From positions 1 to 64,000 of the forward strand of contig JNJQ01000011.1 of the NCBI GenBank assembly GCA_000701725.1: DNA of 64,000 bases, written 5' to 3'. The notes beneath the pieces were generated by a model. The model was not told the origin of the DNA. It worked only from the letters and a program-made list of their open reading frames with translations, and made no database searches. Positions 1 through 64,000 of the stretch are shown here, one piece after another. Positions within the stretch are counted from its first letter, which is position 1, and each line of letters starts with the position of its first letter. The translations under genes were made by a program, and so were the position numbers. This DNA comes from Erysipelotrichaceae bacterium NK3D112 (GTDB lineage Bacteria; Bacillota_I; Bacilli_A; Erysipelotrichales; Erysipelotrichaceae).

Positions 1-198
1 GGACCGATGGAAGGCATTAACGTAAATCCAAAGAGCCTGAAAAGAAACTCTCACGGCGTAAGTAATTTCATCTATAACCGCAACCGGATTCTATGGGCTA
101 CCAGAAACAATCCTTCTATTCTTGCCATTCCGCGTTCCAAAGAAGAAATACACAATCACACTGGTAAAAAACGCGGTCCTTACAAGAAATCAAAATAA
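1..198 (+). CDS. ISL3-family transposase, C-terminal fragment cut by the window edge
   Basis: The reading frame is open from base 1, so the gene starts outside the window and only its last 65 residues are visible. They begin with GPMEGIN and continue with KSLKRNSHGVSNF and NRNRIL. This matches the end of ISL3-type DDE transposases, where a G-P-x-E-G-x-N motif precedes a basic K-R-x-x-x-G-x-x-N-F stretch. The tail is strongly basic (KKRGPYKKSK). A hairpin terminator follows 25 bases after the stop. No part of the catalytic DDE core lies in the window, so whether the element is intact cannot be judged. Confidence 0.72.
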   Translation, partial: GPMEGINVNPKSLKRNSHGVSNFIYNRNRILWATRNNPSILAIPRSKEEIHNHTGKKRGPYKKSK

Positions 199-222
199 CA
201 ATTCATTAATGAGTGCAAGCAG

Positions 223-252
223 CTCTCCGCATAAAAAACCCGGAGAGTTTTT
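223..252 (+). terminator. Terminator after the transposase fragment
   Basis: CTCTCCG (223-229) pairs with CGGAGAG (241-247) and is followed by a run of T. It lies directly behind the transposase stop and points with it. Confidence 0.7.
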
Positions 253-378
253 ATTCACTCTCCAGGTCATTTTTCTACTGGTCCCCCGTGAGGTCCCCCA
301 TCAAATCCCCCATGAAATTTGACTAGCCCCCACGAAGTTTGGTTACCCGCTTTTTGAAATGACTGATTGTTGAGAAGA
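253..378. other. Gene-free tract between the transposase and kdgK, possible IS end
   Basis: No open frame of note. The tract holds four C-runs on this strand (282-287, 294-299, 306-311, 326-331), three of them spaced exactly 12 bases apart as TCCCCC. An insertion-sequence end would be expected about here, but no partner inverted repeat is visible because the other end is outside the window. No convincing terminator for the converging kdgK gene was found. Confidence 0.4.
282..331 (-). repeat. Four regularly spaced G-runs, possible G-quadruplex or transposase-binding repeats
   Basis: Read on the minus strand, four GGGGG runs occur within 50 bases, with loops of about 14, 7 and 7 bases. Three share a GGGGGA start and a 12-base period. 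The pattern fits a G-quadruplex-forming sequence and also fits subterminal repeats of an insertion sequence. Confidence 0.5.
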
Positions 379-1476
379 TCAGCGCTGAACACGCGCGCCT
401 GCGCCGCCCATGATCGCTTCAACTTCTTTTCTGTTTGCCATGGATGTGTCGCCCGGAGTTGTCATGGCCAGTGCGCCATGCGCTGCGCCATAGTTGACAG
501 CCAGTTCAGGATCGCCGGTTGTCATTAAGCCGAACACAAGACCGCTCGCGAAGGAATCGCCGCCGCCGACACGGTCGAGGATTTCGAGACCGTCATAGCT
601 CTTCGACATGTAGATTTCGCCGTCCGCATAGCACATTGCCTTCCAGTCGTTGACTGTTGCAGTCTTGACTGTACGCAGTGTTGTAGCGACTGCCTTCCAG
701 TTCGGATATGTCTTGACAGCTTCGTTGAGCATCTTCTTGTAGCCGTCGAGGTTGAGTTCCTTGAGGTTCTCGTCGTTGCCTTCGATCTCGAAGCCGAGGC
801 AGGCTGTGAAGTCTTCTTCATTACCGATCATGACATCGACATACTTGGCGATTTCACGGTTGACTTCCTGTGCCTTTTCCTTGCCGCCGATTGCGCTCCA
901 CATGGAAGGTCTGTAGTTGAGGTCGTAGGAAACAAGTGTTCCGTACTTCTTCGCTGTCTTGATGGCAGCGATGACTGTTTCGGAAGCCTGCTCGGAAAGA
1001 GCTGCGTAGATGCCGCCTGTATGGAGCCAGCGGACACCCAGTGTGCCGAAGATATATTCGAAGTCGAAATCTTCCGGAGTTGCCTTGGAGATGGCTGTGT
1101 TTGCACGGTCGGAGCAGCCGACTGCGCCGCGGATGCCGAAGCCGCGCTCTGTGAAGTTGATACCGTTGCGGCAGACTCTGCCGATACCGTCTGTCTCCAT
1201 CCACTTGATCAGGGATGTGTCAACACCGCCCTGGCAGATGAAGTCTTCCATCAGGCGTCCGACCTCATTGTCAGCGAATGCTGTGATGACCGCAGTCTTC
1301 ATGCCGAAGCACTTTCTGAGGCCTCTGACAACGTTGTATTCTCCGCCGCCTTCCCATGCACGGAAAGAACGGGCTGTTCTGATTCTTCCTTCTCCCGGAT
1401 CAAGTCTCAGCATGACTTCGCCAAGGCTGACCGCATCAAATGTATATGTGCCTTCCGGCTTGAGTTCCAGTTTCAT
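379..1476 (-). CDS. kdgK: 2-dehydro-3-deoxygluconate kinase
   Basis: PfkB-family sugar kinase of 365 residues. It phosphorylates 2-keto-3-deoxygluconate to KDPG in the cytoplasm, the step before the aldolase encoded just upstream. The N-terminal substrate loop (EGGGEYNVVRGL, near residue 42) and the C-terminal PfkB signature DRVGGGDSFASG (near 300) are clear; the latter carries the catalytic Asp in GGD. It follows eda by two bases, and its ribosome site (AGGAGA) lies inside the end of eda, so the two are translated as a unit. Together with the uxu genes this completes conversion of glucuronate or galacturonate products to pyruvate and glyceraldehyde 3-phosphate. Confidence 0.9.
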   Translation of the reverse strand: MKLELKPEGTYTFDAVSLGEVMLRLDPGEGRIRTARSFRAWEGGGEYNVVRGLRKCFGMKTAVITAFADNEVGRLMEDFICQGGVDTSLIKWMETDGIGRVCRNGINFTERGFGIRGAVGCSDRANTAISKATPEDFDFEYIFGTLGVRWLHTGGIYAALSEQASETVIAAIKTAKKYGTLVSYDLNYRPSMWSAIGGKEKAQEVNREIAKYVDVMIGNEEDFTACLGFEIEGNDENLKELNLDGYKKMLNEAVKTYPNWKAVATTLRTVKTATVNDWKAMCYADGEIYMSKSYDGLEILDRVGGGDSFASGLVFGLMTTGDPELAVNYGAAHGALAMTTPGDTSMANRKEVEAIMGGAGARVQR

Positions 1477-1478
1477 AA

Positions 1479-2120
1479 TTAACCTCTGATCTCCTTGACC
1501 ATCGCAGCCGCATCGGCTGTGATCTTCTTGATTTCATCGAACTGTCCGGCCTTGATCATATCGCCCTTGACCATCCATGTTCCGCCGCATGCCGCAATCT
1601 TGTCGCTCTCAAGATACGCTCTGAGATTCTTGAGGTTGACACCGCCTGTCGGCATGAACTTGACCATTGTGTAAGGTGCTGCCAGAGCCTTGATTGTGCT
1701 GAGGCCGCCATAGTTTTCAGCGGGGAAGAACTTGCAGACTGTGAGTCCTCTCTTGACTGCCTGGGCAACTTCACTCGGTGTGACTGTGCCGGGGTATACC
1801 GGGATGTTCTTGCTGATGCAGTAGTCAACGATTTCCGGATCAAAGCCCGGTGAAACAATGAACTTCGCACCTGCATTGACTGCACGGTCAACCTGCTCAA
1901 CTGTCAGAACTGTGCCTGCACCGACGAGCATTTCAGGATAAGCTTCTGCCATGATGCGGATGGATTCTTCCGCTGCTGCTGTACGGAATGTGACTTCTGC
2001 AACTGCCAGACCGCCTTCAACGAGCGCCTTTGCAAGAGGCAGTGCATCTTTTGTGTCGTTGAGAACGACAACAGGTACTACACCGTAGGAGCCGATTTTC
2101 TGATTCATTTCTTCAAACAT
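1479..2120 (-). CDS. eda: KDPG/KHG aldolase (bifunctional 4-hydroxy-2-oxoglutarate aldolase)
   Basis: Class I aldolase that splits KDPG to pyruvate and glyceraldehyde 3-phosphate. The Schiff-base lysine lies in VCKFFPAEN, and the family E-x-x-F-R-T motif is seen in VAEVTFRT near residue 45. I chose the ATG at 2120 (MFEEMNQKIG) because AGAAGGTG lies seven bases upstream and the 213-residue product has the normal family length. An upstream ATG at 2147 adds nine residues without homology. It is the first gene of the eda-kdgK pair, with its own leader carrying a 20-base palindrome. Confidence 0.92.
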   Translation of the reverse strand: MFEEMNQKIGSYGVVPVVVLNDTKDALPLAKALVEGGLAVAEVTFRTAAAEESIRIMAEAYPEMLVGAGTVLTVEQVDRAVNAGAKFIVSPGFDPEIVDYCISKNIPVYPGTVTPSEVAQAVKRGLTVCKFFPAENYGGLSTIKALAAPYTMVKFMPTGGVNLKNLRAYLESDKIAACGGTWMVKGDMIKAGQFDEIKKITADAAAMVKEIRG

Positions 2121-2160
2121 AATTTTCACCTTCTTCTGGCCGGACATGCCGTGCCCTATT

Positions 2161-2180
2161 ATCTGAAAGCTGTTTCAGAT
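2161..2180. promoter_or_regulatory. 20-base palindrome in the eda-kdgK leader, candidate operator
   Basis: ATCTGAAA (2161-2168) and TTTCAGAT (2173-2180) are perfect inverted arms around GCTG. A -10-like TATCAT on the minus strand lies at 2190-2195, so the palindrome would sit at or just after the transcription start of eda. That is a typical place for a repressor site. Which regulator binds is not shown by the sequence. Confidence 0.5.
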
Positions 2181-2309
2181 GTCGAATTTATGATAGCACA
2201 GATCAATTGCCGATTCCGATTTGCCCCATGGACATTTCCGTCTTCTTCATGGCCTTTTCCGATATGCTTTCACCGTTTGAGGCTTTCAGAAAGTTTTTCA
2301 AGGCATGAA

Positions 2310-3164
2310 TTAAACGCCTGAATAAGCGCTGAAACCGCCGTCGATCGGGAGTGTGACACCGGTGATGAAGGAAGCCGCGTCATTGTTGAGCAGGAACAGG
2401 ACAGCTCCGCACAGTTCCTTCTCGCTGTCGCCGAAACGTCCCATCGGTGTGGCAGCCAGGATCTTGCCTGTACGGGCAGTCGGAGTTCCGTCCGGATTGA
2501 ACAGAAGCGCCGCGTTCTGCTTTGTGGCAAAGAAGCCCGGTGCGATCGCGTTGACACGGATGCCGACCTTGGAGAAGTGAACTGCCAGCCATTGTGTGAA
2601 GTTGGAGACAGCCGCCTTTGCGCCGGAGTAAGCCGGGATCTTGGTCAGCGGGGTATATGCGTTCATGGATGAGATATTGAGGATGTTGCAGCCCTCGCGG
2701 CCGACCATCTGTCTGGCAAATGCCTGGGTGGGCAGAAGTGTGCCGACGAAGTTCAGGTTGAAGACGAATTCAACACCGCTCTTGTCGAGATCGAAGAAGC
2801 TCTTTGTGTCAGCTTCGATATCTCCGTTTTCGAAATATTCCTTGTCGGTGGTTGCTCTGGGGTTGTTTCCGCCTGCGCCATTGAGAAGGATATCGCAGGG
2901 TCCGAGATCATTGCATACCGCTTCGGCCACCGCATAGCAGTTGTCCTTGTCGAGAACGTTGCACTTGTAAGCCTTGGCAACGCCGCCCTCAGCGACGATT
3001 TCGTCCGCGAACTTCTGCGCAGCCTCTTCATTGAGGTCAAGCAGTGCAACCTTTGCGCCGGCTCTTGCCAGAACCTTTGCAAAGTAGGAACATAACACGC
3101 CGCCGGCGCCTGTAACGACCGCGGTCTTACCGCTGAGATCAGTATTGATAACATTCTTTTCCAT
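2310..3164 (-). CDS. uxuB: SDR-family D-mannonate oxidoreductase (fructuronate reductase)
   Basis: Short-chain dehydrogenase of 284 residues that interconverts D-fructuronate and D-mannonate with NAD(P)H. The glycine-rich cofactor motif TGAGGVLC is near residue 18, NGAGG near 95, the catalytic Ser in ISSMNAY near 165 and YxxxK as YSGAK near 178. It follows mannonate dehydratase by 17 bases. The family is the same as the Bacillus UxuB (YjmF) type and is unrelated to the long-chain E. coli UxuB, so the symbol is used by function. The assignment over other SDRs rests largely on the operon. A roughly 190-base leader separates it from eda, so eda-kdgK may have its own promoter. Confidence 0.85.
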   Translation of the reverse strand: MEKNVINTDLSGKTAVVTGAGGVLCSYFAKVLARAGAKVALLDLNEEAAQKFADEIVAEGGVAKAYKCNVLDKDNCYAVAEAVCNDLGPCDILLNGAGGNNPRATTDKEYFENGDIEADTKSFFDLDKSGVEFVFNLNFVGTLLPTQAFARQMVGREGCNILNISSMNAYTPLTKIPAYSGAKAAVSNFTQWLAVHFSKVGIRVNAIAPGFFATKQNAALLFNPDGTPTARTGKILAATPMGRFGDSEKELCGAVLFLLNNDAASFITGVTLPIDGGFSAYSGV

Positions 3165-3181
3165 TTTCTTTCACCTTCCTC

Positions 3182-4258
3182 TTAAAGTCCTCTTGTCTGA
3201 CTCTTTTCAATTGCTTCCCATAAGCCGTTGATATATGCTGCGCCAAGCGCTCTGTCATAAAGACCGTAGCCCGGCATTGCGACCTCACCCCAGATCATTC
3301 TTCCGTGGTCAGGTCTGATCGGTCCGTCAAAGCCGATCTCATAGAGCGCCTTGACGATTTCATACATATCGAATGTTCCGTCGCTGGAAAGATGCGCAGC
3401 TTCCTCGAAGTTTGTCGGGGAATGGAAATACAGGTTTCTGACATGCGCGAAGTGGATTCTTCCCTTGAGGGAGCGGATCATATCGGGCAGATCGTTGTTC
3501 AGGTTTGTTCCGTAGGAGCCTGAGCAGAACGTGACACCGTTGTGCACATCGTCAACCGCATTCATCAGTCTCAGGATGTTTTCCTTGTTGATGATGATTC
3601 TCGGCAGACCGAATACGCTCCATGCGGGATCATCGGGATGGATTGCCATTTTGATGTCATATTCATTGCAGACAGGCATGATTGCCTTCAGGAAATAAAC
3701 AAGGTTTTCGAAGAGCTTCTCGTTGTCAATGTCCTTGTAGAGTTCAAACAGCTCTTTGACCTTTGCCATTCTTTCCGGCTCCCAGCCCGGCATGACGGTG
3801 CCGTTCATATCGCCGGCGATGGAATCGAACATCTTTTCCGGATCCAGCGCGTCAACCGCTTCCTGTGTATAAGCCAGTACAGTGGAGCCGTCCGCTCTCT
3901 TTCTTGCCAGCTCGGTTCTTGTCCAGTCGAAGACAGGCATGAAATTATAGCAGACCAGATGGATGCCCTCTTCACCGAGGTTTCTCAGACATTCGATGTA
4001 AGTTGCGATGTCCTTATCCCTGTCCTTGGAGCCTGTCTTGATCGCGTCGGAAACATTGACGGACTCAATGCCTTCGATCTTCAATCCGGAAGCCTCGACC
4101 TCCTCTTTGAGCGCACGGATTTCCTCACGTGTCCAAAGGTCGCCGGGCTGTTTGTCATACAGCATTGTGATGACGCCGGTAACGCCCGGAATCTGTCTGA
4201 TCTGTTCCAGAGTTACTGTGTCATGCTTGGAGCCGTACCATCTCAGTGTCATTTTCAT
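3182..4258 (-). CDS. uxuA: Mannonate dehydratase
   Basis: Dehydrates D-mannonate to 2-keto-3-deoxygluconate. The 358-residue product begins MKMTLRWYG, the usual UxuA start, and the ATG at 4258 has AGGAGA nine bases upstream. A longer frame from 4297 lacks a ribosome site. Family blocks visible include CYNFMPVFDWTRTEL, IHPDDPAWSVFGLPRI, HFAHVRNL and RPDHGRMIWGE, which contain the His, Asp and Cys metal ligands and catalytic residues. It is first in the uxuA-SDR transcript and diverges from an AraC gene. No uronate isomerase (UxaC) or hexuronate carrier lies in the window. Confidence 0.95.
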   Translation of the reverse strand: MKMTLRWYGSKHDTVTLEQIRQIPGVTGVITMLYDKQPGDLWTREEIRALKEEVEASGLKIEGIESVNVSDAIKTGSKDRDKDIATYIECLRNLGEEGIHLVCYNFMPVFDWTRTELARKRADGSTVLAYTQEAVDALDPEKMFDSIAGDMNGTVMPGWEPERMAKVKELFELYKDIDNEKLFENLVYFLKAIMPVCNEYDIKMAIHPDDPAWSVFGLPRIIINKENILRLMNAVDDVHNGVTFCSGSYGTNLNNDLPDMIRSLKGRIHFAHVRNLYFHSPTNFEEAAHLSSDGTFDMYEIVKALYEIGFDGPIRPDHGRMIWGEVAMPGYGLYDRALGAAYINGLWEAIEKSQTRGL

Positions 4259-4296
4259 AATTGATTTTCTCCTTTTTTGTACACTCTTATTCTGCA

Positions 4297-4345
4297 ATGA
4301 AAGCGGTTGGATTTACATTGTGCAAATTGTCAAACGAATTGCAAA
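4297..4345. promoter_or_regulatory. Divergent uxuA/AraC control region with cre-like box and CGAATTGCAAA element
   Basis: ATGAAAGCGGTT (4297-4308) resembles the first two thirds of the CcpA cre consensus WTGNAANCGNWNNCW, with a mismatch at the late C. CGAATTGCAAA (4335-4345) follows, and TTGACA lies on the minus strand at 4327-4332. The same two elements recur at 25882-25926 ahead of the ABC importer, which suggests shared control. A TATGAT (4354-4359) could serve as -10 for the AraC gene. Confidence 0.45.
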
Positions 4346-4365
4346 TATTGTTGTATGATGAACTC

Positions 4366-5277
4366 ATGAAGAAACAATACCGCTCAGAATTCAGCACCCG
4401 CCAGAATATGCGCAAAGAAGACTATGAAATCTTCTTTTACAGCGATTCCTATTTCCAAAGTGTCTCTGTGCACAAGCACGATTATTACGAATTTTATTTC
4501 CCGGTTTCGGGAAAGGTGGAAATGGAAATCCGCGGGAAAAGAACCCGTCTTGTTCCGTGCGATGCGGTGATTGTGCCGCCCGGAACCTCCCACCGTGCGA
4601 TCACCGAAAACTCCGAAAAATCATACAGCCGCTATGTGTTCTGGATCAGCGCGGACTATCTCAGAGAGATTGCTGCGATCGTGCCGGGCATCAGCTATAT
4701 CCGCACAAAAGCAGCCTCGCAGAAACAGAACATCTTTCATTTCAGCGAAAGTGAATACGCCCTGATTCAGTCAAAGATTCTCAGACTGATCGAGGAGGAT
4801 CATTCCGATAAATACGCAGCCGAAGACTTCCGTCATATCTGCATCATGGATCTGCTGACGCTGATCAGCCGCTTCATTTATGAACATGACAATCCCCGGC
4901 CTGCCGAAAAAGGAAGCGACCAGATTCAGATGATGATTGATTTTATCGAAACCCATCTGGATGAGGAGCTGAGTCTGGAAAAACTGGGTGAACAGTTCTT
5001 CGTATCCAAATATCACATTGCCCATATCTTCAAAGACCGCACAGGCATGACTGTTCACAGATATATCCAGAAAAAACGTCTGGAACGCTGTGCCGATGAC
5101 ATCAAGTCAGGCAAATCGCTGAGCCAGATTCACCGGACATACGGATTCGGGGATTACTCCTCCTTCTTCCGTGCCTTCCGCAATGAGTACGGCGTTTCAC
5201 CGAAAGAATACCAGTCGGTATATCTGCTCGATCCGCTTGTCAGAAACAGAGCGGATGAGAAAAAAGGAGGAGACTGA
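4366..5277 (+). CDS. AraC-family transcriptional regulator, likely of the hexuronate genes
   Basis: Regulator of about 303 residues. An N-terminal cupin-like sensor (HKHDYYEFYFPVSG, then VPPGTSHRA) is followed by a C-terminal double helix-turn-helix with LSLEKLGEQFFVSKYHIAHIF and YGFGDYSSFFRAFRNEYGVSP. It diverges from uxuA and so probably controls the uxu genes. The start is uncertain: the ATG at 4366 begins the homologous region but lacks a ribosome site, and a TATGAT box seven bases upstream would put transcription close to the start codon. The transcript may therefore be leaderless, or TTG at 4351 may be used. The next gene starts two bases after its stop. Confidence 0.85.
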   Translation: MKKQYRSEFSTRQNMRKEDYEIFFYSDSYFQSVSVHKHDYYEFYFPVSGKVEMEIRGKRTRLVPCDAVIVPPGTSHRAITENSEKSYSRYVFWISADYLREIAAIVPGISYIRTKAASQKQNIFHFSESEYALIQSKILRLIEEDHSDKYAAEDFRHICIMDLLTLISRFIYEHDNPRPAEKGSDQIQMMIDFIETHLDEELSLEKLGEQFFVSKYHIAHIFKDRTGMTVHRYIQKKRLERCADDIKSGKSLSQIHRTYGFGDYSSFFRAFRNEYGVSPKEYQSVYLLDPLVRNRADEKKGGD

Positions 5278-5279
5278 TC

Positions 5280-6293
5280 ATGGATCATGAAAGATTGAAG
5301 AGACTCATACGGCAGAACATCGATCTGTATCATAAAGGCTTCATGCTTCAGAGCAGCGTCGAATATCTGGATATGATCATCGCCGCCCATGAACTGAAAA
5401 AGCGCAATGATCCGGATGCGGATGAAATCATCCGGGAACTGAGCGGATTCATGATGGAAACCGATGGCGAACAGCCGCTTCATTATTCACTCTGGCTGGC
5501 CCTTTTTCCGCTGTATTCCATGCCTCTTTCCGATTTCCTGCAGAACTTTGCGGTCCATGCGCTAAGCGAAGACTATCAGCCTGAAACTGCCGTCAACGGC
5601 AGCTTTCATGACCGTCTGGAAACCGGGGTTTCACTGCCGATCAGCGCGCACAGTGAACTCATCCGTGAGGAAGTGAACAGATGCCTTGCCGAAAAGAATC
5701 AGGTCAGTGCAGCGCTTGAAAGATGGATGGCATATGAGAATGAGCTGACCCGCAGACGGAACAGCTTTGAGATCAAAGATGTGCTTTCTGTTTATTACGA
5801 ATATGCCGCGCAGGTACTCAACATGGACGCGTTTGAACATGCCGGAGTCTCTGCGGAATGCGTCCTGAAGATTGACAAAGAAGGCAGTGTGAATGAAATC
5901 CCGCTGAAGATCACCCATGTTTACGATGACATGATCACCGCCCTTTCCATTGCTAAGCCGCTTCATCTTTACCGCATATTCAGAAATGAGCCGAAAGCGG
6001 AGTGTTACAGGCTGAGTGACAATGAATTCCGCGGCTTCCATGTGGGAAAGCTGCTGGCGGATGATGTTGAGATCAATGAAAACAGTATCCGCGCAAGGCT
6101 CATGGATCCCGCCGGCGGCCGCCATGATGTGAGCGGAATCATCACAAAGGATTATCACAACCGCATTTATGATACTGAAATCACATTTGAGGACGGTGCA
6201 AAGAAAAAAGCAGCGTTCCATCTGGCAAAGAGACATTTTGCCCTGATCGAACGCAGCGATGGATATTCGGATTTTCTGAAAGATTACAGGTAG
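5280..6293 (+). CDS. Uncharacterised 337-residue protein co-transcribed with the hexuronate AraC gene
   Basis: I do not recognise this protein. It starts two bases after the AraC stop behind AAAGGAGGAG, so the pair is clearly an operon. It is soluble with no signal peptide or membrane segment. The first 100 residues look helical and charged (DHERLKRLIRQNIDLYHKG...). A middle helical part follows (about 105-175). The last 150 residues look beta-rich (FRGFHVGKLLADDVEI, DPAGGRHDVSG, YDTEITFEDGAKKKAAF), which could be a small barrel or sandwich. No catalytic motif stands out. Its 3' end overlaps the converging AEC gene by ten bases. A ligand-sensing or modifying role beside the regulator is only a guess. 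Confidence 0.6.
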   Translation: MDHERLKRLIRQNIDLYHKGFMLQSSVEYLDMIIAAHELKKRNDPDADEIIRELSGFMMETDGEQPLHYSLWLALFPLYSMPLSDFLQNFAVHALSEDYQPETAVNGSFHDRLETGVSLPISAHSELIREEVNRCLAEKNQVSAALERWMAYENELTRRRNSFEIKDVLSVYYEYAAQVLNMDAFEHAGVSAECVLKIDKEGSVNEIPLKITHVYDDMITALSIAKPLHLYRIFRNEPKAECYRLSDNEFRGFHVGKLLADDVEINENSIRARLMDPAGGRHDVSGIITKDYHNRIYDTEITFEDGAKKKAAFHLAKRHFALIERSDGYSDFLKDYR

Positions 6294-7207
6294 TAAATCA
6301 TCGTCAATAGAGGCATCGTTGCGATGCACATCAGTGTGGTGATCGTGTTAATCGCTGTTGCCGTGCCGGCATCCTGGTCATAAAGCTGCGCCATCTGGGT
6401 GACGGTGGAAGCACTTGGTGTCATCGTGGCCATCAGGCTGATGTAAAGAATGGTGACACCGTCCGCTGCGAAACGGCTGAAGCCGCTGTATTTCATAATC
6501 ACAAGGATGATCATCGGAATGATGATCATTTTCAATATGGCAATGATCCAGATCCGCTTCCCTTTCACAATGGATTTCAGATCCGTTCCGGCCAGGATCA
6601 TGCCGATCATGATCATTGAAACCGGTCCGATGACCGAGGCCATTGATTTCACCGTTCCGCCAAGAAGTGAAGGCAGATGCAGATGAAGCAGGAACATGAT
6701 CATGCCGGCAACGCACGCAATCAAGTTGACATTGAGCAGGATCGCCTTGAAATCCGCGCCTGTTTTTCCCTGGATCAATGACTTGCCATGGGTCCAGATA
6801 ATGAACTGCTGCACAACCATAAAGGCGCTTGCGTAAATCACCCATTCCTCACCAAGGATCGCGGTCACCAGAGGAATAATCAGATTGCCCGCATTGGAAT
6901 AGATCAGGGACGCTTTTTCAACATTGGTGAAACGGAACACACGGCTGAGCGCATACACAATCACAAACAGAAGAACATGGATCATCAGACCGGACAGGAT
7001 CGCCATGATGAAGCCGGCTGCCTTTTCAGCGGAGTATTCAATCTGAAAGGCATTGAGGATCGTGCACGGAGTGATCAGATAGACAAGCAGCACCGAAAGC
7101 GGCTTGGAGTCGGATGATTTCAATACATTCAGACGGACAAGCAGATATCCGCATAACATCATCAGAAACAGCTGAAAAATCTGCTGTGCGAGCAAAACCG
7201 CAACCAT
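6284..7207 (-). CDS. AEC (auxin efflux carrier) family permease
   Basis: Integral membrane carrier of 307 residues with about ten hydrophobic segments in the usual AEC arrangement of two five-helix halves. Typical features are the N-terminal LFLMMLCGYLLVRLNVL, a central SNAGNLIIPLVTAILGEEW and the C-terminal MATMTPSASTVTQMAQLYDQDAGTATAINTITTLMC. Bacterial AEC members move organic acids such as malate or lactate, but the substrate is not shown by the sequence. It has its own promoter at 7253-7281 and is not linked to a metabolic gene. The stop overlaps the end of the preceding plus-strand gene, with no visible terminator between them. Confidence 0.88.
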   Translation of the reverse strand: MVAVLLAQQIFQLFLMMLCGYLLVRLNVLKSSDSKPLSVLLVYLITPCTILNAFQIEYSAEKAAGFIMAILSGLMIHVLLFVIVYALSRVFRFTNVEKASLIYSNAGNLIIPLVTAILGEEWVIYASAFMVVQQFIIWTHGKSLIQGKTGADFKAILLNVNLIACVAGMIMFLLHLHLPSLLGGTVKSMASVIGPVSMIMIGMILAGTDLKSIVKGKRIWIIAILKMIIIPMIILVIMKYSGFSRFAADGVTILYISLMATMTPSASTVTQMAQLYDQDAGTATAINTITTLMCIATMPLLTMIYYL

Positions 7208-7252
7208 GGAAGTCCCTCCTCTGAAACATGTTCTGTTTTTCTTACGCGCATA

Positions 7253-7281
7253 ATTCTAACGGTTTATGAAACACCATGCAA
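7253..7281 (-). promoter_or_regulatory. Sigma-A-type promoter of the AEC permease gene
   Basis: On the minus strand TTGCAT (7276-7281) and TAGAAT (7253-7258) are separated by 17 bases, about 45 bases ahead of the start codon. Confidence 0.55.
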
Positions 7282-7394
7282 ATAATATGTCAGCACACTG
7301 CCCGAAGCGCTTATTTTCCTTTTTATCAGTGGAGTTTCGACACTTTTGGGTATAGGATAGATAGGATTGAACCCAAAAGAAAGAGGTGAGTGTT

Positions 7395-8762
7395 TTGGAC
7401 AGTAAAAACAGAGGATCCTTCTCATCCAAGCTCGGCTTTGTCCTTTCGGCAGCCGGGGCTTCGGTGGGACTTGGAAATATATGGAGATTCCCCTACCTTG
7501 CGGCAAGATACGGCGGCGGGGCATTCCTGCTTGTTTATATCATTCTCGCTTTGACCTTCGGCTATACGATGATCATCGCCGAGACCAGCATCGGGCGTTC
7601 CTGCCGCAAAAGTCCGGTCGGCGCGTTTGACTACTATGGCAAAAACAGCTTCATGAAAGCCGGCGGATGGCTCAATGCCATCATTCCGGTGCTGATTGTC
7701 CCCTACTATTCCGTGGTTGGCGGCTGGGTATGCAAGTATCTGTATGAATTCATCTGCGGCGATATGAATCAGCTGGTCGCGGACAATTATTTCTCAGATT
7801 TCATCAGCGGCGGATGGCAGGCGGAATTATGGTTTGTCATCTTCATCGCATTTGTGCTTGGAGTCATCTGGCTCGGTGTGAACAACGGCATTGAGCGTGT
7901 ATCGGGCATCATGATGCCGGTGCTGGTTGTGCTGGCTCTGATCATCAGCATCTACACCATCACAAGACCCGGCGCCATGGACGGCGTGAAATATCTTCTG
8001 GTTCCGGATTTCAGCCGTTTCTCCTGGAAGACGGTGGTCGCGGCCATGGGACAGATGTTCTATTCCCTTTCCATCGCAATGGGAATTCTGATCACCTTCG
8101 GCAGCTATATGAAGAAAGACACCAGCATTGATCATTCGACCATCCAGGTTGAGATCTTCGATACAGCCATCGCCCTGCTTGGCGGACTGATGATCATTCC
8201 TGCGGTATTCGCCTTCTTCAAAGGCAATCCCGATACCCTGAACCAGGGACCTGCACTGATGTTCATCACCATGCCCCGCATCTTCGCGGATATGGCGGGA
8301 GGCAGACTGATCGGCATTCTCTTCTTCCTGCTCGTTCTGTTTGCGGCCGTTACCAGCGCCATTGCCTTGTGTGAAAGCGCCGTATCCACCTTCAGCGATG
8401 AATTCGGCTGGTCACGCAGAAAAGGAACGGCTGTCATGGCAGTCATCATGATGGTGCTCGGCACTTTGAGCTGCCTTGGCTATGGACCGCTGTCCTCTGT
8501 TTCCGTCATGGGAATGGCATTCCTGGATTTCTTTGATTTCCTGACCAACTCCCTGATGATGCCGGTTGCGGCAGTGTTCATCTGTCTGCTCGTCTCACGC
8601 CATATGGGCATTCAGGCGGTGGAAAACGAAGTCATGGCAGACGGTCATCCCTTCGGCAGAAGAAAGCTGTTCAGCTTCATGATTCAGTACATCTGCCCTG
8701 TCTTTGCGATTGTGATTTTCCTTTCCTCCATCGCTTCCGCGCTTGGCTGGATCAATATCTGA
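7395..8762 (+). CDS. Sodium-dependent transporter of the NSS (SNF) family
   Basis: Membrane symporter that takes up amino acids or related amines with Na+. The family hallmark GLGNIWRFPYLA lies about 30 residues from the start in TM1, where the unwound helix binds sodium and substrate. The protein has about 455 residues and 11-12 predicted membrane helices, the compact length of bacterial LeuT relatives. I chose TTG at 7395 (MDSKNRGSFSSKLGF) because AGAGGTGAG lies just upstream. A GTG at 7386 would sit inside that ribosome site. It stands alone, with a methyltransferase gene 70 bases downstream under its own -10 box. The substrate is unknown. Confidence 0.88.
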   Translation: MDSKNRGSFSSKLGFVLSAAGASVGLGNIWRFPYLAARYGGGAFLLVYIILALTFGYTMIIAETSIGRSCRKSPVGAFDYYGKNSFMKAGGWLNAIIPVLIVPYYSVVGGWVCKYLYEFICGDMNQLVADNYFSDFISGGWQAELWFVIFIAFVLGVIWLGVNNGIERVSGIMMPVLVVLALIISIYTITRPGAMDGVKYLLVPDFSRFSWKTVVAAMGQMFYSLSIAMGILITFGSYMKKDTSIDHSTIQVEIFDTAIALLGGLMIIPAVFAFFKGNPDTLNQGPALMFITMPRIFADMAGGRLIGILFFLLVLFAAVTSAIALCESAVSTFSDEFGWSRRKGTAVMAVIMMVLGTLSCLGYGPLSSVSVMGMAFLDFFDFLTNSLMMPVAAVFICLLVSRHMGIQAVENEVMADGHPFGRRKLFSFMIQYICPVFAIVIFLSSIASALGWINI

Positions 8763-8833
8763 TTTTACAGATGAACGGTTCCATACAAATCACATGAGCA
8801 GTATTCATGTTATGATGAACAAAAGAGGATCAT

Positions 8834-9424
8834 ATGCACAACACAACAATCGATTATTTCAATGAGAAGGCGCAGAAATGCTTCGATGACGCCTTCACCA
8901 TCACCGAGCGCACCAACCAGGATCATTTCCTTTCCTTCCTTAACAGCGGCGCATCCATTCTGGATTTTGGCTGCGGTTCGGGAAGAGACAGCAGATACTT
9001 CATGGACAAAGGCTTTGATGTCACATCCGCCGACGGTTCCGAAGGCATGTGCAGACTGGCTTCACAGTATCTCGGCAAAGAAGTGAAGCTCATGGAATTC
9101 AATGAACTGGATGATGTGAATCAGTATGATGCCATCTATGCATCGGCATCGATCATGCATCTGGAATATGAAAAGCTGACTGAACTGTTTCCGAAGATGA
9201 TCCGCGCCTTAAAGGATGGCGGAATCATCTTTGTCTCATTCAAATACGGCAGTGAAGACGGGTATCTTGGAAAACGTTACTACACTTACATGAATGAGGA
9301 ACGCTTTGCGCAGATGATGAAACAGTTTGATGAACTGAAAGTCATTGAACAGGGAATCTTCGGCAACGAACATCCCGGCCAGCCTGATTTCAGATGGCTT
9401 TGGGCAATACTGAAAAAAGCATAA
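8834..9424 (+). CDS. Class I SAM-dependent methyltransferase
   Basis: Small cytoplasmic methyltransferase of 196 residues. Motif I, ILDFGCGSGRDSRYF, binds S-adenosylmethionine near residue 40. Motif II-like VTSADGSEGMCRLA and the DAIYASASIMHL acidic loop follow in the expected order. The family includes many small-molecule and tellurite-type methyltransferases, and the substrate cannot be read from the sequence. The start has AGAGGATC ahead of it and a TATGAT -10 box about 24 bases upstream, so it is probably a single-gene unit. A strong hairpin terminator follows the stop. Confidence 0.85.
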   Translation: MHNTTIDYFNEKAQKCFDDAFTITERTNQDHFLSFLNSGASILDFGCGSGRDSRYFMDKGFDVTSADGSEGMCRLASQYLGKEVKLMEFNELDDVNQYDAIYASASIMHLEYEKLTELFPKMIRALKDGGIIFVSFKYGSEDGYLGKRYYTYMNEERFAQMMKQFDELKVIEQGIFGNEHPGQPDFRWLWAILKKA

Positions 9425-9428
9425 CAAA

Positions 9429-9475
9429 AAAACGTATGTCCCTTCCGCGATGAATGCGGTCAGGAGATACGTTTT
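9429..9475. terminator. Bidirectional terminator between the methyltransferase and CMD genes
   Basis: AAAACGTAT (9429-9437) pairs with ATACGTTTT (9467-9475), with an inner CCGC/GCGG stem. T-runs lie on both sides. Confidence 0.75.
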
Positions 9476-9484
9476 CTTTCGGTC

Positions 9485-10219
9485 TTATTTGCGGAACTGC
9501 GCCAGGCAGGCAAAGGCGTTGAGCGAGCGCGGATAGCCGATATAGGGAACCATCTGCTCGGTGACCTTTGTCAGGAAATCAACATCATTGCCGACATTGA
9601 TATTTCCCTGAATATGTGACTTGAGCTGCGGTTCGCATCCGCCCTGGGCAAGCAGGAAACAGTATGTGATCATTTCACGGTCTCTGAGATCCAGTCCCTT
9701 ACGGGTGTAATAATCACCGAAGCAGTTGGAAGCCAGCCAGTAATTGACCGTTCCGCCCTTCCAGAAATCCTTCATGTTTTCCCCGAAAATATCAATCTGG
9801 GCCTGGGTGCCGGTGGGCTGTCTTGTCTCATCGGTATTGGTCAGACGGCTTTCCTTTGACTCCTCAATGCCCATGGCACGGAACACTTCATTGGTCTTCA
9901 TCAGGAAGGGATGGACTCTTGCCATACCCAGATATGCGGTTCCCTGATAGACGACCTCTTTGACTTCCTCAGGTGTCAGGCCGAAGGAATTGATGGCGCC
10001 GGGAATCAAAACGCCGAATTCATCAACAGCCAGCGCGCCCATGCATGTGGCAAGGGTTGCGAGCATGCGGTGTCTCTCATCGAGATCATTGGCATTGATC
10101 ACTTCATCATATGCCCAGTTTTCATAGCGTCTTGCATAATCGTAATCCGGATCATTCTCATTCATCGGAAATCCCGGGAAAAGTCTGTCATGAATCTTCT
10201 TCGCGTTGTCGTTGTACAT
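9485..10219 (-). CDS. Carboxymuconolactone decarboxylase (CMD) family protein with two CMD domains
   Basis: The 244-residue protein carries two CMD/AhpD-like helical domains. The first spans about residues 40-120 (LDERHRMLATLATCMGALAVDEF...) and the second about 155-240 (LDLRDREMITYCFLLAQGGCEPQLKSHIQGN). The second keeps a Cys and a His with the CMD-like spacing (GGCEPQLKSHI), while the first has no C-x-x-C. Family members act as decarboxylases or peroxidase-like redox proteins, and the reaction here is unknown. A cupin gene lies 19 bases upstream on the same strand. CMD/cupin neighbours are common in Bacillota and usually of undefined function. Confidence 0.82.
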   Translation of the reverse strand: MYNDNAKKIHDRLFPGFPMNENDPDYDYARRYENWAYDEVINANDLDERHRMLATLATCMGALAVDEFGVLIPGAINSFGLTPEEVKEVVYQGTAYLGMARVHPFLMKTNEVFRAMGIEESKESRLTNTDETRQPTGTQAQIDIFGENMKDFWKGGTVNYWLASNCFGDYYTRKGLDLRDREMITYCFLLAQGGCEPQLKSHIQGNINVGNDVDFLTKVTEQMVPYIGYPRSLNAFACLAQFRK

Positions 10220-10238
10220 ATTGTTTTCCTCTCACTGC

Positions 10239-10646
10239 TTATAATGAATTGTATGTTTCATCATCCACAGGTTCCAGCCACTCATGGCTGCCGGAAACTG
10301 TTCTGGACATGATGGAAAGATGCTCAAACCAGGAATCCTTTGCGGCGCCATGCCAGTGCTTGACATCCAGCGGGATTTCAATGACTGTTCCCGGGACCAT
10401 CTTCACTGCCTCTTTGCCCCATTCCTGATACCATCCCTCGCCGCCAACGCAGACCAGGATCTGCTGGCAGCCATGATGAACGTGCCAGTTGTTGCGGCAG
10501 CCGGGTTCAAAGGTGACATTGGCAATATCCACCTGCGCATCGGGACCGGTCAGCGATGCCAGCCAGCTTCTGCCTGAAAAGTACTGAATAACGGGATTGA
10601 CTCCGCCGGTTTCAAACGGTGAAACTTTTCTGATCTCTTCTTCCAT
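10239..10646 (-). CDS. Cupin-domain protein
   Basis: Single conserved beta-barrel cupin of 135 residues. Motif 1 is visible as GCRNNWHVHHGCQQILVCVGGEGWYQEWG with metal-ligand His residues, and motif 2 as PGTVIEIPLDVKHWHGAAKDSWFEHL. The ribosome site AGAGGAGA precedes the ATG. It is first in a two-gene unit with the CMD protein and is preceded by a terminator belonging to the gene upstream. Homologues are annotated as quercetin-dioxygenase-like or carboxymuconolactone-associated cupins, but the substrate is not inferable. Confidence 0.85.
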   Translation of the reverse strand: MEEEIRKVSPFETGGVNPVIQYFSGRSWLASLTGPDAQVDIANVTFEPGCRNNWHVHHGCQQILVCVGGEGWYQEWGKEAVKMVPGTVIEIPLDVKHWHGAAKDSWFEHLSIMSRTVSGSHEWLEPVDDETYNSL

Positions 10647-10697
10647 ATAGTCTCCTCTTTCATCTGTTTATATTTTAACCGTCTTTTCCATACACGT

Positions 10698-10755
10698 AAA
10701 ATGCCTGCTGTACATAACAAATCATTCATGAAATGCATATTCAGCAGGCATTTTT
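10698..10755 (-). terminator. Terminator of the D-2-hydroxyacid dehydrogenase gene
   Basis: On the minus strand AAAAATGCCTGCTG pairs with CAGCAGGCATTTT across a 31-base loop and ends in T residues. It separates the dehydrogenase from the cupin/CMD unit. Confidence 0.7.
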
Positions 10756-10779
10756 CATTTCATATTTTTCAAAGAAGCA

Positions 10780-11733
10780 TTAACGGCACACATTGATAGG
10801 ATTGCCGTCAAGATATGCATATACATTATCGAAGACAATCTTCGCCCTTCTGACCATCGCCTCTTCCGAGATGAAAGCCTGATGGGGTGTCAGGATTGTG
10901 TTTTTCGCATGCAGAAGCGGATAATCCGCCGGAATCGGAGGTTCCATATCATATACATCGATGCATGCAAAGCGTAGCTCATCATTGTTCAAAGCTTCCG
11001 CCAGGGCGGCATTGTCAACGATCGGACCTCTTGCGCAGTTGATGAACAGCGCATCATGTTTCATGAGTGCGATCTTTTCCTTTGAGATCAGTCCTTTTGT
11101 TTCGGCATTGTTGGGCAGGTTCAAAGAGATGATGTCGCTTTCGGAAAGCACCTCATCCAGTGATTTATACTCAATGCCAAGCGCTCTGGCTTCCTCTTTT
11201 TCGCTTCTGTTATAAGCGATCACTTTCGCGCCAAAGGCAAGGAAGAGCTTCGCGGCTCTGAAGCCGATCGCACCAAGGCCGATGATACCAACGGTTTTTC
11301 CCGCGATTTCACGGCCGCCGATGCCGGCGCTGGTGCCGCCGTTTCTGGTCAGGCTGTCCGCTTTGACCATGTTTCGTAAACCGCCCACAGCCATTGCGAG
11401 AATCAGTTCCGCAACAGTCTGTGTGGAATAGCCGGCAGCGTTGCAGATGGTGATGCCCTTTTCACGGCATGCCTGCACATCGACATGGTCGATGCCGGTG
11501 AATGCGACATCAAGCATTTTCAGATTGGCAGCGGCGGAAATGGCAGCGGATCTGAACGGATGATTGGCGATCATCACAATGTCGCTGTCTTTGACTCTTT
11601 CAATCTGTTCCTCTTCGCTCTTTGCCAGAGTGTCGTAGCTGACGAATTCGTGTCCCTGCTTTACAAGATCCGCAGATAGTTCCTCAATCACTTCCGCTTT
11701 GACGCCAAGCGGTTCAATCAAGCTGATTTTCAT
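10780..11733 (-). CDS. NAD-dependent D-2-hydroxyacid dehydrogenase
   Basis: The 317-residue protein reduces a 2-oxoacid or oxidises a D-2-hydroxyacid with NAD(H). The Rossmann motif GLGAIGFRAAKLF is near residue 150. The catalytic Arg lies in NCARGPIVD (near 232), the Glu in DMEPPIP (near 262) and the His in LTPHQAF (near 285), so the catalytic triad is complete. It most resembles the phosphoglycerate or D-lactate dehydrogenase-like group, and the exact substrate is open. It is monocistronic, ending at a strong terminator and diverging from a GH1 gene. Confidence 0.88.
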   Translation of the reverse strand: MKISLIEPLGVKAEVIEELSADLVKQGHEFVSYDTLAKSEEEQIERVKDSDIVMIANHPFRSAAISAAANLKMLDVAFTGIDHVDVQACREKGITICNAAGYSTQTVAELILAMAVGGLRNMVKADSLTRNGGTSAGIGGREIAGKTVGIIGLGAIGFRAAKLFLAFGAKVIAYNRSEKEEARALGIEYKSLDEVLSESDIISLNLPNNAETKGLISKEKIALMKHDALFINCARGPIVDNAALAEALNNDELRFACIDVYDMEPPIPADYPLLHAKNTILTPHQAFISEEAMVRRAKIVFDNVYAYLDGNPINVCR

Positions 11734-11761
11734 GTAGTTGTAACCTTCTTTCTTTTTCCCA

Positions 11762-11779
11762 TGTCATTTTACTATGACA
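11762..11779. promoter_or_regulatory. Inverted repeat in the dehydrogenase/GH1 divergent region
   Basis: TGTCAT (11762-11767) and ATGACA (11774-11779) are perfect arms six bases apart, about 30 bases upstream of the dehydrogenase start. A TATAAT for the GH1 gene lies further along, about 30 bases before its start. The repeat could be an operator, but the arms are short. Confidence 0.3.
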
Positions 11780-11878
11780 GGAAGAATGTATGTCTTTGAA
11801 TGCAGTCAAAAAGTCTTCATGGATGCACGATTTCCGAATAGCCTTTATAATGAAGACATCAGAAAAAGGAGAAAATAA

Positions 11879-13859
<1,981 letters not shown>

Positions 13860-13867
13860 TCTTGAAC

Positions 13868-13900
13868 AAGCCATATGAATACCAATGTCATATGGCTTTT
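13868..13900 (+). terminator. Terminator of the GH1-ppa unit
   Basis: AAGCCATATGA (13868-13878) pairs with TCATATGGCTT (13888-13898), followed by T residues. Confidence 0.8.
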
Positions 13901-13916
13901 CAAATGTGCGGGAAAC

Positions 13917-13939
13917 AGAAAAACCGGCAGATGCCGGTT
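13917..13939 (-). terminator. Terminator of the FMN reductase operon
   Basis: AACCGGCA (13922-13929) and TGCCGGTT (13932-13939) form a tight stem touching the stop codon. A T-run follows on the minus strand. Confidence 0.7.
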
Positions 13940-14457
13940 CAGAGTGATTTTCCGAATTCGTAAAGCTCTTTGTATTTCTGCTCTGATTTGTTGTCATCGC
14001 CGGCCGAAGTGAAGATACCCGCGTTTCTGACTTTCCAGTATTCGACGATGGACTGGTAATACTGTGTGATCGCCGGACCGTAAACAAATCTGTCTCCGGA
14101 ACTCATGATCAGTGCGGTCTGTTTCACATTCTGCGGAATGTCAATCGAATAAGTGCGGTGGATTGCGGCCTGCAGCTGAGCGCTCAGTGTGAAATAGTAA
14201 ATCGGCGAAGCAAACACAACCATGTCACTGCTCAGGATTTCAGGATATACCTTCTGCATGTCATCCTTCTGCACGCAGACACCTTTTTCTTTGTCACGGC
14301 AATAATCGCATCCCAGACACCCGCGGATGTTCATATGCGCCGTATTGAACTGTACAACTTCGTGTCCGGCATCTTTCGCGCCCTGCGCAAAGGCGTTCAC
14401 CAGAAACGCGGTGGAGCCGTTTAAATGGGGGCTGCCCATCAGAATTGTGATTTTCAT
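13939..14457 (-). CDS. Flavodoxin-like NAD(P)H-dependent FMN reductase family protein
   Basis: The 172-residue flavoprotein-fold protein has the phosphate-binding loop MGSPHLNGSTAFLVNAF at the start, a cysteine-rich stretch GCLGCDYCRDKEKGVC (near 47-63) and FASPIYYFTLSAQLQAAIHR (near 85). This is the arrangement of iron-sulfur-flavoprotein-like or FMN-reductase proteins of anaerobes. It lies three bases behind the cyclophilin-like lipoprotein and is third in an operon with an Fe-S aldo/keto reductase. A role in redox balancing is likely, and the electron partner is unknown. Confidence 0.85.
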   Translation of the reverse strand: MKITILMGSPHLNGSTAFLVNAFAQGAKDAGHEVVQFNTAHMNIRGCLGCDYCRDKEKGVCVQKDDMQKVYPEILSSDMVVFASPIYYFTLSAQLQAAIHRTYSIDIPQNVKQTALIMSSGDRFVYGPAITQYYQSIVEYWKVRNAGIFTSAGDDNKSEQKYKELYEFGKSL

Positions 14458-14460
14458 GAT

Positions 14461-15000
14461 TTACTCCATGGAAATTTCAACAGTGACATCGCCGTTGTCG
14501 AGCAGTTCTCTCAGCTCATCCTGCGATGCCTGCATGGATCCGAGCTTTGTATATGCCCAGGAATTGTTTCCGTAGAACAATACGATCTGATTGCCTGAAT
14601 ACAGCATAATATCGCCAGGCACCGCGGTTGTCTGCACATCATTTCTCGGCAGGCTTTTGCCGATGGAGCCGACCTGTTCCCAGCCGCCGTACATGCTCAT
14701 GGAAATGGTAAGCGCCTTATCTGATACAAGCTGTTCAAGCGCTGTGACGGATTCGTTATCTTTCCAGTTCACATCGATTTTCTGATCATTGATTTTCAAT
14801 ATCATTGTCATTTCCTCTTTCTCACTCACTTCTGAAATCTCATTTTCTTCCATACCTGTTTCCGTTTCATTCACGGTGTCATTCTCTGTGTCGGTTTCAG
14901 TCACTGTTTCATCCTGTATTTCTGTTTCCGGCTGCGAAGGTGCTGACTGACAGCCGCCTAACAGAAACAGCAGTGAAACTGCCATTATCACTTTTTTCAT
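14461..15000 (-). CDS. Lipoprotein with cyclophilin-like domain
   Basis: Exported, membrane-anchored protein. The ATG at 15000 gives a clean lipoprotein signal, MKKVIMAVSLLFLLGGC, with the lipidated Cys at residue 17. A longer frame lacks this. A linker rich in Glu and Thr (about 18-65) follows. The C-terminal 110 residues (MILKINDQKIDVNWKDN..., YSGNQIVLFYGNNSWAYTKLG) match the cyclophilin-like fold domain found in many Bacillota next to flavodoxins. It is the middle gene of a three-gene operon, four bases behind the aldo/keto reductase. No prolyl isomerase activity is established for this family. Confidence 0.83.
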   Translation of the reverse strand: MKKVIMAVSLLFLLGGCQSAPSQPETEIQDETVTETDTENDTVNETETGMEENEISEVSEKEEMTMILKINDQKIDVNWKDNESVTALEQLVSDKALTISMSMYGGWEQVGSIGKSLPRNDVQTTAVPGDIMLYSGNQIVLFYGNNSWAYTKLGSMQASQDELRELLDNGDVTVEISME

Positions 15001-15004
15001 GGTC

Positions 15005-16102
15005 TCACTTCTTTGCGAACCATTCTGCAATTTCACTCATGCGCGCACTTTGATGAACATGGAACGGGCATCTGGAATCACAATGTCCGCATTTGATGCA
15101 GTCATCCGCATTCTTCTCAAGTGTGCGGTAATGCGTCACGGCCAGCTCATCTCCTGCCTTTGCCAGATCGTAATACTTGTTGACCAGGCCGATATCAATT
15201 CCCATCGGGCACGGTCTGCAATGATTGCAATAGACACATTTGCCCGCTGATTCCTTCGGTGTATATTCAGCGATCATGGAATAATCCAGATCCTCTTCCT
15301 TCTGCTTTTCATAAGCAAGAAGTGTATCAACCTCCTGCACACTCTGTGCCCCGGGCAGCACGCACAGCACACCCGGTTTATCCAGCGCATAGCGGATGCA
15401 CTGATACGGTGTCAGGGCAATTCCGAAAGGCGACTGGTCAGCGTCAAGCAGCTGGCCTGCGCAGAACGGTTTCATGACGGAAATACCGATGCCGTCCTTT
15501 TCGCATCTTTCATAGACGGCTCTTCTTTCCGCGTCCGCGCCAAACGCGAATTCACCCTGGCCATAGTCATATGCCGGATTGACGGAGAACATTAACATAT
15601 CCACTTTCACTTCATCGAGAATATGCATGATCACCGAAGGCGTGTGGGAGGACAGTCCGATATGACGTACAATTCCCTTTTTCTTCAGTTCAAGGATGTA
15701 ATCAAGAATTCCGTTCTTCTTATAGGTTTCCCAGTCACTGTCCTCATCCTGGCAATGAATAAAGCCGTAATCGATGTAATCCGTATGAAGCTGTTCCAAT
15801 TGCCACGCAACGGATTTTCTGATCGTGTCAAGGTCCAGCGACCAGCCGTATTCGCCGGCCGAATAATCCGCGCCGAAATGAATCTGATAAATCACCCTGT
15901 CACGCACATCCGCAAACGCTTCGCCATAAAGCGGAAAGGCGCTTGCGTCCCCGGCTGCCAGATCGAAATAATTGATGCCGTTTGAAAATGCATGACGCAG
16001 CGTTCTGACTGCTTCATCATGATCCGCTTTATAGATATAGGCGGAACCGAGACCGATTTCACTGATCTGATCCCCTGTCCTTCTGTTTGTTCTGTATCTC
16101 AT
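15005..16102 (-). CDS. Aldo/keto reductase with C-terminal ferredoxin-like 4Fe-4S domain
   Basis: The 365-residue cytoplasmic oxidoreductase carries an AKR barrel (about 1-270; IGLGSAYIYKADHDEAVRTLRHAF, NYFDLAAGD, DYIDYGFIHCQD, VRHIGLSSHTP). The C-terminal part binds iron-sulfur clusters, with CVYCNHCRPCPMGIDIG near 285 and CIKCGHCDSRCPFHV near 340. It is typical of strict anaerobes. The operon with a cyclophilin-like lipoprotein and an FMN reductase-like protein is a recurrent Bacillota arrangement. The substrate is unknown. Confidence 0.9.
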   Translation of the reverse strand: MRYRTNRRTGDQISEIGLGSAYIYKADHDEAVRTLRHAFSNGINYFDLAAGDASAFPLYGEAFADVRDRVIYQIHFGADYSAGEYGWSLDLDTIRKSVAWQLEQLHTDYIDYGFIHCQDEDSDWETYKKNGILDYILELKKKGIVRHIGLSSHTPSVIMHILDEVKVDMLMFSVNPAYDYGQGEFAFGADAERRAVYERCEKDGIGISVMKPFCAGQLLDADQSPFGIALTPYQCIRYALDKPGVLCVLPGAQSVQEVDTLLAYEKQKEEDLDYSMIAEYTPKESAGKCVYCNHCRPCPMGIDIGLVNKYYDLAKAGDELAVTHYRTLEKNADDCIKCGHCDSRCPFHVHQSARMSEIAEWFAKK

Positions 16103-16125
16103 GGAAACCCTCCATTTTCATATCC

Positions 16126-16154
16126 ATTATAGAAAGCTGTTTCATGATGCTCAA
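16126..16154 (-). promoter_or_regulatory. Promoter of the aldo/keto reductase operon
   Basis: On the minus strand TTGAGC (16149-16154) and TATAAT (16126-16131) are separated by 17 bases, about 24 bases upstream of the start codon. Confidence 0.7.
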
Positions 16155-16243
16155 ATATCTGTTTCGTATAGATACTCATGCGCTTTGTGCATGGATTGGA
16201 AAGAGTGCTATGATGAGAACAAAAGAAAAAGAAGGTACATATC

Positions 16244-16786
16244 ATGAATCAGATGAATGCGGAAAAAGCGCTTGCCCGTTTGAAAGAAGGCAGCCGAAGA
16301 TACATATCCTCTTCATTCAATCCGGGAAATATTTCCAGAGAAATCCGGATTGAGACAGCTGAACACGGCCAGCATCCCTATGCGGTGATTGTCGCATGTT
16401 CGGATTCCAGGGAAATCCCTGAAGACATCTTCACTTGCGGAATCGGTGAAATTTTCACCATCCGGGTGGCCGGAAATGTCATCGGCGAAAATCAGCTCGG
16501 AAGCATTGAATATGCCGTGGAACATCTCGGCATTGAACTGGTTGTGGTGCTCGGACATACCGGCTGCGGCGCAGTCGGCGCTTCCCTTAAAGGTGAGACT
16601 GGCGGACACGTCGGTTCGATCACGCGTGATATCATTCAGGCAATCGGCAATGAGAAAAAAGCGCTTGAAGCAAGTATCCTCAACACCGTCTATCAGGCGC
16701 ATAAAGTCAAAGAGGCATTCCCTGATGTCACAACAGTCCCCGCGCTGTATGACATTCATTCCGGTGAAATCATCTGGCTGGAGTGA
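16244..16786 (+). CDS. Beta-class carbonic anhydrase
   Basis: Zinc enzyme that interconverts CO2 and bicarbonate. The 180-residue product shows VACSDSREIPE (first Cys and Asp-Arg dyad, near 48) and VVLGHTGCGAVGAS (His and second Cys, near 103). These supply the Cys-His-Cys zinc site, so the enzyme should be active. The last strand, VTTVPALYDIHSGEIIWLE, is family-typical. A TATGAT -10 box lies about 32 bases upstream with TTGTGC as a possible -35. The TatD gene starts within four bases of its stop, so the two are co-translated. Confidence 0.92.
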   Translation: MNQMNAEKALARLKEGSRRYISSSFNPGNISREIRIETAEHGQHPYAVIVACSDSREIPEDIFTCGIGEIFTIRVAGNVIGENQLGSIEYAVEHLGIELVVVLGHTGCGAVGASLKGETGGHVGSITRDIIQAIGNEKKALEASILNTVYQAHKVKEAFPDVTTVPALYDIHSGEIIWLE

Positions 16787-16788
16787 TC

Positions 16789-17553
16789 ATGGTTTACGTC
16801 GATGCGCATTGCCACCTTGGCTCACATCAGTTTGACAGCGACCGGGATGAAGTGATCACCCGAATGTTGACTGCCCGGGTTCACAAGGCAATCATGATCT
16901 GCTGCAATGAACATGATCTCAAGGAAGGCATCCGGCTGAGAAATGAACATCCCGGTTTCAGACTTGCTTATGGAATTCATCCCCAGTCACTGGAAACAGA
17001 CAGCACACCCGACCTGTTTGAAAAATTCAGAAACAGAGTCATTGAATGCCAGCCTGATATGATCGGTGAAATCGGTCTGGATTATTTTTCACATTGCCAT
17101 ACAAAAGACATCCAGAAAGAATTCTTTGTCAGACAGCTGAAGCTTGCACAGCAGATGAATCTGCCGGTGGATATTCATAACCGCAAAGCAAGCGCGGACA
17201 CTCTGGAAATTCTGAAACAATATCCGGTCAGAGGCATCATTCACAGCTACTCCGGTTCCGTCGAAATGGCCATGCTTTACATCCGGCTTGGATATTACAT
17301 TTCATTCGGCGCCAGTGTTCTGTTTGCCAATGCCAGAAAACCGGCGGAAGTAATCCGCGCTGTTCCATTGGAGCGCATATTGATTGAAACAGACGCTCCT
17401 TACCAAAGCCCGATCAGAGATCATCGCCATGAGCCGGCCGATGTTGTGCGCATATACAGCGCAATCGCACAAATTAAGGAAATCCCCTCAGCTGAACTCA
17501 TGCAGACTGTGTCAGACAACTTTGACAATGTGTTCCATCCGGGCAGTTTCTGA
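16789..17553 (+). CDS. TatD-family metal-dependent hydrolase
   Basis: Amidohydrolase-type TIM barrel of about 254 residues. The metal ligands are all visible: DAHCHLG at the start, GEIGLDY (near 98), VDIHNRK (near 128), IIHSYSG (near 150) and ETDAPYQSP (near 200). Family members act as 3'-5' exonucleases or repair DNases, but some TatD proteins have other hydrolase roles. I chose the ATG at 16789 (MVYVDAHCHLG), since GGAG lies just upstream. A GTG two codons earlier is possible. It forms an operon with carbonic anhydrase and ends at a strong bidirectional terminator. Confidence 0.88.
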   Translation: MVYVDAHCHLGSHQFDSDRDEVITRMLTARVHKAIMICCNEHDLKEGIRLRNEHPGFRLAYGIHPQSLETDSTPDLFEKFRNRVIECQPDMIGEIGLDYFSHCHTKDIQKEFFVRQLKLAQQMNLPVDIHNRKASADTLEILKQYPVRGIIHSYSGSVEMAMLYIRLGYYISFGASVLFANARKPAEVIRAVPLERILIETDAPYQSPIRDHRHEPADVVRIYSAIAQIKEIPSAELMQTVSDNFDNVFHPGSF

Positions 17554-17595
17554 ACACAGTTTGACATTATAATGCTCCGTTTCTGATGAGTAAAA

Positions 17596-17640
17596 ATGGA
17601 TACAGCTTCTTCGTTTCAAAGCTGTATCCATGTTTTTTTA
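17596..17640. terminator. Bidirectional terminator between tatD and the GH78 gene
   Basis: ATGGATACAGCTT (17596-17608) pairs with AAGCTGTATCCAT (17619-17631). Seven T follow on the plus strand and five on the minus strand. Confidence 0.85.
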
Positions 17641-20364
17641 CTGTTTTTCAAACGGCACTGTCTTTACAAAATCGCGCATGGAATCAATGATTGAAAGATC
17701 CATACCAAGGAACGGCATTTCCATGATCCGGTTCAATGTGAGATGTCTGCTTTCCACATCTGAGATTGACATGTAATACAGCTGCGGAATCCGTTTCAGC
17801 ATTTCGTCGCGGATTAAAGCGTTTGCAGACAGATCACAGATGAATGAGTCACCGTCATACACCATCCGCACATTGTGTTCTGAATGAATCTCATAATCGT
17901 ATGAACCGCCGCCAAGGACCGTTTCATCGCATTGCGGAAGAATCACCTTTGCCTTGCATGCATAAGGAATCTCAAGATGCACATGGACGGTTCCGTTTTC
18001 TTCTGTCTTCCAAGCAATGGTATATTTTCCGGATGCCGATCTGTATTCACAGTTCACACTGCTGAAGTATCCGCTGATCAAAGGCTGAATCTGAACTTCC
18101 CGGAATCCGTCTTTCAACGGTCTGATACCGGCCAGTCCCGTATAAAGGAATTCACACACATTGCCATAGGCATAATGGTTCAGAGAGTTCATCCCGCTGC
18201 CGCTGAGTGAGCCGTCTGAAAGAATCGAATTCCACCGTTCCCAGATCGTTGTCGCACCGAGTTTGACTTCATTGAGCCAGCCGGGATATTCCTCATTGAG
18301 CAGGAAGTGAAGCGCCTCTCTTTCCATGCCGTTTTCAGCCAGAATCTGCACCAGATTGGGAGCGCCGGCGAAACCGCAGCGGATGCGGTATGCGTCTTTT
18401 TCAAATCTCTTTCTGAGTCCTTTGATGATCTCATCTTTGTTTCTGTAAATTCCAAAGCGCAATGCGAGCAGATATCCGGTCTGGGTATCCACGCATAATC
18501 TGCCGGTATTGGAGAAATACTCATTGAGAATATTCTCTTTCAGCTGTTCTCTGATTGTTCTCAGATCAGACTGGTCAATGCCAAGATCCTCTCCGTATGC
18601 GATGGTCTTTTTCAGGCTTTCACAGAAATACATCGAAGCCACATAATCATCATCAGTTCCTCCGCGCATGCTTTGTTCCGTGACCCCATCCAGAGCAAGC
18701 CAGTCGCCGAACTGCATATGGCCTTTGATCATATACTGATCGTTCACCATATGCTTCAGGCAATAGTCAATCCACATGCGCATCATGCGGTATCCGATTT
18801 CATAGAAATGCGCATTGGCATAATAACGTTTCAGCGCATCGCAGATAAACACCACCGCATCTCCCCAGATCTGACAGGAGCCTCCCAGAAACCCCTGCAT
18901 CGGGAAGTAGTTCGGAATGGCGCCGTCATGTTTCAGCTGATAATGATGCAGATGAAGGAGGAAGCGCTCATAGAAGGCACAGCAGTCCGCGTTGAAGCAT
19001 GCGGTCGGCGCGAACATCTGCGCATCCCCTGTCCAGCCAAGCCGCTCATCACGCTGCGGACAGTCGGTGGGAATCTCGACGAAGTTATCCATCTGTGAGT
19101 AGAAGGCGTTCTGATAGAGACGGTTTACCAGCGGATTGGAACATTCAAACGCTCCGGTCCGTTCCACATCTGACGCAATCTGCACTGCCACAAAATCAGC
19201 CGGATTGATCTCATTGATTCCGTTCACACGCACATAGCGGAAACCGTAATAGGTGAAATGGGGACGGACGGTATGTGCCGTATTGCCGGCTGTATATTCA
19301 AAGCGGGCTTTTGCGCTGCGGTAGTTCTCATTGCAGAAGCAGCCCTTCTGAAGCACTTCGCCATATTCAAGCAGGATTGTCTGCCCTTCTTTCAGTCTGC
19401 CGGCAAACTGCACAAAGCCGGCGATATTCTGACCGAAATCCAGAACGGTTTCATCAGCCTCAGTTCGGATCACTTCCGCCACATTGAATTCGCCGCACTG
19501 TCTGAGCGCAATTCCTTTTTTTGCGCATAACGGCCTGTCAATTTCAGTCACTGCGGCGGGATATACACCACCGGGAATTGCAGATTCATCAATCACTTCC
19601 CCGTCATAAATCGAGCTTTCACGGATCGCGGATGAGCGGTACTGCCAGTCTTTGCCGGTTGCGATGATGCGCTCATTTCCGTTTTCATCCGTCAGATGAA
19701 TTTCCGCAATCAGAAGGAAGCTATCGCCATAGACGTTATCCGTTCCGTCCAGACCGAACCTGCCTTTGTACCAGCCGTTGCCAAGCAGCACTTCGATCCG
19801 GTTAACGCCTTTGTGAATCTGACCGGTAATATCATAGGTCTGATATTCATATTCATCCTCATAATCCCAAAGACCCGGCGCAAGATAAGTGTCCGAGATC
19901 TTTTCCTGATTCAGATAAGCCTCATACAGGCCAAGTCCGCAGATATAGAGTCTTGCCGCAAGCGGCTTTTTTTCTGAAGTGAATTCATGGAAAAAAACCG
20001 GATGATTCGCGATATCTTCGGAAGTTGTGATCCACTCTGCCTGAAAGGTCTGACCCATCATGCCGGTTTCAAAGAAAGCATCCTCATCGCTGAAGACTGT
20101 TTTCTCTTCATTGATCAATGCTTTGACGCGCACATAATAGCGTGTGCATGCCTCACGTCTGAATTCCAGACCGGTTTCTGCGAGGGGATCCGCATCTGCG
20201 GAATAAACAATCTGCGTGAAGTCTTTGTCTGTGCTGACTTCCGCGGTGAATACCGCAGATACATCCTCACTCACTTCTTCCACATGGAATGTGAGTGCCG
20301 CTTTTTCAAAATCATAGCCGATCGGATTTCTGATTCCGTTGATACGCAAATGCCTGATTCTCAT
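17638..20364 (-). CDS. GH78 alpha-L-rhamnosidase, cytoplasmic
   Basis: The 908-residue enzyme releases terminal L-rhamnose from oligosaccharides or plant glycosides. The order is an N-terminal fibronectin-like domain (about 1-105), beta-sandwich domains (about 110-400; YLNQEKISDTYLAPGLWDYE, VLLGNGWYKGRFG), the alpha/alpha-barrel with the hallmark TDCPQRDERLGWTGDAQ (near 460) holding catalytic acids, and WERWNSILSDGS with the late Glu (near 720). A C-terminal sandwich and a roughly 90-residue tail follow. There is no signal peptide, so substrates must be imported, presumably by the ABC system upstream. It starts one base after the HAD-like gene behind AGGAGA. Confidence 0.93.
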   Translation of the reverse strand: MRIRHLRINGIRNPIGYDFEKAALTFHVEEVSEDVSAVFTAEVSTDKDFTQIVYSADADPLAETGLEFRREACTRYYVRVKALINEEKTVFSDEDAFFETGMMGQTFQAEWITTSEDIANHPVFFHEFTSEKKPLAARLYICGLGLYEAYLNQEKISDTYLAPGLWDYEDEYEYQTYDITGQIHKGVNRIEVLLGNGWYKGRFGLDGTDNVYGDSFLLIAEIHLTDENGNERIIATGKDWQYRSSAIRESSIYDGEVIDESAIPGGVYPAAVTEIDRPLCAKKGIALRQCGEFNVAEVIRTEADETVLDFGQNIAGFVQFAGRLKEGQTILLEYGEVLQKGCFCNENYRSAKARFEYTAGNTAHTVRPHFTYYGFRYVRVNGINEINPADFVAVQIASDVERTGAFECSNPLVNRLYQNAFYSQMDNFVEIPTDCPQRDERLGWTGDAQMFAPTACFNADCCAFYERFLLHLHHYQLKHDGAIPNYFPMQGFLGGSCQIWGDAVVFICDALKRYYANAHFYEIGYRMMRMWIDYCLKHMVNDQYMIKGHMQFGDWLALDGVTEQSMRGGTDDDYVASMYFCESLKKTIAYGEDLGIDQSDLRTIREQLKENILNEYFSNTGRLCVDTQTGYLLALRFGIYRNKDEIIKGLRKRFEKDAYRIRCGFAGAPNLVQILAENGMEREALHFLLNEEYPGWLNEVKLGATTIWERWNSILSDGSLSGSGMNSLNHYAYGNVCEFLYTGLAGIRPLKDGFREVQIQPLISGYFSSVNCEYRSASGKYTIAWKTEENGTVHVHLEIPYACKAKVILPQCDETVLGGGSYDYEIHSEHNVRMVYDGDSFICDLSANALIRDEMLKRIPQLYYMSISDVESRHLTLNRIMEMPFLGMDLSIIDSMRDFVKTVPFEKQ

Positions 20365-20365
20365 A

Positions 20366-21010
20366 TCATTCTCCTTCTGCTTTGCGGATCAGGATTCCCG
20401 CATTCTGATTCCGGAAATCTCTGATGTGATAATCACTGTAAAATGAAGCTTCACTCTGACCGACCGCCACACACCTCAGATCTGCTGCGCGCACCATAGC
20501 CGCGGCTGCGGATGAGCTGACAAAAGCAACACATTCCTGCTTCTGCAGATCCAGTGCGTCAGCTGCTTTGACAAATGCGTCCGTCTGCGGTTCATCGCAG
20601 GATGGAAGGATGCGGTCAAACAATGATGCGATGTGAAGAGATTCCATGACCGTGTATGCGCAGTCCTCATAAACAAGCAGAGCTGTGATATATCCGTCTT
20701 CTCTGGCCTGGCGGATAAATTCACGGATTCCCGAAGTCAGCGCATTCGTGCTGATCTCTGCGAGAGCTTCCTTAAAATACTGATCTTTCCGTTTGCAAAG
20801 GTCTTTGAGTTCGCGCTCTGAGCAGGAAACATTGCCGATATCCAATAACAGCCCAAGGGCTCTTTCAGAAGGCATGGCTTTCACCAGCTCATAATCATTC
20901 GCGTCCAGTCTGCAGCCCTTCTCTTCGCAGATGCGTTCGAATGCTGAGAAGCGGAAACCGCTGATATCCGCAATCACGCCGTCAAACTGAAAGATCAATC
21001 CTTTAATCAT
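20366..21010 (-). CDS. HAD-superfamily protein of the beta-phosphoglucomutase type, catalytic motifs degenerate
   Basis: The 214-residue product aligns end to end with beta-phosphoglucomutase-like HADs (MIKGLIFQFDGVIAD, SAFERICEEKG). All four catalytic motifs look lost. The nucleophile Asp of FDxDG is Gln (FQFDG, codon CAG). Motif II has ALLVYED where Ser or Thr is expected. The motif III Lys is replaced (CDEPQTD for SKPAPD). The acidic motif IV LEDS is FVSSS. It sits one base ahead of the GH78 gene and behind the ABC genes. It is therefore more likely a binding or regulatory protein than a phosphatase or mutase. Confidence 0.82.
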   Translation of the reverse strand: MIKGLIFQFDGVIADISGFRFSAFERICEEKGCRLDANDYELVKAMPSERALGLLLDIGNVSCSERELKDLCKRKDQYFKEALAEISTNALTSGIREFIRQAREDGYITALLVYEDCAYTVMESLHIASLFDRILPSCDEPQTDAFVKAADALDLQKQECVAFVSSSAAAAMVRAADLRCVAVGQSEASFYSDYHIRDFRNQNAGILIRKAEGE

Positions 21011-21030
21011 ATGGTCAATACTCCGGTTTC

Positions 21031-21051
21031 TAAAAAACCTGCGTCCGCAGG
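21031..21051 (-). terminator. Short terminator between the ABC genes and the HAD-like gene
   Basis: On the minus strand CCTGC-GGAC-GCAGG is followed by TTTTTT. The stem is only five to six pairs, so read-through into the HAD and GH78 genes is likely. Confidence 0.5.
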
Positions 21052-21067
21052 AGTCAGAAAGGATGGT

Positions 21068-21101
21068 CTCAGAATCTCCTGATTATGCAGGAGATTCTGA
21101 G
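21068..21101 (-). other. Strong 14-bp hairpin at the 3' end of the ABC operon
   Basis: CTCAGAATCTCCTG (21068-21081) and CAGGAGATTCTGAG (21088-21101) pair perfectly around a six-base loop, 12 bases after the permease stop. No T-run follows directly. It may stabilise the upstream mRNA or act together with the short terminator at 21031-21051. Confidence 0.6.
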
Positions 21102-21112
21102 CTGAAGTTCAT

Positions 21113-22072
21113 TCAATGCGTCTTTCTGAACAGGCTGAGAATTCTCTGTTCGTTGTTCAGATAAATCAGGAAGCCGACCAGCAGAAGCGCTGATACGACC
21201 TGCTGTACGGAGCTGTTGACCATGAGTCTGACATAGGTCAGAGAAATGAATGCCATGGATACAGCGCCAAGAAGATATCCGAGTTTGTCATTGGAGAATC
21301 TGCCGATATATCCGCCGATGAACATTGGCAGGAAAGCGGTGAACATGATGCCGATGGAACCGAAGTTGAGCGACATCTGAATACTGCCGGTGGTGGTTGC
21401 GGAGATGAAACCCTGCGCACCCATGAGCAGTCCCGCCGCACCATAGCAGATCAGTGCATTCTTCTTTTCTTTGATTCCGGTATTGACCGCCACCCTCTGG
21501 CCGGAAAGCAATGCCTTGTAATCGTAGCCGAAGGTGGTCTGATCAAACAGGATCACCATGAAGATCAATGCGCAGACAATGATGATCAGATAGCTTGGAA
21601 TTGTGCCGAAGCCAAGCAGCTCCTTGTTGTTGATGAAGGAGATGCCGTGGCCGTCCGTGATGGAGTATGCGAGGCCTTCATAGAAGAGCGCCACGCCCAG
21701 AGAGATGATCATCGGCGGCAGTTTCAATGTGATATAAACGAAACCGCTGAGCAGACCGAGAAGCAGTCCGAAGAGCAGGGAAAGAGCCAGCATGGGCACC
21801 GGTCCCAGTCCGTATTTCAATGTGATTGTGGAACTGAGCACCGATGACAATAACGCGATGGAGCCGACCGAGAAATCGAACCTGCCTGAATTCAGATTGA
21901 TCGAAAGTGCGTATGTGACCAGGATGACGTTCGCCACCGCTCTGATCAGTGTCAGAACATGCAGGGAACTTTCAAACATTGCCACGCCCTTTGCCATGCA
22001 GATCAGATTTGTGATGACACACACCAGCAGCGGGATGGCCGCCGTGCATGCCAGTCTCTTTCCTTTGCTCAT
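21113..22072 (-). CDS. ABC sugar importer permease (BPD_transp_2 family)
   Basis: Membrane permease of 319 residues with eight to ten hydrophobic segments and the ribose-type permease signature region (LNSGRFDFSVGSIALLSSVLSS near 60-80, ALLSGQRVAVNTGIKEKKNALICYG near 195). It pairs with the permease at 23352 to form the channel for the lipoprotein and ATPase of the same operon. The order ATPase, permease, binding protein, permease is kept on one strand with short gaps. Substrate is inferred from the neighbouring rhamnosidase to be rhamnose or a rhamnoside. Confidence 0.88.
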   Translation of the reverse strand: MSKGKRLACTAAIPLLVCVITNLICMAKGVAMFESSLHVLTLIRAVANVILVTYALSINLNSGRFDFSVGSIALLSSVLSSTITLKYGLGPVPMLALSLLFGLLLGLLSGFVYITLKLPPMIISLGVALFYEGLAYSITDGHGISFINNKELLGFGTIPSYLIIIVCALIFMVILFDQTTFGYDYKALLSGQRVAVNTGIKEKKNALICYGAAGLLMGAQGFISATTTGSIQMSLNFGSIGIMFTAFLPMFIGGYIGRFSNDKLGYLLGAVSMAFISLTYVRLMVNSSVQQVVSALLLVGFLIYLNNEQRILSLFRKTH

Positions 22073-22103
22073 ATGATTACCCCCGCTTCAATTGCATGAA
22101 GCC

Positions 22104-23330
22104 TTATTTCTTTAAATTCTGGATTTCTTCGAAACTGTATGCGGATACGAACTTCGCGAAGTCATCATAAGATGCGCCGAAGAGTGTATCGAGCATTGCT
22201 CTGGTGTAAGCGGGATCCTCTGTGGAGGAGTCAACCGCATAGAATTTTTCCGCTTCTTCCGCACTTGTGGCAACCCAATAGCCCTGGCTCAGCGCAAGCG
22301 CTTCACCGTTTGCGGTTCTGATCGGCTTGCCCTGGACAGCGGAGAGAGTGGCCATGAAGATCGGGCCGATGGATGCGGAATATTTGCCTGCCAGATAGTT
22401 CAGGACACCGGACTTCATGGCTGCCACGGCATCAGCTGTATAGGAGTCAACTGTTGCCAGCTGCTGTGATTCCTGCTTGAAGGCTGCGAATGTGTCAAGA
22501 CCGCTGCCGACTGTGAGCAGAACCTCAACATTGGGATTGTTCGCTGCTTCGGCGAGTTTGCCGAACCATGCGTCATCGAAGTCATAGCCGCCGATGTAGC
22601 TGACAACTTCTACAGAGCCGATCTTTGCCGGTTCAAGCTGACAGTTCATTTCATAGATCTTGCCGATCATGGAGCCAAAGTCGCTTGCGCCGTTATATGT
22701 GCCGCCGCCTGCTTCACACATGGCGACTAACATGCCTGCTGTTCTGTAGATGTGCATGTCTGTGTAGTAAGGAGTTGCGCCGCCGAAGATCGCGAACTTT
22801 GTCTTGCCCTGGTCAAGATAGAACTTGGCCATGTCATAGCCTGCCTGGAATTCTGTTGCAAGATCCGGTCCGATTGCGCCGACATAGTATTCGTTGTCCT
22901 TGAATTCGGCATATTCCTCATCGGAGAGTGTTCCGGTTGCGACTGCGTAGTAAACCTTGTTTTCCGCGCACTTGCGGATCTGGGCGGGACGGTCGCTGGA
23001 AGCGAATGAGATGATTGCCTTGCAGTTGTTGGCGATGAAGTTGTCGATTGCGCTTGCCTCGGCAGCCGCATCGGTCAGTTCATCGGAGTACATGAATGTG
23101 ACATTGTACTGTTTTGCAATGTAGTTTTCGTAGTAGGAACGGAATGCGAGAGCTTCCGCACCTGTCGCATCTGCCACAAGAACACCGATCTTGACATTCT
23201 TGGAATCATCGATGCCGCCTTCGGATGCGGAATCGCCGCCTGAGGATGAGCCGCCGCCGGAGCAGGCAGCCAGTGTGAATGTGAGTACAAACGAGAGTGC
23301 CAGAACTAAGATTTTTCTGAATGATTTCAT
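22104..23330 (-). CDS. Sugar-type ABC substrate-binding lipoprotein (DUF3798-like)
   Basis: Exported solute receptor of 408 residues. The signal peptide ends in a lipobox (FTLAAC, Cys-23), followed by a Ser/Gly-rich linker. The mature part has the periplasmic-binding-protein fold (VKIGVLVADATGAEA, AIDNFIANNCKAIISFASSD, GGYDFDDAWFGKLAEAANN). It resembles the DUF3798 group rather than classical RbsB. It lies between the two permease genes. By context it should bind an L-rhamnose-containing ligand, but the ligand has not been shown for this group as far as I know. Confidence 0.85.
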   Translation of the reverse strand: MKSFRKILVLALSFVLTFTLAACSGGGSSSGGDSASEGGIDDSKNVKIGVLVADATGAEALAFRSYYENYIAKQYNVTFMYSDELTDAAAEASAIDNFIANNCKAIISFASSDRPAQIRKCAENKVYYAVATGTLSDEEYAEFKDNEYYVGAIGPDLATEFQAGYDMAKFYLDQGKTKFAIFGGATPYYTDMHIYRTAGMLVAMCEAGGGTYNGASDFGSMIGKIYEMNCQLEPAKIGSVEVVSYIGGYDFDDAWFGKLAEAANNPNVEVLLTVGSGLDTFAAFKQESQQLATVDSYTADAVAAMKSGVLNYLAGKYSASIGPIFMATLSAVQGKPIRTANGEALALSQGYWVATSAEEAEKFYAVDSSTEDPAYTRAMLDTLFGASYDDFAKFVSAYSFEEIQNLKK

Positions 23331-23351
23331 GTTTTCCTCCCTCCTTAGTTT

Positions 23352-24329
23352 TTATCTGGGTAATATTGTCTTCCTGCCGTCATTCATGGAAATGAAGACC
23401 ACGAGCAGGAATATCACTGCTTTGACCATCTGGGAAATGCCTGAGTTCAGATTCATCATCAGCATGATCTGGCTTAACAGTGTCATGGACAGTGCGCCGA
23501 TCGATGCCGAATAGATTCTGGAACGGGCGCCGCCGGATACGGGCATTCCGCCGAATACGATGGAGATGATGACATCCATACCGACGCTGCTGGCCGTGTT
23601 GCGGGACAGGGTCGGTGCATAGGTGATGGTTAAGAATGCCCCTAGACCAACCCCAAGGCCTGCCAGTGCGAAGGCACAGATGGCAAGTTTTGAATTGTTC
23701 AGTCCGCTGAGCGCTGCGCATACCGGATTGCCGCCCATGAATTTTTCCTGTCTGCCCAGTTTGAGAAAACTGAAAGCGAAGACACAGACCGCAAGGTATG
23801 CAAGCAATACAATCAGCTTGAAGCCGATCGTGTTGATTGACGATACAGCTTCAGCCGGAACCTGGATGATATCACCGGTGCCGTTGGTCCCGATCAGCAT
23901 CAATACCGCCGCATTGAGCAGTGAGAGCATTGCGATCGTTGTGACAAAGACCGGTAGGTTGAATACAGAAGCCAGAACCGAACAGGTTAACGAGATGATG
24001 ACTGCCGAAGCGATACATGCGCCAAGCATCATCACAAGGCTTTCCGTTCTGCCGTATACCATGGCTCCGATCAGGGCACTGACACACATGTTGGCGCCAA
24101 GGGAGATATCGAAGGAGCCCAGTGTGTAGATAAAGATCGCGCCGGTTGCCACGACAATGACAATCACCGACTGATTTAGAATGTTCTTGAGACTGTAGGG
24201 AATGTTGATGTCCTGAACAATGGCGAAGGCCATGAACAGGGCAAACAGAATGACAAGGCCGGCCGCCGGTGCGAAGCTGAACAGCATTCTGCGCAGTTTT
24301 TCCCGTTTCAGGATTTTTTCGTTATCCAT
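23352..24329 (-). CDS. ABC sugar importer permease (BPD_transp_2 family), second subunit
   Basis: Membrane protein of 325 residues with the ribose-type permease pattern (YTLGSFDISLGANMCVSALIGAM near 65, FLKLGRQEKFMGGNPVCAALSGLNNSKLAICAF near 190, and IVFGGMPVSGGARSRIYSASIGAL near 260). It is longer than the partner permease and distinct from it, so the importer is probably a heterodimeric channel. It starts 12 bases behind the ATPase gene with GGAG ahead of the ATG. Confidence 0.88.
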   Translation of the reverse strand: MDNEKILKREKLRRMLFSFAPAAGLVILFALFMAFAIVQDINIPYSLKNILNQSVIVIVVATGAIFIYTLGSFDISLGANMCVSALIGAMVYGRTESLVMMLGACIASAVIISLTCSVLASVFNLPVFVTTIAMLSLLNAAVLMLIGTNGTGDIIQVPAEAVSSINTIGFKLIVLLAYLAVCVFAFSFLKLGRQEKFMGGNPVCAALSGLNNSKLAICAFALAGLGVGLGAFLTITYAPTLSRNTASSVGMDVIISIVFGGMPVSGGARSRIYSASIGALSMTLLSQIMLMMNLNSGISQMVKAVIFLLVVFISMNDGRKTILPR

Positions 24330-24341
24330 AAGATCCGCTCC

Positions 24342-25832
24342 TTAAATCATGTATTGAATCACATCCGCTTCAGAAAGCTCCTTTGAGCGGAACAGTTCTT
24401 TTTTCAAAGCGCCGTCTTTCATGACCAGAATGCGGTCGCTCATGCCGATCAGCTCTGCCATTTCCTCTGAGATCAGAAGAATGGATTTTCCTTCCTGACG
24501 CATCCTGTACATCAACTGATACATCGCCTGTTTGACGCCGATATCAACGCCGCGGGTCGGACAGTCAAGGATCAGGATTTCGCTTTCCCTTCCCAGCCAT
24601 TTGCCGAAGGCGACTTTCTGCTTGTTGCCGCCGGACAGTGCCGACACATACTGATCAGCGCCGGTGCATTTGATGCTTAAGCCGTCAATCTGCTTCTGCA
24701 CATATTTCTTTTCATTGCCCGGCAGGATCAGGAAGCCTGATACGGCAAACTTGTCCAGACCGGCAATGGCGATGTTGTCTTTGATGCTTGCCTCGGTATT
24801 GAGCGATTCCGTATCACGGTCCTTGGCAACATATCCCATCTGCATCTTCATCGCTTCCGCGATGGTATTGACCTTTTTGCCATGCACACTGAATTCGCCG
24901 CTTTCGCATTTCTCCGCCGCGAAGAGCACCTTGCCGAGTGTATGCATGCCGCAATGAGAGAGTCCGCCGATTCCCAGGATCTCGCCTTTGTGAAGTTCGA
25001 AGGAGAAATGATCGAGCTGGTTGGTATGGCAGAGGTTCTCCGCTTTGAGCACAACCTCCTCACCCGCCGGATCGCCATAGTCATCACGGTAATAGCTGCC
25101 GGAGAGCTCACGGCCGATCATTGAGGTCTTGATCGCGTCCTCATCGAATTCCGCCTTGTTAAAGGTTGTGATGATGGAGCCATCGCGCAATACGGTCAGC
25201 CGGTCGCAGACATGCATGATCTCATCGAGGTCATGGGAGATGAAGATGACCGTACCGTTTTCCTTTTTCATCTTTTCCATGATGGCGTAGATGATGTCTC
25301 TGCCCTTCTGGGAAAGAGCAGTTGTGGTTTCATCAACAACCAGAACTTTCGGATTGTTTGCCATGACCTTGGCAATTTCGATCAGTTTGCGGTCCTGGAA
25401 ATCAAGCATCGCGGTCACCTGTGAAGCGCTGATATGATCCGCGCCGATCTGATTGAGCGCTGTCTGCGCCTCATTGATCATCCGCTTCCGGTCCACAAAC
25501 GGTCCCTTTTTAAACCGCTGCGATTCAGAGAGGAAGATGTTTTCGGCAACGCTGACACCGGGAACCGTTCCGTTTTCCTGCACGATCATGCCGACGCCTT
25601 TTTTCAGGGCGTCATTCATGCTGGAAGGATTCCAGGGGTTTCCCATAAACAGCATTTCACCGCTGTCGCATTTCTGCATGCCTGCGTAAATCGAAGTCGC
25701 GGTTGACTTGCCTGAACCGTTTTCCCCGATGAGTCCGAGGATCTCTCCCTCATAAGCTTCAAAGGAAACATTGTTCAGAGCGATGGTGGAACCGAACCGT
25801 TTGTTCATGTTTCTGATTTCTACTGTTTTCAT
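24342..25832 (-). CDS. Sugar ABC importer ATPase with two nucleotide-binding domains
   Basis: The 496-residue RbsA/MglA-like protein powers the importer. The first domain has Walker A GENGSGKST (near 37) and Walker B VLVVDETTTAL (near 160), but its signature motif is unusual (LDFQDRKLIEIAKV). The second domain has a degenerate P-loop (GGLSHCGMHTLGKVL, near 287), a good signature LSGGNKQKVAFGKWL (near 400) and ILILDCPTRGVD. Loss of one P-loop is usual in this family. It is first in the ABC operon and diverges from an AraC gene. Confidence 0.92.
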   Translation of the reverse strand: MKTVEIRNMNKRFGSTIALNNVSFEAYEGEILGLIGENGSGKSTATSIYAGMQKCDSGEMLFMGNPWNPSSMNDALKKGVGMIVQENGTVPGVSVAENIFLSESQRFKKGPFVDRKRMINEAQTALNQIGADHISASQVTAMLDFQDRKLIEIAKVMANNPKVLVVDETTTALSQKGRDIIYAIMEKMKKENGTVIFISHDLDEIMHVCDRLTVLRDGSIITTFNKAEFDEDAIKTSMIGRELSGSYYRDDYGDPAGEEVVLKAENLCHTNQLDHFSFELHKGEILGIGGLSHCGMHTLGKVLFAAEKCESGEFSVHGKKVNTIAEAMKMQMGYVAKDRDTESLNTEASIKDNIAIAGLDKFAVSGFLILPGNEKKYVQKQIDGLSIKCTGADQYVSALSGGNKQKVAFGKWLGRESEILILDCPTRGVDIGVKQAMYQLMYRMRQEGKSILLISEEMAELIGMSDRILVMKDGALKKELFRSKELSEADVIQYMI

Positions 25833-25881
25833 ATTTATTCTCTGTTTCAGCTGCCGCTGTCTGATTACATTTTTATATTAG

Positions 25882-25926
25882 CGAATTGCAAACAAATAAA
25901 ATATTGTCAATCGTAACCGCTTTCAT
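25882..25926. promoter_or_regulatory. Divergent ABC/AraC control region with cre-like box and CGAATTGCAAA element
   Basis: CGAATTGCAAA (25882-25892) and AACCGCTTTCAT (25915-25926) lie between the two start codons. Read on the minus strand the second is ATGAAAGCGGTTAC, close to the cre consensus WTGNAANCGNWNNC. Both elements also occur at 4297-4345 ahead of uxuA. TTGACA lies on the minus strand between them, and TATAAT lies on the plus strand ahead of the AraC gene. Confidence 0.5.
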
Positions 25927-25996
25927 AGATATTTTTTGATTATTTTATTAAATTTCATCTATTTAACTGATATAATTTGATCAAAGAGGTGAAAAT

Positions 25997-27052
25997 ATGA
26001 ATCAGATTGAACTGCTTCAGAATCTTCACAGCCTGAATGAGAACGAATTGTTTTACAAACGGTATCAGGATGAGAAAAAACATCCGGATACTTTTCCCGC
26101 ATATCTCGCATCACTGGATATGAATGAAATACTGGAACATCATTATGTGATTCCCGAAATCATGGAAACAATGCCGCCGAGCATGAAAGATGAATACTTC
26201 TATTCAGATTCCGAGCTGGGCATTCTTCTGCAGAAACACAATTGTTATTCTCCGGAATTCACCCACTTCCATACCTACTTCGAAGCGCTGTATGTGTTTG
26301 AGGGCATCTGCCGCCATACTGCCGATGGCAAAACGAGAATTCTGCGTATGGGTGATCTTTGTATCATTCCGCCCGGAGTTTCCCACGCCGTCGATGTGCA
26401 GGATTCAAGCATTGTGATCAATGTCATTCTGTCCACCGAAGTCATTGAAAATGTGTTCAAGAATCCGGCCTATTACAAACAGAATCCGCTTTCGGAGTTC
26501 TTCTTAAAAAACCTGCGGGGCTCCAGCGATCATACGTTTCTTTCCGTGCATACGGGCAACGATCAGGAGCTGAAAGACCTGATGATCCAGATGATGCTCG
26601 AAAGCATCAACAAATATCAGGAATACGATGCCATCCTGTATTCGCTGTTTGCCGTCTTTTTTGCCAAGCTGCTCAGGTTTTATGAGAATACGATCGAAAT
26701 CTCATCCAGCCGTTTTTCCGATTCCCGCAAAGCCTATGACATCAGCGCTTATATTGAGGAACATCACAACAGTGTGACCCTCAACAGCCTCGCCGCTCAT
26801 TTCGGCTACACACCCGAATACACCTCCAGACTGATCCGCAAGATTACCGGCAGCTCGTTCATGGAGCTGCTCAGCGAAAGCAGAATGAAACATGCGATCG
26901 CCCTGCTGAAATCAACCAGCCTGCCGGTATCGAATGTCGCCAATGCGGTCGGCTACGAAAGCACCGAAAACTTCATCCGTGTTTTCAAGAAGAGATATTC
27001 AATGACCCCTTCCGCCTACCGGCGCACCGCAAACAAAAACATGATTTTATAG
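25997..27052 (+). CDS. AraC-family regulator, likely of the ABC/rhamnosidase operon
   Basis: The 351-residue protein has an N-terminal extension of about 75 residues, then a cupin sensor (THFHTYFEALYVFEGICRHTADG, IIPPGVSHAVDVQ) and a C-terminal AraC DNA-binding domain (VTLNSLAAHFGYTPEYTSRLIRKITG, VSNVANAVGYESTENFIRVFKKRYSMTPSAYR). It diverges from the importer ATPase gene and shares a 160-base control region with it. The ribosome site AGAGGTG and a TATAAT box precede the ATG. The ligand is presumably a sugar released from rhamnosides. A DUF5714 gene follows ten bases after the stop. Confidence 0.88.
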   Translation: MNQIELLQNLHSLNENELFYKRYQDEKKHPDTFPAYLASLDMNEILEHHYVIPEIMETMPPSMKDEYFYSDSELGILLQKHNCYSPEFTHFHTYFEALYVFEGICRHTADGKTRILRMGDLCIIPPGVSHAVDVQDSSIVINVILSTEVIENVFKNPAYYKQNPLSEFFLKNLRGSSDHTFLSVHTGNDQELKDLMIQMMLESINKYQEYDAILYSLFAVFFAKLLRFYENTIEISSSRFSDSRKAYDISAYIEEHHNSVTLNSLAAHFGYTPEYTSRLIRKITGSSFMELLSESRMKHAIALLKSTSLPVSNVANAVGYESTENFIRVFKKRYSMTPSAYRRTANKNMIL

Positions 27053-27062
27053 GAGCAACTGT

Positions 27063-27785
27063 ATGAATGAGGAATGTCTGATCTGCGGATCGCCGCTGCA
27101 ATACCTGGAAACAGATGAAATGATGGAATGTGCCATCTGCGGCAGAAAGGAACTGAGCAAAACAAAATGTATTCACGGGCATTATGTATGCAATGAATGC
27201 CATATGGCCGGACTGGATTCCATCATCGGCTTATGCCTTAAGGAGGAGTCTGCTGATCCGGTATCCATCCTGGAGGATATGATGAATCTTGACTTCTGCC
27301 ATATGCATGGCCCCGAACATCATGTCATGTGCGCGGCTGCCCTGCTGAGTGCGTATCACAATGCGGGCGGACAGATCAACCTGGAAGAAAAGCTGAAAGA
27401 AGTATTGCGCAGAGGCAGATCCGTACCCGGCGGAGCCTGCGGTTTCTGGGGCGCCTGCGGTGCGGCAATCAGCTCCGGCATCTTCATCTCGGTGCTCACC
27501 GGTTCCACCCCGCTTGCCGAAGAACCGTTTGCGCTAAGCAATGAGATGACTTCCCGCTCACTGGCAAAAATCGCTGAAACAGGAGGTCCCCGCTGCTGCA
27601 AGCGCAATTCCTATCTTTCCATCCTTGCGGCATGTGAATTCGTGAAGGAACATTTCGGCATTGAAATGAAAACACATGAGACTGTCTGTTTCCGCTCTCA
27701 TCAAAACAACCAGTGCATCGGAAAACGGTGTCCCTTCTCATTGGCGAATCATCCGTCATTTGTAAAAAATGAAAAAGACTCCTGA
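27063..27785 (+). CDS. DUF5714-type cysteine-rich protein
   Basis: The 240-residue protein starts with two zinc-ribbon-like Cys pairs (CLICGSPLQYL and CAICGRKEL) and a third cluster (KCIHGHYVCNECH, near 38-50). The remainder has a conserved-looking core GGACGFWGACGAAISSGIF (near 123) and GGPRCCKRNSYLSILAACEF (near 180), then CIGKRCPFS near the end. This matches the DUF5714 group, which is known from anaerobes and has no settled function. It is co-transcribed with the AraC gene. The many cysteines suggest metal or cluster binding. It does not resemble a sugar enzyme. Confidence 0.75.
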   Translation: MNEECLICGSPLQYLETDEMMECAICGRKELSKTKCIHGHYVCNECHMAGLDSIIGLCLKEESADPVSILEDMMNLDFCHMHGPEHHVMCAAALLSAYHNAGGQINLEEKLKEVLRRGRSVPGGACGFWGACGAAISSGIFISVLTGSTPLAEEPFALSNEMTSRSLAKIAETGGPRCCKRNSYLSILAACEFVKEHFGIEMKTHETVCFRSHQNNQCIGKRCPFSLANHPSFVKNEKDS

Positions 27786-27797
27786 ATGATTCAGGAG
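27779..27797 (-). terminator. Terminator of the MFS gene, overlapping the DUF5714 stop
   Basis: CTCCTGAA (27779-27786) and TTCAGGAG (27790-27797) form the stem. Two T-runs follow on the minus strand. The DUF5714 stop codon lies in the stem. Confidence 0.65.
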
Positions 27798-27828
27798 CCG
27801 ATCGGTCACATCATTGACGCATGAGCAA

Positions 27829-29064
27829 TCATGCGTTTTTTGCGGCCTGTTTTGAAGCGGTGCGGTAAATGAAGATCAGACATGCAAACGCGATTGCAAT
27901 CATCACGATGCCGCCGATGACACTTGAGGAATAGGAACCGGTCAGATCGTACATCATACCGATCAGAGTCAGGCCTGCCGCTGAAGCGACACTGGTGAAG
28001 ACGGTGATGACGGAATAGGCATTGCCGTACTGAGCATCGCCATAGAGCGTTCTTGTGATCATTGAAATGCCAAGGGAACCGATTGAATAGCATGTGCCAT
28101 ACAGGAAACCTCCTGCCAGCAGCGGAAGCGTTCCGCCCGGATTCATGAGAATCAGTACCAGGCCTGCCAGGGAGGTGGCCATCATGCAGACAACACCCTT
28201 GAAGGCGCCGATTCTGTCCGCCATCGCGCCAAGCACGAACTTGGATGCGACATTGCCGATCATCGAGAAGGAAAGCAATGCGGCACCGATGGAAGCCTCA
28301 AAGCCATAGGTCTGGGCAAGGCTGGAAAGATGCGGGGAAAGACTTGTCAGAAGCACAATACACAGCACAAGCACGATCAGTGATACAAACAGCGCGGAGC
28401 GGGATGTGAAGGGAAGATCCATATTGGCAGCTGCCTTCTTCTGCGGATTCCCATTGACCTCATTTTCTCCGTAGGGACGCATGCCGATGTCCTGCGGTTT
28501 GAGCGGCACAAAGAAGATGGACGGCAGGATGAACAGGAAGATCGCAATCACAAAGCCGATATATGTTTTTTCATAGCCGTAGTTCTGAATCATGGATGAG
28601 AGAACCGGTGAGGCAATGGCGGAACCGATTCCGGAGAATGAGAGAGCCAGGCCTGTCAGGGTTCCTCTGTATTTGACAAACCAGTTGCCGATGATCATGG
28701 TGATGATCATCATGGAAACAGCCGCGAAACCGATGCCTCTGACAATTGCCGCGATGTTCATGATCATCACGTTATGGCATAAGGCAATCACAAGACCGGA
28801 CACAAGAATCAGCGCCGCACCGAAAGTGAGAATGGACTTGATCCTGACATTTCTTGAAATCATCCTTGCGACAACCGGCGTCGAGAAGCCGACGATCAGA
28901 TTGGAGATGGACATATGAAGTGTGATCGCTCCCTGGCCGACCTGCATCGCATCCGCCATCGGTTTGTAGAAAACGCCGTACGCATTGACCAGTCCCATGG
29001 CACCGCATGCCATCAGACATGTGCATACCGCCGCGATGATGTACATAGCTTTTCCGTTTTTCAT
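27829..29064 (-). CDS. Major facilitator superfamily transporter, oxalate/formate antiporter-like
   Basis: Membrane carrier of 411 residues with twelve predicted helices. The N-terminal AMGLVNAYGVFYKPMADAM, a loop carrying GMRPYGENEVNG between the halves (near 190) and MADRIGAFKGVVCMM (near 280) fit the oxalate:formate antiporter-like subgroup of monocarboxylate carriers. The substrate is probably an organic acid but cannot be fixed. It diverges from a LysR gene across a 116-base region, and LysR proteins often control such carriers. Confidence 0.85.
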   Translation of the reverse strand: MKNGKAMYIIAAVCTCLMACGAMGLVNAYGVFYKPMADAMQVGQGAITLHMSISNLIVGFSTPVVARMISRNVRIKSILTFGAALILVSGLVIALCHNVMIMNIAAIVRGIGFAAVSMMIITMIIGNWFVKYRGTLTGLALSFSGIGSAIASPVLSSMIQNYGYEKTYIGFVIAIFLFILPSIFFVPLKPQDIGMRPYGENEVNGNPQKKAAANMDLPFTSRSALFVSLIVLVLCIVLLTSLSPHLSSLAQTYGFEASIGAALLSFSMIGNVASKFVLGAMADRIGAFKGVVCMMATSLAGLVLILMNPGGTLPLLAGGFLYGTCYSIGSLGISMITRTLYGDAQYGNAYSVITVFTSVASAAGLTLIGMMYDLTGSYSSSVIGGIVMIAIAFACLIFIYRTASKQAAKNA

Positions 29065-29180
29065 ATCGCTTACCGCCTTTGTTTTTTCTTTACATTCATA
29101 TTCTATTGAGATTTCAAGGAAATATGAAATACTTATATTAAATACTTTGCTATAAATTGTTTTTATTTCAAGGAGGAATC

Positions 29181-30071
29181 ATGGAACTGAGCACACTCCG
29201 CTATTTTCTGGCCGTTGCCAGGGAGAAGAACATGACCAACGCCGCCGCTTCCCTGCACATTTCCCAGCCTGCCCTTTCCTATCAGATGGCACGTCTGGAA
29301 GAGGAACTCGGAAAGCAGCTGTTCATCCGCACCAACCGCAATATGGAATTAACCGAAGACGGAATGTTTCTGTTAAGCCGTGCGGAGGAAATCATCAGTC
29401 TTGCGGATCAGACTTACCGCGAGATTCAGAATGAACCGGATGAAATCCGCGGGGATGTTTATATCGGCGCCGCCGAAAGCAAAGCGATTCATTTCATCGC
29501 GGAAGTGATTGCGGAAATCCGGAAAAAGTACCCTCATATCATCTTTCACTTTTACAGCGGCAACTATGACGATGTATACAGCCGTATTTCGCACGGCTCG
29601 CTGGATTTTGCAATTATGATCGAACCGTTCCCGTTTCAGAATCTTGAAAAGATCGAACTGCCTTCAAAAGACAGAACCGGCATCATCATTCCCAAAGATC
29701 ATCCCCTCGCTGGCAGGAAATGCATCCGCGCAGAAGATCTGCGCAATCTGCCGCTGATCATGGTCATGCGTTCATATATGAACAAAGCGGATTACGCGGA
29801 TCAGTTCGGTATTCCTGAAAGCGAGCTGAACATTGCGGCAACCGGCAATCTCATCTACAATCTTGCGATTCTTGCGGAGCACAGAATCGGTGCCATTCTT
29901 TCACTCGAGGGGCTTGTGCATACCGGTGATGATTCCGAACTTGTATTCATTCCGTTTGAACCGAAGATTGAACGCACGCTTGTGCTTACATGGAAACAAA
30001 ACCGGCCTCTGAACAGAGCGGCAGAGGTTTTCCTGAACACAATGCGTGAGAAAATTGACGAAAAACTCTAA
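29181..30071 (+). CDS. LysR-family transcriptional regulator
   Basis: The 296-residue regulator has an N-terminal winged helix-turn-helix (LRYFLAVAREKNMTNAAASLHISQPALSYQMARLEEELGKQLF) and a substrate-binding domain (about 90-290; YIGAAESKAIHFIAEVIAEIRKKYPHIIFHFYSG). I chose the ATG at 29181 because AAGGAGG lies nine bases ahead; an ATG eight codons earlier lacks one. It diverges from the MFS gene and probably controls it. A TATAAA-type -10 box lies about 30 bases upstream. Confidence 0.9.
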   Translation: MELSTLRYFLAVAREKNMTNAAASLHISQPALSYQMARLEEELGKQLFIRTNRNMELTEDGMFLLSRAEEIISLADQTYREIQNEPDEIRGDVYIGAAESKAIHFIAEVIAEIRKKYPHIIFHFYSGNYDDVYSRISHGSLDFAIMIEPFPFQNLEKIELPSKDRTGIIIPKDHPLAGRKCIRAEDLRNLPLIMVMRSYMNKADYADQFGIPESELNIAATGNLIYNLAILAEHRIGAILSLEGLVHTGDDSELVFIPFEPKIERTLVLTWKQNRPLNRAAEVFLNTMREKIDEKL

Positions 30072-30095
30072 AAGCAGGCAGCCGGTCTGCTTTTT
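30070..30095 (+). terminator. Terminator of the LysR gene at 29181
   Basis: AAAAGCAG (30070-30077) pairs with CTGCTTTT (30087-30094) and runs into T, directly after the stop codon. Confidence 0.7.
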
Positions 30096-30170
30096 GTATA
30101 TGATCCGGATCCGGTTGTGCTTGTTTCCGTGCTGACCGTCTGTTCTTTTCCATTCAGGATGATTCTTTTA

Positions 30171-30539
30171 TCAATATGTGGAAGCGACTGATTTTGTCAT
30201 CTTCCAGATTCCATCCTTTTTTATGAAATCGCATTTCAGTCTTAAAGGCCATACATGCCTGCCGCCGCCGTAAACAGCCGCTTCCACTTTCGTATCACCG
30301 ACCATATGTGCATGATCACCATTGATTTTCACATCCATGTGTTCATGTTCGCACCTGTAGTAATTCAGTGTGCCGTCAAGGATGGCATTGAAATATTCTT
30401 CTCTGTTCATCTTTGTTCCGGTCATATGAACAAGAACATATGATTCATCGAAATACGGCCGCATGAATGCGATATCCTTGCGGATTTCACCGTCATACAT
30501 TGCTTTGTAACATGCGATGATCTCATCTTTGTCAGCCAT
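30171..30539 (-). CDS. NTF2-like (SnoaL-type) small protein
   Basis: The 122-residue protein has a cone-shaped NTF2-like fold by pattern. It starts with ADKDEIIACYKAMYDGEIRKDIAFMRPYFDESYVLVHMTGTKMNREEYFNAILDG and continues with alternating strands (HAHMVGDTKVEAAVYGGG, WPLRLKCDFIKKDGIWKMTKSVAS). Such proteins include isomerases, dehydratases and plain ligand-binding proteins, and no catalytic residue can be assigned. It is a single gene with a GGGGTGA ribosome site, lying between two LysR genes. Confidence 0.75.
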   Translation of the reverse strand: MADKDEIIACYKAMYDGEIRKDIAFMRPYFDESYVLVHMTGTKMNREEYFNAILDGTLNYYRCEHEHMDVKINGDHAHMVGDTKVEAAVYGGGRHVWPLRLKCDFIKKDGIWKMTKSVASTY

Positions 30540-30570
30540 TTGTCTTCACCCCTTTTTTCACCAAAAGAAT

Positions 30571-30613
30571 AAAAAAAATACCACCTGCGAACAATTCTGT
30601 TTCAGGATGGTAT
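30571..30613 (-). terminator. Terminator of the LysR gene at 30626
   Basis: On the minus strand ATACCATCCTG pairs with CAGGTGGTAT and is followed by eight T. The loop carries GAAACAGAATTGTTC, nearly the same as the loop at 34515-34556. Confidence 0.75.
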
Positions 30614-30625
30614 CCATCAGTTTAT

Positions 30626-31519
30626 CTAATCGTTTTCCTTATGAAACTGGCTTTCCAGAATTTCGGCGAATTCCTCGACATAATAGCCGCTGTTGTCCTG
30701 TGCCCAGAATGCGCAATAACGTCTGTATGCCTGTCTGTCCTTGCGGTAGAGCGGGACCCTGGTGATGATATCAGAGGGCATCTGATCAAAATTACCTTCA
30801 ATCGGAAGATAGCCCTTGCCTGCCAGCATCAGCATTCTTCCCTCTTCAAGAGAATAGCTGATCAGGTACTGTCCTTTGAAGCCGAGGATATCGCGGTAGA
30901 ACTCCTTGTCCGTTTCCTCCTGTCCCGGTGAAGTGACAAGGATGCAGGTGGAATCATTCAGTTCCTCCACGGTGATTTTATCCAGTGATGACATGAAGCT
31001 GCTGGTCGGCACTTCGATGAAACACTTCTGTTCGGTCAGAATCAGATTGTTGTAAATATCCGAGAAGGCTCTTCTCTGATCATTGAGAACCAGGTCCGCC
31101 TGTTCACCGATCAGTCTTTCATACAATTCCTCATGGGTGCCCGCGAAGATCTGGATATCCACATTCGGATATTTTTTTGCGAACTGTGCGATTGCCGTCT
31201 GGAATTCATGACCGCCGTAATTCTTGAGATAGGCAAGACGCAGGGTTGCTTTCTCTTCAAATGCGATTTTCCTGCTTTCCGCAACCAGGCGGTTCACCTG
31301 CCTGAGAATGGAACTGCTGTGTTCATAGAAATACTCTCCTGCCACCGTCAGTTCAAACGAGCGGTTCTTTCGGACAAGCAGGTCAAACCCGAGTTCCTCC
31401 TCAAGCGCTTTGATCTGCTGTGAAATGGCGGATTGTGAAATATGACATGCATCGGCTGCTTCGGTAAATGATTTGTGTTCAACCACAGCCTGAAAATACT
31501 GTATCTGTCTCAATAACAT
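30626..31519 (-). CDS. LysR-family transcriptional regulator
   Basis: The roughly 297-residue regulator has the helix-turn-helix LRQIQYFQAVVEHKSFTEAADACHISQSAISQQIKALEEELGFDLL at the N-terminus and an effector domain behind it (LAYLKNYGGHEFQTAIAQFAKKYPNVDIQIFAG). The ATG at 31519 (MLLRQIQYF) is used because GGAG lies upstream and homology begins there. It lies downstream of the flavodoxin, Fe-ADH and aldo/keto reductase operon on the same strand, separated by a terminator, and may control it. Confidence 0.88.
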   Translation of the reverse strand: MLLRQIQYFQAVVEHKSFTEAADACHISQSAISQQIKALEEELGFDLLVRKNRSFELTVAGEYFYEHSSSILRQVNRLVAESRKIAFEEKATLRLAYLKNYGGHEFQTAIAQFAKKYPNVDIQIFAGTHEELYERLIGEQADLVLNDQRRAFSDIYNNLILTEQKCFIEVPTSSFMSSLDKITVEELNDSTCILVTSPGQEETDKEFYRDILGFKGQYLISYSLEEGRMLMLAGKGYLPIEGNFDQMPSDIITRVPLYRKDRQAYRRYCAFWAQDNSGYYVEEFAEILESQFHKEND

Positions 31520-31596
31520 ATGCCCGGCTCCCTGCACGCATTATATCAGACAGATCACAAAACAAAAAACACCCGTATTCCATCCGCAGGCGGAAC

Positions 31597-31619
31597 TTAA
31601 AAGAGCGGTTTCCCGCTCC
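31597..31619 (-). terminator. Terminator of the flavodoxin-ADH-AKR operon
   Basis: On the minus strand GAGCGGGAAACCGCTC is followed by TTTT, six bases after the aldo/keto reductase stop. Confidence 0.75.
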
Positions 31620-31624
31620 TGATG

Positions 31625-32746
31625 CTATTTTTCAAATTCACCGGCAACGGTGACAAGCAGATCGCGGATGGGCAGATGCTGAGGACAGACCCGTTCGCAC
31701 TTGCCGCATCTGATGCAGTCACTTGCTTTTCCGTTGGACAGGGTCAGAACGTTGCCGTAATAATAATCCGCATTCCAATCGCCGAAAGTCTTCTTCGTGT
31801 TGAAGTTGGAGAACATATCCGGGATCAGAATCTTCTTCGGGCAGGAACTTTCCTCAATACAGTAGCGGCACGATGTGCAAGGAATCATGTTCATGGAATT
31901 GAACACACCGCAGATCTTTTTCAGAGCATCCTTTTCGGTTTCATTGAGAGGAATGAAGTTCTCCATGAAGGAAACATTGTCTTTCATCTGTTCCAGATTG
32001 CTCATACCGGAAAGCACAACCCGGTTATACGGAAAGCTTGCCGCAAAGCGGATCGCATAGCTTGCGTTTGAACCGCCGTGCAGTCCGTCAATGATTGTCT
32101 GCGCATCCTGCGGAAGTCTGACCAGATTGCCTCCTTTGACAGGTTCCATGATAATGGCGGGCTTGTCATGTTTCACACAGACCTCATAGACCTTGCGTGA
32201 TTCAACCGAGGCACTTTCATAATCCAGATAGTTGAACTGGATCTGAACGATTTCGATTTCCGGATATTCGGTGAGAATCTGATCGAGAACGGCAGCCTTG
32301 TCATGGAAGGAAATGCCGACATGTCTGATCTTTCCTTCTTTCTTCAGTTCAAAGGCTGTTTCGTATGCTCTGCATTTTTTGTACTTTTCAAAGTGCTTTG
32401 AATTCTGCGCATGCATGAGATAGAAATCAAAGTAATCCACTCCGCATGCCTCAAGCTGGGATTCAAACAGCGGTCTGATTTCCTCTTCCTTGTTGAAGAA
32501 GCTGGTTGTCAGTTTGTCGGTCAGGATATAGCTGTCTCTGGGATATCTCTTTGTCAGACATTCCTTTAACGCAAGTTCGCTTTTGCCCTGGATGTAGCCA
32601 TGAGCTGTGTCAAAATAATTGAAACCGTGAGCCAGGAAGTAATCGACCATGCGGTTTGTTTCTTCAAGGTCCACATTGCCGTCCTTCATCGGCAGCCGCA
32701 TGCAGCCGAAACCGAAATTCTTTTTGATGAATTCAAACTGTTCCAT
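31625..32746 (-). CDS. Aldo/keto reductase with C-terminal 4Fe-4S domain
   Basis: The 373-residue oxidoreductase has an AKR barrel (KNFGFGCMRLPMKDGNVDLEETNRMVDYFL, FDTAHGYIQGKSE, DYFDFYLMHAQN, IRHVGISFHDKAAVLD). Iron-sulfur motifs follow: CTSCRYCIEESSCPKKILIPDMF (near 290) and CIRCGKCERVCPQHLPIRD (near 345). The ATG at 32746 follows AAAGGAAT; a longer frame into the ADH gene lacks support. It is third in an operon with flavodoxin and iron-dependent alcohol dehydrogenase, and follows the latter by 14 bases. It is related to the AKR at 15005 but clearly distinct. Confidence 0.9.
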   Translation of the reverse strand: MEQFEFIKKNFGFGCMRLPMKDGNVDLEETNRMVDYFLAHGFNYFDTAHGYIQGKSELALKECLTKRYPRDSYILTDKLTTSFFNKEEEIRPLFESQLEACGVDYFDFYLMHAQNSKHFEKYKKCRAYETAFELKKEGKIRHVGISFHDKAAVLDQILTEYPEIEIVQIQFNYLDYESASVESRKVYEVCVKHDKPAIIMEPVKGGNLVRLPQDAQTIIDGLHGGSNASYAIRFAASFPYNRVVLSGMSNLEQMKDNVSFMENFIPLNETEKDALKKICGVFNSMNMIPCTSCRYCIEESSCPKKILIPDMFSNFNTKKTFGDWNADYYYGNVLTLSNGKASDCIRCGKCERVCPQHLPIRDLLVTVAGEFEK

Positions 32747-32760
32747 GTCGCATTCCTTTC

Positions 32761-33939
32761 TCAGAGGCACATTCTGTAAATGTTGACGACATCTTCCGGT
32801 TTCAGCTCGACAAAGCCCTTGATGACACCGCTGGCGCCGCATGCATTCTTAGCCATTTCCTCAAATCTGGAATCGTCGATGTTGAAGTCGGACAGTCTGC
32901 TCTTGAGACCGAGTGTTTCAAAGAAGAGCTTTTCAGTGCATTCAATTGCTTTTTCAGCCGCTTCCATGAGGGGAATATCCTTGTCGATGTCATAGACGTT
33001 GTATGCCATACGGGCGATCTGCGGTGCGGTTTCCTCATTCAGGATGTAGCGCATCCATCTCGGCATCAGGATGGCAATGCCATGGCCGTGAACCATATCA
33101 TAGACAGCGGAGAGCTCATGTTCCATCGCATGAACACTTGTCATCTGACGCACGCCGCATGTCATGAAGCTGTTGAGGCCCCAGGCTGCCGCCCACATGA
33201 GATTGGCGCGGGCATCATAGTTGTCCGGCTCGTTATAGGCAACCGGCGCCCATTTGACAACGGTCTTCACATGCTCATCCATCATTCTGTAAAGCATGTC
33301 CATCTTGTCATCCCTGGAGAAATATTTGGTATCGATGGTATGGGACATGATATCCACGGAACCGCATGCGGTCTGGTATGCGGGAACTGTGAATGTGTTG
33401 GTCGGATCATCGAATGTTACCGTCGGACGGACAGCCGGACCGTTGTATCCCTTCTTCTCTTCTGTTTCAAGATTGGAGATCACGCAGCTCGCATCCATCT
33501 CCGAACCGGTGGAAGCCATGGTCGGGATTGCAAAGATCGGAAGCGCTTCTGTGATCGGCTTTTTAGCTACGACCAGATCCCAGCAGTTGTCAGTATCGCT
33601 GACGGCCAGAGCGGCAATCGCCTTGGCGCTGTCAATGGCGGAACCGCCGCCGATGCCGATGACACACTGGATGCCATTGTCTTTGCACATCTTTCCGCCG
33701 ATGTTGATATCGGTATGACGGGGATTGGGCTTGACAAGGTCATAATCAAAGATTTCAATGTTTTCCTTCTTCAGTTCATTGACGATCTTATCGTAAAGGC
33801 CGCACTGTTTCAGGAATGTGCCGCCATAGACAAGCAGAACTTTGTTTCCGTATCTGATCACTTCTGAAGAAAGCTTGGAAAGCGCATTTTTTCCGAAATG
33901 CACTCTGGTTGTGTTCTGGAATGAGAAATCGTTCATCAT
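32761..33939 (-). CDS. Iron-containing alcohol dehydrogenase (butanol dehydrogenase-like)
   Basis: Reduces aldehydes to alcohols with NAD(P)H. The 392-residue enzyme shows the N-terminal dinucleotide part with GIGGGSAIDSAKAIAALA (near 95) and the metal-binding part with SVHAMEHELSAVYDMVHGHGIAILMP (near 260), which holds ligand His residues. The MMNDFSFQNTTRVHFGKNA start is typical of the YqhD/BDH group. The ATG at 33939 has AGGAGG nine bases upstream. It lies between flavodoxin and aldo/keto reductase genes, which suggests aldehyde removal or fermentative reduction. The true substrate is not known. Confidence 0.9.
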   Translation of the reverse strand: MMNDFSFQNTTRVHFGKNALSKLSSEVIRYGNKVLLVYGGTFLKQCGLYDKIVNELKKENIEIFDYDLVKPNPRHTDINIGGKMCKDNGIQCVIGIGGGSAIDSAKAIAALAVSDTDNCWDLVVAKKPITEALPIFAIPTMASTGSEMDASCVISNLETEEKKGYNGPAVRPTVTFDDPTNTFTVPAYQTACGSVDIMSHTIDTKYFSRDDKMDMLYRMMDEHVKTVVKWAPVAYNEPDNYDARANLMWAAAWGLNSFMTCGVRQMTSVHAMEHELSAVYDMVHGHGIAILMPRWMRYILNEETAPQIARMAYNVYDIDKDIPLMEAAEKAIECTEKLFFETLGLKSRLSDFNIDDSRFEEMAKNACGASGVIKGFVELKPEDVVNIYRMCL

Positions 33940-33959
33940 GATGTGTGTCCTCCTCTGTC

Positions 33960-34478
33960 TTATTTCACATTGCGTGCTGCCCAGGCAGCCGTCTTTGTTT
34001 CGCTTCTTTCGGCGTCTGATCCGCGGATGGAAAGTCCGGAAGCGACGTTTGCGCCGGGGCATTCTTTCCGGATATCCTTTTCGCTTGTGCCCATGCCGCT
34101 GCCCTCATTGGTGCAGAAGGGAACGATGGTCTTGCCGGTAAAATCAAATGCGTCAAGGAATGTGAAGACCGCCATCGGCGCGGTTCCCCACCAGTTGGGA
34201 TAGCCCAGGAAAACCGTGTCGTACTGATCAATGCTTTCCGGCAGTTTCTTCAATGCAGGTCTGGCATTGCTTTTCTTTTCAGCCATCGCCTCCTCGGTGC
34301 ATTCGTGATAATCCTTTGCATATTCGCGGACAGTCTCAAGTTCAAAGAGATCTCCTCCGACTGCCTTCTGAATGTATTCCGCAACTCTTTCCGTATTGCC
34401 CTTTGCGATCGAACGGATACTTCCGCCGAAGTAATTCTCACCTTTTCTGGAATAGTAAACTGTCAATACACTGCTCAT
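33960..34478 (-). CDS. Flavodoxin
   Basis: FMN-binding electron carrier of about 172 residues. The N-terminal strand and phosphate loop region (VLTVYYSRKGENYFGGSIRSIAKGNTERVAEYIQ) carries an insertion compared with classical flavodoxins, as in the flavodoxin-4 group. FLGYPNWWGTAPMAVFTFLDAFDF (near 88) and TNEGSGMGTSEKDI (near 125) are the usual flavin-contact loops. It is first in a redox operon, with GGAGG ahead of the ATG. It could donate electrons to a partner outside the operon. Confidence 0.9.
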   Translation of the reverse strand: MSSVLTVYYSRKGENYFGGSIRSIAKGNTERVAEYIQKAVGGDLFELETVREYAKDYHECTEEAMAEKKSNARPALKKLPESIDQYDTVFLGYPNWWGTAPMAVFTFLDAFDFTGKTIVPFCTNEGSGMGTSEKDIRKECPGANVASGLSIRGSDAERSETKTAAWAARNVK

Positions 34479-34514
34479 ATCAGGGCCTCCTGTTTTTTTA
34501 CAATCAAAGAATAG

Positions 34515-34556
34515 AAAAAAATCACATCAGGAACAATTTCCGTTTCTGATGTGATT
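34515..34556 (-). terminator. Terminator of the rhamnose operon
   Basis: On the minus strand AATCACATCAG and CTGATGTGATT form the stem and a T-run follows. The loop carries GAAACGGAAATTGTTC, close to the loop at 30571-30613. Confidence 0.8.
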
Positions 34557-34588
34557 CATTAGGAAAACTGATAAATCTGGAATCCGGA

Positions 34589-36010
34589 TTATCGTGTGAT
34601 GACTTCACACGGGATATCGAGGATCTTGGCAACCTTGAGAATGGTGTCAACATGTCTGCCGACTGCAGCTGCCATATGATGGGTGGGACCTGCCTCGCTC
34701 CATCTGTTGACGAATTCTCTTGCGCCGCATGTGAAGCGTGTGCGCATGTTTGTATCACCGAATGTGAAGATCGGTCCTTCCTCATTGACGCCTTCAGCTG
34801 CGACAAACTTGAAGTGTCCGTCTCGGTCCTGGGTGATCGCAAGATATGTGACATCGCCAACCGGAGGATAGAACTGGGTCAGATAGCCGCCGCCTGTCTT
34901 GCCATGGAAGACCGGAACGATCTTCATGGTCGGCTTGCGCGCCTGGCTGATTGCCGCGTCGCCGCTGCCGGAATGGCCGATGATGCAGATGTCCTCATTG
35001 AAGTCGATGGAATACATTTCGGAAAGCTGGCCTGTGCCGGCAATGGTTTTGAGGATGGACATTGCCATGGCAACCTTGATGTCGCCTTCAACCGCGCAGG
35101 CTGTACCCTGCTTGATCAGCATGGAGAATGCCGGGATCAGCATGGAGTCAAGCTTGCCGGCAACACCCTGGGCAAATCCGTCATAGTGCGAAGCGACGAG
35201 ACCCAGCTGTTCATCCTTGACCCACTGCTCAAAGGCAACGACATATCTGGCCATATCCCAGACCTTTTCAATGGTTCCGCCGCCTTCGATCTCAAATGTG
35301 TCGAGGATATCCTGCGCCTTGGCGCGGATCGCATCCTCATCGGTGATATCATCAGCGATTGCCCACATCTTTTCCCAGTCGAACTGTTTTGTGTAGACAA
35401 ACATTCTGTGATAGAGATTTGTCTCATCGATGTAGAGGTCCATCATGCCCGGATACGGTCTGCCGATCTGGGCAAGGTTGGTGTCACGGAATCTTCTTCT
35501 GACCTGGGCAGCACGGCACCAGTCCTCGATTTCCTTCTGAACTTCGGGATCTCCGCCTTCGACAACACCGGTGATGACCGCATGTCTTTTGCCTGCTCTT
35601 TCCAGGTCCGCGACCATTTCGCCGACCGCGCCGCACGCATAGAGCTCACCGAGCCACTTGGGTGTGTCTGTGTTTGCGTAATCCGGCGCCTTGAGCTTCT
35701 GCACATTGACCAGAACAACCGGAACGTTGAGGTCTCTGACAGCCGGCAGCATATTATAGCTTGTCGCATATGTCAGCAGCTGCATGATCACAAGGTCAAC
35801 ATCCGCCGCGCGGAATTTGTCACCGGCAGCCTGGGACTGTTCCTTGGTGGTGACCATACCGCCGTCGATCAGTTCAACGGTGTCGGGAATTGTCTTCTTG
35901 AATGCTTCATACTGCGCTTTGAATTCGGGAACGAGCTGTGGGAACTGGGGCAGATACGCCTGCAATGCGATGGAGAATACACCGACTCTCGCTTTGGTTT
36001 CAACTAACAT
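34589..36010 (-). CDS. L-fucose/L-arabinose isomerase-family protein in the rhamnose operon
   Basis: The 473-residue protein starts with ARVGVFSIALQAYLPQFPQL and has the fucose/arabinose isomerase layout: an N-terminal domain with VDLVIMQLLTYATSYNMLPAVRDLNVPVVLV (near 70-100), a middle domain (VVAFEQWVKDEQLGLVASHYDGFAQG) and a C-terminal domain with AVEGDIKVAMAMSILKTIAG and GHSGSGDAAIS. It follows rhaD by 14 bases. Since no RhaA or RhaI lies in the window, it is the natural candidate for converting L-rhamnose to L-rhamnulose. That function is inferred from context only. It could instead act on another sugar handled by the same kinase and aldolase. Confidence 0.78.
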   Translation of the reverse strand: MLVETKARVGVFSIALQAYLPQFPQLVPEFKAQYEAFKKTIPDTVELIDGGMVTTKEQSQAAGDKFRAADVDLVIMQLLTYATSYNMLPAVRDLNVPVVLVNVQKLKAPDYANTDTPKWLGELYACGAVGEMVADLERAGKRHAVITGVVEGGDPEVQKEIEDWCRAAQVRRRFRDTNLAQIGRPYPGMMDLYIDETNLYHRMFVYTKQFDWEKMWAIADDITDEDAIRAKAQDILDTFEIEGGGTIEKVWDMARYVVAFEQWVKDEQLGLVASHYDGFAQGVAGKLDSMLIPAFSMLIKQGTACAVEGDIKVAMAMSILKTIAGTGQLSEMYSIDFNEDICIIGHSGSGDAAISQARKPTMKIVPVFHGKTGGGYLTQFYPPVGDVTYLAITQDRDGHFKFVAAEGVNEEGPIFTFGDTNMRTRFTCGAREFVNRWSEAGPTHHMAAAVGRHVDTILKVAKILDIPCEVITR

Positions 36011-36024
36011 GTTCTCTCTCCTCT

Positions 36025-36855
36025 TCAGTCTTTTTCGTAAAGGAATTCCTCAGGCAGTGTGACATTGAAGTCCTTTGCCAGATCTCTGAAATTCTGCGGT
36101 GTGATGGTCTGCAGCTTTGTCGGCGACATGCTTAATACCTTGACAAGGATTTCCGCTGACTTCTCAGCTGTATGCATGAGACCGAATGTTGTGTCAAAGT
36201 CCGGACCGCTGGCAAACATGCCATGGTGGGCCCAGATCGCAAGATCATATTTTTTCATGAGTTCACTGGTCGCAACCGCAATATCGCGTCCGCCCGGAAC
36301 CATCCATCCGACAACGCCGACGCCATCCGGGAAGACAACCGGACACTCGGTGGCCATTTCCCAGAGTTCTCTGGAGAAGACTCTGTCCTCAAGGGGCAAA
36401 ACGAATGTCAGGGCGATGATGTTGGTTGTATGGGCATGATAGATAACTCTGTGCGCACCATTGCTGGCGATCTTTTTGACCTCATGGTTCATCAGATGGC
36501 TGGGCAGTTCGCTGGTCGGTCTGCCGCCGTTGACCAGTCCCCAGAGAATTCTGTAATTCTCACCCTTGTCATCCAGTTCGATGATGCATGATGTGTCTGC
36601 CGGATCCAGGATCACATTGCGGAAGTACTTGCCGGAGCCTGTGACCATGAAGTATTCATTGGCAAGGGCGGGAACGCTTGTGCCGATCGGCTTCCATTCG
36701 GAAGGCTCATGGAAATATTCTCTGACTTCCTCGACCTCTTCCGGTTTGATGCGGTAGGAAAGATTTCCGCCGTTTCTCTCATGCCAGCCCTGCAGCCAGC
36801 CGTCATTGCACATTCTGACAAATCCGTTAACAAACTTTACATCTGTGATACTCAT
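36025..36855 (-). CDS. rhaD: Rhamnulose-1-phosphate aldolase
   Basis: Class II zinc aldolase that splits rhamnulose 1-phosphate to dihydroxyacetone phosphate and L-lactaldehyde. The 276-residue product has GWHERNGGNLSYRI (near 24), a phosphate-binding VTGSGKYFRN (near 72), the zinc-binding RVIYHAHTTNIIALTF (near 140) and AIWAHHGMFASGPDFDTTFGLMH (near 210). The start overlaps the kinase stop as ATGA, so the two are translationally coupled. Confidence 0.95.
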   Translation of the reverse strand: MSITDVKFVNGFVRMCNDGWLQGWHERNGGNLSYRIKPEEVEEVREYFHEPSEWKPIGTSVPALANEYFMVTGSGKYFRNVILDPADTSCIIELDDKGENYRILWGLVNGGRPTSELPSHLMNHEVKKIASNGAHRVIYHAHTTNIIALTFVLPLEDRVFSRELWEMATECPVVFPDGVGVVGWMVPGGRDIAVATSELMKKYDLAIWAHHGMFASGPDFDTTFGLMHTAEKSAEILVKVLSMSPTKLQTITPQNFRDLAKDFNVTLPEEFLYEKD

Positions 36856-38276
36856 CTCGGCTTTACCTCCTTGATTTCAAAGCTCTCTCTGATGATATTT
36901 CTTGCCTCGGCCAGTGAGCCGATTTCTTTTTCCGTGATCATCTGCACAAGCAGATTTCCAAGCGCGGTTCCTTCGGTGGGACCGGCGTAAACTGTGAGTT
37001 TTGTCGCGTCCGCGGTCATCTGGTTCAGATACATGTCCTGACTGCCGCCGCCGACGATATTCATTGAAGTGTATTTCTTTCCGGTCAGTTTTTCCAGGGA
37101 TTCAACCGCCCTTCTGTAATCATCCGCAAGCGATGTGTAGACTGTCCGCATCACCTGTCCGGTTGTTTCGGGAACCGGCTGATCCGTATCGGCGCATGCC
37201 TGTTTCACTTCCGCGATCATTGATGAAGGAGCCAGGAAGCGGTTGTCATCCACATCCACGCAGGCATGGAAATCACTTGCTTCTTCAGCGGCTTTGATCA
37301 GATCCGGGAATGAGGGAAGATTTCCGTTTTCATCTTTCAGTTCACGTCTGATATTCTGGATCATCCATAATCCCATGATGTTTTTCAGATAGCGGAAGCG
37401 ATATTCATAGCCGCCTTCATTGGTGAAGTTCTGCGCCATGGAGGCAGCGTTTGTGATCGGTTCTTTGTTTTCAACCCCAAGCAGGCTCCATGTGCCGCTG
37501 GAAAGGAATACCGCGTTGTCATCCTTTGCCGGCACCGCAAGATAGGCGCTGCCGGTGTCATGGGTGGCGGGAAGGATCACTTTGAGATTAAGTCCGGTTT
37601 TTTCGATTGTTTCCGGACTGAAGTCTCCAAGCACGGTTCCCGGAACAGAGATCTTTTCAAAGATCTTTTCCGGCAGGCCAAGCTTTGCGATCAGTTCATA
37701 ATCCCAGTCTTTACTCTCTGCATTGACCAGAGCGGTTGAGGAGGCGTTGGTATATTCCTGCGCTTTGATTCCGGTCAGCAGGTAATTCAGATAATCCGGT
37801 ATCATCAGCATTCTTTCAGCCTTCTCAAGCTGTTCGGGATGTTCCTTTTTGAGGGCGAGCAATTGATAAGCGGTATTGAATTTCTGATACTGGATGCCGC
37901 ATCTGGAATAATGTTCCTCAAATGTGAGGATGCCCTTGTTTTCCAGTTCCTCACGAATATGATCGGTTCTGTTGTCACGGTAGGCCACCGCATCGCCGAT
38001 CCGCTTTCCTTCGCCATCAAGCAGGACATAATCGACCGCCCAGGTGTCAATGCCCATGGTTTCAGGGGTATATCCCTGCACACCGCACTGTCTGATTCCT
38101 TCAAACACTTCCGCGGCCAGATGATCAATGTCCCAGCAGAGATGTCCGTTTTTTTCAATGAGTCTGTTCTCAAAACGATAGATTTCCTTCAGCTGCAGTT
38201 TTCCTTCTTCCATCCATCCGAGGATGTGTCTGCCGCTTGAGGCACCGATGTCAACGGCAAGATGATAAATATTCAT
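36852..38276 (-). CDS. rhaB: Rhamnulokinase
   Basis: FGGY-family kinase of about 474 residues that phosphorylates L-rhamnulose at O1. The N-terminal phosphate loop DIGASSGRHILGWM, GIDTWAVDYVLLDGEG (near 75) and DNRTDHI, then ATHDTGSAYLAVPA (near 240) and the late NIVGGGSQDMYLNQMTADA (near 400) are all family blocks. The ATG at 38276 has GGAGG nine bases upstream; a longer frame from 38351 runs into the promoter region. It is first in the rhaB-rhaD-isomerase operon and diverges from an AraC gene. Confidence 0.93.
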   Translation of the reverse strand: MNIYHLAVDIGASSGRHILGWMEEGKLQLKEIYRFENRLIEKNGHLCWDIDHLAAEVFEGIRQCGVQGYTPETMGIDTWAVDYVLLDGEGKRIGDAVAYRDNRTDHIREELENKGILTFEEHYSRCGIQYQKFNTAYQLLALKKEHPEQLEKAERMLMIPDYLNYLLTGIKAQEYTNASSTALVNAESKDWDYELIAKLGLPEKIFEKISVPGTVLGDFSPETIEKTGLNLKVILPATHDTGSAYLAVPAKDDNAVFLSSGTWSLLGVENKEPITNAASMAQNFTNEGGYEYRFRYLKNIMGLWMIQNIRRELKDENGNLPSFPDLIKAAEEASDFHACVDVDDNRFLAPSSMIAEVKQACADTDQPVPETTGQVMRTVYTSLADDYRRAVESLEKLTGKKYTSMNIVGGGSQDMYLNQMTADATKLTVYAGPTEGTALGNLLVQMITEKEIGSLAEARNIIRESFEIKEVKPR

Positions 38277-38311
38277 TCTTGTGATCCTCCGTTTTTTGAT
38301 CTGTTTCTTTC

Positions 38312-38340
38312 TTACATACTCAATATAGTTGGTTATGTAA
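38312..38340. promoter_or_regulatory. Inverted repeat in the rhaB/AraC divergent region
   Basis: TTACATA (38312-38318) and TATGTAA (38334-38340) are perfect arms 15 bases apart, centre to centre two helical turns. They lie between the two genes. The right arm abuts AATATAATT, a good -10 for the AraC gene. The spacing fits binding of an AraC-type dimer. Confidence 0.5.
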
Positions 38341-38399
38341 TATAATTCCATTGTGTTAAGTGCACTGTTTTTTTGAAATAGTCCACTGGAGGAAAACCG

Positions 38400-39269
38400 A
38401 TGCTCACTTACAATCTCGATATCGAACGGGGAAGTTTATGGCTGCGCACCACGCCCAATGAATTCGCCCTCGCGCAGCCCTATTACTGCACCGAGGCGGG
38501 CATCTTCTATGCCCATGAACAATTCAACACAAAGCGGGATTTCAAGGATTCCTGGCTTCTTTTCTATACCATTGAGGGCTGCGGCATCATTGAGCAGAAT
38601 GGCGTGAATATCCATCTGAAAGAAAATGAGGCGCTGTTTCTCAACTGCCGCTTTCCGCAGTCTTATTACACCGATCCGGAGACAGGAAAATGGACACACT
38701 ATTGGGCACATATTGACGGCAGCGGCATTGCGGGACTGGAGAGTCTTCTGATCCCCGAGCGCAGAATCAGCGCGTTTGTGACCAAGCGGTCCGTCTTTGA
38801 GGAGCAGTTCAACCGGCTGCTCAGGGATCTGGAAAACACATCCGCCAATACGATCATTTCAGAAAGTCTTGTGATTCATTCCATGCTCAGCGATCTTGTG
38901 CTGCGCAATTCGGTATCCTATTCCGCCAATCAGCAATTGATCATGAAAACGGCGGATCATCTGTCCGCCCATTACAATGAGCCCTTTGAACTGGATAGCC
39001 TGTTGAAGATGGCAAATATGTCAAAGTCCTATTACATGAGACTCTTTCGGCAATATATGGGAACCACGCCATACAATTACATGCTCAATGTGAGAATCAC
39101 AAGGGCAAAAGAACTGCTTGAGATCACCGACAAGACCATTCATGAGATCGCCATGGAAACAGGTTTCTCCGATGATGCGGCCTTTTCCACCAGATTCAGC
39201 GCGATTGTGAAAACCTCACCATTGAAATACCGGCATGAAGCCATCACGAAAATACAGAACCACCGTTAA
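38400..39269 (+). CDS. AraC-family regulator, likely of the rhamnose operon
   Basis: The 289-residue regulator has a sensor domain (FTIEGCGIIEQNGVNIHLKENEALFLNCRFPQSY, WTHYWAHIDGSG) and a C-terminal AraC domain (FELDSLLKMANMSKSYYMRLFRQYMGTTPYNYMLNVRITRAKELLE, IHEIAMETGFSDDAAFSTRFSAIVKTSPLKYR). It diverges from rhaB, and the domain order is that of RhaS/RhaR-type activators, so L-rhamnose or rhamnulose is a likely ligand. CTGGAGG precedes the ATG. Confidence 0.88.
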   Translation: MLTYNLDIERGSLWLRTTPNEFALAQPYYCTEAGIFYAHEQFNTKRDFKDSWLLFYTIEGCGIIEQNGVNIHLKENEALFLNCRFPQSYYTDPETGKWTHYWAHIDGSGIAGLESLLIPERRISAFVTKRSVFEEQFNRLLRDLENTSANTIISESLVIHSMLSDLVLRNSVSYSANQQLIMKTADHLSAHYNEPFELDSLLKMANMSKSYYMRLFRQYMGTTPYNYMLNVRITRAKELLEITDKTIHEIAMETGFSDDAAFSTRFSAIVKTSPLKYRHEAITKIQNHR

Positions 39270-39270
39270 G

Positions 39271-39307
39271 AAAAGCTCTGTTTTCCAACTGGAGAACAGA
39301 GCTTTTT
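39271..39307. terminator. Bidirectional terminator between AraC and MATE genes
   Basis: AAAAGCTCTGTTTTC (39271-39285) pairs with GAGAACAGAGCTTTT (39292-39306). T-runs lie on both sides. Confidence 0.85.
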
Positions 39308-39317
39308 CAGAATCACT

Positions 39318-40697
39318 TTATGCTTCGGCAGGTGCGGGAGCGGATGCGCGTGACTTCCAGGCACCGGAATAAAGATAGACACTTCCGATGAAGAACGGAA
39401 CGGTGCCGGCAAAGGCATTGCCGTACCAGAAGCCGAAAATGCCCATTTTGAAGGTGACGCCAAGCAATAATGCCAGACCGATTCTGCAGATGATGCCATC
39501 AAGCAATGCAACAGTCAGATTCAGCTTGGAATTGCCGGAACCGTTGATCAGGGCAAAGTTTGCGGGTCTCAGACAGGCGCCGAGATACTGGATCATCGCT
39601 ACAGGGATATAGCTGACCGCCATGGCAAGAACAGCCGGATCATTCGAGAAGAGACCAAATAGCCATTCGGGATGGAATGCGGTAATGATCGCAAAGATGG
39701 ATGTCGGGATTGCCACGATCCATAATGCATTGTAAACAATCAGCGGAACACGCTTGATCTTTCCTGCGCCAAGCGCCTGGGCAACCATCGCGCCTCCGGC
39801 TGAGGAGATTGCCTGGGAAACGACACCGATCATGCCTTCAAGCTTTCGAGCAACGCCGGTGACCGCAACCGCGGTGGTTCCGTATGTGTTGATGTAGGAA
39901 TTGACAAACAGCATGGAGAATGTGACCGCCGCAGACTGGATGACCATCGGGATACCGAGGGAAATCAATGGCTGAATCACTTCACCGGAAATCCGGAAAT
40001 GTTCCGGCTTGAAATCGAAGTGGATCTGTTCCCTGTTCTTGTAAAGAAGCCTGAGTGCGAAGATAAAGCTGACCGCCTGGCCGATAACTGTTGCCAGGGC
40101 CGCACCCATCGGACCCATTTTGAGTGGTCCGACAAAGAGAATGTCAAGAACGATATTGATGACGGAAGCGATGGCGATGAACTGGAACGGATGCTTGGAA
40201 TCGCCCATACCTCTGAGGACTGCGGAGACAAGGTTGTATCCGTAGATGAAGATGATTCCGTATACACAGGTGACCGCATACTGTCTTGTGTATTCATAAA
40301 TATCGGCCGGTGTGTTGAGCCAGTTGATAATGCCTTTGTAAGACAACAGGAAGATGATCATGATGATCACAGCCAGGCTCATCAGAAGCGTGAACAGAGT
40401 GCCGACCATCAGACCGACCTTGTCCCTTCTGTTTTCACCGACATATCTGGAAATGAGAATCTGGCCGGCATTGGAAAGTCCCATGGCGACGAAAGTGATC
40501 AGCTGCAGCACTTCACCGCCGATTGAAACAGCGGAAAGACCTTGGGTGCCGACAAACCGTCCGACGACGATCATATCGACCATGTTATATACCATCTGCA
40601 GTAAACCTGACAGAAGCAGCGGCAATGCGAATCTGATCAGTGTGCCGGGAACGCTTCCGGTTGTCAGATCGCGGATCAGTTCTTTTTTCTGACTCAT
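39318..40697 (-). CDS. MATE-family efflux transporter
   Basis: Membrane exporter of 459 residues with twelve predicted helices. The family start LTTGSVPGTLIRFALPLLLSGLLQMVYNMVDMIVVGRFVG is clear, and its second half begins at LISLGIPMVIQSAAVTFSMLFVNSYINTYGTTAVAVTG (near 245). MATE proteins export drugs or metabolites using Na+ or H+. No regulator is adjacent, and the leader carries a short palindrome and a GC-rich hairpin (40722-40764). Confidence 0.92.
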   Translation of the reverse strand: MSQKKELIRDLTTGSVPGTLIRFALPLLLSGLLQMVYNMVDMIVVGRFVGTQGLSAVSIGGEVLQLITFVAMGLSNAGQILISRYVGENRRDKVGLMVGTLFTLLMSLAVIIMIIFLLSYKGIINWLNTPADIYEYTRQYAVTCVYGIIFIYGYNLVSAVLRGMGDSKHPFQFIAIASVINIVLDILFVGPLKMGPMGAALATVIGQAVSFIFALRLLYKNREQIHFDFKPEHFRISGEVIQPLISLGIPMVIQSAAVTFSMLFVNSYINTYGTTAVAVTGVARKLEGMIGVVSQAISSAGGAMVAQALGAGKIKRVPLIVYNALWIVAIPTSIFAIITAFHPEWLFGLFSNDPAVLAMAVSYIPVAMIQYLGACLRPANFALINGSGNSKLNLTVALLDGIICRIGLALLLGVTFKMGIFGFWYGNAFAGTVPFFIGSVYLYSGAWKSRASAPAPAEA

Positions 40698-40721
40698 ATT
40701 TACACCCTTCCTCTCTTTTGA

Positions 40722-40764
40722 TACCGGTATATCTTAACATGAACGCGGGGATATCCGCCCCGCT
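40722..40764. promoter_or_regulatory. MATE leader with ATACCGGTAT palindrome and GC-rich hairpin
   Basis: ATACCGGTAT (40722-40731) is a perfect palindrome about 25 bases ahead of the MATE start. GCGGGG (40746-40751) pairs with CCCCGC (40759-40764) just upstream. They could be an operator and a leader hairpin. No T-run marks a terminator. Confidence 0.35.
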
Positions 40765-40804
40765 TATCATCATTTCACAGATACATTTTTTACGGGTGGG
40801 CAGA

Positions 40805-40829
40805 GAAAAACCGGGGAGCTGTCCCCGGT
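40805..40829 (-). terminator. Terminator of the ABC exporter operon
   Basis: ACCGGGGA (40810-40817) and TCCCCGGT (40822-40829) pair, and five T follow on the minus strand. Confidence 0.8.
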
Positions 40830-40842
40830 GATTGAATGTTCT

Positions 40843-42171
40843 TTACGCCAGCTCGTGCAGAACCGAACGTCTGTAATAGAGAATGCTCACCCCATAGCAG
40901 ATGGCCATCGGAATGATCATGAAGAGAATCAATAATCCCGCATATCCGATACTCATGGAGCCGTGGATGATCATCGAGATGAAGATGTTGACAAGATACA
41001 GCAATGCGACTGCCAGAATAGAAAGATAGAGCAGCGTGACTTCACGGAAGATGATCTTTTCACGCTCTTCCTTCACATAGCCGATCTGATCAAGCGTCAT
41101 GAAATATTTCTTTCTGGAATAGGCCTCGGTGGAGAACTTGAACATGATTGCCATGGAGAGCAGCACATTCATGACCACATAGGAAAGCAGTGAGAGCATC
41201 ATTTCCAGATCGGTTGTGTTCCTGCCGAGAATGACCGATATCAGCAATACCGCACAGATCAGAAAGAGAATGATATTGGAGCGCAGGATGGTCAGATCGG
41301 TACGGTAGAAACCAAGCACTGCGACTGCCTGCGGATCGCTGGTCTTCTTTTCCATGGTCAGCTTGTTGATCTCGGGCACAATCACATTGGGCACACCGAT
41401 ATAGAAGCCCAGCATGCCAATCAGAGAAAGCGCGAGTGTCATGTCACGGTTGAGATGGATCAGAATCAGCGGCGCGATAAAGAGAATCAGACTGATAACG
41501 CGGCGGGTGTTCGCTCCTGCCACCTTTCTTCTTTCCCTCTCTTTTTTTCTTTCCGCCTTTTCAGCTTCGGTGAGCAGCCAGTTGTCATCGATCATACTGA
41601 CCCCGGAAAGCGGATTGATCAGCTGTCTCTCATTCATCAGCATGGATGCGGAATTTCTGTAAGCGAAGCTGAGGTTCAGATAGGTTGTCCAGAATACCAC
41701 CGCGCCAAGAATGACCATGGTGGTTCCGACCGCGGCCGGATAAATGCCGATCACAAACTCGCTGTGCAGCATGGTCGAAATGATCACGTTGAGTATGGGT
41801 ACCATGATGACGGCGCCAACGATGCCCACAGGCACCGCAATCAGCAATAATACAAATGTCTGCACGAGCAGATAGGCTGCCAGCTGCATGAATGTGGCAC
41901 CGCATACCAGTCTGACCGCAAGCTCCTTCGCCTTGTTTTTGATGAAGAAGTCATTGGCAAAGAAGATAATGATCAGACAGACCGCAACGACGAAGATGGT
42001 GACGATCGTGACCGTGTCATTGTTGTTGTCCACCCATGTGAAACCGAGTTCACTCATTGAAATATTGAAAAACAGAAACACGAACATCGAAGTCAGCACG
42101 AAGGTCAGCCAGTAGAAGACGGCTTTGGCCGTGCTGTTTTTCAATGATCTGAGTGCGTCTTTGAAAATCAT
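40843..42171 (-). CDS. FtsX-like ABC transporter permease
   Basis: The 442-residue membrane protein has four N-terminal helices (FYWLTFVLTSMFVFLFFN, FVVAVCLIIIFFANDFFI, LLVQTFVLLLIAVPVGIVGAVIM and one more), a charged stretch (EAEKAERKKERERRKVAGANTRR, near 215) and four to six further helices. The motif FFIKNKAKELAVRLVCGAT is typical of FtsX-type permeases. It is shorter than BceB-type peptide-resistance permeases (about 650 residues) and lacks the large outer domain. It follows its ATPase by 38 bases. Substrate is unknown, and peptides or lipids are usual for the class. Confidence 0.85.
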   Translation of the reverse strand: MIFKDALRSLKNSTAKAVFYWLTFVLTSMFVFLFFNISMSELGFTWVDNNNDTVTIVTIFVVAVCLIIIFFANDFFIKNKAKELAVRLVCGATFMQLAAYLLVQTFVLLLIAVPVGIVGAVIMVPILNVIISTMLHSEFVIGIYPAAVGTTMVILGAVVFWTTYLNLSFAYRNSASMLMNERQLINPLSGVSMIDDNWLLTEAEKAERKKERERRKVAGANTRRVISLILFIAPLILIHLNRDMTLALSLIGMLGFYIGVPNVIVPEINKLTMEKKTSDPQAVAVLGFYRTDLTILRSNIILFLICAVLLISVILGRNTTDLEMMLSLLSYVVMNVLLSMAIMFKFSTEAYSRKKYFMTLDQIGYVKEEREKIIFREVTLLYLSILAVALLYLVNIFISMIIHGSMSIGYAGLLILFMIIPMAICYGVSILYYRRSVLHELA

Positions 42172-42209
42172 TGTTCAATCTCCCCCTTTCTTCAAAAGCA
42201 TCTCAGGCA

Positions 42210-42980
42210 TCAGCCCTGAAGAATCTCTCTGGATTCGGCGGAGTTGATTTCGACGATCTTCTGGAAGTATTCGTCCTGGGTGAGATTTTCTCTGTCAAGA
42301 ACGGTTTCAATGTTGCCGTCCTTGATATAGATCAGTCTTGAGGAATAGGAAGTGATCAGCGGATCATGGGTAACCATGACAATGGTCACGCCGAAGTCCT
42401 TGTTGAGCATCTGCAGAATATTCATGAGCTCGCTGGAATTTTTCGAGTCAAGATTGCCGGTCGGCTCATCGGCGACGATGATGCGGGGATGGTTGATCAG
42501 AGCACGGCAGATGGCAGCTCTTTGTCTCTGGCCGCCGGAGCACTCATTGGGGAACTTCTTCAGCAGTGTCACAATGTCCATCTGCGTGGCGAGTTCTTTT
42601 ACTCTTTCTTCAATCTTCTTCTGATCCACATGCGCCAGTGACAGCGGCATGGCAATATTCTCAAACATCGTGTGTGTATCCAGAAGGTTGAAATCCTGGA
42701 AAATGAAACCGAGATTCTGGAAACGGAAACGTCCGATCTCGTTGGAGCTCATTGATCTGACTTCACGGCCGTTGATATAAACATGTCCGCTGGTGGGCAG
42801 ATCAATCGTTGAAATATTATTGATAAACGTCGATTTTCCGCTGCCGGAAGGTCCCATGATGGCGACAAAATCCCCTTCATGAACCTGGAAATTGATGTCA
42901 TGAAGCGCTTCAAACGCATTCGGGGTGTTATAGTTGTAAACCTTTTTGAGATTCTTTGCTTCAAGTACGATATCTGACAT
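42210..42980 (-). CDS. ABC transporter ATP-binding protein (MacB/LolD type)
   Basis: The 256-residue ATPase has Walker A GPSGSGKST (near 39), the Q-loop FIFQDFNLLDTHT, the signature CSGGQRQRAAICRAL (near 145), Walker B RIIVADEPTGNLDSKNS and the switch His in VMVTHDPL. The ATG at 42980 follows GGAGG; a longer frame is unsupported. It is first in a two-gene exporter operon with the FtsX-like permease. No two-component system lies beside it, unlike typical Bce modules. Confidence 0.92.
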   Translation of the reverse strand: MSDIVLEAKNLKKVYNYNTPNAFEALHDINFQVHEGDFVAIMGPSGSGKSTFINNISTIDLPTSGHVYINGREVRSMSSNEIGRFRFQNLGFIFQDFNLLDTHTMFENIAMPLSLAHVDQKKIEERVKELATQMDIVTLLKKFPNECSGGQRQRAAICRALINHPRIIVADEPTGNLDSKNSSELMNILQMLNKDFGVTIVMVTHDPLITSYSSRLIYIKDGNIETVLDRENLTQDEYFQKIVEINSAESREILQG

Positions 42981-43071
42981 ATCCGCCTCCGTAGTACGGG
43001 TCAATTATATTTGTTTGCACAATCGTGAATCAAGCCTATTGTTACCCTTTTCATTAATTATGACGGAGTCA

Positions 43072-43111
43072 GAAAAAAGAAGCCTGCACATTTGCAATCC
43101 ATGCAGGCTTC
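43072..43111 (-). terminator. Terminator of the frameshifted GH1 gene
   Basis: GAAGCCTGCA (43079-43088) pairs with TGCAGGCTTC (43102-43111), with TCTTTTTT following on the minus strand. Confidence 0.8.
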
Positions 43112-43132
43112 CCATCGGTCATGTAATTGTGT

Positions 43133-44583
<1,451 letters not shown>

Positions 44584-44607
44584 CTATACCATATCACCGC
44601 TCAATTT

Positions 44608-44631
44608 AGGCATGTCCCCTCTCACATGCCT
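44608..44631. other. Hairpin between the sulfatase and GH1 genes
   Basis: AGGCATGT (44608-44615) pairs with ACATGCCT (44624-44631). No T-run follows on the minus strand, and a TATAGT lies just beyond. It may be an operator or RNA hairpin of the GH1 gene rather than a terminator. Confidence 0.4.
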
Positions 44632-44667
44632 GATCCGAAAAAAACTGCATGGATATGGGATTTTCTG

Positions 44668-46137
44668 TTATTCAGCCGGGGTAAGGCTTTCTTTTGTCAG
44701 GAATCTTGAGTCAAAGCCTCTGGGAACGGCATCGCATGTTTCCTGATACCATTCAAGCATCTTCATCTTCAGCTCAAGAATGATTGATTTGTATTCTTCG
44801 CAGTCAATGCGGTTGATCATTTCACGGGGATCCTTTTCAAGATCGTAGAATTCATCCCCGCCGCCGAGACGGAGAATATATTTGTATCTGCCATCGGTGA
44901 TCATTGTGCCTTTGGCATGTGCCCTGTCATCTGCTTCGGCATTCATCTTGGCCCAGTAATCACTGGTTTTTGAGGGACCGGCATCGCCGTATTTGTGGTA
45001 TTCGTCCGCCTGTTTTTCGCAAGGTCTTCTGCCGCCTTCCGAGAAAGCGTAGTCACGGATTATTGTTTGTGTATTTTCGATGACAGGTCTCAGGCTGATG
45101 CCGAACTGATCATGGGTCGGGGTAACACCGGCATAATCCATAACGGTTGCGTAGAAGTCCACCAGTTCAGCCAGGGACTGTGTCTTACCGGGCATGACCT
45201 TCTCTCCTTTGGGAGGCTTGATCAGCAGCGGCACCTTTGTCAGGATATCCTCGAAGCTGTTCTGTGCTTTTTCAGGAAGACCGAAATCACCGGCAAAATC
45301 ACCGTGGTCGGAAAGGAAGACAATCAGTGAGTCATCATAAATGCCTGCGTCTTTGAGGGCATCCACAATCATGCCGAACATGTCATCGACATAGGAGCAC
45401 TGGGCAAGATAGACTCTCTGCACCTCTTTCCACTGTTCTTCCGTAAATGCACCGAGATCTGCGAATTCACGCAGTTTGCGGATCATTTCCGATTTGCCCT
45501 GTGTATCTTTGAAATGAACCCTTTCTTCGATCAGATCCGGATTGATCCGGTCATAGTGTTCCTGATCGGTGACATAGGGTACATGGGGATTCATCCATCC
45601 GATGAACAGGCACAGCGGATCATCTGCCGGCTTCTGCCTGCGGATTCTTTCACAGGCTGCCAGTGTGTCATTGATATCTGTCTTTACTTCATCTATGACG
45701 CCGATGTAATGGGAATACGGGAAGCCTTCGATGATTTCATGATTACCTGCAATCAAAGGTCTTTCGGGGATATTGATTTCATCGAACTGGGTTGCCATCA
45801 ATCCCGGCACATTGCCGGCAATGAAATCATTTCTTGTGTTCATCCAGACTTTATATCCGGCAGCTCTTAATTCAGCGAAAAGCGTATCGCTTCCCTCATG
45901 CATGAGGTAGTGCATGGTCCGGTAGCCGTGAACATGCGGATAGAGCCCGGTCAGAAATGAACACCTGGAAGGAACACAGACCGGATTCTGGCAATATGCG
46001 TTTTCAAATGAAACAGCATCATTTTCAGCGAATGAATCAAGCCTCGGTGTGCTGGCGGCCGGATTGCCCATGTGGCCCATGGTGTTCCAGCGCATTTCAT
46101 CAGGGTTGATAATAATGATATTTGGCCGTTTTGTCAT
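44668..46137 (-). CDS. Type I sulfatase
   Basis: The 489-residue hydrolase removes a sulfate ester. The N-terminal metal site NIIIINPDEMR (near 5-15) and the catalytic core CVPSRCSFLTGLYPHVHG (near 54) are clear. The Cys of CxPSR is matured to formylglycine by a separate enzyme not seen in the window. LIVFLSDHGDFAGDFGLPEKAQ (near 275) completes the metal site. There is no signal peptide, so it should act in the cytoplasm on an imported sulfated substrate. It lies between the PTS IIC gene and the GH1 gene on the same strand. Confidence 0.9.
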   Translation of the reverse strand: MTKRPNIIIINPDEMRWNTMGHMGNPAASTPRLDSFAENDAVSFENAYCQNPVCVPSRCSFLTGLYPHVHGYRTMHYLMHEGSDTLFAELRAAGYKVWMNTRNDFIAGNVPGLMATQFDEINIPERPLIAGNHEIIEGFPYSHYIGVIDEVKTDINDTLAACERIRRQKPADDPLCLFIGWMNPHVPYVTDQEHYDRINPDLIEERVHFKDTQGKSEMIRKLREFADLGAFTEEQWKEVQRVYLAQCSYVDDMFGMIVDALKDAGIYDDSLIVFLSDHGDFAGDFGLPEKAQNSFEDILTKVPLLIKPPKGEKVMPGKTQSLAELVDFYATVMDYAGVTPTHDQFGISLRPVIENTQTIIRDYAFSEGGRRPCEKQADEYHKYGDAGPSKTSDYWAKMNAEADDRAHAKGTMITDGRYKYILRLGGGDEFYDLEKDPREMINRIDCEEYKSIILELKMKMLEWYQETCDAVPRGFDSRFLTKESLTPAE

Positions 46138-46210
46138 AGCGGTTCTGCCTTTCTCATTGTTTTGATTTTCTGATTGATTCTTTTGAATTATACAGTATGC
46201 GCTTCATTTC

Positions 46211-46247
46211 TGAAAAAGGACAGCCTCATCAGCAGCGGCTGTCCTTT
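46211..46247 (-). terminator. Terminator of the PTS IIC gene
   Basis: AAAGGACAGCC (46215-46225) and GGCTGTCCTTT (46237-46247) form an 11-bp stem, with T residues behind on the minus strand. Confidence 0.8.
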
Positions 46248-46260
46248 GAGTCAGTCTTGA

Positions 46261-47571
46261 TTATTCAGCTGCAGCTTCTTCTTTGAGCGCCTGGCTGTCA
46301 ACCGCTCTGAAGAACGGATAGTAGATGGCAGTGGAAACTGCGATCAGGATAGCCTGCAGTAAGATACCGCGCCAGTCAGCCCATGCCGCAAATGCGGAGA
46401 GCAGAATCGGTGTGCCGGTTGATACGTTGACGCCTACCATGTAAGGAACAAGACCGATTGCCATTGCGGCATAGCCGAGCAGGAATGTAACGATCGGAGC
46501 GACGATCATCGGGATCAGCATCAGCGGGTTGAGAACCAGCGGCACACCGAAGACCATCGGTTCAGAGATTCCGCAGATACCGGAAGGAACAGCGATATTC
46601 TTGAGAGCCTTGTATCTTTCGGATCTGGAGAACAGAGCCAGACAGAGACACAGACCGATCGCGCAGCCGGAGCCGCCGATGTTGCCCATTGCGAACCATG
46701 CCGGCTGGATGATGATGTTGGGCAGAGCCTGACCTGCGCCATAGGCAGCCAGGTTTTCCAGTGTGAGCTCAGTATAGAGAGCAGCCATGATGGATGTGGC
46801 AACCATACCGCCGTGGATACCGAAGAACCACAGGACGTTGCAGACGATCAGCAGGATGATGAATGTGAACGGACTTGCGGCAAGAGCTGTGAGAGGTGCC
46901 TTCAGCAGACCGTAGATCAGCATTGTGACAGAGCCATAGGATGTCATGCCAGCGAGCATTCTGAAGACGATTGCCAGAGCTGCCAGAGCAAGTGCCGGAA
47001 CAAGAGCGGAGAATGACTTGGAAATTGCGGGCGGAACGGAATCAGGCATTCTGATACCGATATTCTTCTTGATGAAAATGTTGTGCAGGTTCGGGAACAG
47101 GATGCCGACGATCATTGCTGTAAAGAGGCCGGCAGAGCCAAGGAATGTCATATTGACAGCACTTGCAACTGTGACGGAAACACCTGATTCAGCGTCTGTA
47201 CCAGTAACTCCGAGCGGGATCATAATCAGGAATGCCATCAGGGCGATGGCGCCGCTGGCGATGGATTCTCTGTCGTCCATGCCGAGAACCTGTGCTTCTG
47301 CCCTGGCGATCAGGAAGACTGCGTAAAGGGAGATCATGTTTGTTGTATAGTCAGCCGGAATCGCGAAGAACTGCTTCAGTCCTGTTGCGGTGATAAAGCT
47401 CTGGTACGGAGCGATGTTAAGGCTGGCAAGCAGTGTGAAGATCGCACCAACCATGACAACCGGCAGCATTGCGGAGAAACCGCCGCTGATGCCTTTGAGA
47501 ATACGGTTTGAGCTGATTTTGTCAGAAATGGGAATCAATACAGCCTGAAGTTTTTCAATAAACCCTTCCAT
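46261..47571 (-). CDS. PTS sugar transporter subunit IIC (cellobiose/lactose family)
   Basis: Membrane channel of 436 residues of the CelB/LacE type, which imports a beta-glucoside or related sugar with phosphorylation. It has about ten helices, an N-terminal PISDKISSNRILKGISGGFSAMLPVVMVGAIF and the conserved IKKNIGIRMPDSVPPAISKSFSALVPA and GICGISEPMVFGVPLVLNPLMLIPMI. No IIA or IIB domain is attached, and none is encoded nearby, so it must borrow them. Its promoter overlaps an operator shared with the divergent RpiR gene. AAGGAGG precedes the ATG. Confidence 0.92.
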   Translation of the reverse strand: MEGFIEKLQAVLIPISDKISSNRILKGISGGFSAMLPVVMVGAIFTLLASLNIAPYQSFITATGLKQFFAIPADYTTNMISLYAVFLIARAEAQVLGMDDRESIASGAIALMAFLIMIPLGVTGTDAESGVSVTVASAVNMTFLGSAGLFTAMIVGILFPNLHNIFIKKNIGIRMPDSVPPAISKSFSALVPALALAALAIVFRMLAGMTSYGSVTMLIYGLLKAPLTALAASPFTFIILLIVCNVLWFFGIHGGMVATSIMAALYTELTLENLAAYGAGQALPNIIIQPAWFAMGNIGGSGCAIGLCLCLALFSRSERYKALKNIAVPSGICGISEPMVFGVPLVLNPLMLIPMIVAPIVTFLLGYAAMAIGLVPYMVGVNVSTGTPILLSAFAAWADWRGILLQAILIAVSTAIYYPFFRAVDSQALKEEAAAE

Positions 47572-47611
47572 GTTTTATCCTCCTTCTAAAACTTGTTTTA
47601 TTGACAAGTCC

Positions 47612-47640
47612 AATATATCATTGTGTAAAACCGGTTTCAA
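47612..47640 (-). promoter_or_regulatory. PTS IIC promoter overlapped by an RpiR-type operator
   Basis: On the minus strand TTGAAA (47635-47640) and TATATT (47612-47617) are separated by 17 bases. The -35 lies inside TAAAACCGGTTTCA (47626-47639), a near copy of the palindrome at 47682-47695. Binding there would block the polymerase. Confidence 0.75.
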
Positions 47641-47680
47641 GTATTTATTAAAACTTTTTCTATTTTGTTTTGATTTCTTT

Positions 47681-47709
47681 TTGAAACCGGTTTCACCATT
47701 CGCTATAAT
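47681..47709 (+). promoter_or_regulatory. RpiR-gene promoter overlapped by a perfect 14-base palindrome
   Basis: TTGAAA (47681-47686) and TATAAT (47704-47709) are separated by 17 bases. TGAAACCGGTTTCA (47682-47695) is a perfect palindrome covering the -35. The layout is the mirror image of the PTS promoter, so one repressor should control both genes. Confidence 0.8.
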
Positions 47710-47730
47710 GAAATCAGGTAAGGAGGTAAT

Positions 47731-48504
47731 ATGAGTACAAATCCCCTGGACAGAATTCAGTCTTATTACGATGAGCTGACAAATAAAGATAAAGACATCG
47801 CTGTATATATCATCAACAATCCCAGAGACGCTGCAAGAAGTTCCATCGACGCCCTGGCGAAAATGGCCGGCGCCTCCAAGTCCGCCCTCGTCCGCTTTGC
47901 CAACCGGATCGGCTACAGCGGCTTCGCGGAACTGAAATACGACCTTTCCCGCTTCCTTGTATCGGCCAACAGCGGCACCGATGAGGATCATAAAGATCCT
48001 GTCGATGCAATCTGCGATACATACGCTTCCTATATTTCGCAGATCAAGGAAATGATTGACCGCACGGAACTGGATGCAATCGCGCAGAAACTCACCAGCG
48101 CAAGAAGGATCAAGCTTTTCGGATTCAACCGCACTTTTAACAGCGCCATGCAGATGAGACAGCGCCTTGGCAAAATCGGCGTAGATGCCGAAGCGGTTTC
48201 CGACACCACCGTCATGACCGACCTTGAGGACGTATGCAGAGCCGGCGACTGTGTTATCGTATTTACCGTTTCTGACAACGCCGGCATTTATAACCCCATC
48301 GTCACAAATCTTGCCGAGAATCAATGCTCTGTTTTCTGCTTCACGATGAGCCAGGCCCTTCCCTTCAAGAAGAAATGCGAAAAGTATATTGTCCTGCCCA
48401 GGATTTCCCGTGACAGCAATATTTCTTTCCTTGATGATCAGGCAGTCTTCATGGTCTTCATCGAGATTCTGATGAACAGAATCGCGACACTTCTGAGCAA
48501 ATGA
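47731..48504 (+). CDS. RpiR/MurR-family transcriptional regulator of the PTS locus
   Basis: The 257-residue regulator has an N-terminal RpiR helix-turn-helix (KDKDIAVYIINNPRDAARSSIDALAKMAGASKSALVRFANRIGYSGFAELKYDL) and a C-terminal SIS sugar-phosphate domain (about 95-250; RIKLFGFNRTFNSAMQMRQRLGKIGVDAEAV, GDCVIVFTVSDNAGIYNPIVTNLAEN). It diverges from the PTS IIC gene and carries its own operator, so it probably represses itself and the transporter until a phosphosugar accumulates. TAAGGAGG precedes the ATG. Confidence 0.92.
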   Translation: MSTNPLDRIQSYYDELTNKDKDIAVYIINNPRDAARSSIDALAKMAGASKSALVRFANRIGYSGFAELKYDLSRFLVSANSGTDEDHKDPVDAICDTYASYISQIKEMIDRTELDAIAQKLTSARRIKLFGFNRTFNSAMQMRQRLGKIGVDAEAVSDTTVMTDLEDVCRAGDCVIVFTVSDNAGIYNPIVTNLAENQCSVFCFTMSQALPFKKKCEKYIVLPRISRDSNISFLDDQAVFMVFIEILMNRIATLLSK

Positions 48505-48508
48505 AAAG

Positions 48509-48560
48509 AATATCCGTTGATCTTCTTCCTCTGAACAGAAGAGATGCGGATATTTTTTTT
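48509..48560 (+). terminator. Terminator of the RpiR gene
   Basis: AATATCCG (48509-48516) pairs with CGGATATT (48547-48554), with an inner stem and eight T. Confidence 0.8.
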
Positions 48561-48765
48561 GAGACATCTAAATTACTTTGTTGTATGGATGAGCTTTAAA
48601 CATTTTGTGTTTAAAGGGTGTTGTTATCAACTTTGTGTTGATGACCTTTTCTTTTTTGTGTTGATATCCTTTAAGCACTGTGTGGGTTCGTCATAATAAA
48701 AACTCCTGTCTTACAATGGATTTACCACGATTTCCATACAGTTTCATTCAATTTGGCAAATGCGA
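48561..48765. repeat. AT-rich gene-free tract with hairpin and short direct repeats
   Basis: This 205-base gap lies between the converging RpiR and ddh genes. CTTTAAACA (48594-48602) and TGTTTAAAG (48608-48616) form a perfect nine-bp hairpin. TTTGTGTTGAT occurs twice (48632-48642 and 48655-48665), and a related TTTGTGTTTA lies in the hairpin (48604-48613). ATCAAC/GTTGAT (48626-48642) can form a second stem. No coding frame is convincing. It could hold a small RNA or a remnant of a mobile element. No clear ddh terminator was found. Confidence 0.4.
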
Positions 48766-49752
48766 TTAAAGCATGTGCGCGCGCATCTCTTCCGGGCTCA
48801 TCTCACTCAGAAGAACCGGCGGAATATCGAAGACGGTCTTGCAGCCGAAGTCGCCCTTCGCGCTTAAGCGGGCAATCGCTCTGGCATAGGCGATGATCAC
48901 GCTGGAAGTGAATTCGGGATTGGAATCCAGCTTCAGGGAGAATTCGATGACATGCTTGTGCTCATGGTTCATGCCGGTGACGCCGGAGCGGAACACGAAG
49001 CCGCCATGGGCCAGTTCGGAATGATCTCTCTTCAGCTCTTCCATGGAGATGAAGTGCACAGTTGTATCATAATCGCTGAAGTAGTTAGGCATCTCGACGA
49101 TTTCCTTTTCGACCTTTGCCGCATCCGCGCCTTCCTTGAGAACAACGAAACATTCACGTGTGTGCTTCTGTCTTGTGCTCAGCTCGGGGTTTTCGCCATT
49201 GCGGACAGCTTCCAGGGCTGCGTCAACCGGAATGGTGTACTGCTTGGCATCAGCGACACCCTCGATTCTTCTGATCGCATCGGAATGGCCCTGGGAAACG
49301 CCCTTGCCCCAGAATGTATAGTCTTTTCCATTCGGAAGAATGGCGCTGGAATATGCTCTGATCAAAGAGAACATGCCCGGATCCCATCCGACCGAAATCA
49401 TCGCGGTGTGTCCGCTTTCCTTTGCGGACGCATCAACAGCATCGAAATGCTGAGGAATGTTTGCGTGGGTATCGAAAGAGTCGATCACATTGAAATACTT
49501 CGCGTATTCCGGTGTCTGCACAGGCAGATCAGTCGCGCTTCCGCCGCACAGAACCAGCACATCGATTCTGTCTTTCCAATCCAGAATGTCACTGACGCTG
49601 ACAACCGGAACATTTTCTGTTTTCAGGGTGATGGAGGAAGGATCGCGTCTTGTGAAGACTGCACACAGTTCCATGTCTTCTGTTTCTCTGACCGCGCATT
49701 CGATGCCGCGGCCGAGGTTGCCGTAACCAAGGATTCCGATTCTGACTGTCAT
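48766..49752 (-). CDS. ddh: meso-Diaminopimelate dehydrogenase
   Basis: Makes meso-2,6-diaminopimelate from tetrahydrodipicolinate, ammonia and NADPH in one step. The 328-residue product starts with the Rossmann motif IGILGYGNLGRGIECAV and carries the family blocks SFDTHANIPQHFDAVDASAKESGH, SVGWDPGMFSLIRAYSSAILPNG and FWGKGVSQGHSDAIRRIEGVADAKQYTIP. Its presence in the operon means the succinyl or acetyl branch is not needed. It is the last of four genes behind a lysine riboswitch. Confidence 0.95.
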   Translation of the reverse strand: MTVRIGILGYGNLGRGIECAVRETEDMELCAVFTRRDPSSITLKTENVPVVSVSDILDWKDRIDVLVLCGGSATDLPVQTPEYAKYFNVIDSFDTHANIPQHFDAVDASAKESGHTAMISVGWDPGMFSLIRAYSSAILPNGKDYTFWGKGVSQGHSDAIRRIEGVADAKQYTIPVDAALEAVRNGENPELSTRQKHTRECFVVLKEGADAAKVEKEIVEMPNYFSDYDTTVHFISMEELKRDHSELAHGGFVFRSGVTGMNHEHKHVIEFSLKLDSNPEFTSSVIIAYARAIARLSAKGDFGCKTVFDIPPVLLSEMSPEEMRAHML

Positions 49753-49768
49753 TTTCTTTTCCTCTTTT

Positions 49769-50482
49769 CTAATCGCCGTTCAGAAGGTTCTGCATATTGT
49801 ACAGACCGGCTTCTTTGCCTTCGAGATATTCAGCAGCGCGGATGGCGCCGTTGACAAAGATCTGCCGGTTATCCGCATGATGGGTAATGGTGATGCTTTC
49901 ATTGTTGCCGAAGAAGTGAACGGTATGCTCGCCCGCTTCGGTTCCGCCTCGAAGCGCATGCACGCCGATTTCCTTTTTCCTTGCGCCGCACATGCCGTTG
50001 CGTCCGTATACTTCCTCAAACTCATTGTCCGGATTGAGGATTTCCAGGATTGCTTTGGCTGTGCCGCTTGGCGCATCGGCCTTCTGGTTGTGGTGGGTTT
50101 CCACCAGCTCCATATCAAAGGTGTCTTTCAGCATCGGCACTGCTTTTCTCAGGATTTCCTGCAATACGGCGACACCGTATGAGAAGTTCGCGCTGTAGAA
50201 AACCGGATGGTTTTCAGCCAGTGCAAAGAGTTCGTTTTTCTGTTCCTGTGAAAGCCCGGTTGTGCCGTAAACAAGCGCGCAGCTGTTCTCATTCACATAA
50301 TCAATGATCCATCCCAGGTTGTCACGATGGGAGAAATCGATGATCATATCCGCTTTGTCTGCCGCTTTGAGCTCATCGAGATTGAAGGAGTCAAACAGAC
50401 CGATGACGGTATGGCCTTTTTCTTCCGCTGTCTTTGCGATCAGCTGGCCCATTCTTCCCTTGCCGCCGACGATGATTTTCAT
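49769..50482 (-). CDS. dapB: 4-hydroxy-tetrahydrodipicolinate reductase
   Basis: NAD(P)H-dependent reductase of the lysine and diaminopimelate pathway, 237 residues. The N-terminal GGKGRMGQLIAKTAEEKGH binds cofactor, YGTTGLSQEQ (near 73) and the active-site block VETHHNQKADAPSGTAKAIL (near 130) bind substrate. The start overlaps the dapA stop as ATGA, so the two are coupled. Confidence 0.95.
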   Translation of the reverse strand: MKIIVGGKGRMGQLIAKTAEEKGHTVIGLFDSFNLDELKAADKADMIIDFSHRDNLGWIIDYVNENSCALVYGTTGLSQEQKNELFALAENHPVFYSANFSYGVAVLQEILRKAVPMLKDTFDMELVETHHNQKADAPSGTAKAILEILNPDNEFEEVYGRNGMCGARKKEIGVHALRGGTEAGEHTVHFFGNNESITITHHADNRQIFVNGAIRAAEYLEGKEAGLYNMQNLLNGD

Positions 50483-51354
50483 AAGATACCGGCCTTTCTC
50501 ATTTCATCAAGCAGATGTTCATGGTTCTTTTCCGCCATCTCATATAACGGAAGTCTGTATCCGCCGACTTCCTTGCCCATCGCGTTGAGAGCCGCCTTGA
50601 CAGGGATCGGATTGACTTCGCAGAAGAGTGCGTGGATGTAATCCAGATATTTCTGCTGGATGGCAAGCGCGCCGGCCTGATCGCCTTCAAACCATTTTGC
50701 GACCATATCATGGCACTCTTTCGGATTGGTATTTGCAAATACGCTGATCACACCGCTTGCGCCGATGGAAAGCAGCGGGATGACCATGTCATCGTTGCCG
50801 CTGAACATGACAAAGTCATCACTCAGATAACGGGAGATACTCATGGCATAGGAGATGTTGCCGCTGGCCTCCTTGATGCCGATGATGTTGGGATGCTTTG
50901 ACAGTCTTTCAACCGCGCTGACACTCAGGGAACATCCGGTTCTGCCCGGAACGTTATAGAGAATCAGCGGTGCGCTGACCGCATCCGCAACCGTTGTGAA
51001 GTGGCGGATCATGCCTTCCTCATTTGCCTTGTTGTAATAAGGGGTGATGACAAGCAGCGCATCCACGCCCATATCCGCGTATTTCTTACTCTTGTAGAGC
51101 ATGGTGTTGGTATCGTTGGAACCGGAGCCGGCAATGACCGGAACACGGTGATTGACTGTTTTCAGTGTGAATTCCACAACCGCGTCATCCTCTTCATGGG
51201 TCATGGTTGTGCTTTCACCGGTTGTGCCGAGCACCAGAATGCCGTCGGTGGAATTTGCGACATGCCATTCGAGCAGTTCGCCGAGTTTTTCGAAGTTTAC
51301 GCTGCCATCCTCATGAAACGGTGTGATCAGCGCTACAATGGAACCCTTAATCAT
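50479..51354 (-). CDS. dapA: 4-hydroxy-tetrahydrodipicolinate synthase
   Basis: Condenses pyruvate and aspartate semialdehyde, the first step of the branch. The 291-residue product shows GSIVALITPFHEDGSVNFEKL at the start, GTTGESTTMTHEE (near 43), the catalytic Tyr in LILYNVPGRTG (near 133) and the Schiff-base Lys in IIGIKEASGN (near 160). AGGAGG precedes the ATG, and it follows lysA by 12 bases. Confidence 0.95.
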   Translation of the reverse strand: MIKGSIVALITPFHEDGSVNFEKLGELLEWHVANSTDGILVLGTTGESTTMTHEEDDAVVEFTLKTVNHRVPVIAGSGSNDTNTMLYKSKKYADMGVDALLVITPYYNKANEEGMIRHFTTVADAVSAPLILYNVPGRTGCSLSVSAVERLSKHPNIIGIKEASGNISYAMSISRYLSDDFVMFSGNDDMVIPLLSIGASGVISVFANTNPKECHDMVAKWFEGDQAGALAIQQKYLDYIHALFCEVNPIPVKAALNAMGKEVGGYRLPLYEMAEKNHEHLLDEMRKAGIL

Positions 51355-51366
51355 GCTTTTATCCTC

Positions 51367-52623
51367 CTATTTTTCGAGCGAAATCAGATGCTCGTATGAT
51401 TCTCTTTCAATCACTTCGCGCGCCTGTCCGTCTTTGACAAAGACGACTGCCGGCAGCGCAAGCTTGTTGTAATGGCTGGCCATCGAATAACCGTAGGCGC
51501 CGGTTGTTTTCATGACCAGAATGTCACCGGTGTTCACCTGCGGCAGTGCAATGGACTGGATCAGGATATCGCCTGATTCACAGCACTTGCCCGCGATCGT
51601 ATATGTGGCGGTTTTTTCTTCATCCTCTTTGCCGGCGATGAAGGCATCATATTCCGCCTGATACAGGGCAGGACGGATATTGTCGCTCATACCGCCGTCC
51701 ACGAATGCGTAGAGTTTGTTCGGTGTCTTTTTGATATAACCGACTTTGTAAAGGTTGTATCCCGCTTCAGCGACAATCGAGCGGCCCGGTTCAATCAGCA
51801 CGCGTCTGATCTGATTGTGAATGGAGCTGTTGGCCTCTTCACATGCGCTGATGATTTCATCACAGACCTCATCCACGGGAATCGGATGATCCTTTGATGT
51901 GTAAAGCGCCGCAAAGCCGCCGCCGAGATTGACTGATGTGATATCCGCGCCAAGCTCATCCTTCATCTTTGCCGCAAAGGCAAACATCTTCTTAACAAGT
52001 TCTGAATAAGCCTGCTTGTCGAAAATCTGTGAGCCGATGTGGGCATGAATTCCTTCGAACGCCGTATTGTCGCAGCCTTCGAACAGATCAGTGACATAAG
52101 CGATCTCATCCCAGTCCAGCATGGAGATGCCGAACTTGGAATCCACATGGGCGGTCACGATGTACTGGTGCGTGTGCGCCTCAATACCCGGATTGACCCG
52201 CAGGAAGACACGGATCTGTCTGTCGGTGCCTTCGATCTGGCGGATGAGTTCCTGTGCTTCCATGACATTGTCGATGACGATTGTGCCGACGCCGCAATCC
52301 AGCGCCATACGGATTTCATCGGGTGTTTTGTTGTTGCCATGGAAGAAGGTCTTTGAGCAGTCAAAGCCCGCCTTCCAGGCCGTATACAGCTCGCCTCCGG
52401 AAACAACATCCAGACAGCAGCCGTATTCTGAAACCAGAGAGATCATGGCCTTGCAGTTGAATGCCTTGGACGCGTAGACCACATCCGTGCGGATTGTATC
52501 CGAACGGAAATGTTTTGTGAATGATTCCAGTTTGTCTCTGAGCATGTTCTCGTCATAGGCAACAAGCGGTGTTCCGTATGTTTCCGCAAGTTCCCTGATG
52601 TTCATTCCGCCGATTTCAGTCAT
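51367..52623 (-). CDS. lysA: Diaminopimelate decarboxylase
   Basis: PLP enzyme that converts meso-diaminopimelate to lysine. The 418-residue product has the PLP lysine in VVYASKAFNCKAM (near 51), VNPGIEAHTHQYIVTAHVDSKFGI (near 150), the phosphate loop NLGGGFAALY and CCESGDIL (near 345). It is the first gene behind the lysine riboswitch, so lysine shuts off the whole lysA-dapA-dapB-ddh operon. TAGGAGGAG precedes the ATG. Confidence 0.95.
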   Translation of the reverse strand: MTEIGGMNIRELAETYGTPLVAYDENMLRDKLESFTKHFRSDTIRTDVVYASKAFNCKAMISLVSEYGCCLDVVSGGELYTAWKAGFDCSKTFFHGNNKTPDEIRMALDCGVGTIVIDNVMEAQELIRQIEGTDRQIRVFLRVNPGIEAHTHQYIVTAHVDSKFGISMLDWDEIAYVTDLFEGCDNTAFEGIHAHIGSQIFDKQAYSELVKKMFAFAAKMKDELGADITSVNLGGGFAALYTSKDHPIPVDEVCDEIISACEEANSSIHNQIRRVLIEPGRSIVAEAGYNLYKVGYIKKTPNKLYAFVDGGMSDNIRPALYQAEYDAFIAGKEDEEKTATYTIAGKCCESGDILIQSIALPQVNTGDILVMKTTGAYGYSMASHYNKLALPAVVFVKDGQAREVIERESYEHLISLEK

Positions 52624-52641
52624 AGGCTCCTCCTAAATAAA

Positions 52642-52669
52642 ATGCCGGCAGAGTGCGTCCGCCGGCATA
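52642..52669 (-). terminator. Attenuator hairpin of the lysine riboswitch
   Basis: ATGCCGGC (52642-52649) and GCCGGCAT (52661-52668) form the stem, and TTTATTT follows on the minus strand, just ahead of the lysA ribosome site. The loop carries GCACTC, which can pair with GAGTGC in the riboswitch. Confidence 0.8.
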
Positions 52670-52684
52670 AATAAATACCATCCA

Positions 52685-52838
52685 GATAGCACTCCTACTT
52701 CAGTAGACAGTCGTACAGATCTTTTCTGCACGCCCACCATCTGCCAGCGCCCTGACAGACAGTTCGGCGGACTTGCTTTGACCAGGTATCGTAACGCCTG
52801 CCGGCTGTGCCTGATTTTGTCGCATCCGCGCCTCTATC
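52685..52838 (-). promoter_or_regulatory. Lysine riboswitch (L box)
   Basis: On the minus strand the RNA begins GATAGAGGCGCG (52838 inward), near the L-box AGAGGUGCG. It contains GTCAAAGCAAGTCCGCCGAA, like the conserved AAAG...CCGCCGAA segment, and closes with GTGCTATC (P1 pairs GATAG with CTATC). It lies directly ahead of the lysA-dapA-dapB-ddh operon. The GAGTGC (minus-strand partner of 52689-52694) can pair with GCACTC in the attenuator loop, giving a classical antiterminator. The AGUA segment of the consensus is not obvious. Confidence 0.82.
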
Positions 52839-52847
52839 ATGTTGTGT

Positions 52848-52876
52848 ATATTATCATTCATTGTCCGGTATTTCAA
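52848..52876 (-). promoter_or_regulatory. Promoter of the lysine operon
   Basis: On the minus strand TTGAAA (52871-52876) and TAATAT (52848-52853) are separated by 17 bases, just upstream of the riboswitch. Confidence 0.65.
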
Positions 52877-52933
52877 CCGAAATACCATATAGTTTGTAAA
52901 AATTATGAAAACTATTATGAAAACTTTTGAAAA

Positions 52934-53269
52934 TTATTTCTCTCTGAGGAAGGCACGGTCTTTTTCGGAAATGCCTGCCTCATCAGTGACGTAGCGCTCG
53001 GCCTTCATGGTCAGGTCATATTTCTCTCTGAGCGCCGCGAGGATTCCCATCATCTCGGATGCGTGATGGGCATCGATGGCTTCCTGATCTCTCCACATGT
53101 CAATCAGCAGAACGGTTTCCGGATCGTTCTTCGGATAGAAATATTCATATCTTTCATTTCCGTCTTCGGCGCGGATTCTGTCCGCTGTTCCGCTGCTTTC
53201 CATCTCTTCCGCGAATTTGCGGGCGTTTCCGTTTTTGCCCGTATAATAAAGATTCACTGCAATACTCAT
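52934..53269 (-). CDS. Antibiotic biosynthesis monooxygenase (ABM)-type small protein
   Basis: The 111-residue protein has the dimeric ferredoxin-like ABM fold by pattern: VNLYYTGKNGNARKFAEEMESSGTADRIRAEDGNERYEYFYPKNDPETVLLIDMWRDQEAIDAHHAS. The late DMWRDQEAIDAHHASEMMG helix is the strongest family sign. Members are often quinol or heme-related monooxygenases, or have no proven activity. It is a single gene. AGAGGTG precedes the ATG at 53269. Confidence 0.8.
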   Translation of the reverse strand: MSIAVNLYYTGKNGNARKFAEEMESSGTADRIRAEDGNERYEYFYPKNDPETVLLIDMWRDQEAIDAHHASEMMGILAALREKYDLTMKAERYVTDEAGISEKDRAFLREK

Positions 53270-53337
53270 TAGTTTTACACCTCTCTTAATTTTATTTTAC
53301 TGTTTTTCAAACTGTTTTGACATATCGCTTCCATAGA

Positions 53338-53366
53338 TTGTCAATCCTGCACAGCTGTGCTACATT
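53338..53366 (+). promoter_or_regulatory. SGNH-gene promoter with a 12-base palindrome in the spacer
   Basis: TTGTCA (53338-53343) and TACATT (53361-53366) are separated by 17 bases. GCACAGCTGTGC (53349-53360) fills most of the spacer and is a perfect palindrome, so a repressor bound there would exclude polymerase. Confidence 0.6.
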
Positions 53367-53399
53367 TCCATATGCATCAAAACAGATATGGAGAAGACT

Positions 53400-54137
53400 A
53401 TGAGCAGCACTGAATATAACGGAAACATCCTTTACGGAAAGAAATGGGCGGTATGCGGAGACAGTTTCACCTCCGGTGTCACTGGCAGCGTGTTTGAAGA
53501 TGGCTTCTGCAAGGGCATGCCGAAAACATATCCTTACTTTATCGCAGAGCGCAATCACATGGAGATTGTGCGCTTCTTTGAGGGCGGCAGATGTCTTGGC
53601 TATCCGTCTGACAACACCTTCCATAACAGCCTCACCGATCCGGCCCAGGATTTCTATTACCGCAACATTCCCGAAGATGCGGATTACATCACGATTTATC
53701 TTGGCATCAATGATTCCCATCATGAGCATGGCAAAGCCAAGGACGGCGAAGATCCGACCGGTCCGATTCCCATCGGCACAATGGAGGATCAGACAACTGC
53801 CACCTATTGCGGCGCGTGGAATGAGGTGCTTTCCTGGCTGATCGAAAACCGTCCGTTCGCCCATATCGGCATGCTTGTCTCAAACGGATGCGACCGTGAG
53901 GAATACAGAACCGTACAGATCAATATGGCAAAGAAATACGGTATCCCCTACATTGACATGAACGGCGACCGCTTCACTCCGGTCATGATCCGTTCCCAGA
54001 ATCCCGACATCTCCGCAGAAGTCAAAAAGACGGTCATGCTGAAGCAGGCGGTGGATTATCCGCACAATACCCACCCCAATGACAAGGCGCACGAATACGA
54101 ATCATGCTTCATTGAGGATTTCCTCAGAAGAATCTGA
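53400..54137 (+). CDS. SGNH/GDSL-family hydrolase
   Basis: The roughly 245-residue hydrolase has block I WAVCGDSFTSGVTG (nucleophile Ser), the Gly-Asn block as LGINDSHH (near 100) and block V as THPNDKAHEYES (catalytic His) near the end. The enzyme probably removes acyl or acetyl esters from a carbohydrate. It has no signal peptide. I chose ATG at 53400 because GGAGAAG lies just upstream; an in-frame ATG at 53388 overlaps that site. It stands alone. Confidence 0.8.
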   Translation: MSSTEYNGNILYGKKWAVCGDSFTSGVTGSVFEDGFCKGMPKTYPYFIAERNHMEIVRFFEGGRCLGYPSDNTFHNSLTDPAQDFYYRNIPEDADYITIYLGINDSHHEHGKAKDGEDPTGPIPIGTMEDQTTATYCGAWNEVLSWLIENRPFAHIGMLVSNGCDREEYRTVQINMAKKYGIPYIDMNGDRFTPVMIRSQNPDISAEVKKTVMLKQAVDYPHNTHPNDKAHEYESCFIEDFLRRI

Positions 54138-54142
54138 CGTTT

Positions 54143-54187
54143 AAAAAGCGGAATCTGTATCACATGGTACAGACTCCGCTTTTTTTG
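54143..54187. terminator. Bidirectional terminator between the SGNH and MarR genes
   Basis: AAAAAGCGGA pairs with TCCGCTTTTT, with an inner CTGTA/TACAG stem. Seven T follow on the plus strand and five on the minus strand. Confidence 0.85.
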
Positions 54188-54212
54188 TTATGGCAATAAT
54201 GGGTGGATCTGC

Positions 54213-54677
54213 TTACGCTTCGGTCTCTTCACCCTGGGAGGCATTGACCTGCTTTTTCAGATTGGCATCAATCTGTTCGAGCATTTTATACAATGACTCG
54301 CGTTCCTCATCGGCCAGGAAGTCACCGACTTCGGATACGGCCATCTCAATCTTTCTGTCCACATCCTTACCGGTTTCCATTCCTCTTTCGCTTAACACCC
54401 ATCTGCGCTTATATTTCTTATCCTCATCCTCATCGATATAAGCGAAGCCGACTTCTTCCAGCTGGTCCATATAGCGGGATACCGCCGCCTTGTCCATATC
54501 GGAGAGTTCGGAAAGCGCTCTGGATGTCAGTCCCTTGGGATGTTCGTAGAGAAGACGCAGACAGTCAACATGACCGCTGCGCAGTCCGTATCGCTGCATT
54601 TCGGTTTTCTTGATTCTGCTGATACTCTGCATGATTGATGAAACGGATGAAGTAAAACGGTCAAATCTGTTAATCAT
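54213..54677 (-). CDS. MarR-family transcriptional regulator
   Basis: The 154-residue winged-helix repressor has the N-terminal dimer helix (RFTSSVSSIMQSISRIKKTEMQRYGLRSGHVDCLRLLYEHPKG), the helix-turn-helix LTSRALSELSDMDKAAVSRYMDQLEEVGFAYI (near 55) and the wing DEDEDKKYKRRWVLSERG. An 18-base palindrome covers its own promoter (54733-54750), so it very likely represses itself. No obvious target operon is adjacent. Confidence 0.92.
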   Translation of the reverse strand: MINRFDRFTSSVSSIMQSISRIKKTEMQRYGLRSGHVDCLRLLYEHPKGLTSRALSELSDMDKAAVSRYMDQLEEVGFAYIDEDEDKKYKRRWVLSERGMETGKDVDRKIEMAVSEVGDFLADEERESLYKMLEQIDANLKKQVNASQGEETEA

Positions 54678-54732
54678 ACTGTTCTCCCCTCTTTTTTCAA
54701 TGTTATATCTATAATTCCACTATGGACCGGTT

Positions 54733-54750
54733 TTGTTGATACGTCAACAA
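54733..54750. promoter_or_regulatory. 18-base palindromic operator ahead of the MarR gene
   Basis: TTGTTGA (54733-54739) and TCAACAA (54744-54750) are perfect arms around TACG, like known MarR sites. On the minus strand TTGACG within it can serve as -35, with CATAGT 17 bases on. Confidence 0.75.
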
Positions 54751-54786
54751 ATATCGAAGTATTTATCAAAAATGTTATTAAGGCAA

Positions 54787-54813
54787 GAAAAGGCCGCCGT
54801 TTTCACGGCAGCC
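54787..54813 (-). terminator. Terminator of the DUF4015 gene
   Basis: On the minus strand GGCTGCCG and CGGCGGCC pair with one G-T and run into TTTTCTT, about 30 bases after the stop. Confidence 0.7.
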
Positions 54814-54838
54814 GATTTTCAGTCTTATTTGTTGCTGG

Positions 54839-56551
54839 TCAGTTTTTTCGTTCATAGAACGCCGGTGCGTATGACCAGTAGCGGTAAAGCTCACTCGGTG
54901 CGTTCCATACCATGTATCCATCGTCCAGACCGTTGGCATAAAGGCCTTCGATCTGCTCATTGATCTTGTCGACAGTGTATTCCACCTGCGGCTCCTGCCA
55001 TGTGGTGTCATAGCCCTGGATCCATGTGCGCACTTTGGCGGGGTTTGGTGTTTCCGCCTGACGCTCATTGATGTAAAGTCCCCAGTAGTAGAGCAGCTGG
55101 TAAGGAACTTCCCATACCGCCTGTTCAATGCCATAGTCGTGGATCGCGAAATGATCCGGATAAGGCATTGCGCACATGACATCGGCGATGTTGGACATCA
55201 TCGGCCAGTACTGACCGTATGCGCAGACATAATCATTGGAGGTTTCACCGAACACATCCGCAGACATGTATACATGACGCTCATGCAGTTCATCTCTGGC
55301 ATAGAGCATAAATCTGTTGATAGCCTGCGCCATGGTTTCATCATAATCATTTCTGAAATCAATTCCGTCGATGACCAGATCAATCATATCCGGGAAGCGG
55401 ATATAGTCGAAGTTGATCTCATTGAAGCCCATTTCCTCGGCTGCCTCAATGGCAAGACGGATATTGTATTCCCAGACGGTTCTCTGATAAGGAGAAGGCC
55501 AGTAGGCGCTTGCCAGCATGTACGGAGCTCCGTTCGCTCTGTCGACCAGACACATTTCCGGATGGTCTTCCGCATAAAGGTCATCCTTGAAGGTGACGAT
55601 ACGGCCGATCACATAGATGCCGGCATCCTTGCACTTCTGAATGGCAGCCTTGTAATCATCGAATGTATTGAATGCATATTCATAGGAAGTCGGACTGAGT
55701 TCCTGAATGACCGGTGATTCATAGGCGGGACCGTCGCTTTCCTTGATGTCAATGATGAAGGCATTGACGCCGCTGTTGTTGGCGATCTCAATATAATCAT
55801 CGATATATTCAATGCACGCCTTGTTCAGATACAGCGTACGGCATTCCACAGGCATCGGATTATCCTCGAAATTGCCTTTGGGCAGATCCGGATATTCCAG
55901 TGTGTAGGCATTGCCGCCGCCATAGAGGTCTTCACGTTCATACTGGAAGGCTTCCACGGTATCCTTCACTTCTTCGGCTGTCCTGACGAGATATTCGCTT
56001 CTGATGTAGCCCTGCTGTCCGTCCACATTGACCAGATAGCGGTCGATGCCGCCATCCGCAAGCAGATTGGCAAAGCCGGTGATTTCCGCCTGGCTTCCCT
56101 TGGCAGCCATGCCGGCAATGGCCGGACCGGACGGATCTTTATACAGCACACAAGGCAGTGTGACAAAACCGCTCTTTTCTTTTACAGCGTCTTTGGGATC
56201 TCTGCACAGCTGATCATCTGTCATGAGATATTCCGTTTCATCGATGAAGACCAGACGGTATTCTTTGCCGACCTCGTTTTCATCCTCTTCGTTCTCCTTG
56301 ACAATCAGCGGCACAACACGTGTTTCCACCGGTGTTCCGCGGACCAGGGTCAGTGTTCCCTCTCCGTCCCTGCGTTCAATTTCAACGGATTTTTCTTCCG
56401 AGGAGACATAGAGTGTTTCTCTCTTCTTTTCTTCTTCAAGTCTTGCCTGCTCAGCCTGATATTCCTGGTATTTCGTGTATCCGAAATATCCGCCTCCGGC
56501 TAACAGCGCCAGCACGACCGGAATAATAATGACGCTCTTTTTCAGTCTCAT
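54839..56551 (-). CDS. Membrane-anchored putative glycoside hydrolase (DUF4015) with SH3-like domain
   Basis: The 571-residue protein has one N-terminal transmembrane anchor (MRLKKSVIIIPVVLALLAGGGYFG), a coiled charged stretch, a part that looks like a bacterial SH3 repeat (about 125-195; LPCVLYKDPSGPAIAGMAAKGSQAEITGF) and a C-terminal DUF4015 TIM-barrel-like domain (about 240-570). Barrel sequences include VNAFIIDIKESDGPAYES, IYVIGRIVTFKDDLYAEDHPE, NEINFDYIRFPD and WIQGYDTTWQEPQVEY. Acidic residues at strand ends fit a glycosidase, probably acting on the cell wall or extracellular glycan. The ATG at 56551 is preferred over an upstream GTG. No strong ribosome site is visible. Confidence 0.82.
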   Translation of the reverse strand: MRLKKSVIIIPVVLALLAGGGYFGYTKYQEYQAEQARLEEEKKRETLYVSSEEKSVEIERRDGEGTLTLVRGTPVETRVVPLIVKENEEDENEVGKEYRLVFIDETEYLMTDDQLCRDPKDAVKEKSGFVTLPCVLYKDPSGPAIAGMAAKGSQAEITGFANLLADGGIDRYLVNVDGQQGYIRSEYLVRTAEEVKDTVEAFQYEREDLYGGGNAYTLEYPDLPKGNFEDNPMPVECRTLYLNKACIEYIDDYIEIANNSGVNAFIIDIKESDGPAYESPVIQELSPTSYEYAFNTFDDYKAAIQKCKDAGIYVIGRIVTFKDDLYAEDHPEMCLVDRANGAPYMLASAYWPSPYQRTVWEYNIRLAIEAAEEMGFNEINFDYIRFPDMIDLVIDGIDFRNDYDETMAQAINRFMLYARDELHERHVYMSADVFGETSNDYVCAYGQYWPMMSNIADVMCAMPYPDHFAIHDYGIEQAVWEVPYQLLYYWGLYINERQAETPNPAKVRTWIQGYDTTWQEPQVEYTVDKINEQIEGLYANGLDDGYMVWNAPSELYRYWSYAPAFYERKN

Positions 56552-56605
56552 AATCACATAAAGGCATTCACATTTCTGCGATGCCGTTCCCCTTTCCCGA
56601 TTGCG

Positions 56606-56624
56606 GTTTCAGACTGTCTGAAAC
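56606..56624. promoter_or_regulatory. 19-base perfect palindrome in the DUF4015 leader
   Basis: GTTTCAGAC (56606-56614) and GTCTGAAAC (56616-56624) are perfect arms around a single T. The site lies about 55 bases upstream of the start. Its TTTCAGA/TCTGAAA half-sites match those at 2161-2180 in opposite order. Confidence 0.5.
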
Positions 56625-56707
56625 ACATTCAGCATGCATTTATTGTACTTTAAGAACCAAATGTTGAAAAGACAATCATTCCCTGCGGTGTCTCTGAGAC
56701 AAACAGA

Positions 56708-56730
56708 AAAACAGGACCGCAGTCCTGTCA
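56708..56730 (-). terminator. Terminator of the GNAT-VanX-MBL operon
   Basis: ACAGGAC (56713-56719) and GTCCTGT (56724-56730) pair and five T follow on the minus strand. Confidence 0.8.
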
Positions 56731-56748
56731 TTGAAACATGTATATGAT

Positions 56749-57543
56749 TTACAGACGGATTGTTTCACCATCGGCAGGAATCAGCACCTGTGCAAAGCCA
56801 TGCGCATCCGCATACGCTTTGATATCAGCTCTGCTCAGGGTCGCATGATTCACACTTTCCATATGGCTTGCGATGACTGTTGCATATGGCGCATCGGCAC
56901 ATACCATACCGAAACCTTCCGCATTCATGATCAGTCTGCCGCGCGGTGTCGTGGCTGCGCAGCTGTTTAGGATAATCACTTCCGGTCTGCAGCGTTCAAT
57001 CGTTTCCCGGACCCCTTCGTAATAAACCGTATCGCCTGCGATATACAGAGGCTTTTCATCCGGTGCCTCAAGCGCAAAACCGCTCACCTTTCCCATCCTC
57101 TCAATCAAATCCGGATTGTCGCCATGAATGCCTTCCGTTCTGCGGATGCGGATATTTCCGATGCACAGCTCATCATTTTCAAATGTCTGCGTGCAGGTGA
57201 AACCCATCTCTCTGAGCTTTTCACAGTCTTCCTCATCCTGGGCAATCATTTTCATTGATAACGGCATATAATCCGTTGAAATATGATCGGGATGAATGTG
57301 CGAAACAATGCAGAAGTCCACACCTTCAAGAATGTTTACAGGTGTATCGGGAAGATCGCACAGGGGATTCTTCAGTCCTGCCATTTCGGGTATGACGGTT
57401 CTTGCGCTGAAGCCTGTGCCTTTGTCGGAAAGCCAGTGATCAGTCAGAAAGGTGTATCCTGCGTATGTGATTTTCAATGTCGCGTTGCGGATCTGACGGA
57501 TGATCATGTTGTCTGTCTCGTTTGTTCTGTATGTTTCACTCAT
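56749..57543 (-). CDS. Metallo-beta-lactamase-fold hydrolase
   Basis: The 264-residue metal-dependent hydrolase resembles the UlaG/YtnP-like branch. The metal motif HIHPDHIS (near 84) is followed by YIAGDTVYYEGV (near 170) and NSCAATTPRGRLIMNAEGF and SHMESVNHATLSR (near 230). The start overlaps the VanX-like gene stop as ATGA, so it is translated with it. The substrate is unknown and need not be an antibiotic. Confidence 0.87.
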   Translation of the reverse strand: MSETYRTNETDNMIIRQIRNATLKITYAGYTFLTDHWLSDKGTGFSARTVIPEMAGLKNPLCDLPDTPVNILEGVDFCIVSHIHPDHISTDYMPLSMKMIAQDEEDCEKLREMGFTCTQTFENDELCIGNIRIRRTEGIHGDNPDLIERMGKVSGFALEAPDEKPLYIAGDTVYYEGVRETIERCRPEVIILNSCAATTPRGRLIMNAEGFGMVCADAPYATVIASHMESVNHATLSRADIKAYADAHGFAQVLIPADGETIRL

Positions 57544-58391
57544 TTTTTCCTGTGTAAAGGAAAAACGAAATATGTGTCGGGATAAGGCTCATTTGCCAAT
57601 GTGAAATGCCACCATTCCGTTTCCAGCGGCACAAAGCCATGGCGCATCATCACATCTCTCAATAACATGCGGTTGCTGAACTGTGCTTCTGTGATATCTC
57701 GGCAATCCGGATGTGAGCGTTGTCCGAAATAGTCGAACGGGCCGCCCATATCCGCATCTCTTCCCTCTTTCATATCAAACAGTGTCACATCCACCGTACT
57801 GCCGCGGCTATGTGAGGAACGCTCTGCGATATAGCCCTGCGGAATCAGAATGTTCTTGTCCAGTTCCGGATAAAAGAATTCCTTCATGCGGATATCATGA
57901 GGATCTTTTGCCCAGCGGACAAAATGATCCACTGCCCTCTGAGGCCGGTAGGCATCATATATCTTCAGCCTGTAACCGAGTTTTCCGATATCATCACTCA
58001 CTGCTTTCAGGGCATCGGCTGCCTCTTTCGTGCAAAGCGCAACGGATTCCTCATATCCGTCAATCCGCTCTCCGATGAAATTGAACATAGACGCATAACG
58101 GATTTCAAGCATCGCATCGGGAATGTATTCATCCAGGAAAACAAAACCTTTCATGGCATCATCGGATTCCGTTTCATCCTGATCCGCAATTCTTTCAATG
58201 ATCAGCTCATCCGATCCTTCTTCCAGACCGTTGTATGAATCCAGATGAAGATGAGTGCCCGTTGTCTCATGCGCAAGCGTTTTGAAAATACCGGCCAGTG
58301 TCATCATACCCGCACGGTTTGCGGACATGACGGTTTCACCGTTGTTTGACGTGACTGAAATCTCAGAATCCGGTTTCCATTTGATTTCCAT
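57540..58391 (-). CDS. VanX-like D-Ala-D-Ala dipeptidase (M15) with N-terminal Imm32-like domain
   Basis: The 283-residue protein has two parts. Residues about 1-75 (ISVTSNNGETVMSANRAGMMTLAGIFKTLA, THLHLDSYNGLEEGSDELIIERI) resemble the Imm32 immunity-protein family. Residues about 85-283 are an M15 zinc dipeptidase: YDAYRPQRAVDHFVRW, SSHSRGSTVDVTLFDM (zinc His and Asp) and ETEWWHFTL (catalytic Glu and zinc His). Known VanX enzymes have about 200 residues and lack the first part. It lies between GNAT and metallo-hydrolase genes. There is no signal peptide, so it would act in the cytoplasm on D-Ala-D-Ala or another dipeptide. Confidence 0.8.
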   Translation of the reverse strand: MEIKWKPDSEISVTSNNGETVMSANRAGMMTLAGIFKTLAHETTGTHLHLDSYNGLEEGSDELIIERIADQDETESDDAMKGFVFLDEYIPDAMLEIRYASMFNFIGERIDGYEESVALCTKEAADALKAVSDDIGKLGYRLKIYDAYRPQRAVDHFVRWAKDPHDIRMKEFFYPELDKNILIPQGYIAERSSHSRGSTVDVTLFDMKEGRDADMGGPFDYFGQRSHPDCRDITEAQFSNRMLLRDVMMRHGFVPLETEWWHFTLANEPYPDTYFVFPLHRKK

Positions 58392-58435
58392 GTGTTCTTC
58401 CTTTGTTCAGTTTCTTTTCTTTATCAGAAAGTTCG

Positions 58436-58999
58436 TCAGAAATGAAATTTGTTGAGGTGAGTGCTGCGTTTTCCCGCTTCCTGTTTTGCGATCTGTGACG
58501 TCAGATGGATATTGCGGTGATTCCATAACGGAACAGGTTCATCGCAAAGGGTTTTCGAAAAGATCAGCATTCTGTATTTCAGACAAAGCTCATCTTCCTC
58601 ATTCCGGTACGGTTCGGGTGTATAGCCGTTGGCTTTGTAAAAGGCAATGGCGGTGTCATTGTCTTCTTCGTCTGTATATAAGCGCGCATAGCGGAAATGC
58701 TTTGCGGCTGCCATCTGTTCAAACTTCTTCAAAGCTTCGGAACCGAGGTGTTTTCTTCTGAACTGTCTGAGAATGCCGAACCAGCCAAGCCATGCGCTGT
58801 CAGGATCTTCTTCAACACTGTAAATACCGATCACGCCCGCACATGTCTGATGATCATAAAGAAGATAGTATTCATAATCCGTTGTGCCATTGACCGATTC
58901 CTCGAAATTCACCCTTCCGCTTTCAGACGGAAAAAGCGTTTCCTGTACGGATACGGCAAGCTCAAGATTGTCTGCGGTGATTCGTTCCAGTTTCAGCAT
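58436..58999 (-). CDS. GNAT-family N-acetyltransferase
   Basis: The 187-residue acetyl-CoA-dependent transferase shows TCAGVIGIYSVEEDPDSAWLGWFGILRQFRRKHLGSEALKKFEQMA with the acetyl-CoA loop (RRKHLGSEAL, near 83), then ARLYTDEEDNDTAIAFYKANGYTPE. A roughly 40-residue tail (LWNHRNIHLTSQIAKQEAGKRSTHL) is not part of the fold. It is first of three genes with the VanX-like and MBL proteins. The substrate is unknown. Confidence 0.85.
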   Translation of the reverse strand: MLKLERITADNLELAVSVQETLFPSESGRVNFEESVNGTTDYEYYLLYDHQTCAGVIGIYSVEEDPDSAWLGWFGILRQFRRKHLGSEALKKFEQMAAAKHFRYARLYTDEEDNDTAIAFYKANGYTPEPYRNEEDELCLKYRMLIFSKTLCDEPVPLWNHRNIHLTSQIAKQEAGKRSTHLNKFHF

Positions 59000-59152
59000 T
59001 GTTTCTTTTCCCGGGTGTGATGTTTGTCTTTATTATACAGAATTCATCCCACTGATACTGAACATTCTCAGATTCCCTGATCCGGCGCATGTATCATGTC
59101 ACACTTTCGGTTTTTTGAGTGATAATGGAAGTAATGATAACGGAGCAGTTTT

Positions 59153-60640
59153 ATGCATAACAATGACAAAATCACGAAAAAGAATCTTCTGATGTTTCCT
59201 CTTGGCACGGTTGGACGCGATATCATGTACAACCTTGTCACCAGCTATCTGCTTGCCTTTGTGCTGTTTACCAGAAAACTGGACGCCGCCCAGCTTTCGG
59301 CAATCACCGCAATCATGGTGGCTGCCCGTGTGTTTGACGCGCTCAACGATCCCATTATGGGCAATATCATCGAGCGCACCAGAACGAAATGGGGCAAATT
59401 CAAGCCCTGGCTGCTGATCGGTATCCTGACTACCTCACTGGTGATTTATGCGATGTTCAACACGAAGCTGCAGGGATGGGCATTTGTCCGTTTCTTCGGT
59501 CTGATGTATTTCGCCTACAGCATCACCTATACCATGCATGACATCTCCTACTGGGGTATGGTTCCTGCCTTAAGCTCGGATGCGGACACCAGAAACAAAT
59601 TCACTTCCAGAGCCACTTTGTTTGCCGGTATCGGCGGCATGCTGGCGGCATCATTAATTCCGATGTTCACAGCCGGTGACAGCGCGATCGGCGGCAATGC
59701 CGTGACAGCTTACGGAATCGTGGCGCTGGCCGCTGCCATTCTCGGCCCGCTGTTTCTTGCCTTCACGATTTTCGGAGTCACTGAAGAAAGAAATGCCAAT
59801 GATGAGCCTGCCCCTCCGGTCAGTTTCAAAAAGATCTTTTCCACGATCAGCGGAAACAGCCAGCTGATCTGGATCGCTCTGATCTTCCTGCTGCAGCAGA
59901 TCGGCAACGGTATCGTTCTTTCCGGTATCGGTCAGACTTATATCTATGTGCAGTTTGGCTACAAGGGTGTCTTCTTCACCATGTTCCAGATGCTCGGTAT
60001 GCTGGTTACCGGCTTCCTGATGGTTTTTTATCCGGCAATCTCCAAAAAATTCGGCAGGAAAAAGCTGATGGATTATCTGATGATCATCTCAACCGCCGGC
60101 TATGTTCTCATGCTTGGTGCAGGCTTTATGCCGCTGCCTTCCGGTATTAAATTCGGCATTCTCACATTCGGATACATGCTTGCCAACTTCGGCCAGTACG
60201 GCTTCTATCTGATCATGATGATTTCCATCATGAACACCGTCGAATACAACGAATATGAGCATGGCGTCAGAGATGAGGCGATCATCGGTTCGCTCAGACC
60301 TTTCCTCACCAAAATGGCATCCGCTTTGACGGTGGCCATTGCCAATCTGACCTATATCACATTCGGCATCCTTAAATACACCAATGGCATTTCGGAATAT
60401 GAGCAGGCTGCCAACGCGGGTGAAATCAGCGCCGAAGCAAAAGCCGATGCGATCACGGAACTGCTCAGCAGTGTGCAGAGCGGTCAGTCAATGGGTCTTC
60501 TGGTTGTCATGACCGTTCTCCCCTTCTTGTTCATGTATGCATCCTATGTTCTGTACCGGAAGAAATATATTCTGGATGAGGCGGAATATGAGCGCATCTG
60601 CACAGAACTCGAAGCACGGCAGAAGGAAAAGACCTTATGA
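59153..60640 (+). CDS. GPH-family sugar:cation symporter (MFS)
   Basis: Membrane carrier of 495 residues of the glycoside-pentoside-hexuronide family with twelve helices. VFDALNDPIMGNIIERTRTKWGKFKPWLLIG (near 62) is the hallmark loop, and YSITYTMHDISYWGMVPALSSDADTRNKFTSRATLFAGIG (near 120) follows. It probably takes up a glycoside with H+ or Na+. The PIG-L gene overlaps its stop, so import and deacetylation are likely coupled. ACGGAG precedes the ATG. Confidence 0.92.
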   Translation: MHNNDKITKKNLLMFPLGTVGRDIMYNLVTSYLLAFVLFTRKLDAAQLSAITAIMVAARVFDALNDPIMGNIIERTRTKWGKFKPWLLIGILTTSLVIYAMFNTKLQGWAFVRFFGLMYFAYSITYTMHDISYWGMVPALSSDADTRNKFTSRATLFAGIGGMLAASLIPMFTAGDSAIGGNAVTAYGIVALAAAILGPLFLAFTIFGVTEERNANDEPAPPVSFKKIFSTISGNSQLIWIALIFLLQQIGNGIVLSGIGQTYIYVQFGYKGVFFTMFQMLGMLVTGFLMVFYPAISKKFGRKKLMDYLMIISTAGYVLMLGAGFMPLPSGIKFGILTFGYMLANFGQYGFYLIMMISIMNTVEYNEYEHGVRDEAIIGSLRPFLTKMASALTVAIANLTYITFGILKYTNGISEYEQAANAGEISAEAKADAITELLSSVQSGQSMGLLVVMTVLPFLFMYASYVLYRKKYILDEAEYERICTELEARQKEKTL

Positions 60641-61410
60641 GCCTGACAAAAACCATTCTGAAATTTGCCGCACCGTTTCCGCAGATCGATTCATTTGAGC
60701 GTTATCTGTTTATCGGACCGCATCCCGATGACATTGAAATCGGTGCCGGTGCGACCATTGCCGCACTTGCGGATCAGGGCAAACAGATCTCATTTGTCAT
60801 CTGCACGGACGGCCGATACGGACTTGAACATGCGCCGGAAGGAATGACTCCCGAAAAGCTGATTGAAATCCGCAGACAGGAATCCATCGCTTCCGCGAAA
60901 CTGCTCGGCGTCAATGATGTGACATTTCTGAACTTTTCCGACGGCGGCTTCTATGATCCGAAAGATCTGTTCAGATCCCTTGCCCAAGTGTGCGGCGAAA
61001 AGAAACCGGACATCATCTTCGCACCGGATCCCTCGGTGACAAGCGAATGCCATATTGATCATCTCAATACCGGCAAGGCAGCCAGACAGCTGGCATTCCT
61101 CGCCCCCTTTGATGAGATCATGAAACAATACGGCGCACAAAGCGCTCCCGTAAAAGCCATAGCCTTCTACATGAGCGCAAAGCCAAACCGTTTCATCAGA
61201 ACCGCTCCGTATTTTTCAAAACAGATCGAATCCATCTTCGGAATCCACAAAAGCCAGTTTCCGGAAGGATGTGATGACATCTCATCCATCTCCCTCTATC
61301 TGAAACTGCGATCCTATGATTTCGGCATCCGCAGCTTCAAAGGAAGAGCGGAAGGTTTCCGGGTACTGGGAAGAACCCATATGCACTGTCTGCCTGAAGC
61401 AGGCGACTGA
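60637..61410 (+). CDS. PIG-L family deacetylase
   Basis: The 257-residue zinc hydrolase of the LmbE/PIG-L fold usually removes acetyl from N-acetylglucosaminides. The metal motif FIGPHPDDIEIGAG (near 28) and the second metal block SECHIDHLNTGKAARQ (near 130) are intact. It overlaps the symporter stop as ATGA. It has no signal peptide. An imported N-acetylated glycoside would fit, though the natural substrate is unknown. Confidence 0.9.
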   Translation: MSLTKTILKFAAPFPQIDSFERYLFIGPHPDDIEIGAGATIAALADQGKQISFVICTDGRYGLEHAPEGMTPEKLIEIRRQESIASAKLLGVNDVTFLNFSDGGFYDPKDLFRSLAQVCGEKKPDIIFAPDPSVTSECHIDHLNTGKAARQLAFLAPFDEIMKQYGAQSAPVKAIAFYMSAKPNRFIRTAPYFSKQIESIFGIHKSQFPEGCDDISSISLYLKLRSYDFGIRSFKGRAEGFRVLGRTHMHCLPEAGD

Positions 61411-61417
61411 GTGAACC

Positions 61418-61443
61418 AGGAGGATGACCATCCTCCTTTTTTT
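61418..61443 (+). terminator. Terminator of the symporter-deacetylase operon
   Basis: AGGAGGATG (61418-61426) pairs with CATCCTCCT (61429-61437) and seven T complete it. Confidence 0.85.
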
Positions 61444-61454
61444 ACCTGATCAAC

Positions 61455-61482
61455 CAAAAAAGAAGGCTTTCAGACCTTCTTT
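61455..61482 (-). terminator. Terminator of the glycyl-radical enzyme/aldolase operon
   Basis: AAAGAAGG (61459-61466) pairs with CCTTCTTT (61475-61482) and a T-rich run follows on the minus strand. Confidence 0.75.
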
Positions 61483-61489
61483 CTGTTTC

Positions 61490-62167
61490 TCAGTCAAGAT
61501 CAGACATGGATGTTTTGCCTGTGAGGGCTTTGAAGTCATCGATGAAATCCTGGATCGCTCCGTCAATGGCGAGATTCTTCACGAATCCCTTGATCACATC
61601 TGCGGCGCAGGTCGCATTGCCGACACCGTATTCAGCCAGCTCAAGCACCTGCTGACTGTTCTTGAAGGAAGCGGCCAGAACTTCGCAATCCATCGCGTTG
61701 TTGTCAAGGATATCCTGGATCTGCTGTACGACTCTGACGCCGTCATAGCCCATATTGTCAATGCGGTTGACATACGGTGCGACATAGGAAGCACCTGCCT
61801 TTGCGGCGAGATATGCCTGCATTGGTGTATAGACAACTGTGCCGCAGGTTGTGATGCCTTCTTTCTTTAAAGCCATCATTGCTTTAAATCCTGTCGGAGT
61901 GGAAGGAAGCTTGACAACGGTGTTCTTTCCGAGCAGCTCAACAATCATATGTGCGTCTTTGATCATGCCTTCAAAGGAGAGATCCACTGCCTGGGCAAAG
62001 ATGATTTTGTCTTCACCGATGATTTCCCGGATTGCCTTCAGGGTTTCTCTGGGATCTCTTTTTGCCTTGGCGAGAATGGACGGATTGGTTGTGACTCCGT
62101 CAACCGGATAATACTCATTGATTTCTTTGATTGCTTCAAGATTTGCGTCATCAATAAACAGTTTCAT
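61490..62167 (-). CDS. fsa: Fructose-6-phosphate aldolase/transaldolase-like protein
   Basis: The 225-residue class I aldolase is of the short transaldolase (FSA) group. KLFIDDANLEAIKEINEYYPVDGVTTNPSILAKAKRD is the family start, TVVKLPSTPTGFKAM (near 83) holds the Schiff-base Lys, and ASYVAPYVNRIDNMGYDGVRVV and VLAASFKNSQQVLE are usual. It starts 20 bases behind the glycyl-radical enzyme gene, a pairing also known from E. coli (ybiW and fsaA). It may cleave the keto product of that enzyme rather than fructose 6-phosphate itself. Confidence 0.9.
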   Translation of the reverse strand: MKLFIDDANLEAIKEINEYYPVDGVTTNPSILAKAKRDPRETLKAIREIIGEDKIIFAQAVDLSFEGMIKDAHMIVELLGKNTVVKLPSTPTGFKAMMALKKEGITTCGTVVYTPMQAYLAAKAGASYVAPYVNRIDNMGYDGVRVVQQIQDILDNNAMDCEVLAASFKNSQQVLELAEYGVGNATCAADVIKGFVKNLAIDGAIQDFIDDFKALTGKTSMSDLD

Positions 62168-62187
62168 CTTTCGTTCCTTCTTTCCTT

Positions 62188-64000
62188 TTAAAGTGACTGT
62201 TCTGTTCTGCCGATAATGTCGTCCTGTGTCTTTCTGGAGAGGACGTTGAAGAATGCGCTGTATCCGGCGACTCTGACGATCAGGTCTTTATGCTTTTCCG
62301 GATGAGCCTGTGCATCCAGGAGGGTTTCCCTGGAAACGATGTTGTACTGAACATGATAGCCGTGCAGTCTGTTGAAGAATGCCCTTAACAGCATCTCCAG
62401 CTTCTGTTTGTTCTCTTCGGTTGATAACATCTGCGGTGTCATCTTCTGGTTCAGCAGCACGCCGCCGGTGATCTTTTCGGTCGGGAGTTTCGTAATGGAT
62501 TTGAAGACAGCGGTCGGTCCGTTCTTGTCAGCGTTGTGTGCGGGTGAGCAGCCTTCCGCCAGCGGTTCACGTGCATTTCTGCCGTCCGGTGTCGCCATGG
62601 TTCCCATGCCCTGGCCGACATTGGCTGAAATTGAGGAGGTTCCGCCATAGCGGATGCCACCGATCGGACCTCTGGCATATCTGGTGTTGGGATACTTTTT
62701 GATTTCGTCCAGGTAGCTGTCATAAGCTTTCACAACCAGCTGATCAACTTCATCGTTGTCATTGCCGTATTTCGGCGCATCGATGAGCATATCCTGGATT
62801 CTCCTGTTTTCCTCACTCTGGAAATCGTCCAGAATTGCATTCCATAACTGTTCCGGTGTGATCTTCTTTTCATCATAGACAAGCTTCTTGATTGCCTCGA
62901 GAGAGTCTGCCATATTGGCGATGCCGACCTGCAGACCGGAGATGAAGTCATAGACGGCGCCGCCCTCTTTGATCGTCTTTCCTCTGCCGATGCAGTCATC
63001 GGTCAAAGCGGAACAGAGGATATCCGGCACATCTCTTTCACTGGCCTTGTCGATCGCGTTTTCGACGATGACACTGTATCTTGTGAACTCTCTGACTGTC
63101 TTGTCCCAGACTTCCATCAGTTCATCGAAATCTTTCCATTCTGTGAAATATCCGTAGCCCTTTGTAAATCTCTTTCCGCTTGTCAGATCAACGCCGTTGT
63201 TCATCGCACATAAGAGAAGTCTCGGGAAGTTGACATAGGACATGCCTGTGCAGCGGTAGCCCCACTTGCCCGGAACAGCGGTTTCCACACATCCGATGGC
63301 ACTGTAGTTGTAGGCATCTTCTTCTTTGACACCCCAGTTGATGAAGGAAGGAATGATGATCTCATCATTGTTGAGGGCCGGCATACCGAAACCGAGTTTC
63401 ATGACTTCGATACATTCATCAAAGAACTGTTTATTCAGGTTGGCGTGATATCTGACTGTCAGGTTCGGCTGGGTCAGTCTTGTCTGTGCAACTGACTGCA
63501 GAACCAGGAAGCTGAGTTCATTGACCGCGTCTTTATGATCTGTCGTCTGGCCGCCGATTGTAACATTCTGATACATCGGGGAGCCGGCAGAGCTGAGTGT
63601 ATGTGCCTGGCTTCTGACTTTATTGATCGTCAGTGTCTTGATCCAGAGACATGTCAGCAGTTCAAGAGCTTCCGCCTTTGTGATCTTCTCATTCTTAAGA
63701 TCATTGATGAAATACGGATACATATACTGATCGAATCTGCCGTAGCTCAATGAATGGCCGTTGGATTCAATCTGAAGAATCAGCTGAATGAACCAGACGG
63801 ACTGGACAGCTTCTTTGAAGGAAGCAGCCGGCTCATAAGGAACTCTTGCACAGATATTGCTCATTTCTTCGAGTTCTGCTTTTCTGGCAGGATCACTTTC
63901 CTTTTCGGCCATCTCAGCCGCCAGAGCACTGTATCTCTTTGCGAATGTATGAACCGCATCGATCACAATCAGCACAGCTTTATAGAAGACATATTTATCG
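62188..64000 (-). CDS. Glycyl-radical enzyme (pyruvate formate-lyase-like), 5' end outside the window
   Basis: The frame is open to the window edge and gives 603 C-terminal residues of a protein that should be near 800. The active-site Cys lies in YNYSAIGCVETAVPGKWGY, and the radical Gly in RVAGYSAFFNVLSRKTQDDIIGRTEQSL at the end. Both are intact. GCVE places it with dehydratase-type enzymes (glycerol, propanediol or AG6P-type) rather than true formate-lyase. The required activating enzyme is not in the window and would be expected upstream. FSA-type aldolase is the next gene. Confidence 0.9.
   Translation of the reverse strand, partial: DKYVFYKAVLIVIDAVHTFAKRYSALAAEMAEKESDPARKAELEEMSNICARVPYEPAASFKEAVQSVWFIQLILQIESNGHSLSYGRFDQYMYPYFINDLKNEKITKAEALELLTCLWIKTLTINKVRSQAHTLSSAGSPMYQNVTIGGQTTDHKDAVNELSFLVLQSVAQTRLTQPNLTVRYHANLNKQFFDECIEVMKLGFGMPALNNDEIIIPSFINWGVKEEDAYNYSAIGCVETAVPGKWGYRCTGMSYVNFPRLLLCAMNNGVDLTSGKRFTKGYGYFTEWKDFDELMEVWDKTVREFTRYSVIVENAIDKASERDVPDILCSALTDDCIGRGKTIKEGGAVYDFISGLQVGIANMADSLEAIKKLVYDEKKITPEQLWNAILDDFQSEENRRIQDMLIDAPKYGNDNDEVDQLVVKAYDSYLDEIKKYPNTRYARGPIGGIRYGGTSSISANVGQGMGTMATPDGRNAREPLAEGCSPAHNADKNGPTAVFKSITKLPTEKITGGVLLNQKMTPQMLSTEENKQKLEMLLRAFFNRLHGYHVQYNIVSRETLLDAQAHPEKHKDLIVRVAGYSAFFNVLSRKTQDDIIGRTEQSL

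Follow-up and report, generated by a model that had tools for sequence, protein, structure and literature searches.

What does a glycyl-radical enzyme (GRE) encoded next to an FSA-type aldolase do in a gut-type anaerobe of the family Erysipelotrichaceae? The pair lies at the end of the 64,000-nucleotide stretch of DNA analysed here (the window), which comprises bases 1-64000 of contig C10 (80,981 bases) of Erysipelotrichaceae bacterium NK3D112. FsaA and FsaB reportedly split 1-deoxyfructose 6-phosphate into hydroxyacetone and glyceraldehyde 3-phosphate, and GldA is said to carry out the reduction that follows. The substrate for such a split is made by YbiW and PflD, which, according to Ma et al. 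2024 (JACS 146:26187) as cited in a passage of the 2025 review PMC12441222, cleave 1,5-anhydroglucitol 6-phosphate (AG6P) and 1,5-anhydromannitol 6-phosphate to 1-deoxyfructose 6-phosphate after phosphorylation by the PTS; the same passage states that the route supports growth of E. coli and many gut bacteria on 1,5-anhydroglucitol. Among the papers searched, none has the phrase 'glycyl radical enzyme' together with 'anhydroglucitol'. A reading of the window from its letters (the sequence-only reading) had proposed that the enzyme may belong to this AG6P route. We find a cassette of an already known kind, closely similar to the recently described E. coli route; relatives give hints of a form with a sugar kinase of its own.

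In the clinic, 1,5-anhydroglucitol serves as a marker for glycaemic control. For this reason, and because the neutropenia of GSDIb and G6PC3 deficiency is due to the toxicity of AG6P (as stated in a passage of PMC12441222), bacteria that remove AG6P anaerobically are of interest.

Layout of the locus

The aldolase, of the FSA/TalC-type class I, is encoded at 61490-62167 on the minus strand (225 aa; Pfam TAL_FSA, 172 bits), directly downstream of the GRE on the same strand after a gap of 20 bases. The pairing described in the sequence-only reading is thereby confirmed; its comparison with an E. coli ybiW-fsaA gene order is mistaken, as fsaA there is transcribed away from ybiY-ybiW and is not placed after ybiW. 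The GRE ORF (PF02901, 707 bits; PF01228, 118 bits) occupies 62188-64000 (-) and runs off the window end, with the C-terminal 603 of its 818 codons inside; the full ORF on C10 spans 62188-64644 (-). Translation probably starts at 64599, since for 45 of the 80 relatives the match starts no earlier than residue 15 and one operator-like site falls between Met16 and the first ATG of the ORF. The radical glycine and the catalytic cysteine (GCVE), earlier described as intact, are both present as Gly794 (RVAGYS) and Cys452, together with Glu454. The genome has no second PF02901 match; one further Gly_radical match elsewhere presumably represents an anaerobic ribonucleotide reductase.

The sequence-only reading had suggested extending the contig in search of an activase and PTS genes. 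The activase was found beyond the window on C10 at 64759-65682 (+), with Radical_SAM and Fer4 domains and a TIGR02494 score of 353.7 bits against a cut-off of 174.35; PTS genes were not, and the window locus has neither a PTS nor a kinase gene. A DeoR regulator (HTH_DeoR and DeoRC domains) is encoded at 65728-66477 (+), so that the activase and DeoR genes are both divergent from the GRE. Two operator-like sites, exact matches to TTACGAAYGAAA, lie at 64612-64623 and 64709-64720.

On the other side, a GPH-family sugar:cation symporter (59153-60640, +; TIGR00792, 245.6 bits, above cut-off) and a PIG-L-family deacetylase (60637-61410, +; PF02585, 107 bits) are encoded by genes that overlap by four bases and converge on the cassette. 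We compared 81 loci, namely the window and 80 relatives from named genomes (the top-ranking 80 among at least 585); of these, the window is the only one with the two genes less than 6 kb from the GRE. The same pair stands at the equivalent place in a very near relative, G061 (98-99.6% identity), and was not found in the stretches examined of G042 and G079. Because it was seen here only in the window organism and G061, we have not counted it in the cassette, and its membership is doubtful.

Relationship of the glycyl-radical enzyme to YbiW

Among solved structures, the GRE scored highest against 6xs4, a YbiW orthologue (865 bits), and YbiW itself (851), followed by glycerol dehydratase (634) and diol dehydratase (582), with PflD (445) ranking below several other GREs. 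The reverse search from YbiW gave glycerol dehydratase only 551 bits and PflD 489. Sequence identity is 49.5% to YbiW, 41.7% to glycerol dehydratase and 35.2% to PflD. In a tree of 46 rows, the query, 20 relatives (taken from 77) and YbiW form one group (support 100/99), with ten uncharacterised GREs as its sister group; the deepest splits, which involve PflB and some long rows, are unreliable, and YbiW stands on a long branch (1.22, the stem of the query group being 0.54). Glycerol and propanediol dehydratases form a separate group, as do PflD and its orthologues elsewhere in the tree (each 100/99). Thus, instead of clustering with the dehydratases, an outcome that the sequence-only reading had named as speaking against it, the GRE groups with YbiW.

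In the alignment, Gly794, Cys452 and Glu454 are identical in 78 of 78 aligned rows of the query group, a count from which L028, L029 and L061 (3 of the 80 relatives) are absent because the ORF caller kept no GRE ORF for them; L149 was left out of both tree and alignment. At 386 positions the 78 rows are fixed (at least 97%); YbiW agrees with them at 284 of these and differs at 102. Exclusive sharing was counted against groups that included 20 hand-chosen comparison GREs from the same taxonomic family; the second, PflD-type GRE of L083 was assigned to the PflD group, and L145, L147, L148 and PflB, present in tree and alignment, were placed in no group. Among the groups compared, YbiW is the only one to share 20 of the fixed positions and the sister group the only one to share two; the glycerol/propanediol dehydratases, the PflD type and five other GREs have no such exclusive position. 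This holds although the YbiW count is favoured: the YbiW group is a single sequence, for which exclusive sharing is easier to satisfy than for larger groups. We therefore repeated the count with one representative per group as a fairer test, and obtained 32 for YbiW, 15 for the sister group, 6 for propanediol dehydratase, 3 for PflD, 2 for glycerol dehydratase and 1 for the other GREs.

The loop after the catalytic Cys-x-Glu reads GYRCTGMS in both the query and YbiW and is identical in all 78 rows; the sister group has GHRATGMT, glycerol dehydratase GWHD and PflD GLHD. Three of the 20 YbiW-exclusive positions (Y463, C465 and S469) fall in this loop, which replaces the Asp loop of the diol dehydratases; its R, T, G and M are also present in the sister group. 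Asp447 and Tyr640 of glycerol dehydratase, which we take to be substrate contacts, correspond to Cys465 and Ser670 in the query, the same replacements as in YbiW. Because of the exclusive positions, the shared loop and these two replacements, a YbiW-like pocket is most likely.

The 102 group-fixed positions unlike YbiW, together with the long YbiW branch and the group stem, make a related substrate possible: the same chemistry might act on another 1,5-anhydrohexitol (or anhydropentitol) phosphate, with the aldolase splitting the matching 1-deoxyketose phosphate. There is a precedent in PflD, described in a passage of PMC12441222 as a similar GRE that prefers the mannitol epimer. The loop and the 20 exclusive positions held in common with YbiW, and an aldolase partner of the same kind, argue for the YbiW substrate, and we regard a different one as unlikely. 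Far less probable again is that the GRE is itself a PflD-type 1,5-anhydromannitol-6-phosphate enzyme. An FSA (FsaB) is also found in the E. coli pflD region, but the low identity to PflD, the separate position of PflD in the tree and its lack of the GYRCTGMS loop largely rule this identity out, and the query reaches 553 bits against the NF007437 cut-off of 1109, which a true PflD-type protein from the same taxonomic family (L146) passes. A glycerol or 1,2-propanediol dehydratase that adjoins the aldolase by chance is just as improbable: His180, His297, Ser298, Cys452 and Glu454 agree with glycerol dehydratase, but the two replaced contacts and the dehydratases' own group in the tree speak against it.

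The sister-group GREs, from the same taxonomic family, are 37-41% identical to the query and often have a different partner. Among 36 of them (one score band among the matches listed, ten of which are in the tree), 20 have a DeoC match (E <= 1e-40, positions compared by eye) within 250 bases on the same strand, two have one within 1.3 kb on the other strand, and 14 have none. The partners scored above the deoC cut-off for deoxyribose-phosphate aldolase (DERA) in all three cases tested. Examples are L155:5132-8387, L157:7738-10932 and L158:7237-10319. These GREs may convert a pentitol or anhydropentitol phosphate to 2-deoxyribose 5-phosphate for DERA; among the papers listed by our literature searches, none describes the GRE-DeoC pairing. 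Two sister-group GREs have other neighbours: an FSA-like aldolase at L159:8766-12772, and SIS and PfkB-like ORFs with a mannose-type PTS at L156:4334-13652 (names assigned by eye).

The aldolase and the proposed route

Thirteen of the 14 FsaA active-site positions compared are identical in the window aldolase: Asp6, Thr26, Asn28, Phe57, Gln59, Lys86, Thr110, Ala130, Tyr132, Arg135, Ala166, Ser167 and Phe168 (query numbers). The sole mismatch is FsaA Leu107, which is Cys108 here. Gln59 and Tyr131 mark FSA as opposed to transaldolase. Identity is 86/219 aligned residues (39%) to FsaA and 92/219 (42%) to FsaB. The strict name is 'FSA-like', since the protein scores below the NCBIfam equivalog cut-off of TIGR00875 (224.8 versus 245.95 bits). 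By analogy with FsaA, it is predicted to split 1-deoxyfructose 6-phosphate.

Taken with the tree and the YbiW loop, which support on sequence grounds the AG6P route proposed earlier, we think it highly probable that the locus is an anhydroglycolysis cassette. Genes, residues, phylogeny and a conserved operator-like motif are observed; substrate and products would be those of YbiW and FsaA. Under anoxia, the divergent radical-SAM activase would install a radical on Gly794, from which it would pass to Cys452. This residue would take a hydrogen from bound AG6P, with cleavage of a ring C-O bond to give 1-deoxyfructose 6-phosphate. The aldolase, through a Schiff base on Lys86, would then yield hydroxyacetone and glyceraldehyde 3-phosphate, the latter entering glycolysis and the former possibly serving as an electron sink on the way to 1,2-propanediol. 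The linked DeoR-type protein presumably acts on two TTACGAATGAAA sites, and both arms of the cassette would be derepressed as an intermediate accumulates. In close relatives, a ROK kinase and GldA encoded in the same operon would supply the kinase and hydroxyacetone-reduction steps.

Relatives, regulation and the source of the 6-phosphate

Partner genes were counted by tblastn within 6 kb of the GRE, with a threshold of at least 45% identity for ROK kinases. Across the 81 loci, an activase was found in 76, DeoR in 66, FSA in 61, GldA in 16, PTS IIC in 15 and a ROK kinase in 5; FSA was not found within this distance in 20, some of whose contigs end early. The frequency of FSA, activase and DeoR argues that the GRE-FSA pairing is not due to chance. 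By record title, hosts among the best 80 relatives include Erysipelotrichaceae, Lachnospiraceae, Oscillospiraceae, Selenomonas, enterococci, streptococci and, in the Actinomycetota, Atopobiaceae, and at least 48 of 272 genomes in the window's taxonomic family have a GRE match of at least 62% identity. Seven loci from Coriobacteria/Atopobiaceae (L028, L029, L030, L032, L034, L041 and L042) encode GREs 76-81% identical to the query and share its operator-like motif, suggestive of transfer across phyla.

Like E. coli YbiW-YbiY-FsaA, the window cassette combines a YbiW-group GRE with the identical loop, a dedicated activase and an FSA-type aldolase that agrees at all but one of the checked active-site positions. 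Unlike the E. coli system, whose GRE is only 49.5% identical, it has FSA right after the GRE, an activase that is divergent and accompanied by DeoR and operator-like sites, and no adjacent ybiV. The streptococcal cassette (for example L073: activase, DeoR, SorC, PTS IIA/IIB/IIC, GRE, FSA and GldA) has a GRE of the same group (70-73% identical), FSA, activase, DeoR and a related operator-like motif; it differs in its PTS and, often, GldA, neither of which is in the window cassette. The E. coli PflD-PflC-FrwBCD-FsaB-GldA region shares the logic of GRE plus FSA, but it is PTS-linked and its GRE belongs to a different group. Both GRE types occur in Streptococcus castoreus (L083:9980-19900), where a YbiW-type cassette with PTS is followed about 3.6 kb on by a PflD-type GRE with activase and FSA. 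In L016 and L020, glgB-like and GH13-like ORFs (named by eye) lie upstream, a possible link to glycogen genes.

We first chose the operator-like motif by visual inspection of the sequence of the window organism itself and then counted it elsewhere, in regions from 260 bases upstream to 60 bases inside the GRE match (at the window's locus, about 200 bases). Allowing up to two mismatches to TTACGAATGAAA, these regions contain 136 sites, spread over 78 of the 81 loci, where mononucleotide shuffles predict 6.0; 132 of the 136 have one orientation, and pairs about 21 or 70-100 bases apart are frequent. In the 3.15-Mb draft genome (96% complete), exact TTACGAAYGAAA occurs exactly twice, both times between the GRE and the activase, and the 64-kb window holds no copy with up to one mismatch. 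The exact motif thus gave no sign of a wider DeoR regulon in the draft genome. The adjoining DeoR protein would be the obvious binder; if so, the regulon here may be the cassette alone, with kinase and carrier controlled elsewhere. Together with the residue signature, the motif allows the Gram-positive form of the pathway to be recognised.

Where, then, would the 6-phosphate come from? Profile matches in the window genome include enzyme I, 15 EIIC matches and 15 ROK-domain matches, some of the latter pieces only. Some relatives have a kinase gene at the locus. In a member of the same genus (G065, identical in sequence to L010; GRE 97% identical) the order is GRE-FSA-GldA-ROK; in L019, an Oscillospiraceae MAG, it is GRE-FSA-ROK-GldA; and in G090 it is GRE-FSA-ROK-DeoR on one strand. 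L017, L066 and G063 have GRE-FSA-ROK, while G037, G020 and L014 have GRE-ROK, with no adjacent FSA found. The L010, L019 and G090 variants share GRE, FSA, activase and DeoR with the window cassette and differ from it by the extra ROK kinase and, in L010 and L019, GldA; the window genome lacks both.

ROKs at least 55% identical to that of L010 occur in 8 of 272 genomes of the family, and five of the eight adjoin a GRE. In G163 the ROK is on a different contig from its GRE, and in the drafts G091 and G016 it stands at a contig end, with no YbiW-type GRE found in either genome; these two speak against strict dependence of the ROK on the GRE, unless the GRE was missed in assembly. Of the listed ROKs with 34-45% identity (E <= 1e-60), none has a YbiW-type GRE closer than 5 kb, as judged by eye. 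The L014 ROK has, at E <= 1e-90, one match in 395 genomes across the class, that of G090, inside the operon. The ROK of L020 was rejected as the linked kinase, being only 24% identical to the linked subfamily and 23-28% to the window genome's ROKs. ROK and PTS IIC never occur in the same locus (0 of 81; ROK 5, IIC 15), but taxonomy confounds this exclusion, since streptococci or enterococci account for 14 of the 15 IIC loci.

We infer from this linkage that the ROK may be a 1,5-anhydroglucitol 6-kinase, and the ROK-linked operons thus name a candidate for that activity. The alternative is a beta-glucoside kinase recruited to a different sugar. The named models that come nearest are the beta-glucoside kinase BglK and glucokinase, both far under cut-off, and the nearest solved structure is 4htl, a beta-glucoside kinase (130 bits). 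None of the best matches of our literature search linked anhydroglucitol to a ROK kinase. Returning to the anhydroglucitol kinase, we tentatively propose that anhydroglycolysis in Bacillota of rumen and gut has a PTS-independent branch, with a non-PTS carrier and, in one operon, a ROK 1,5-anhydroglucitol 6-kinase, a YbiW-type GRE, FSA and GldA. Of this branch the window organism would have a reduced form with an unlinked kinase and the GPH symporter as a possible carrier. This branch is drawn from the relatives and not from the window itself; the window's genome has no ROK of the linked subfamily (best match 43%), and we rate the kinase reading lower because G091 and G016 carry the ROK without a YbiW-type GRE; on balance the proposal has somewhat less than an even chance.

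For the reduction step, L010 and L019 encode GldA-like proteins that score above the cut-off of the glycerol dehydrogenase subfamily. At E <= 1e-30 the window genome yields no orthologue of this cassette GldA, and it has five other Fe-ADH-type matches; hydroxyacetone may be reduced there by another enzyme. In G029, a 77-aa piece of GldA with a stop (C47:779-1009; 90% identical) lies 0.7 kb from the GRE, a sign of gene decay and of ongoing loss of such genes within the genus.
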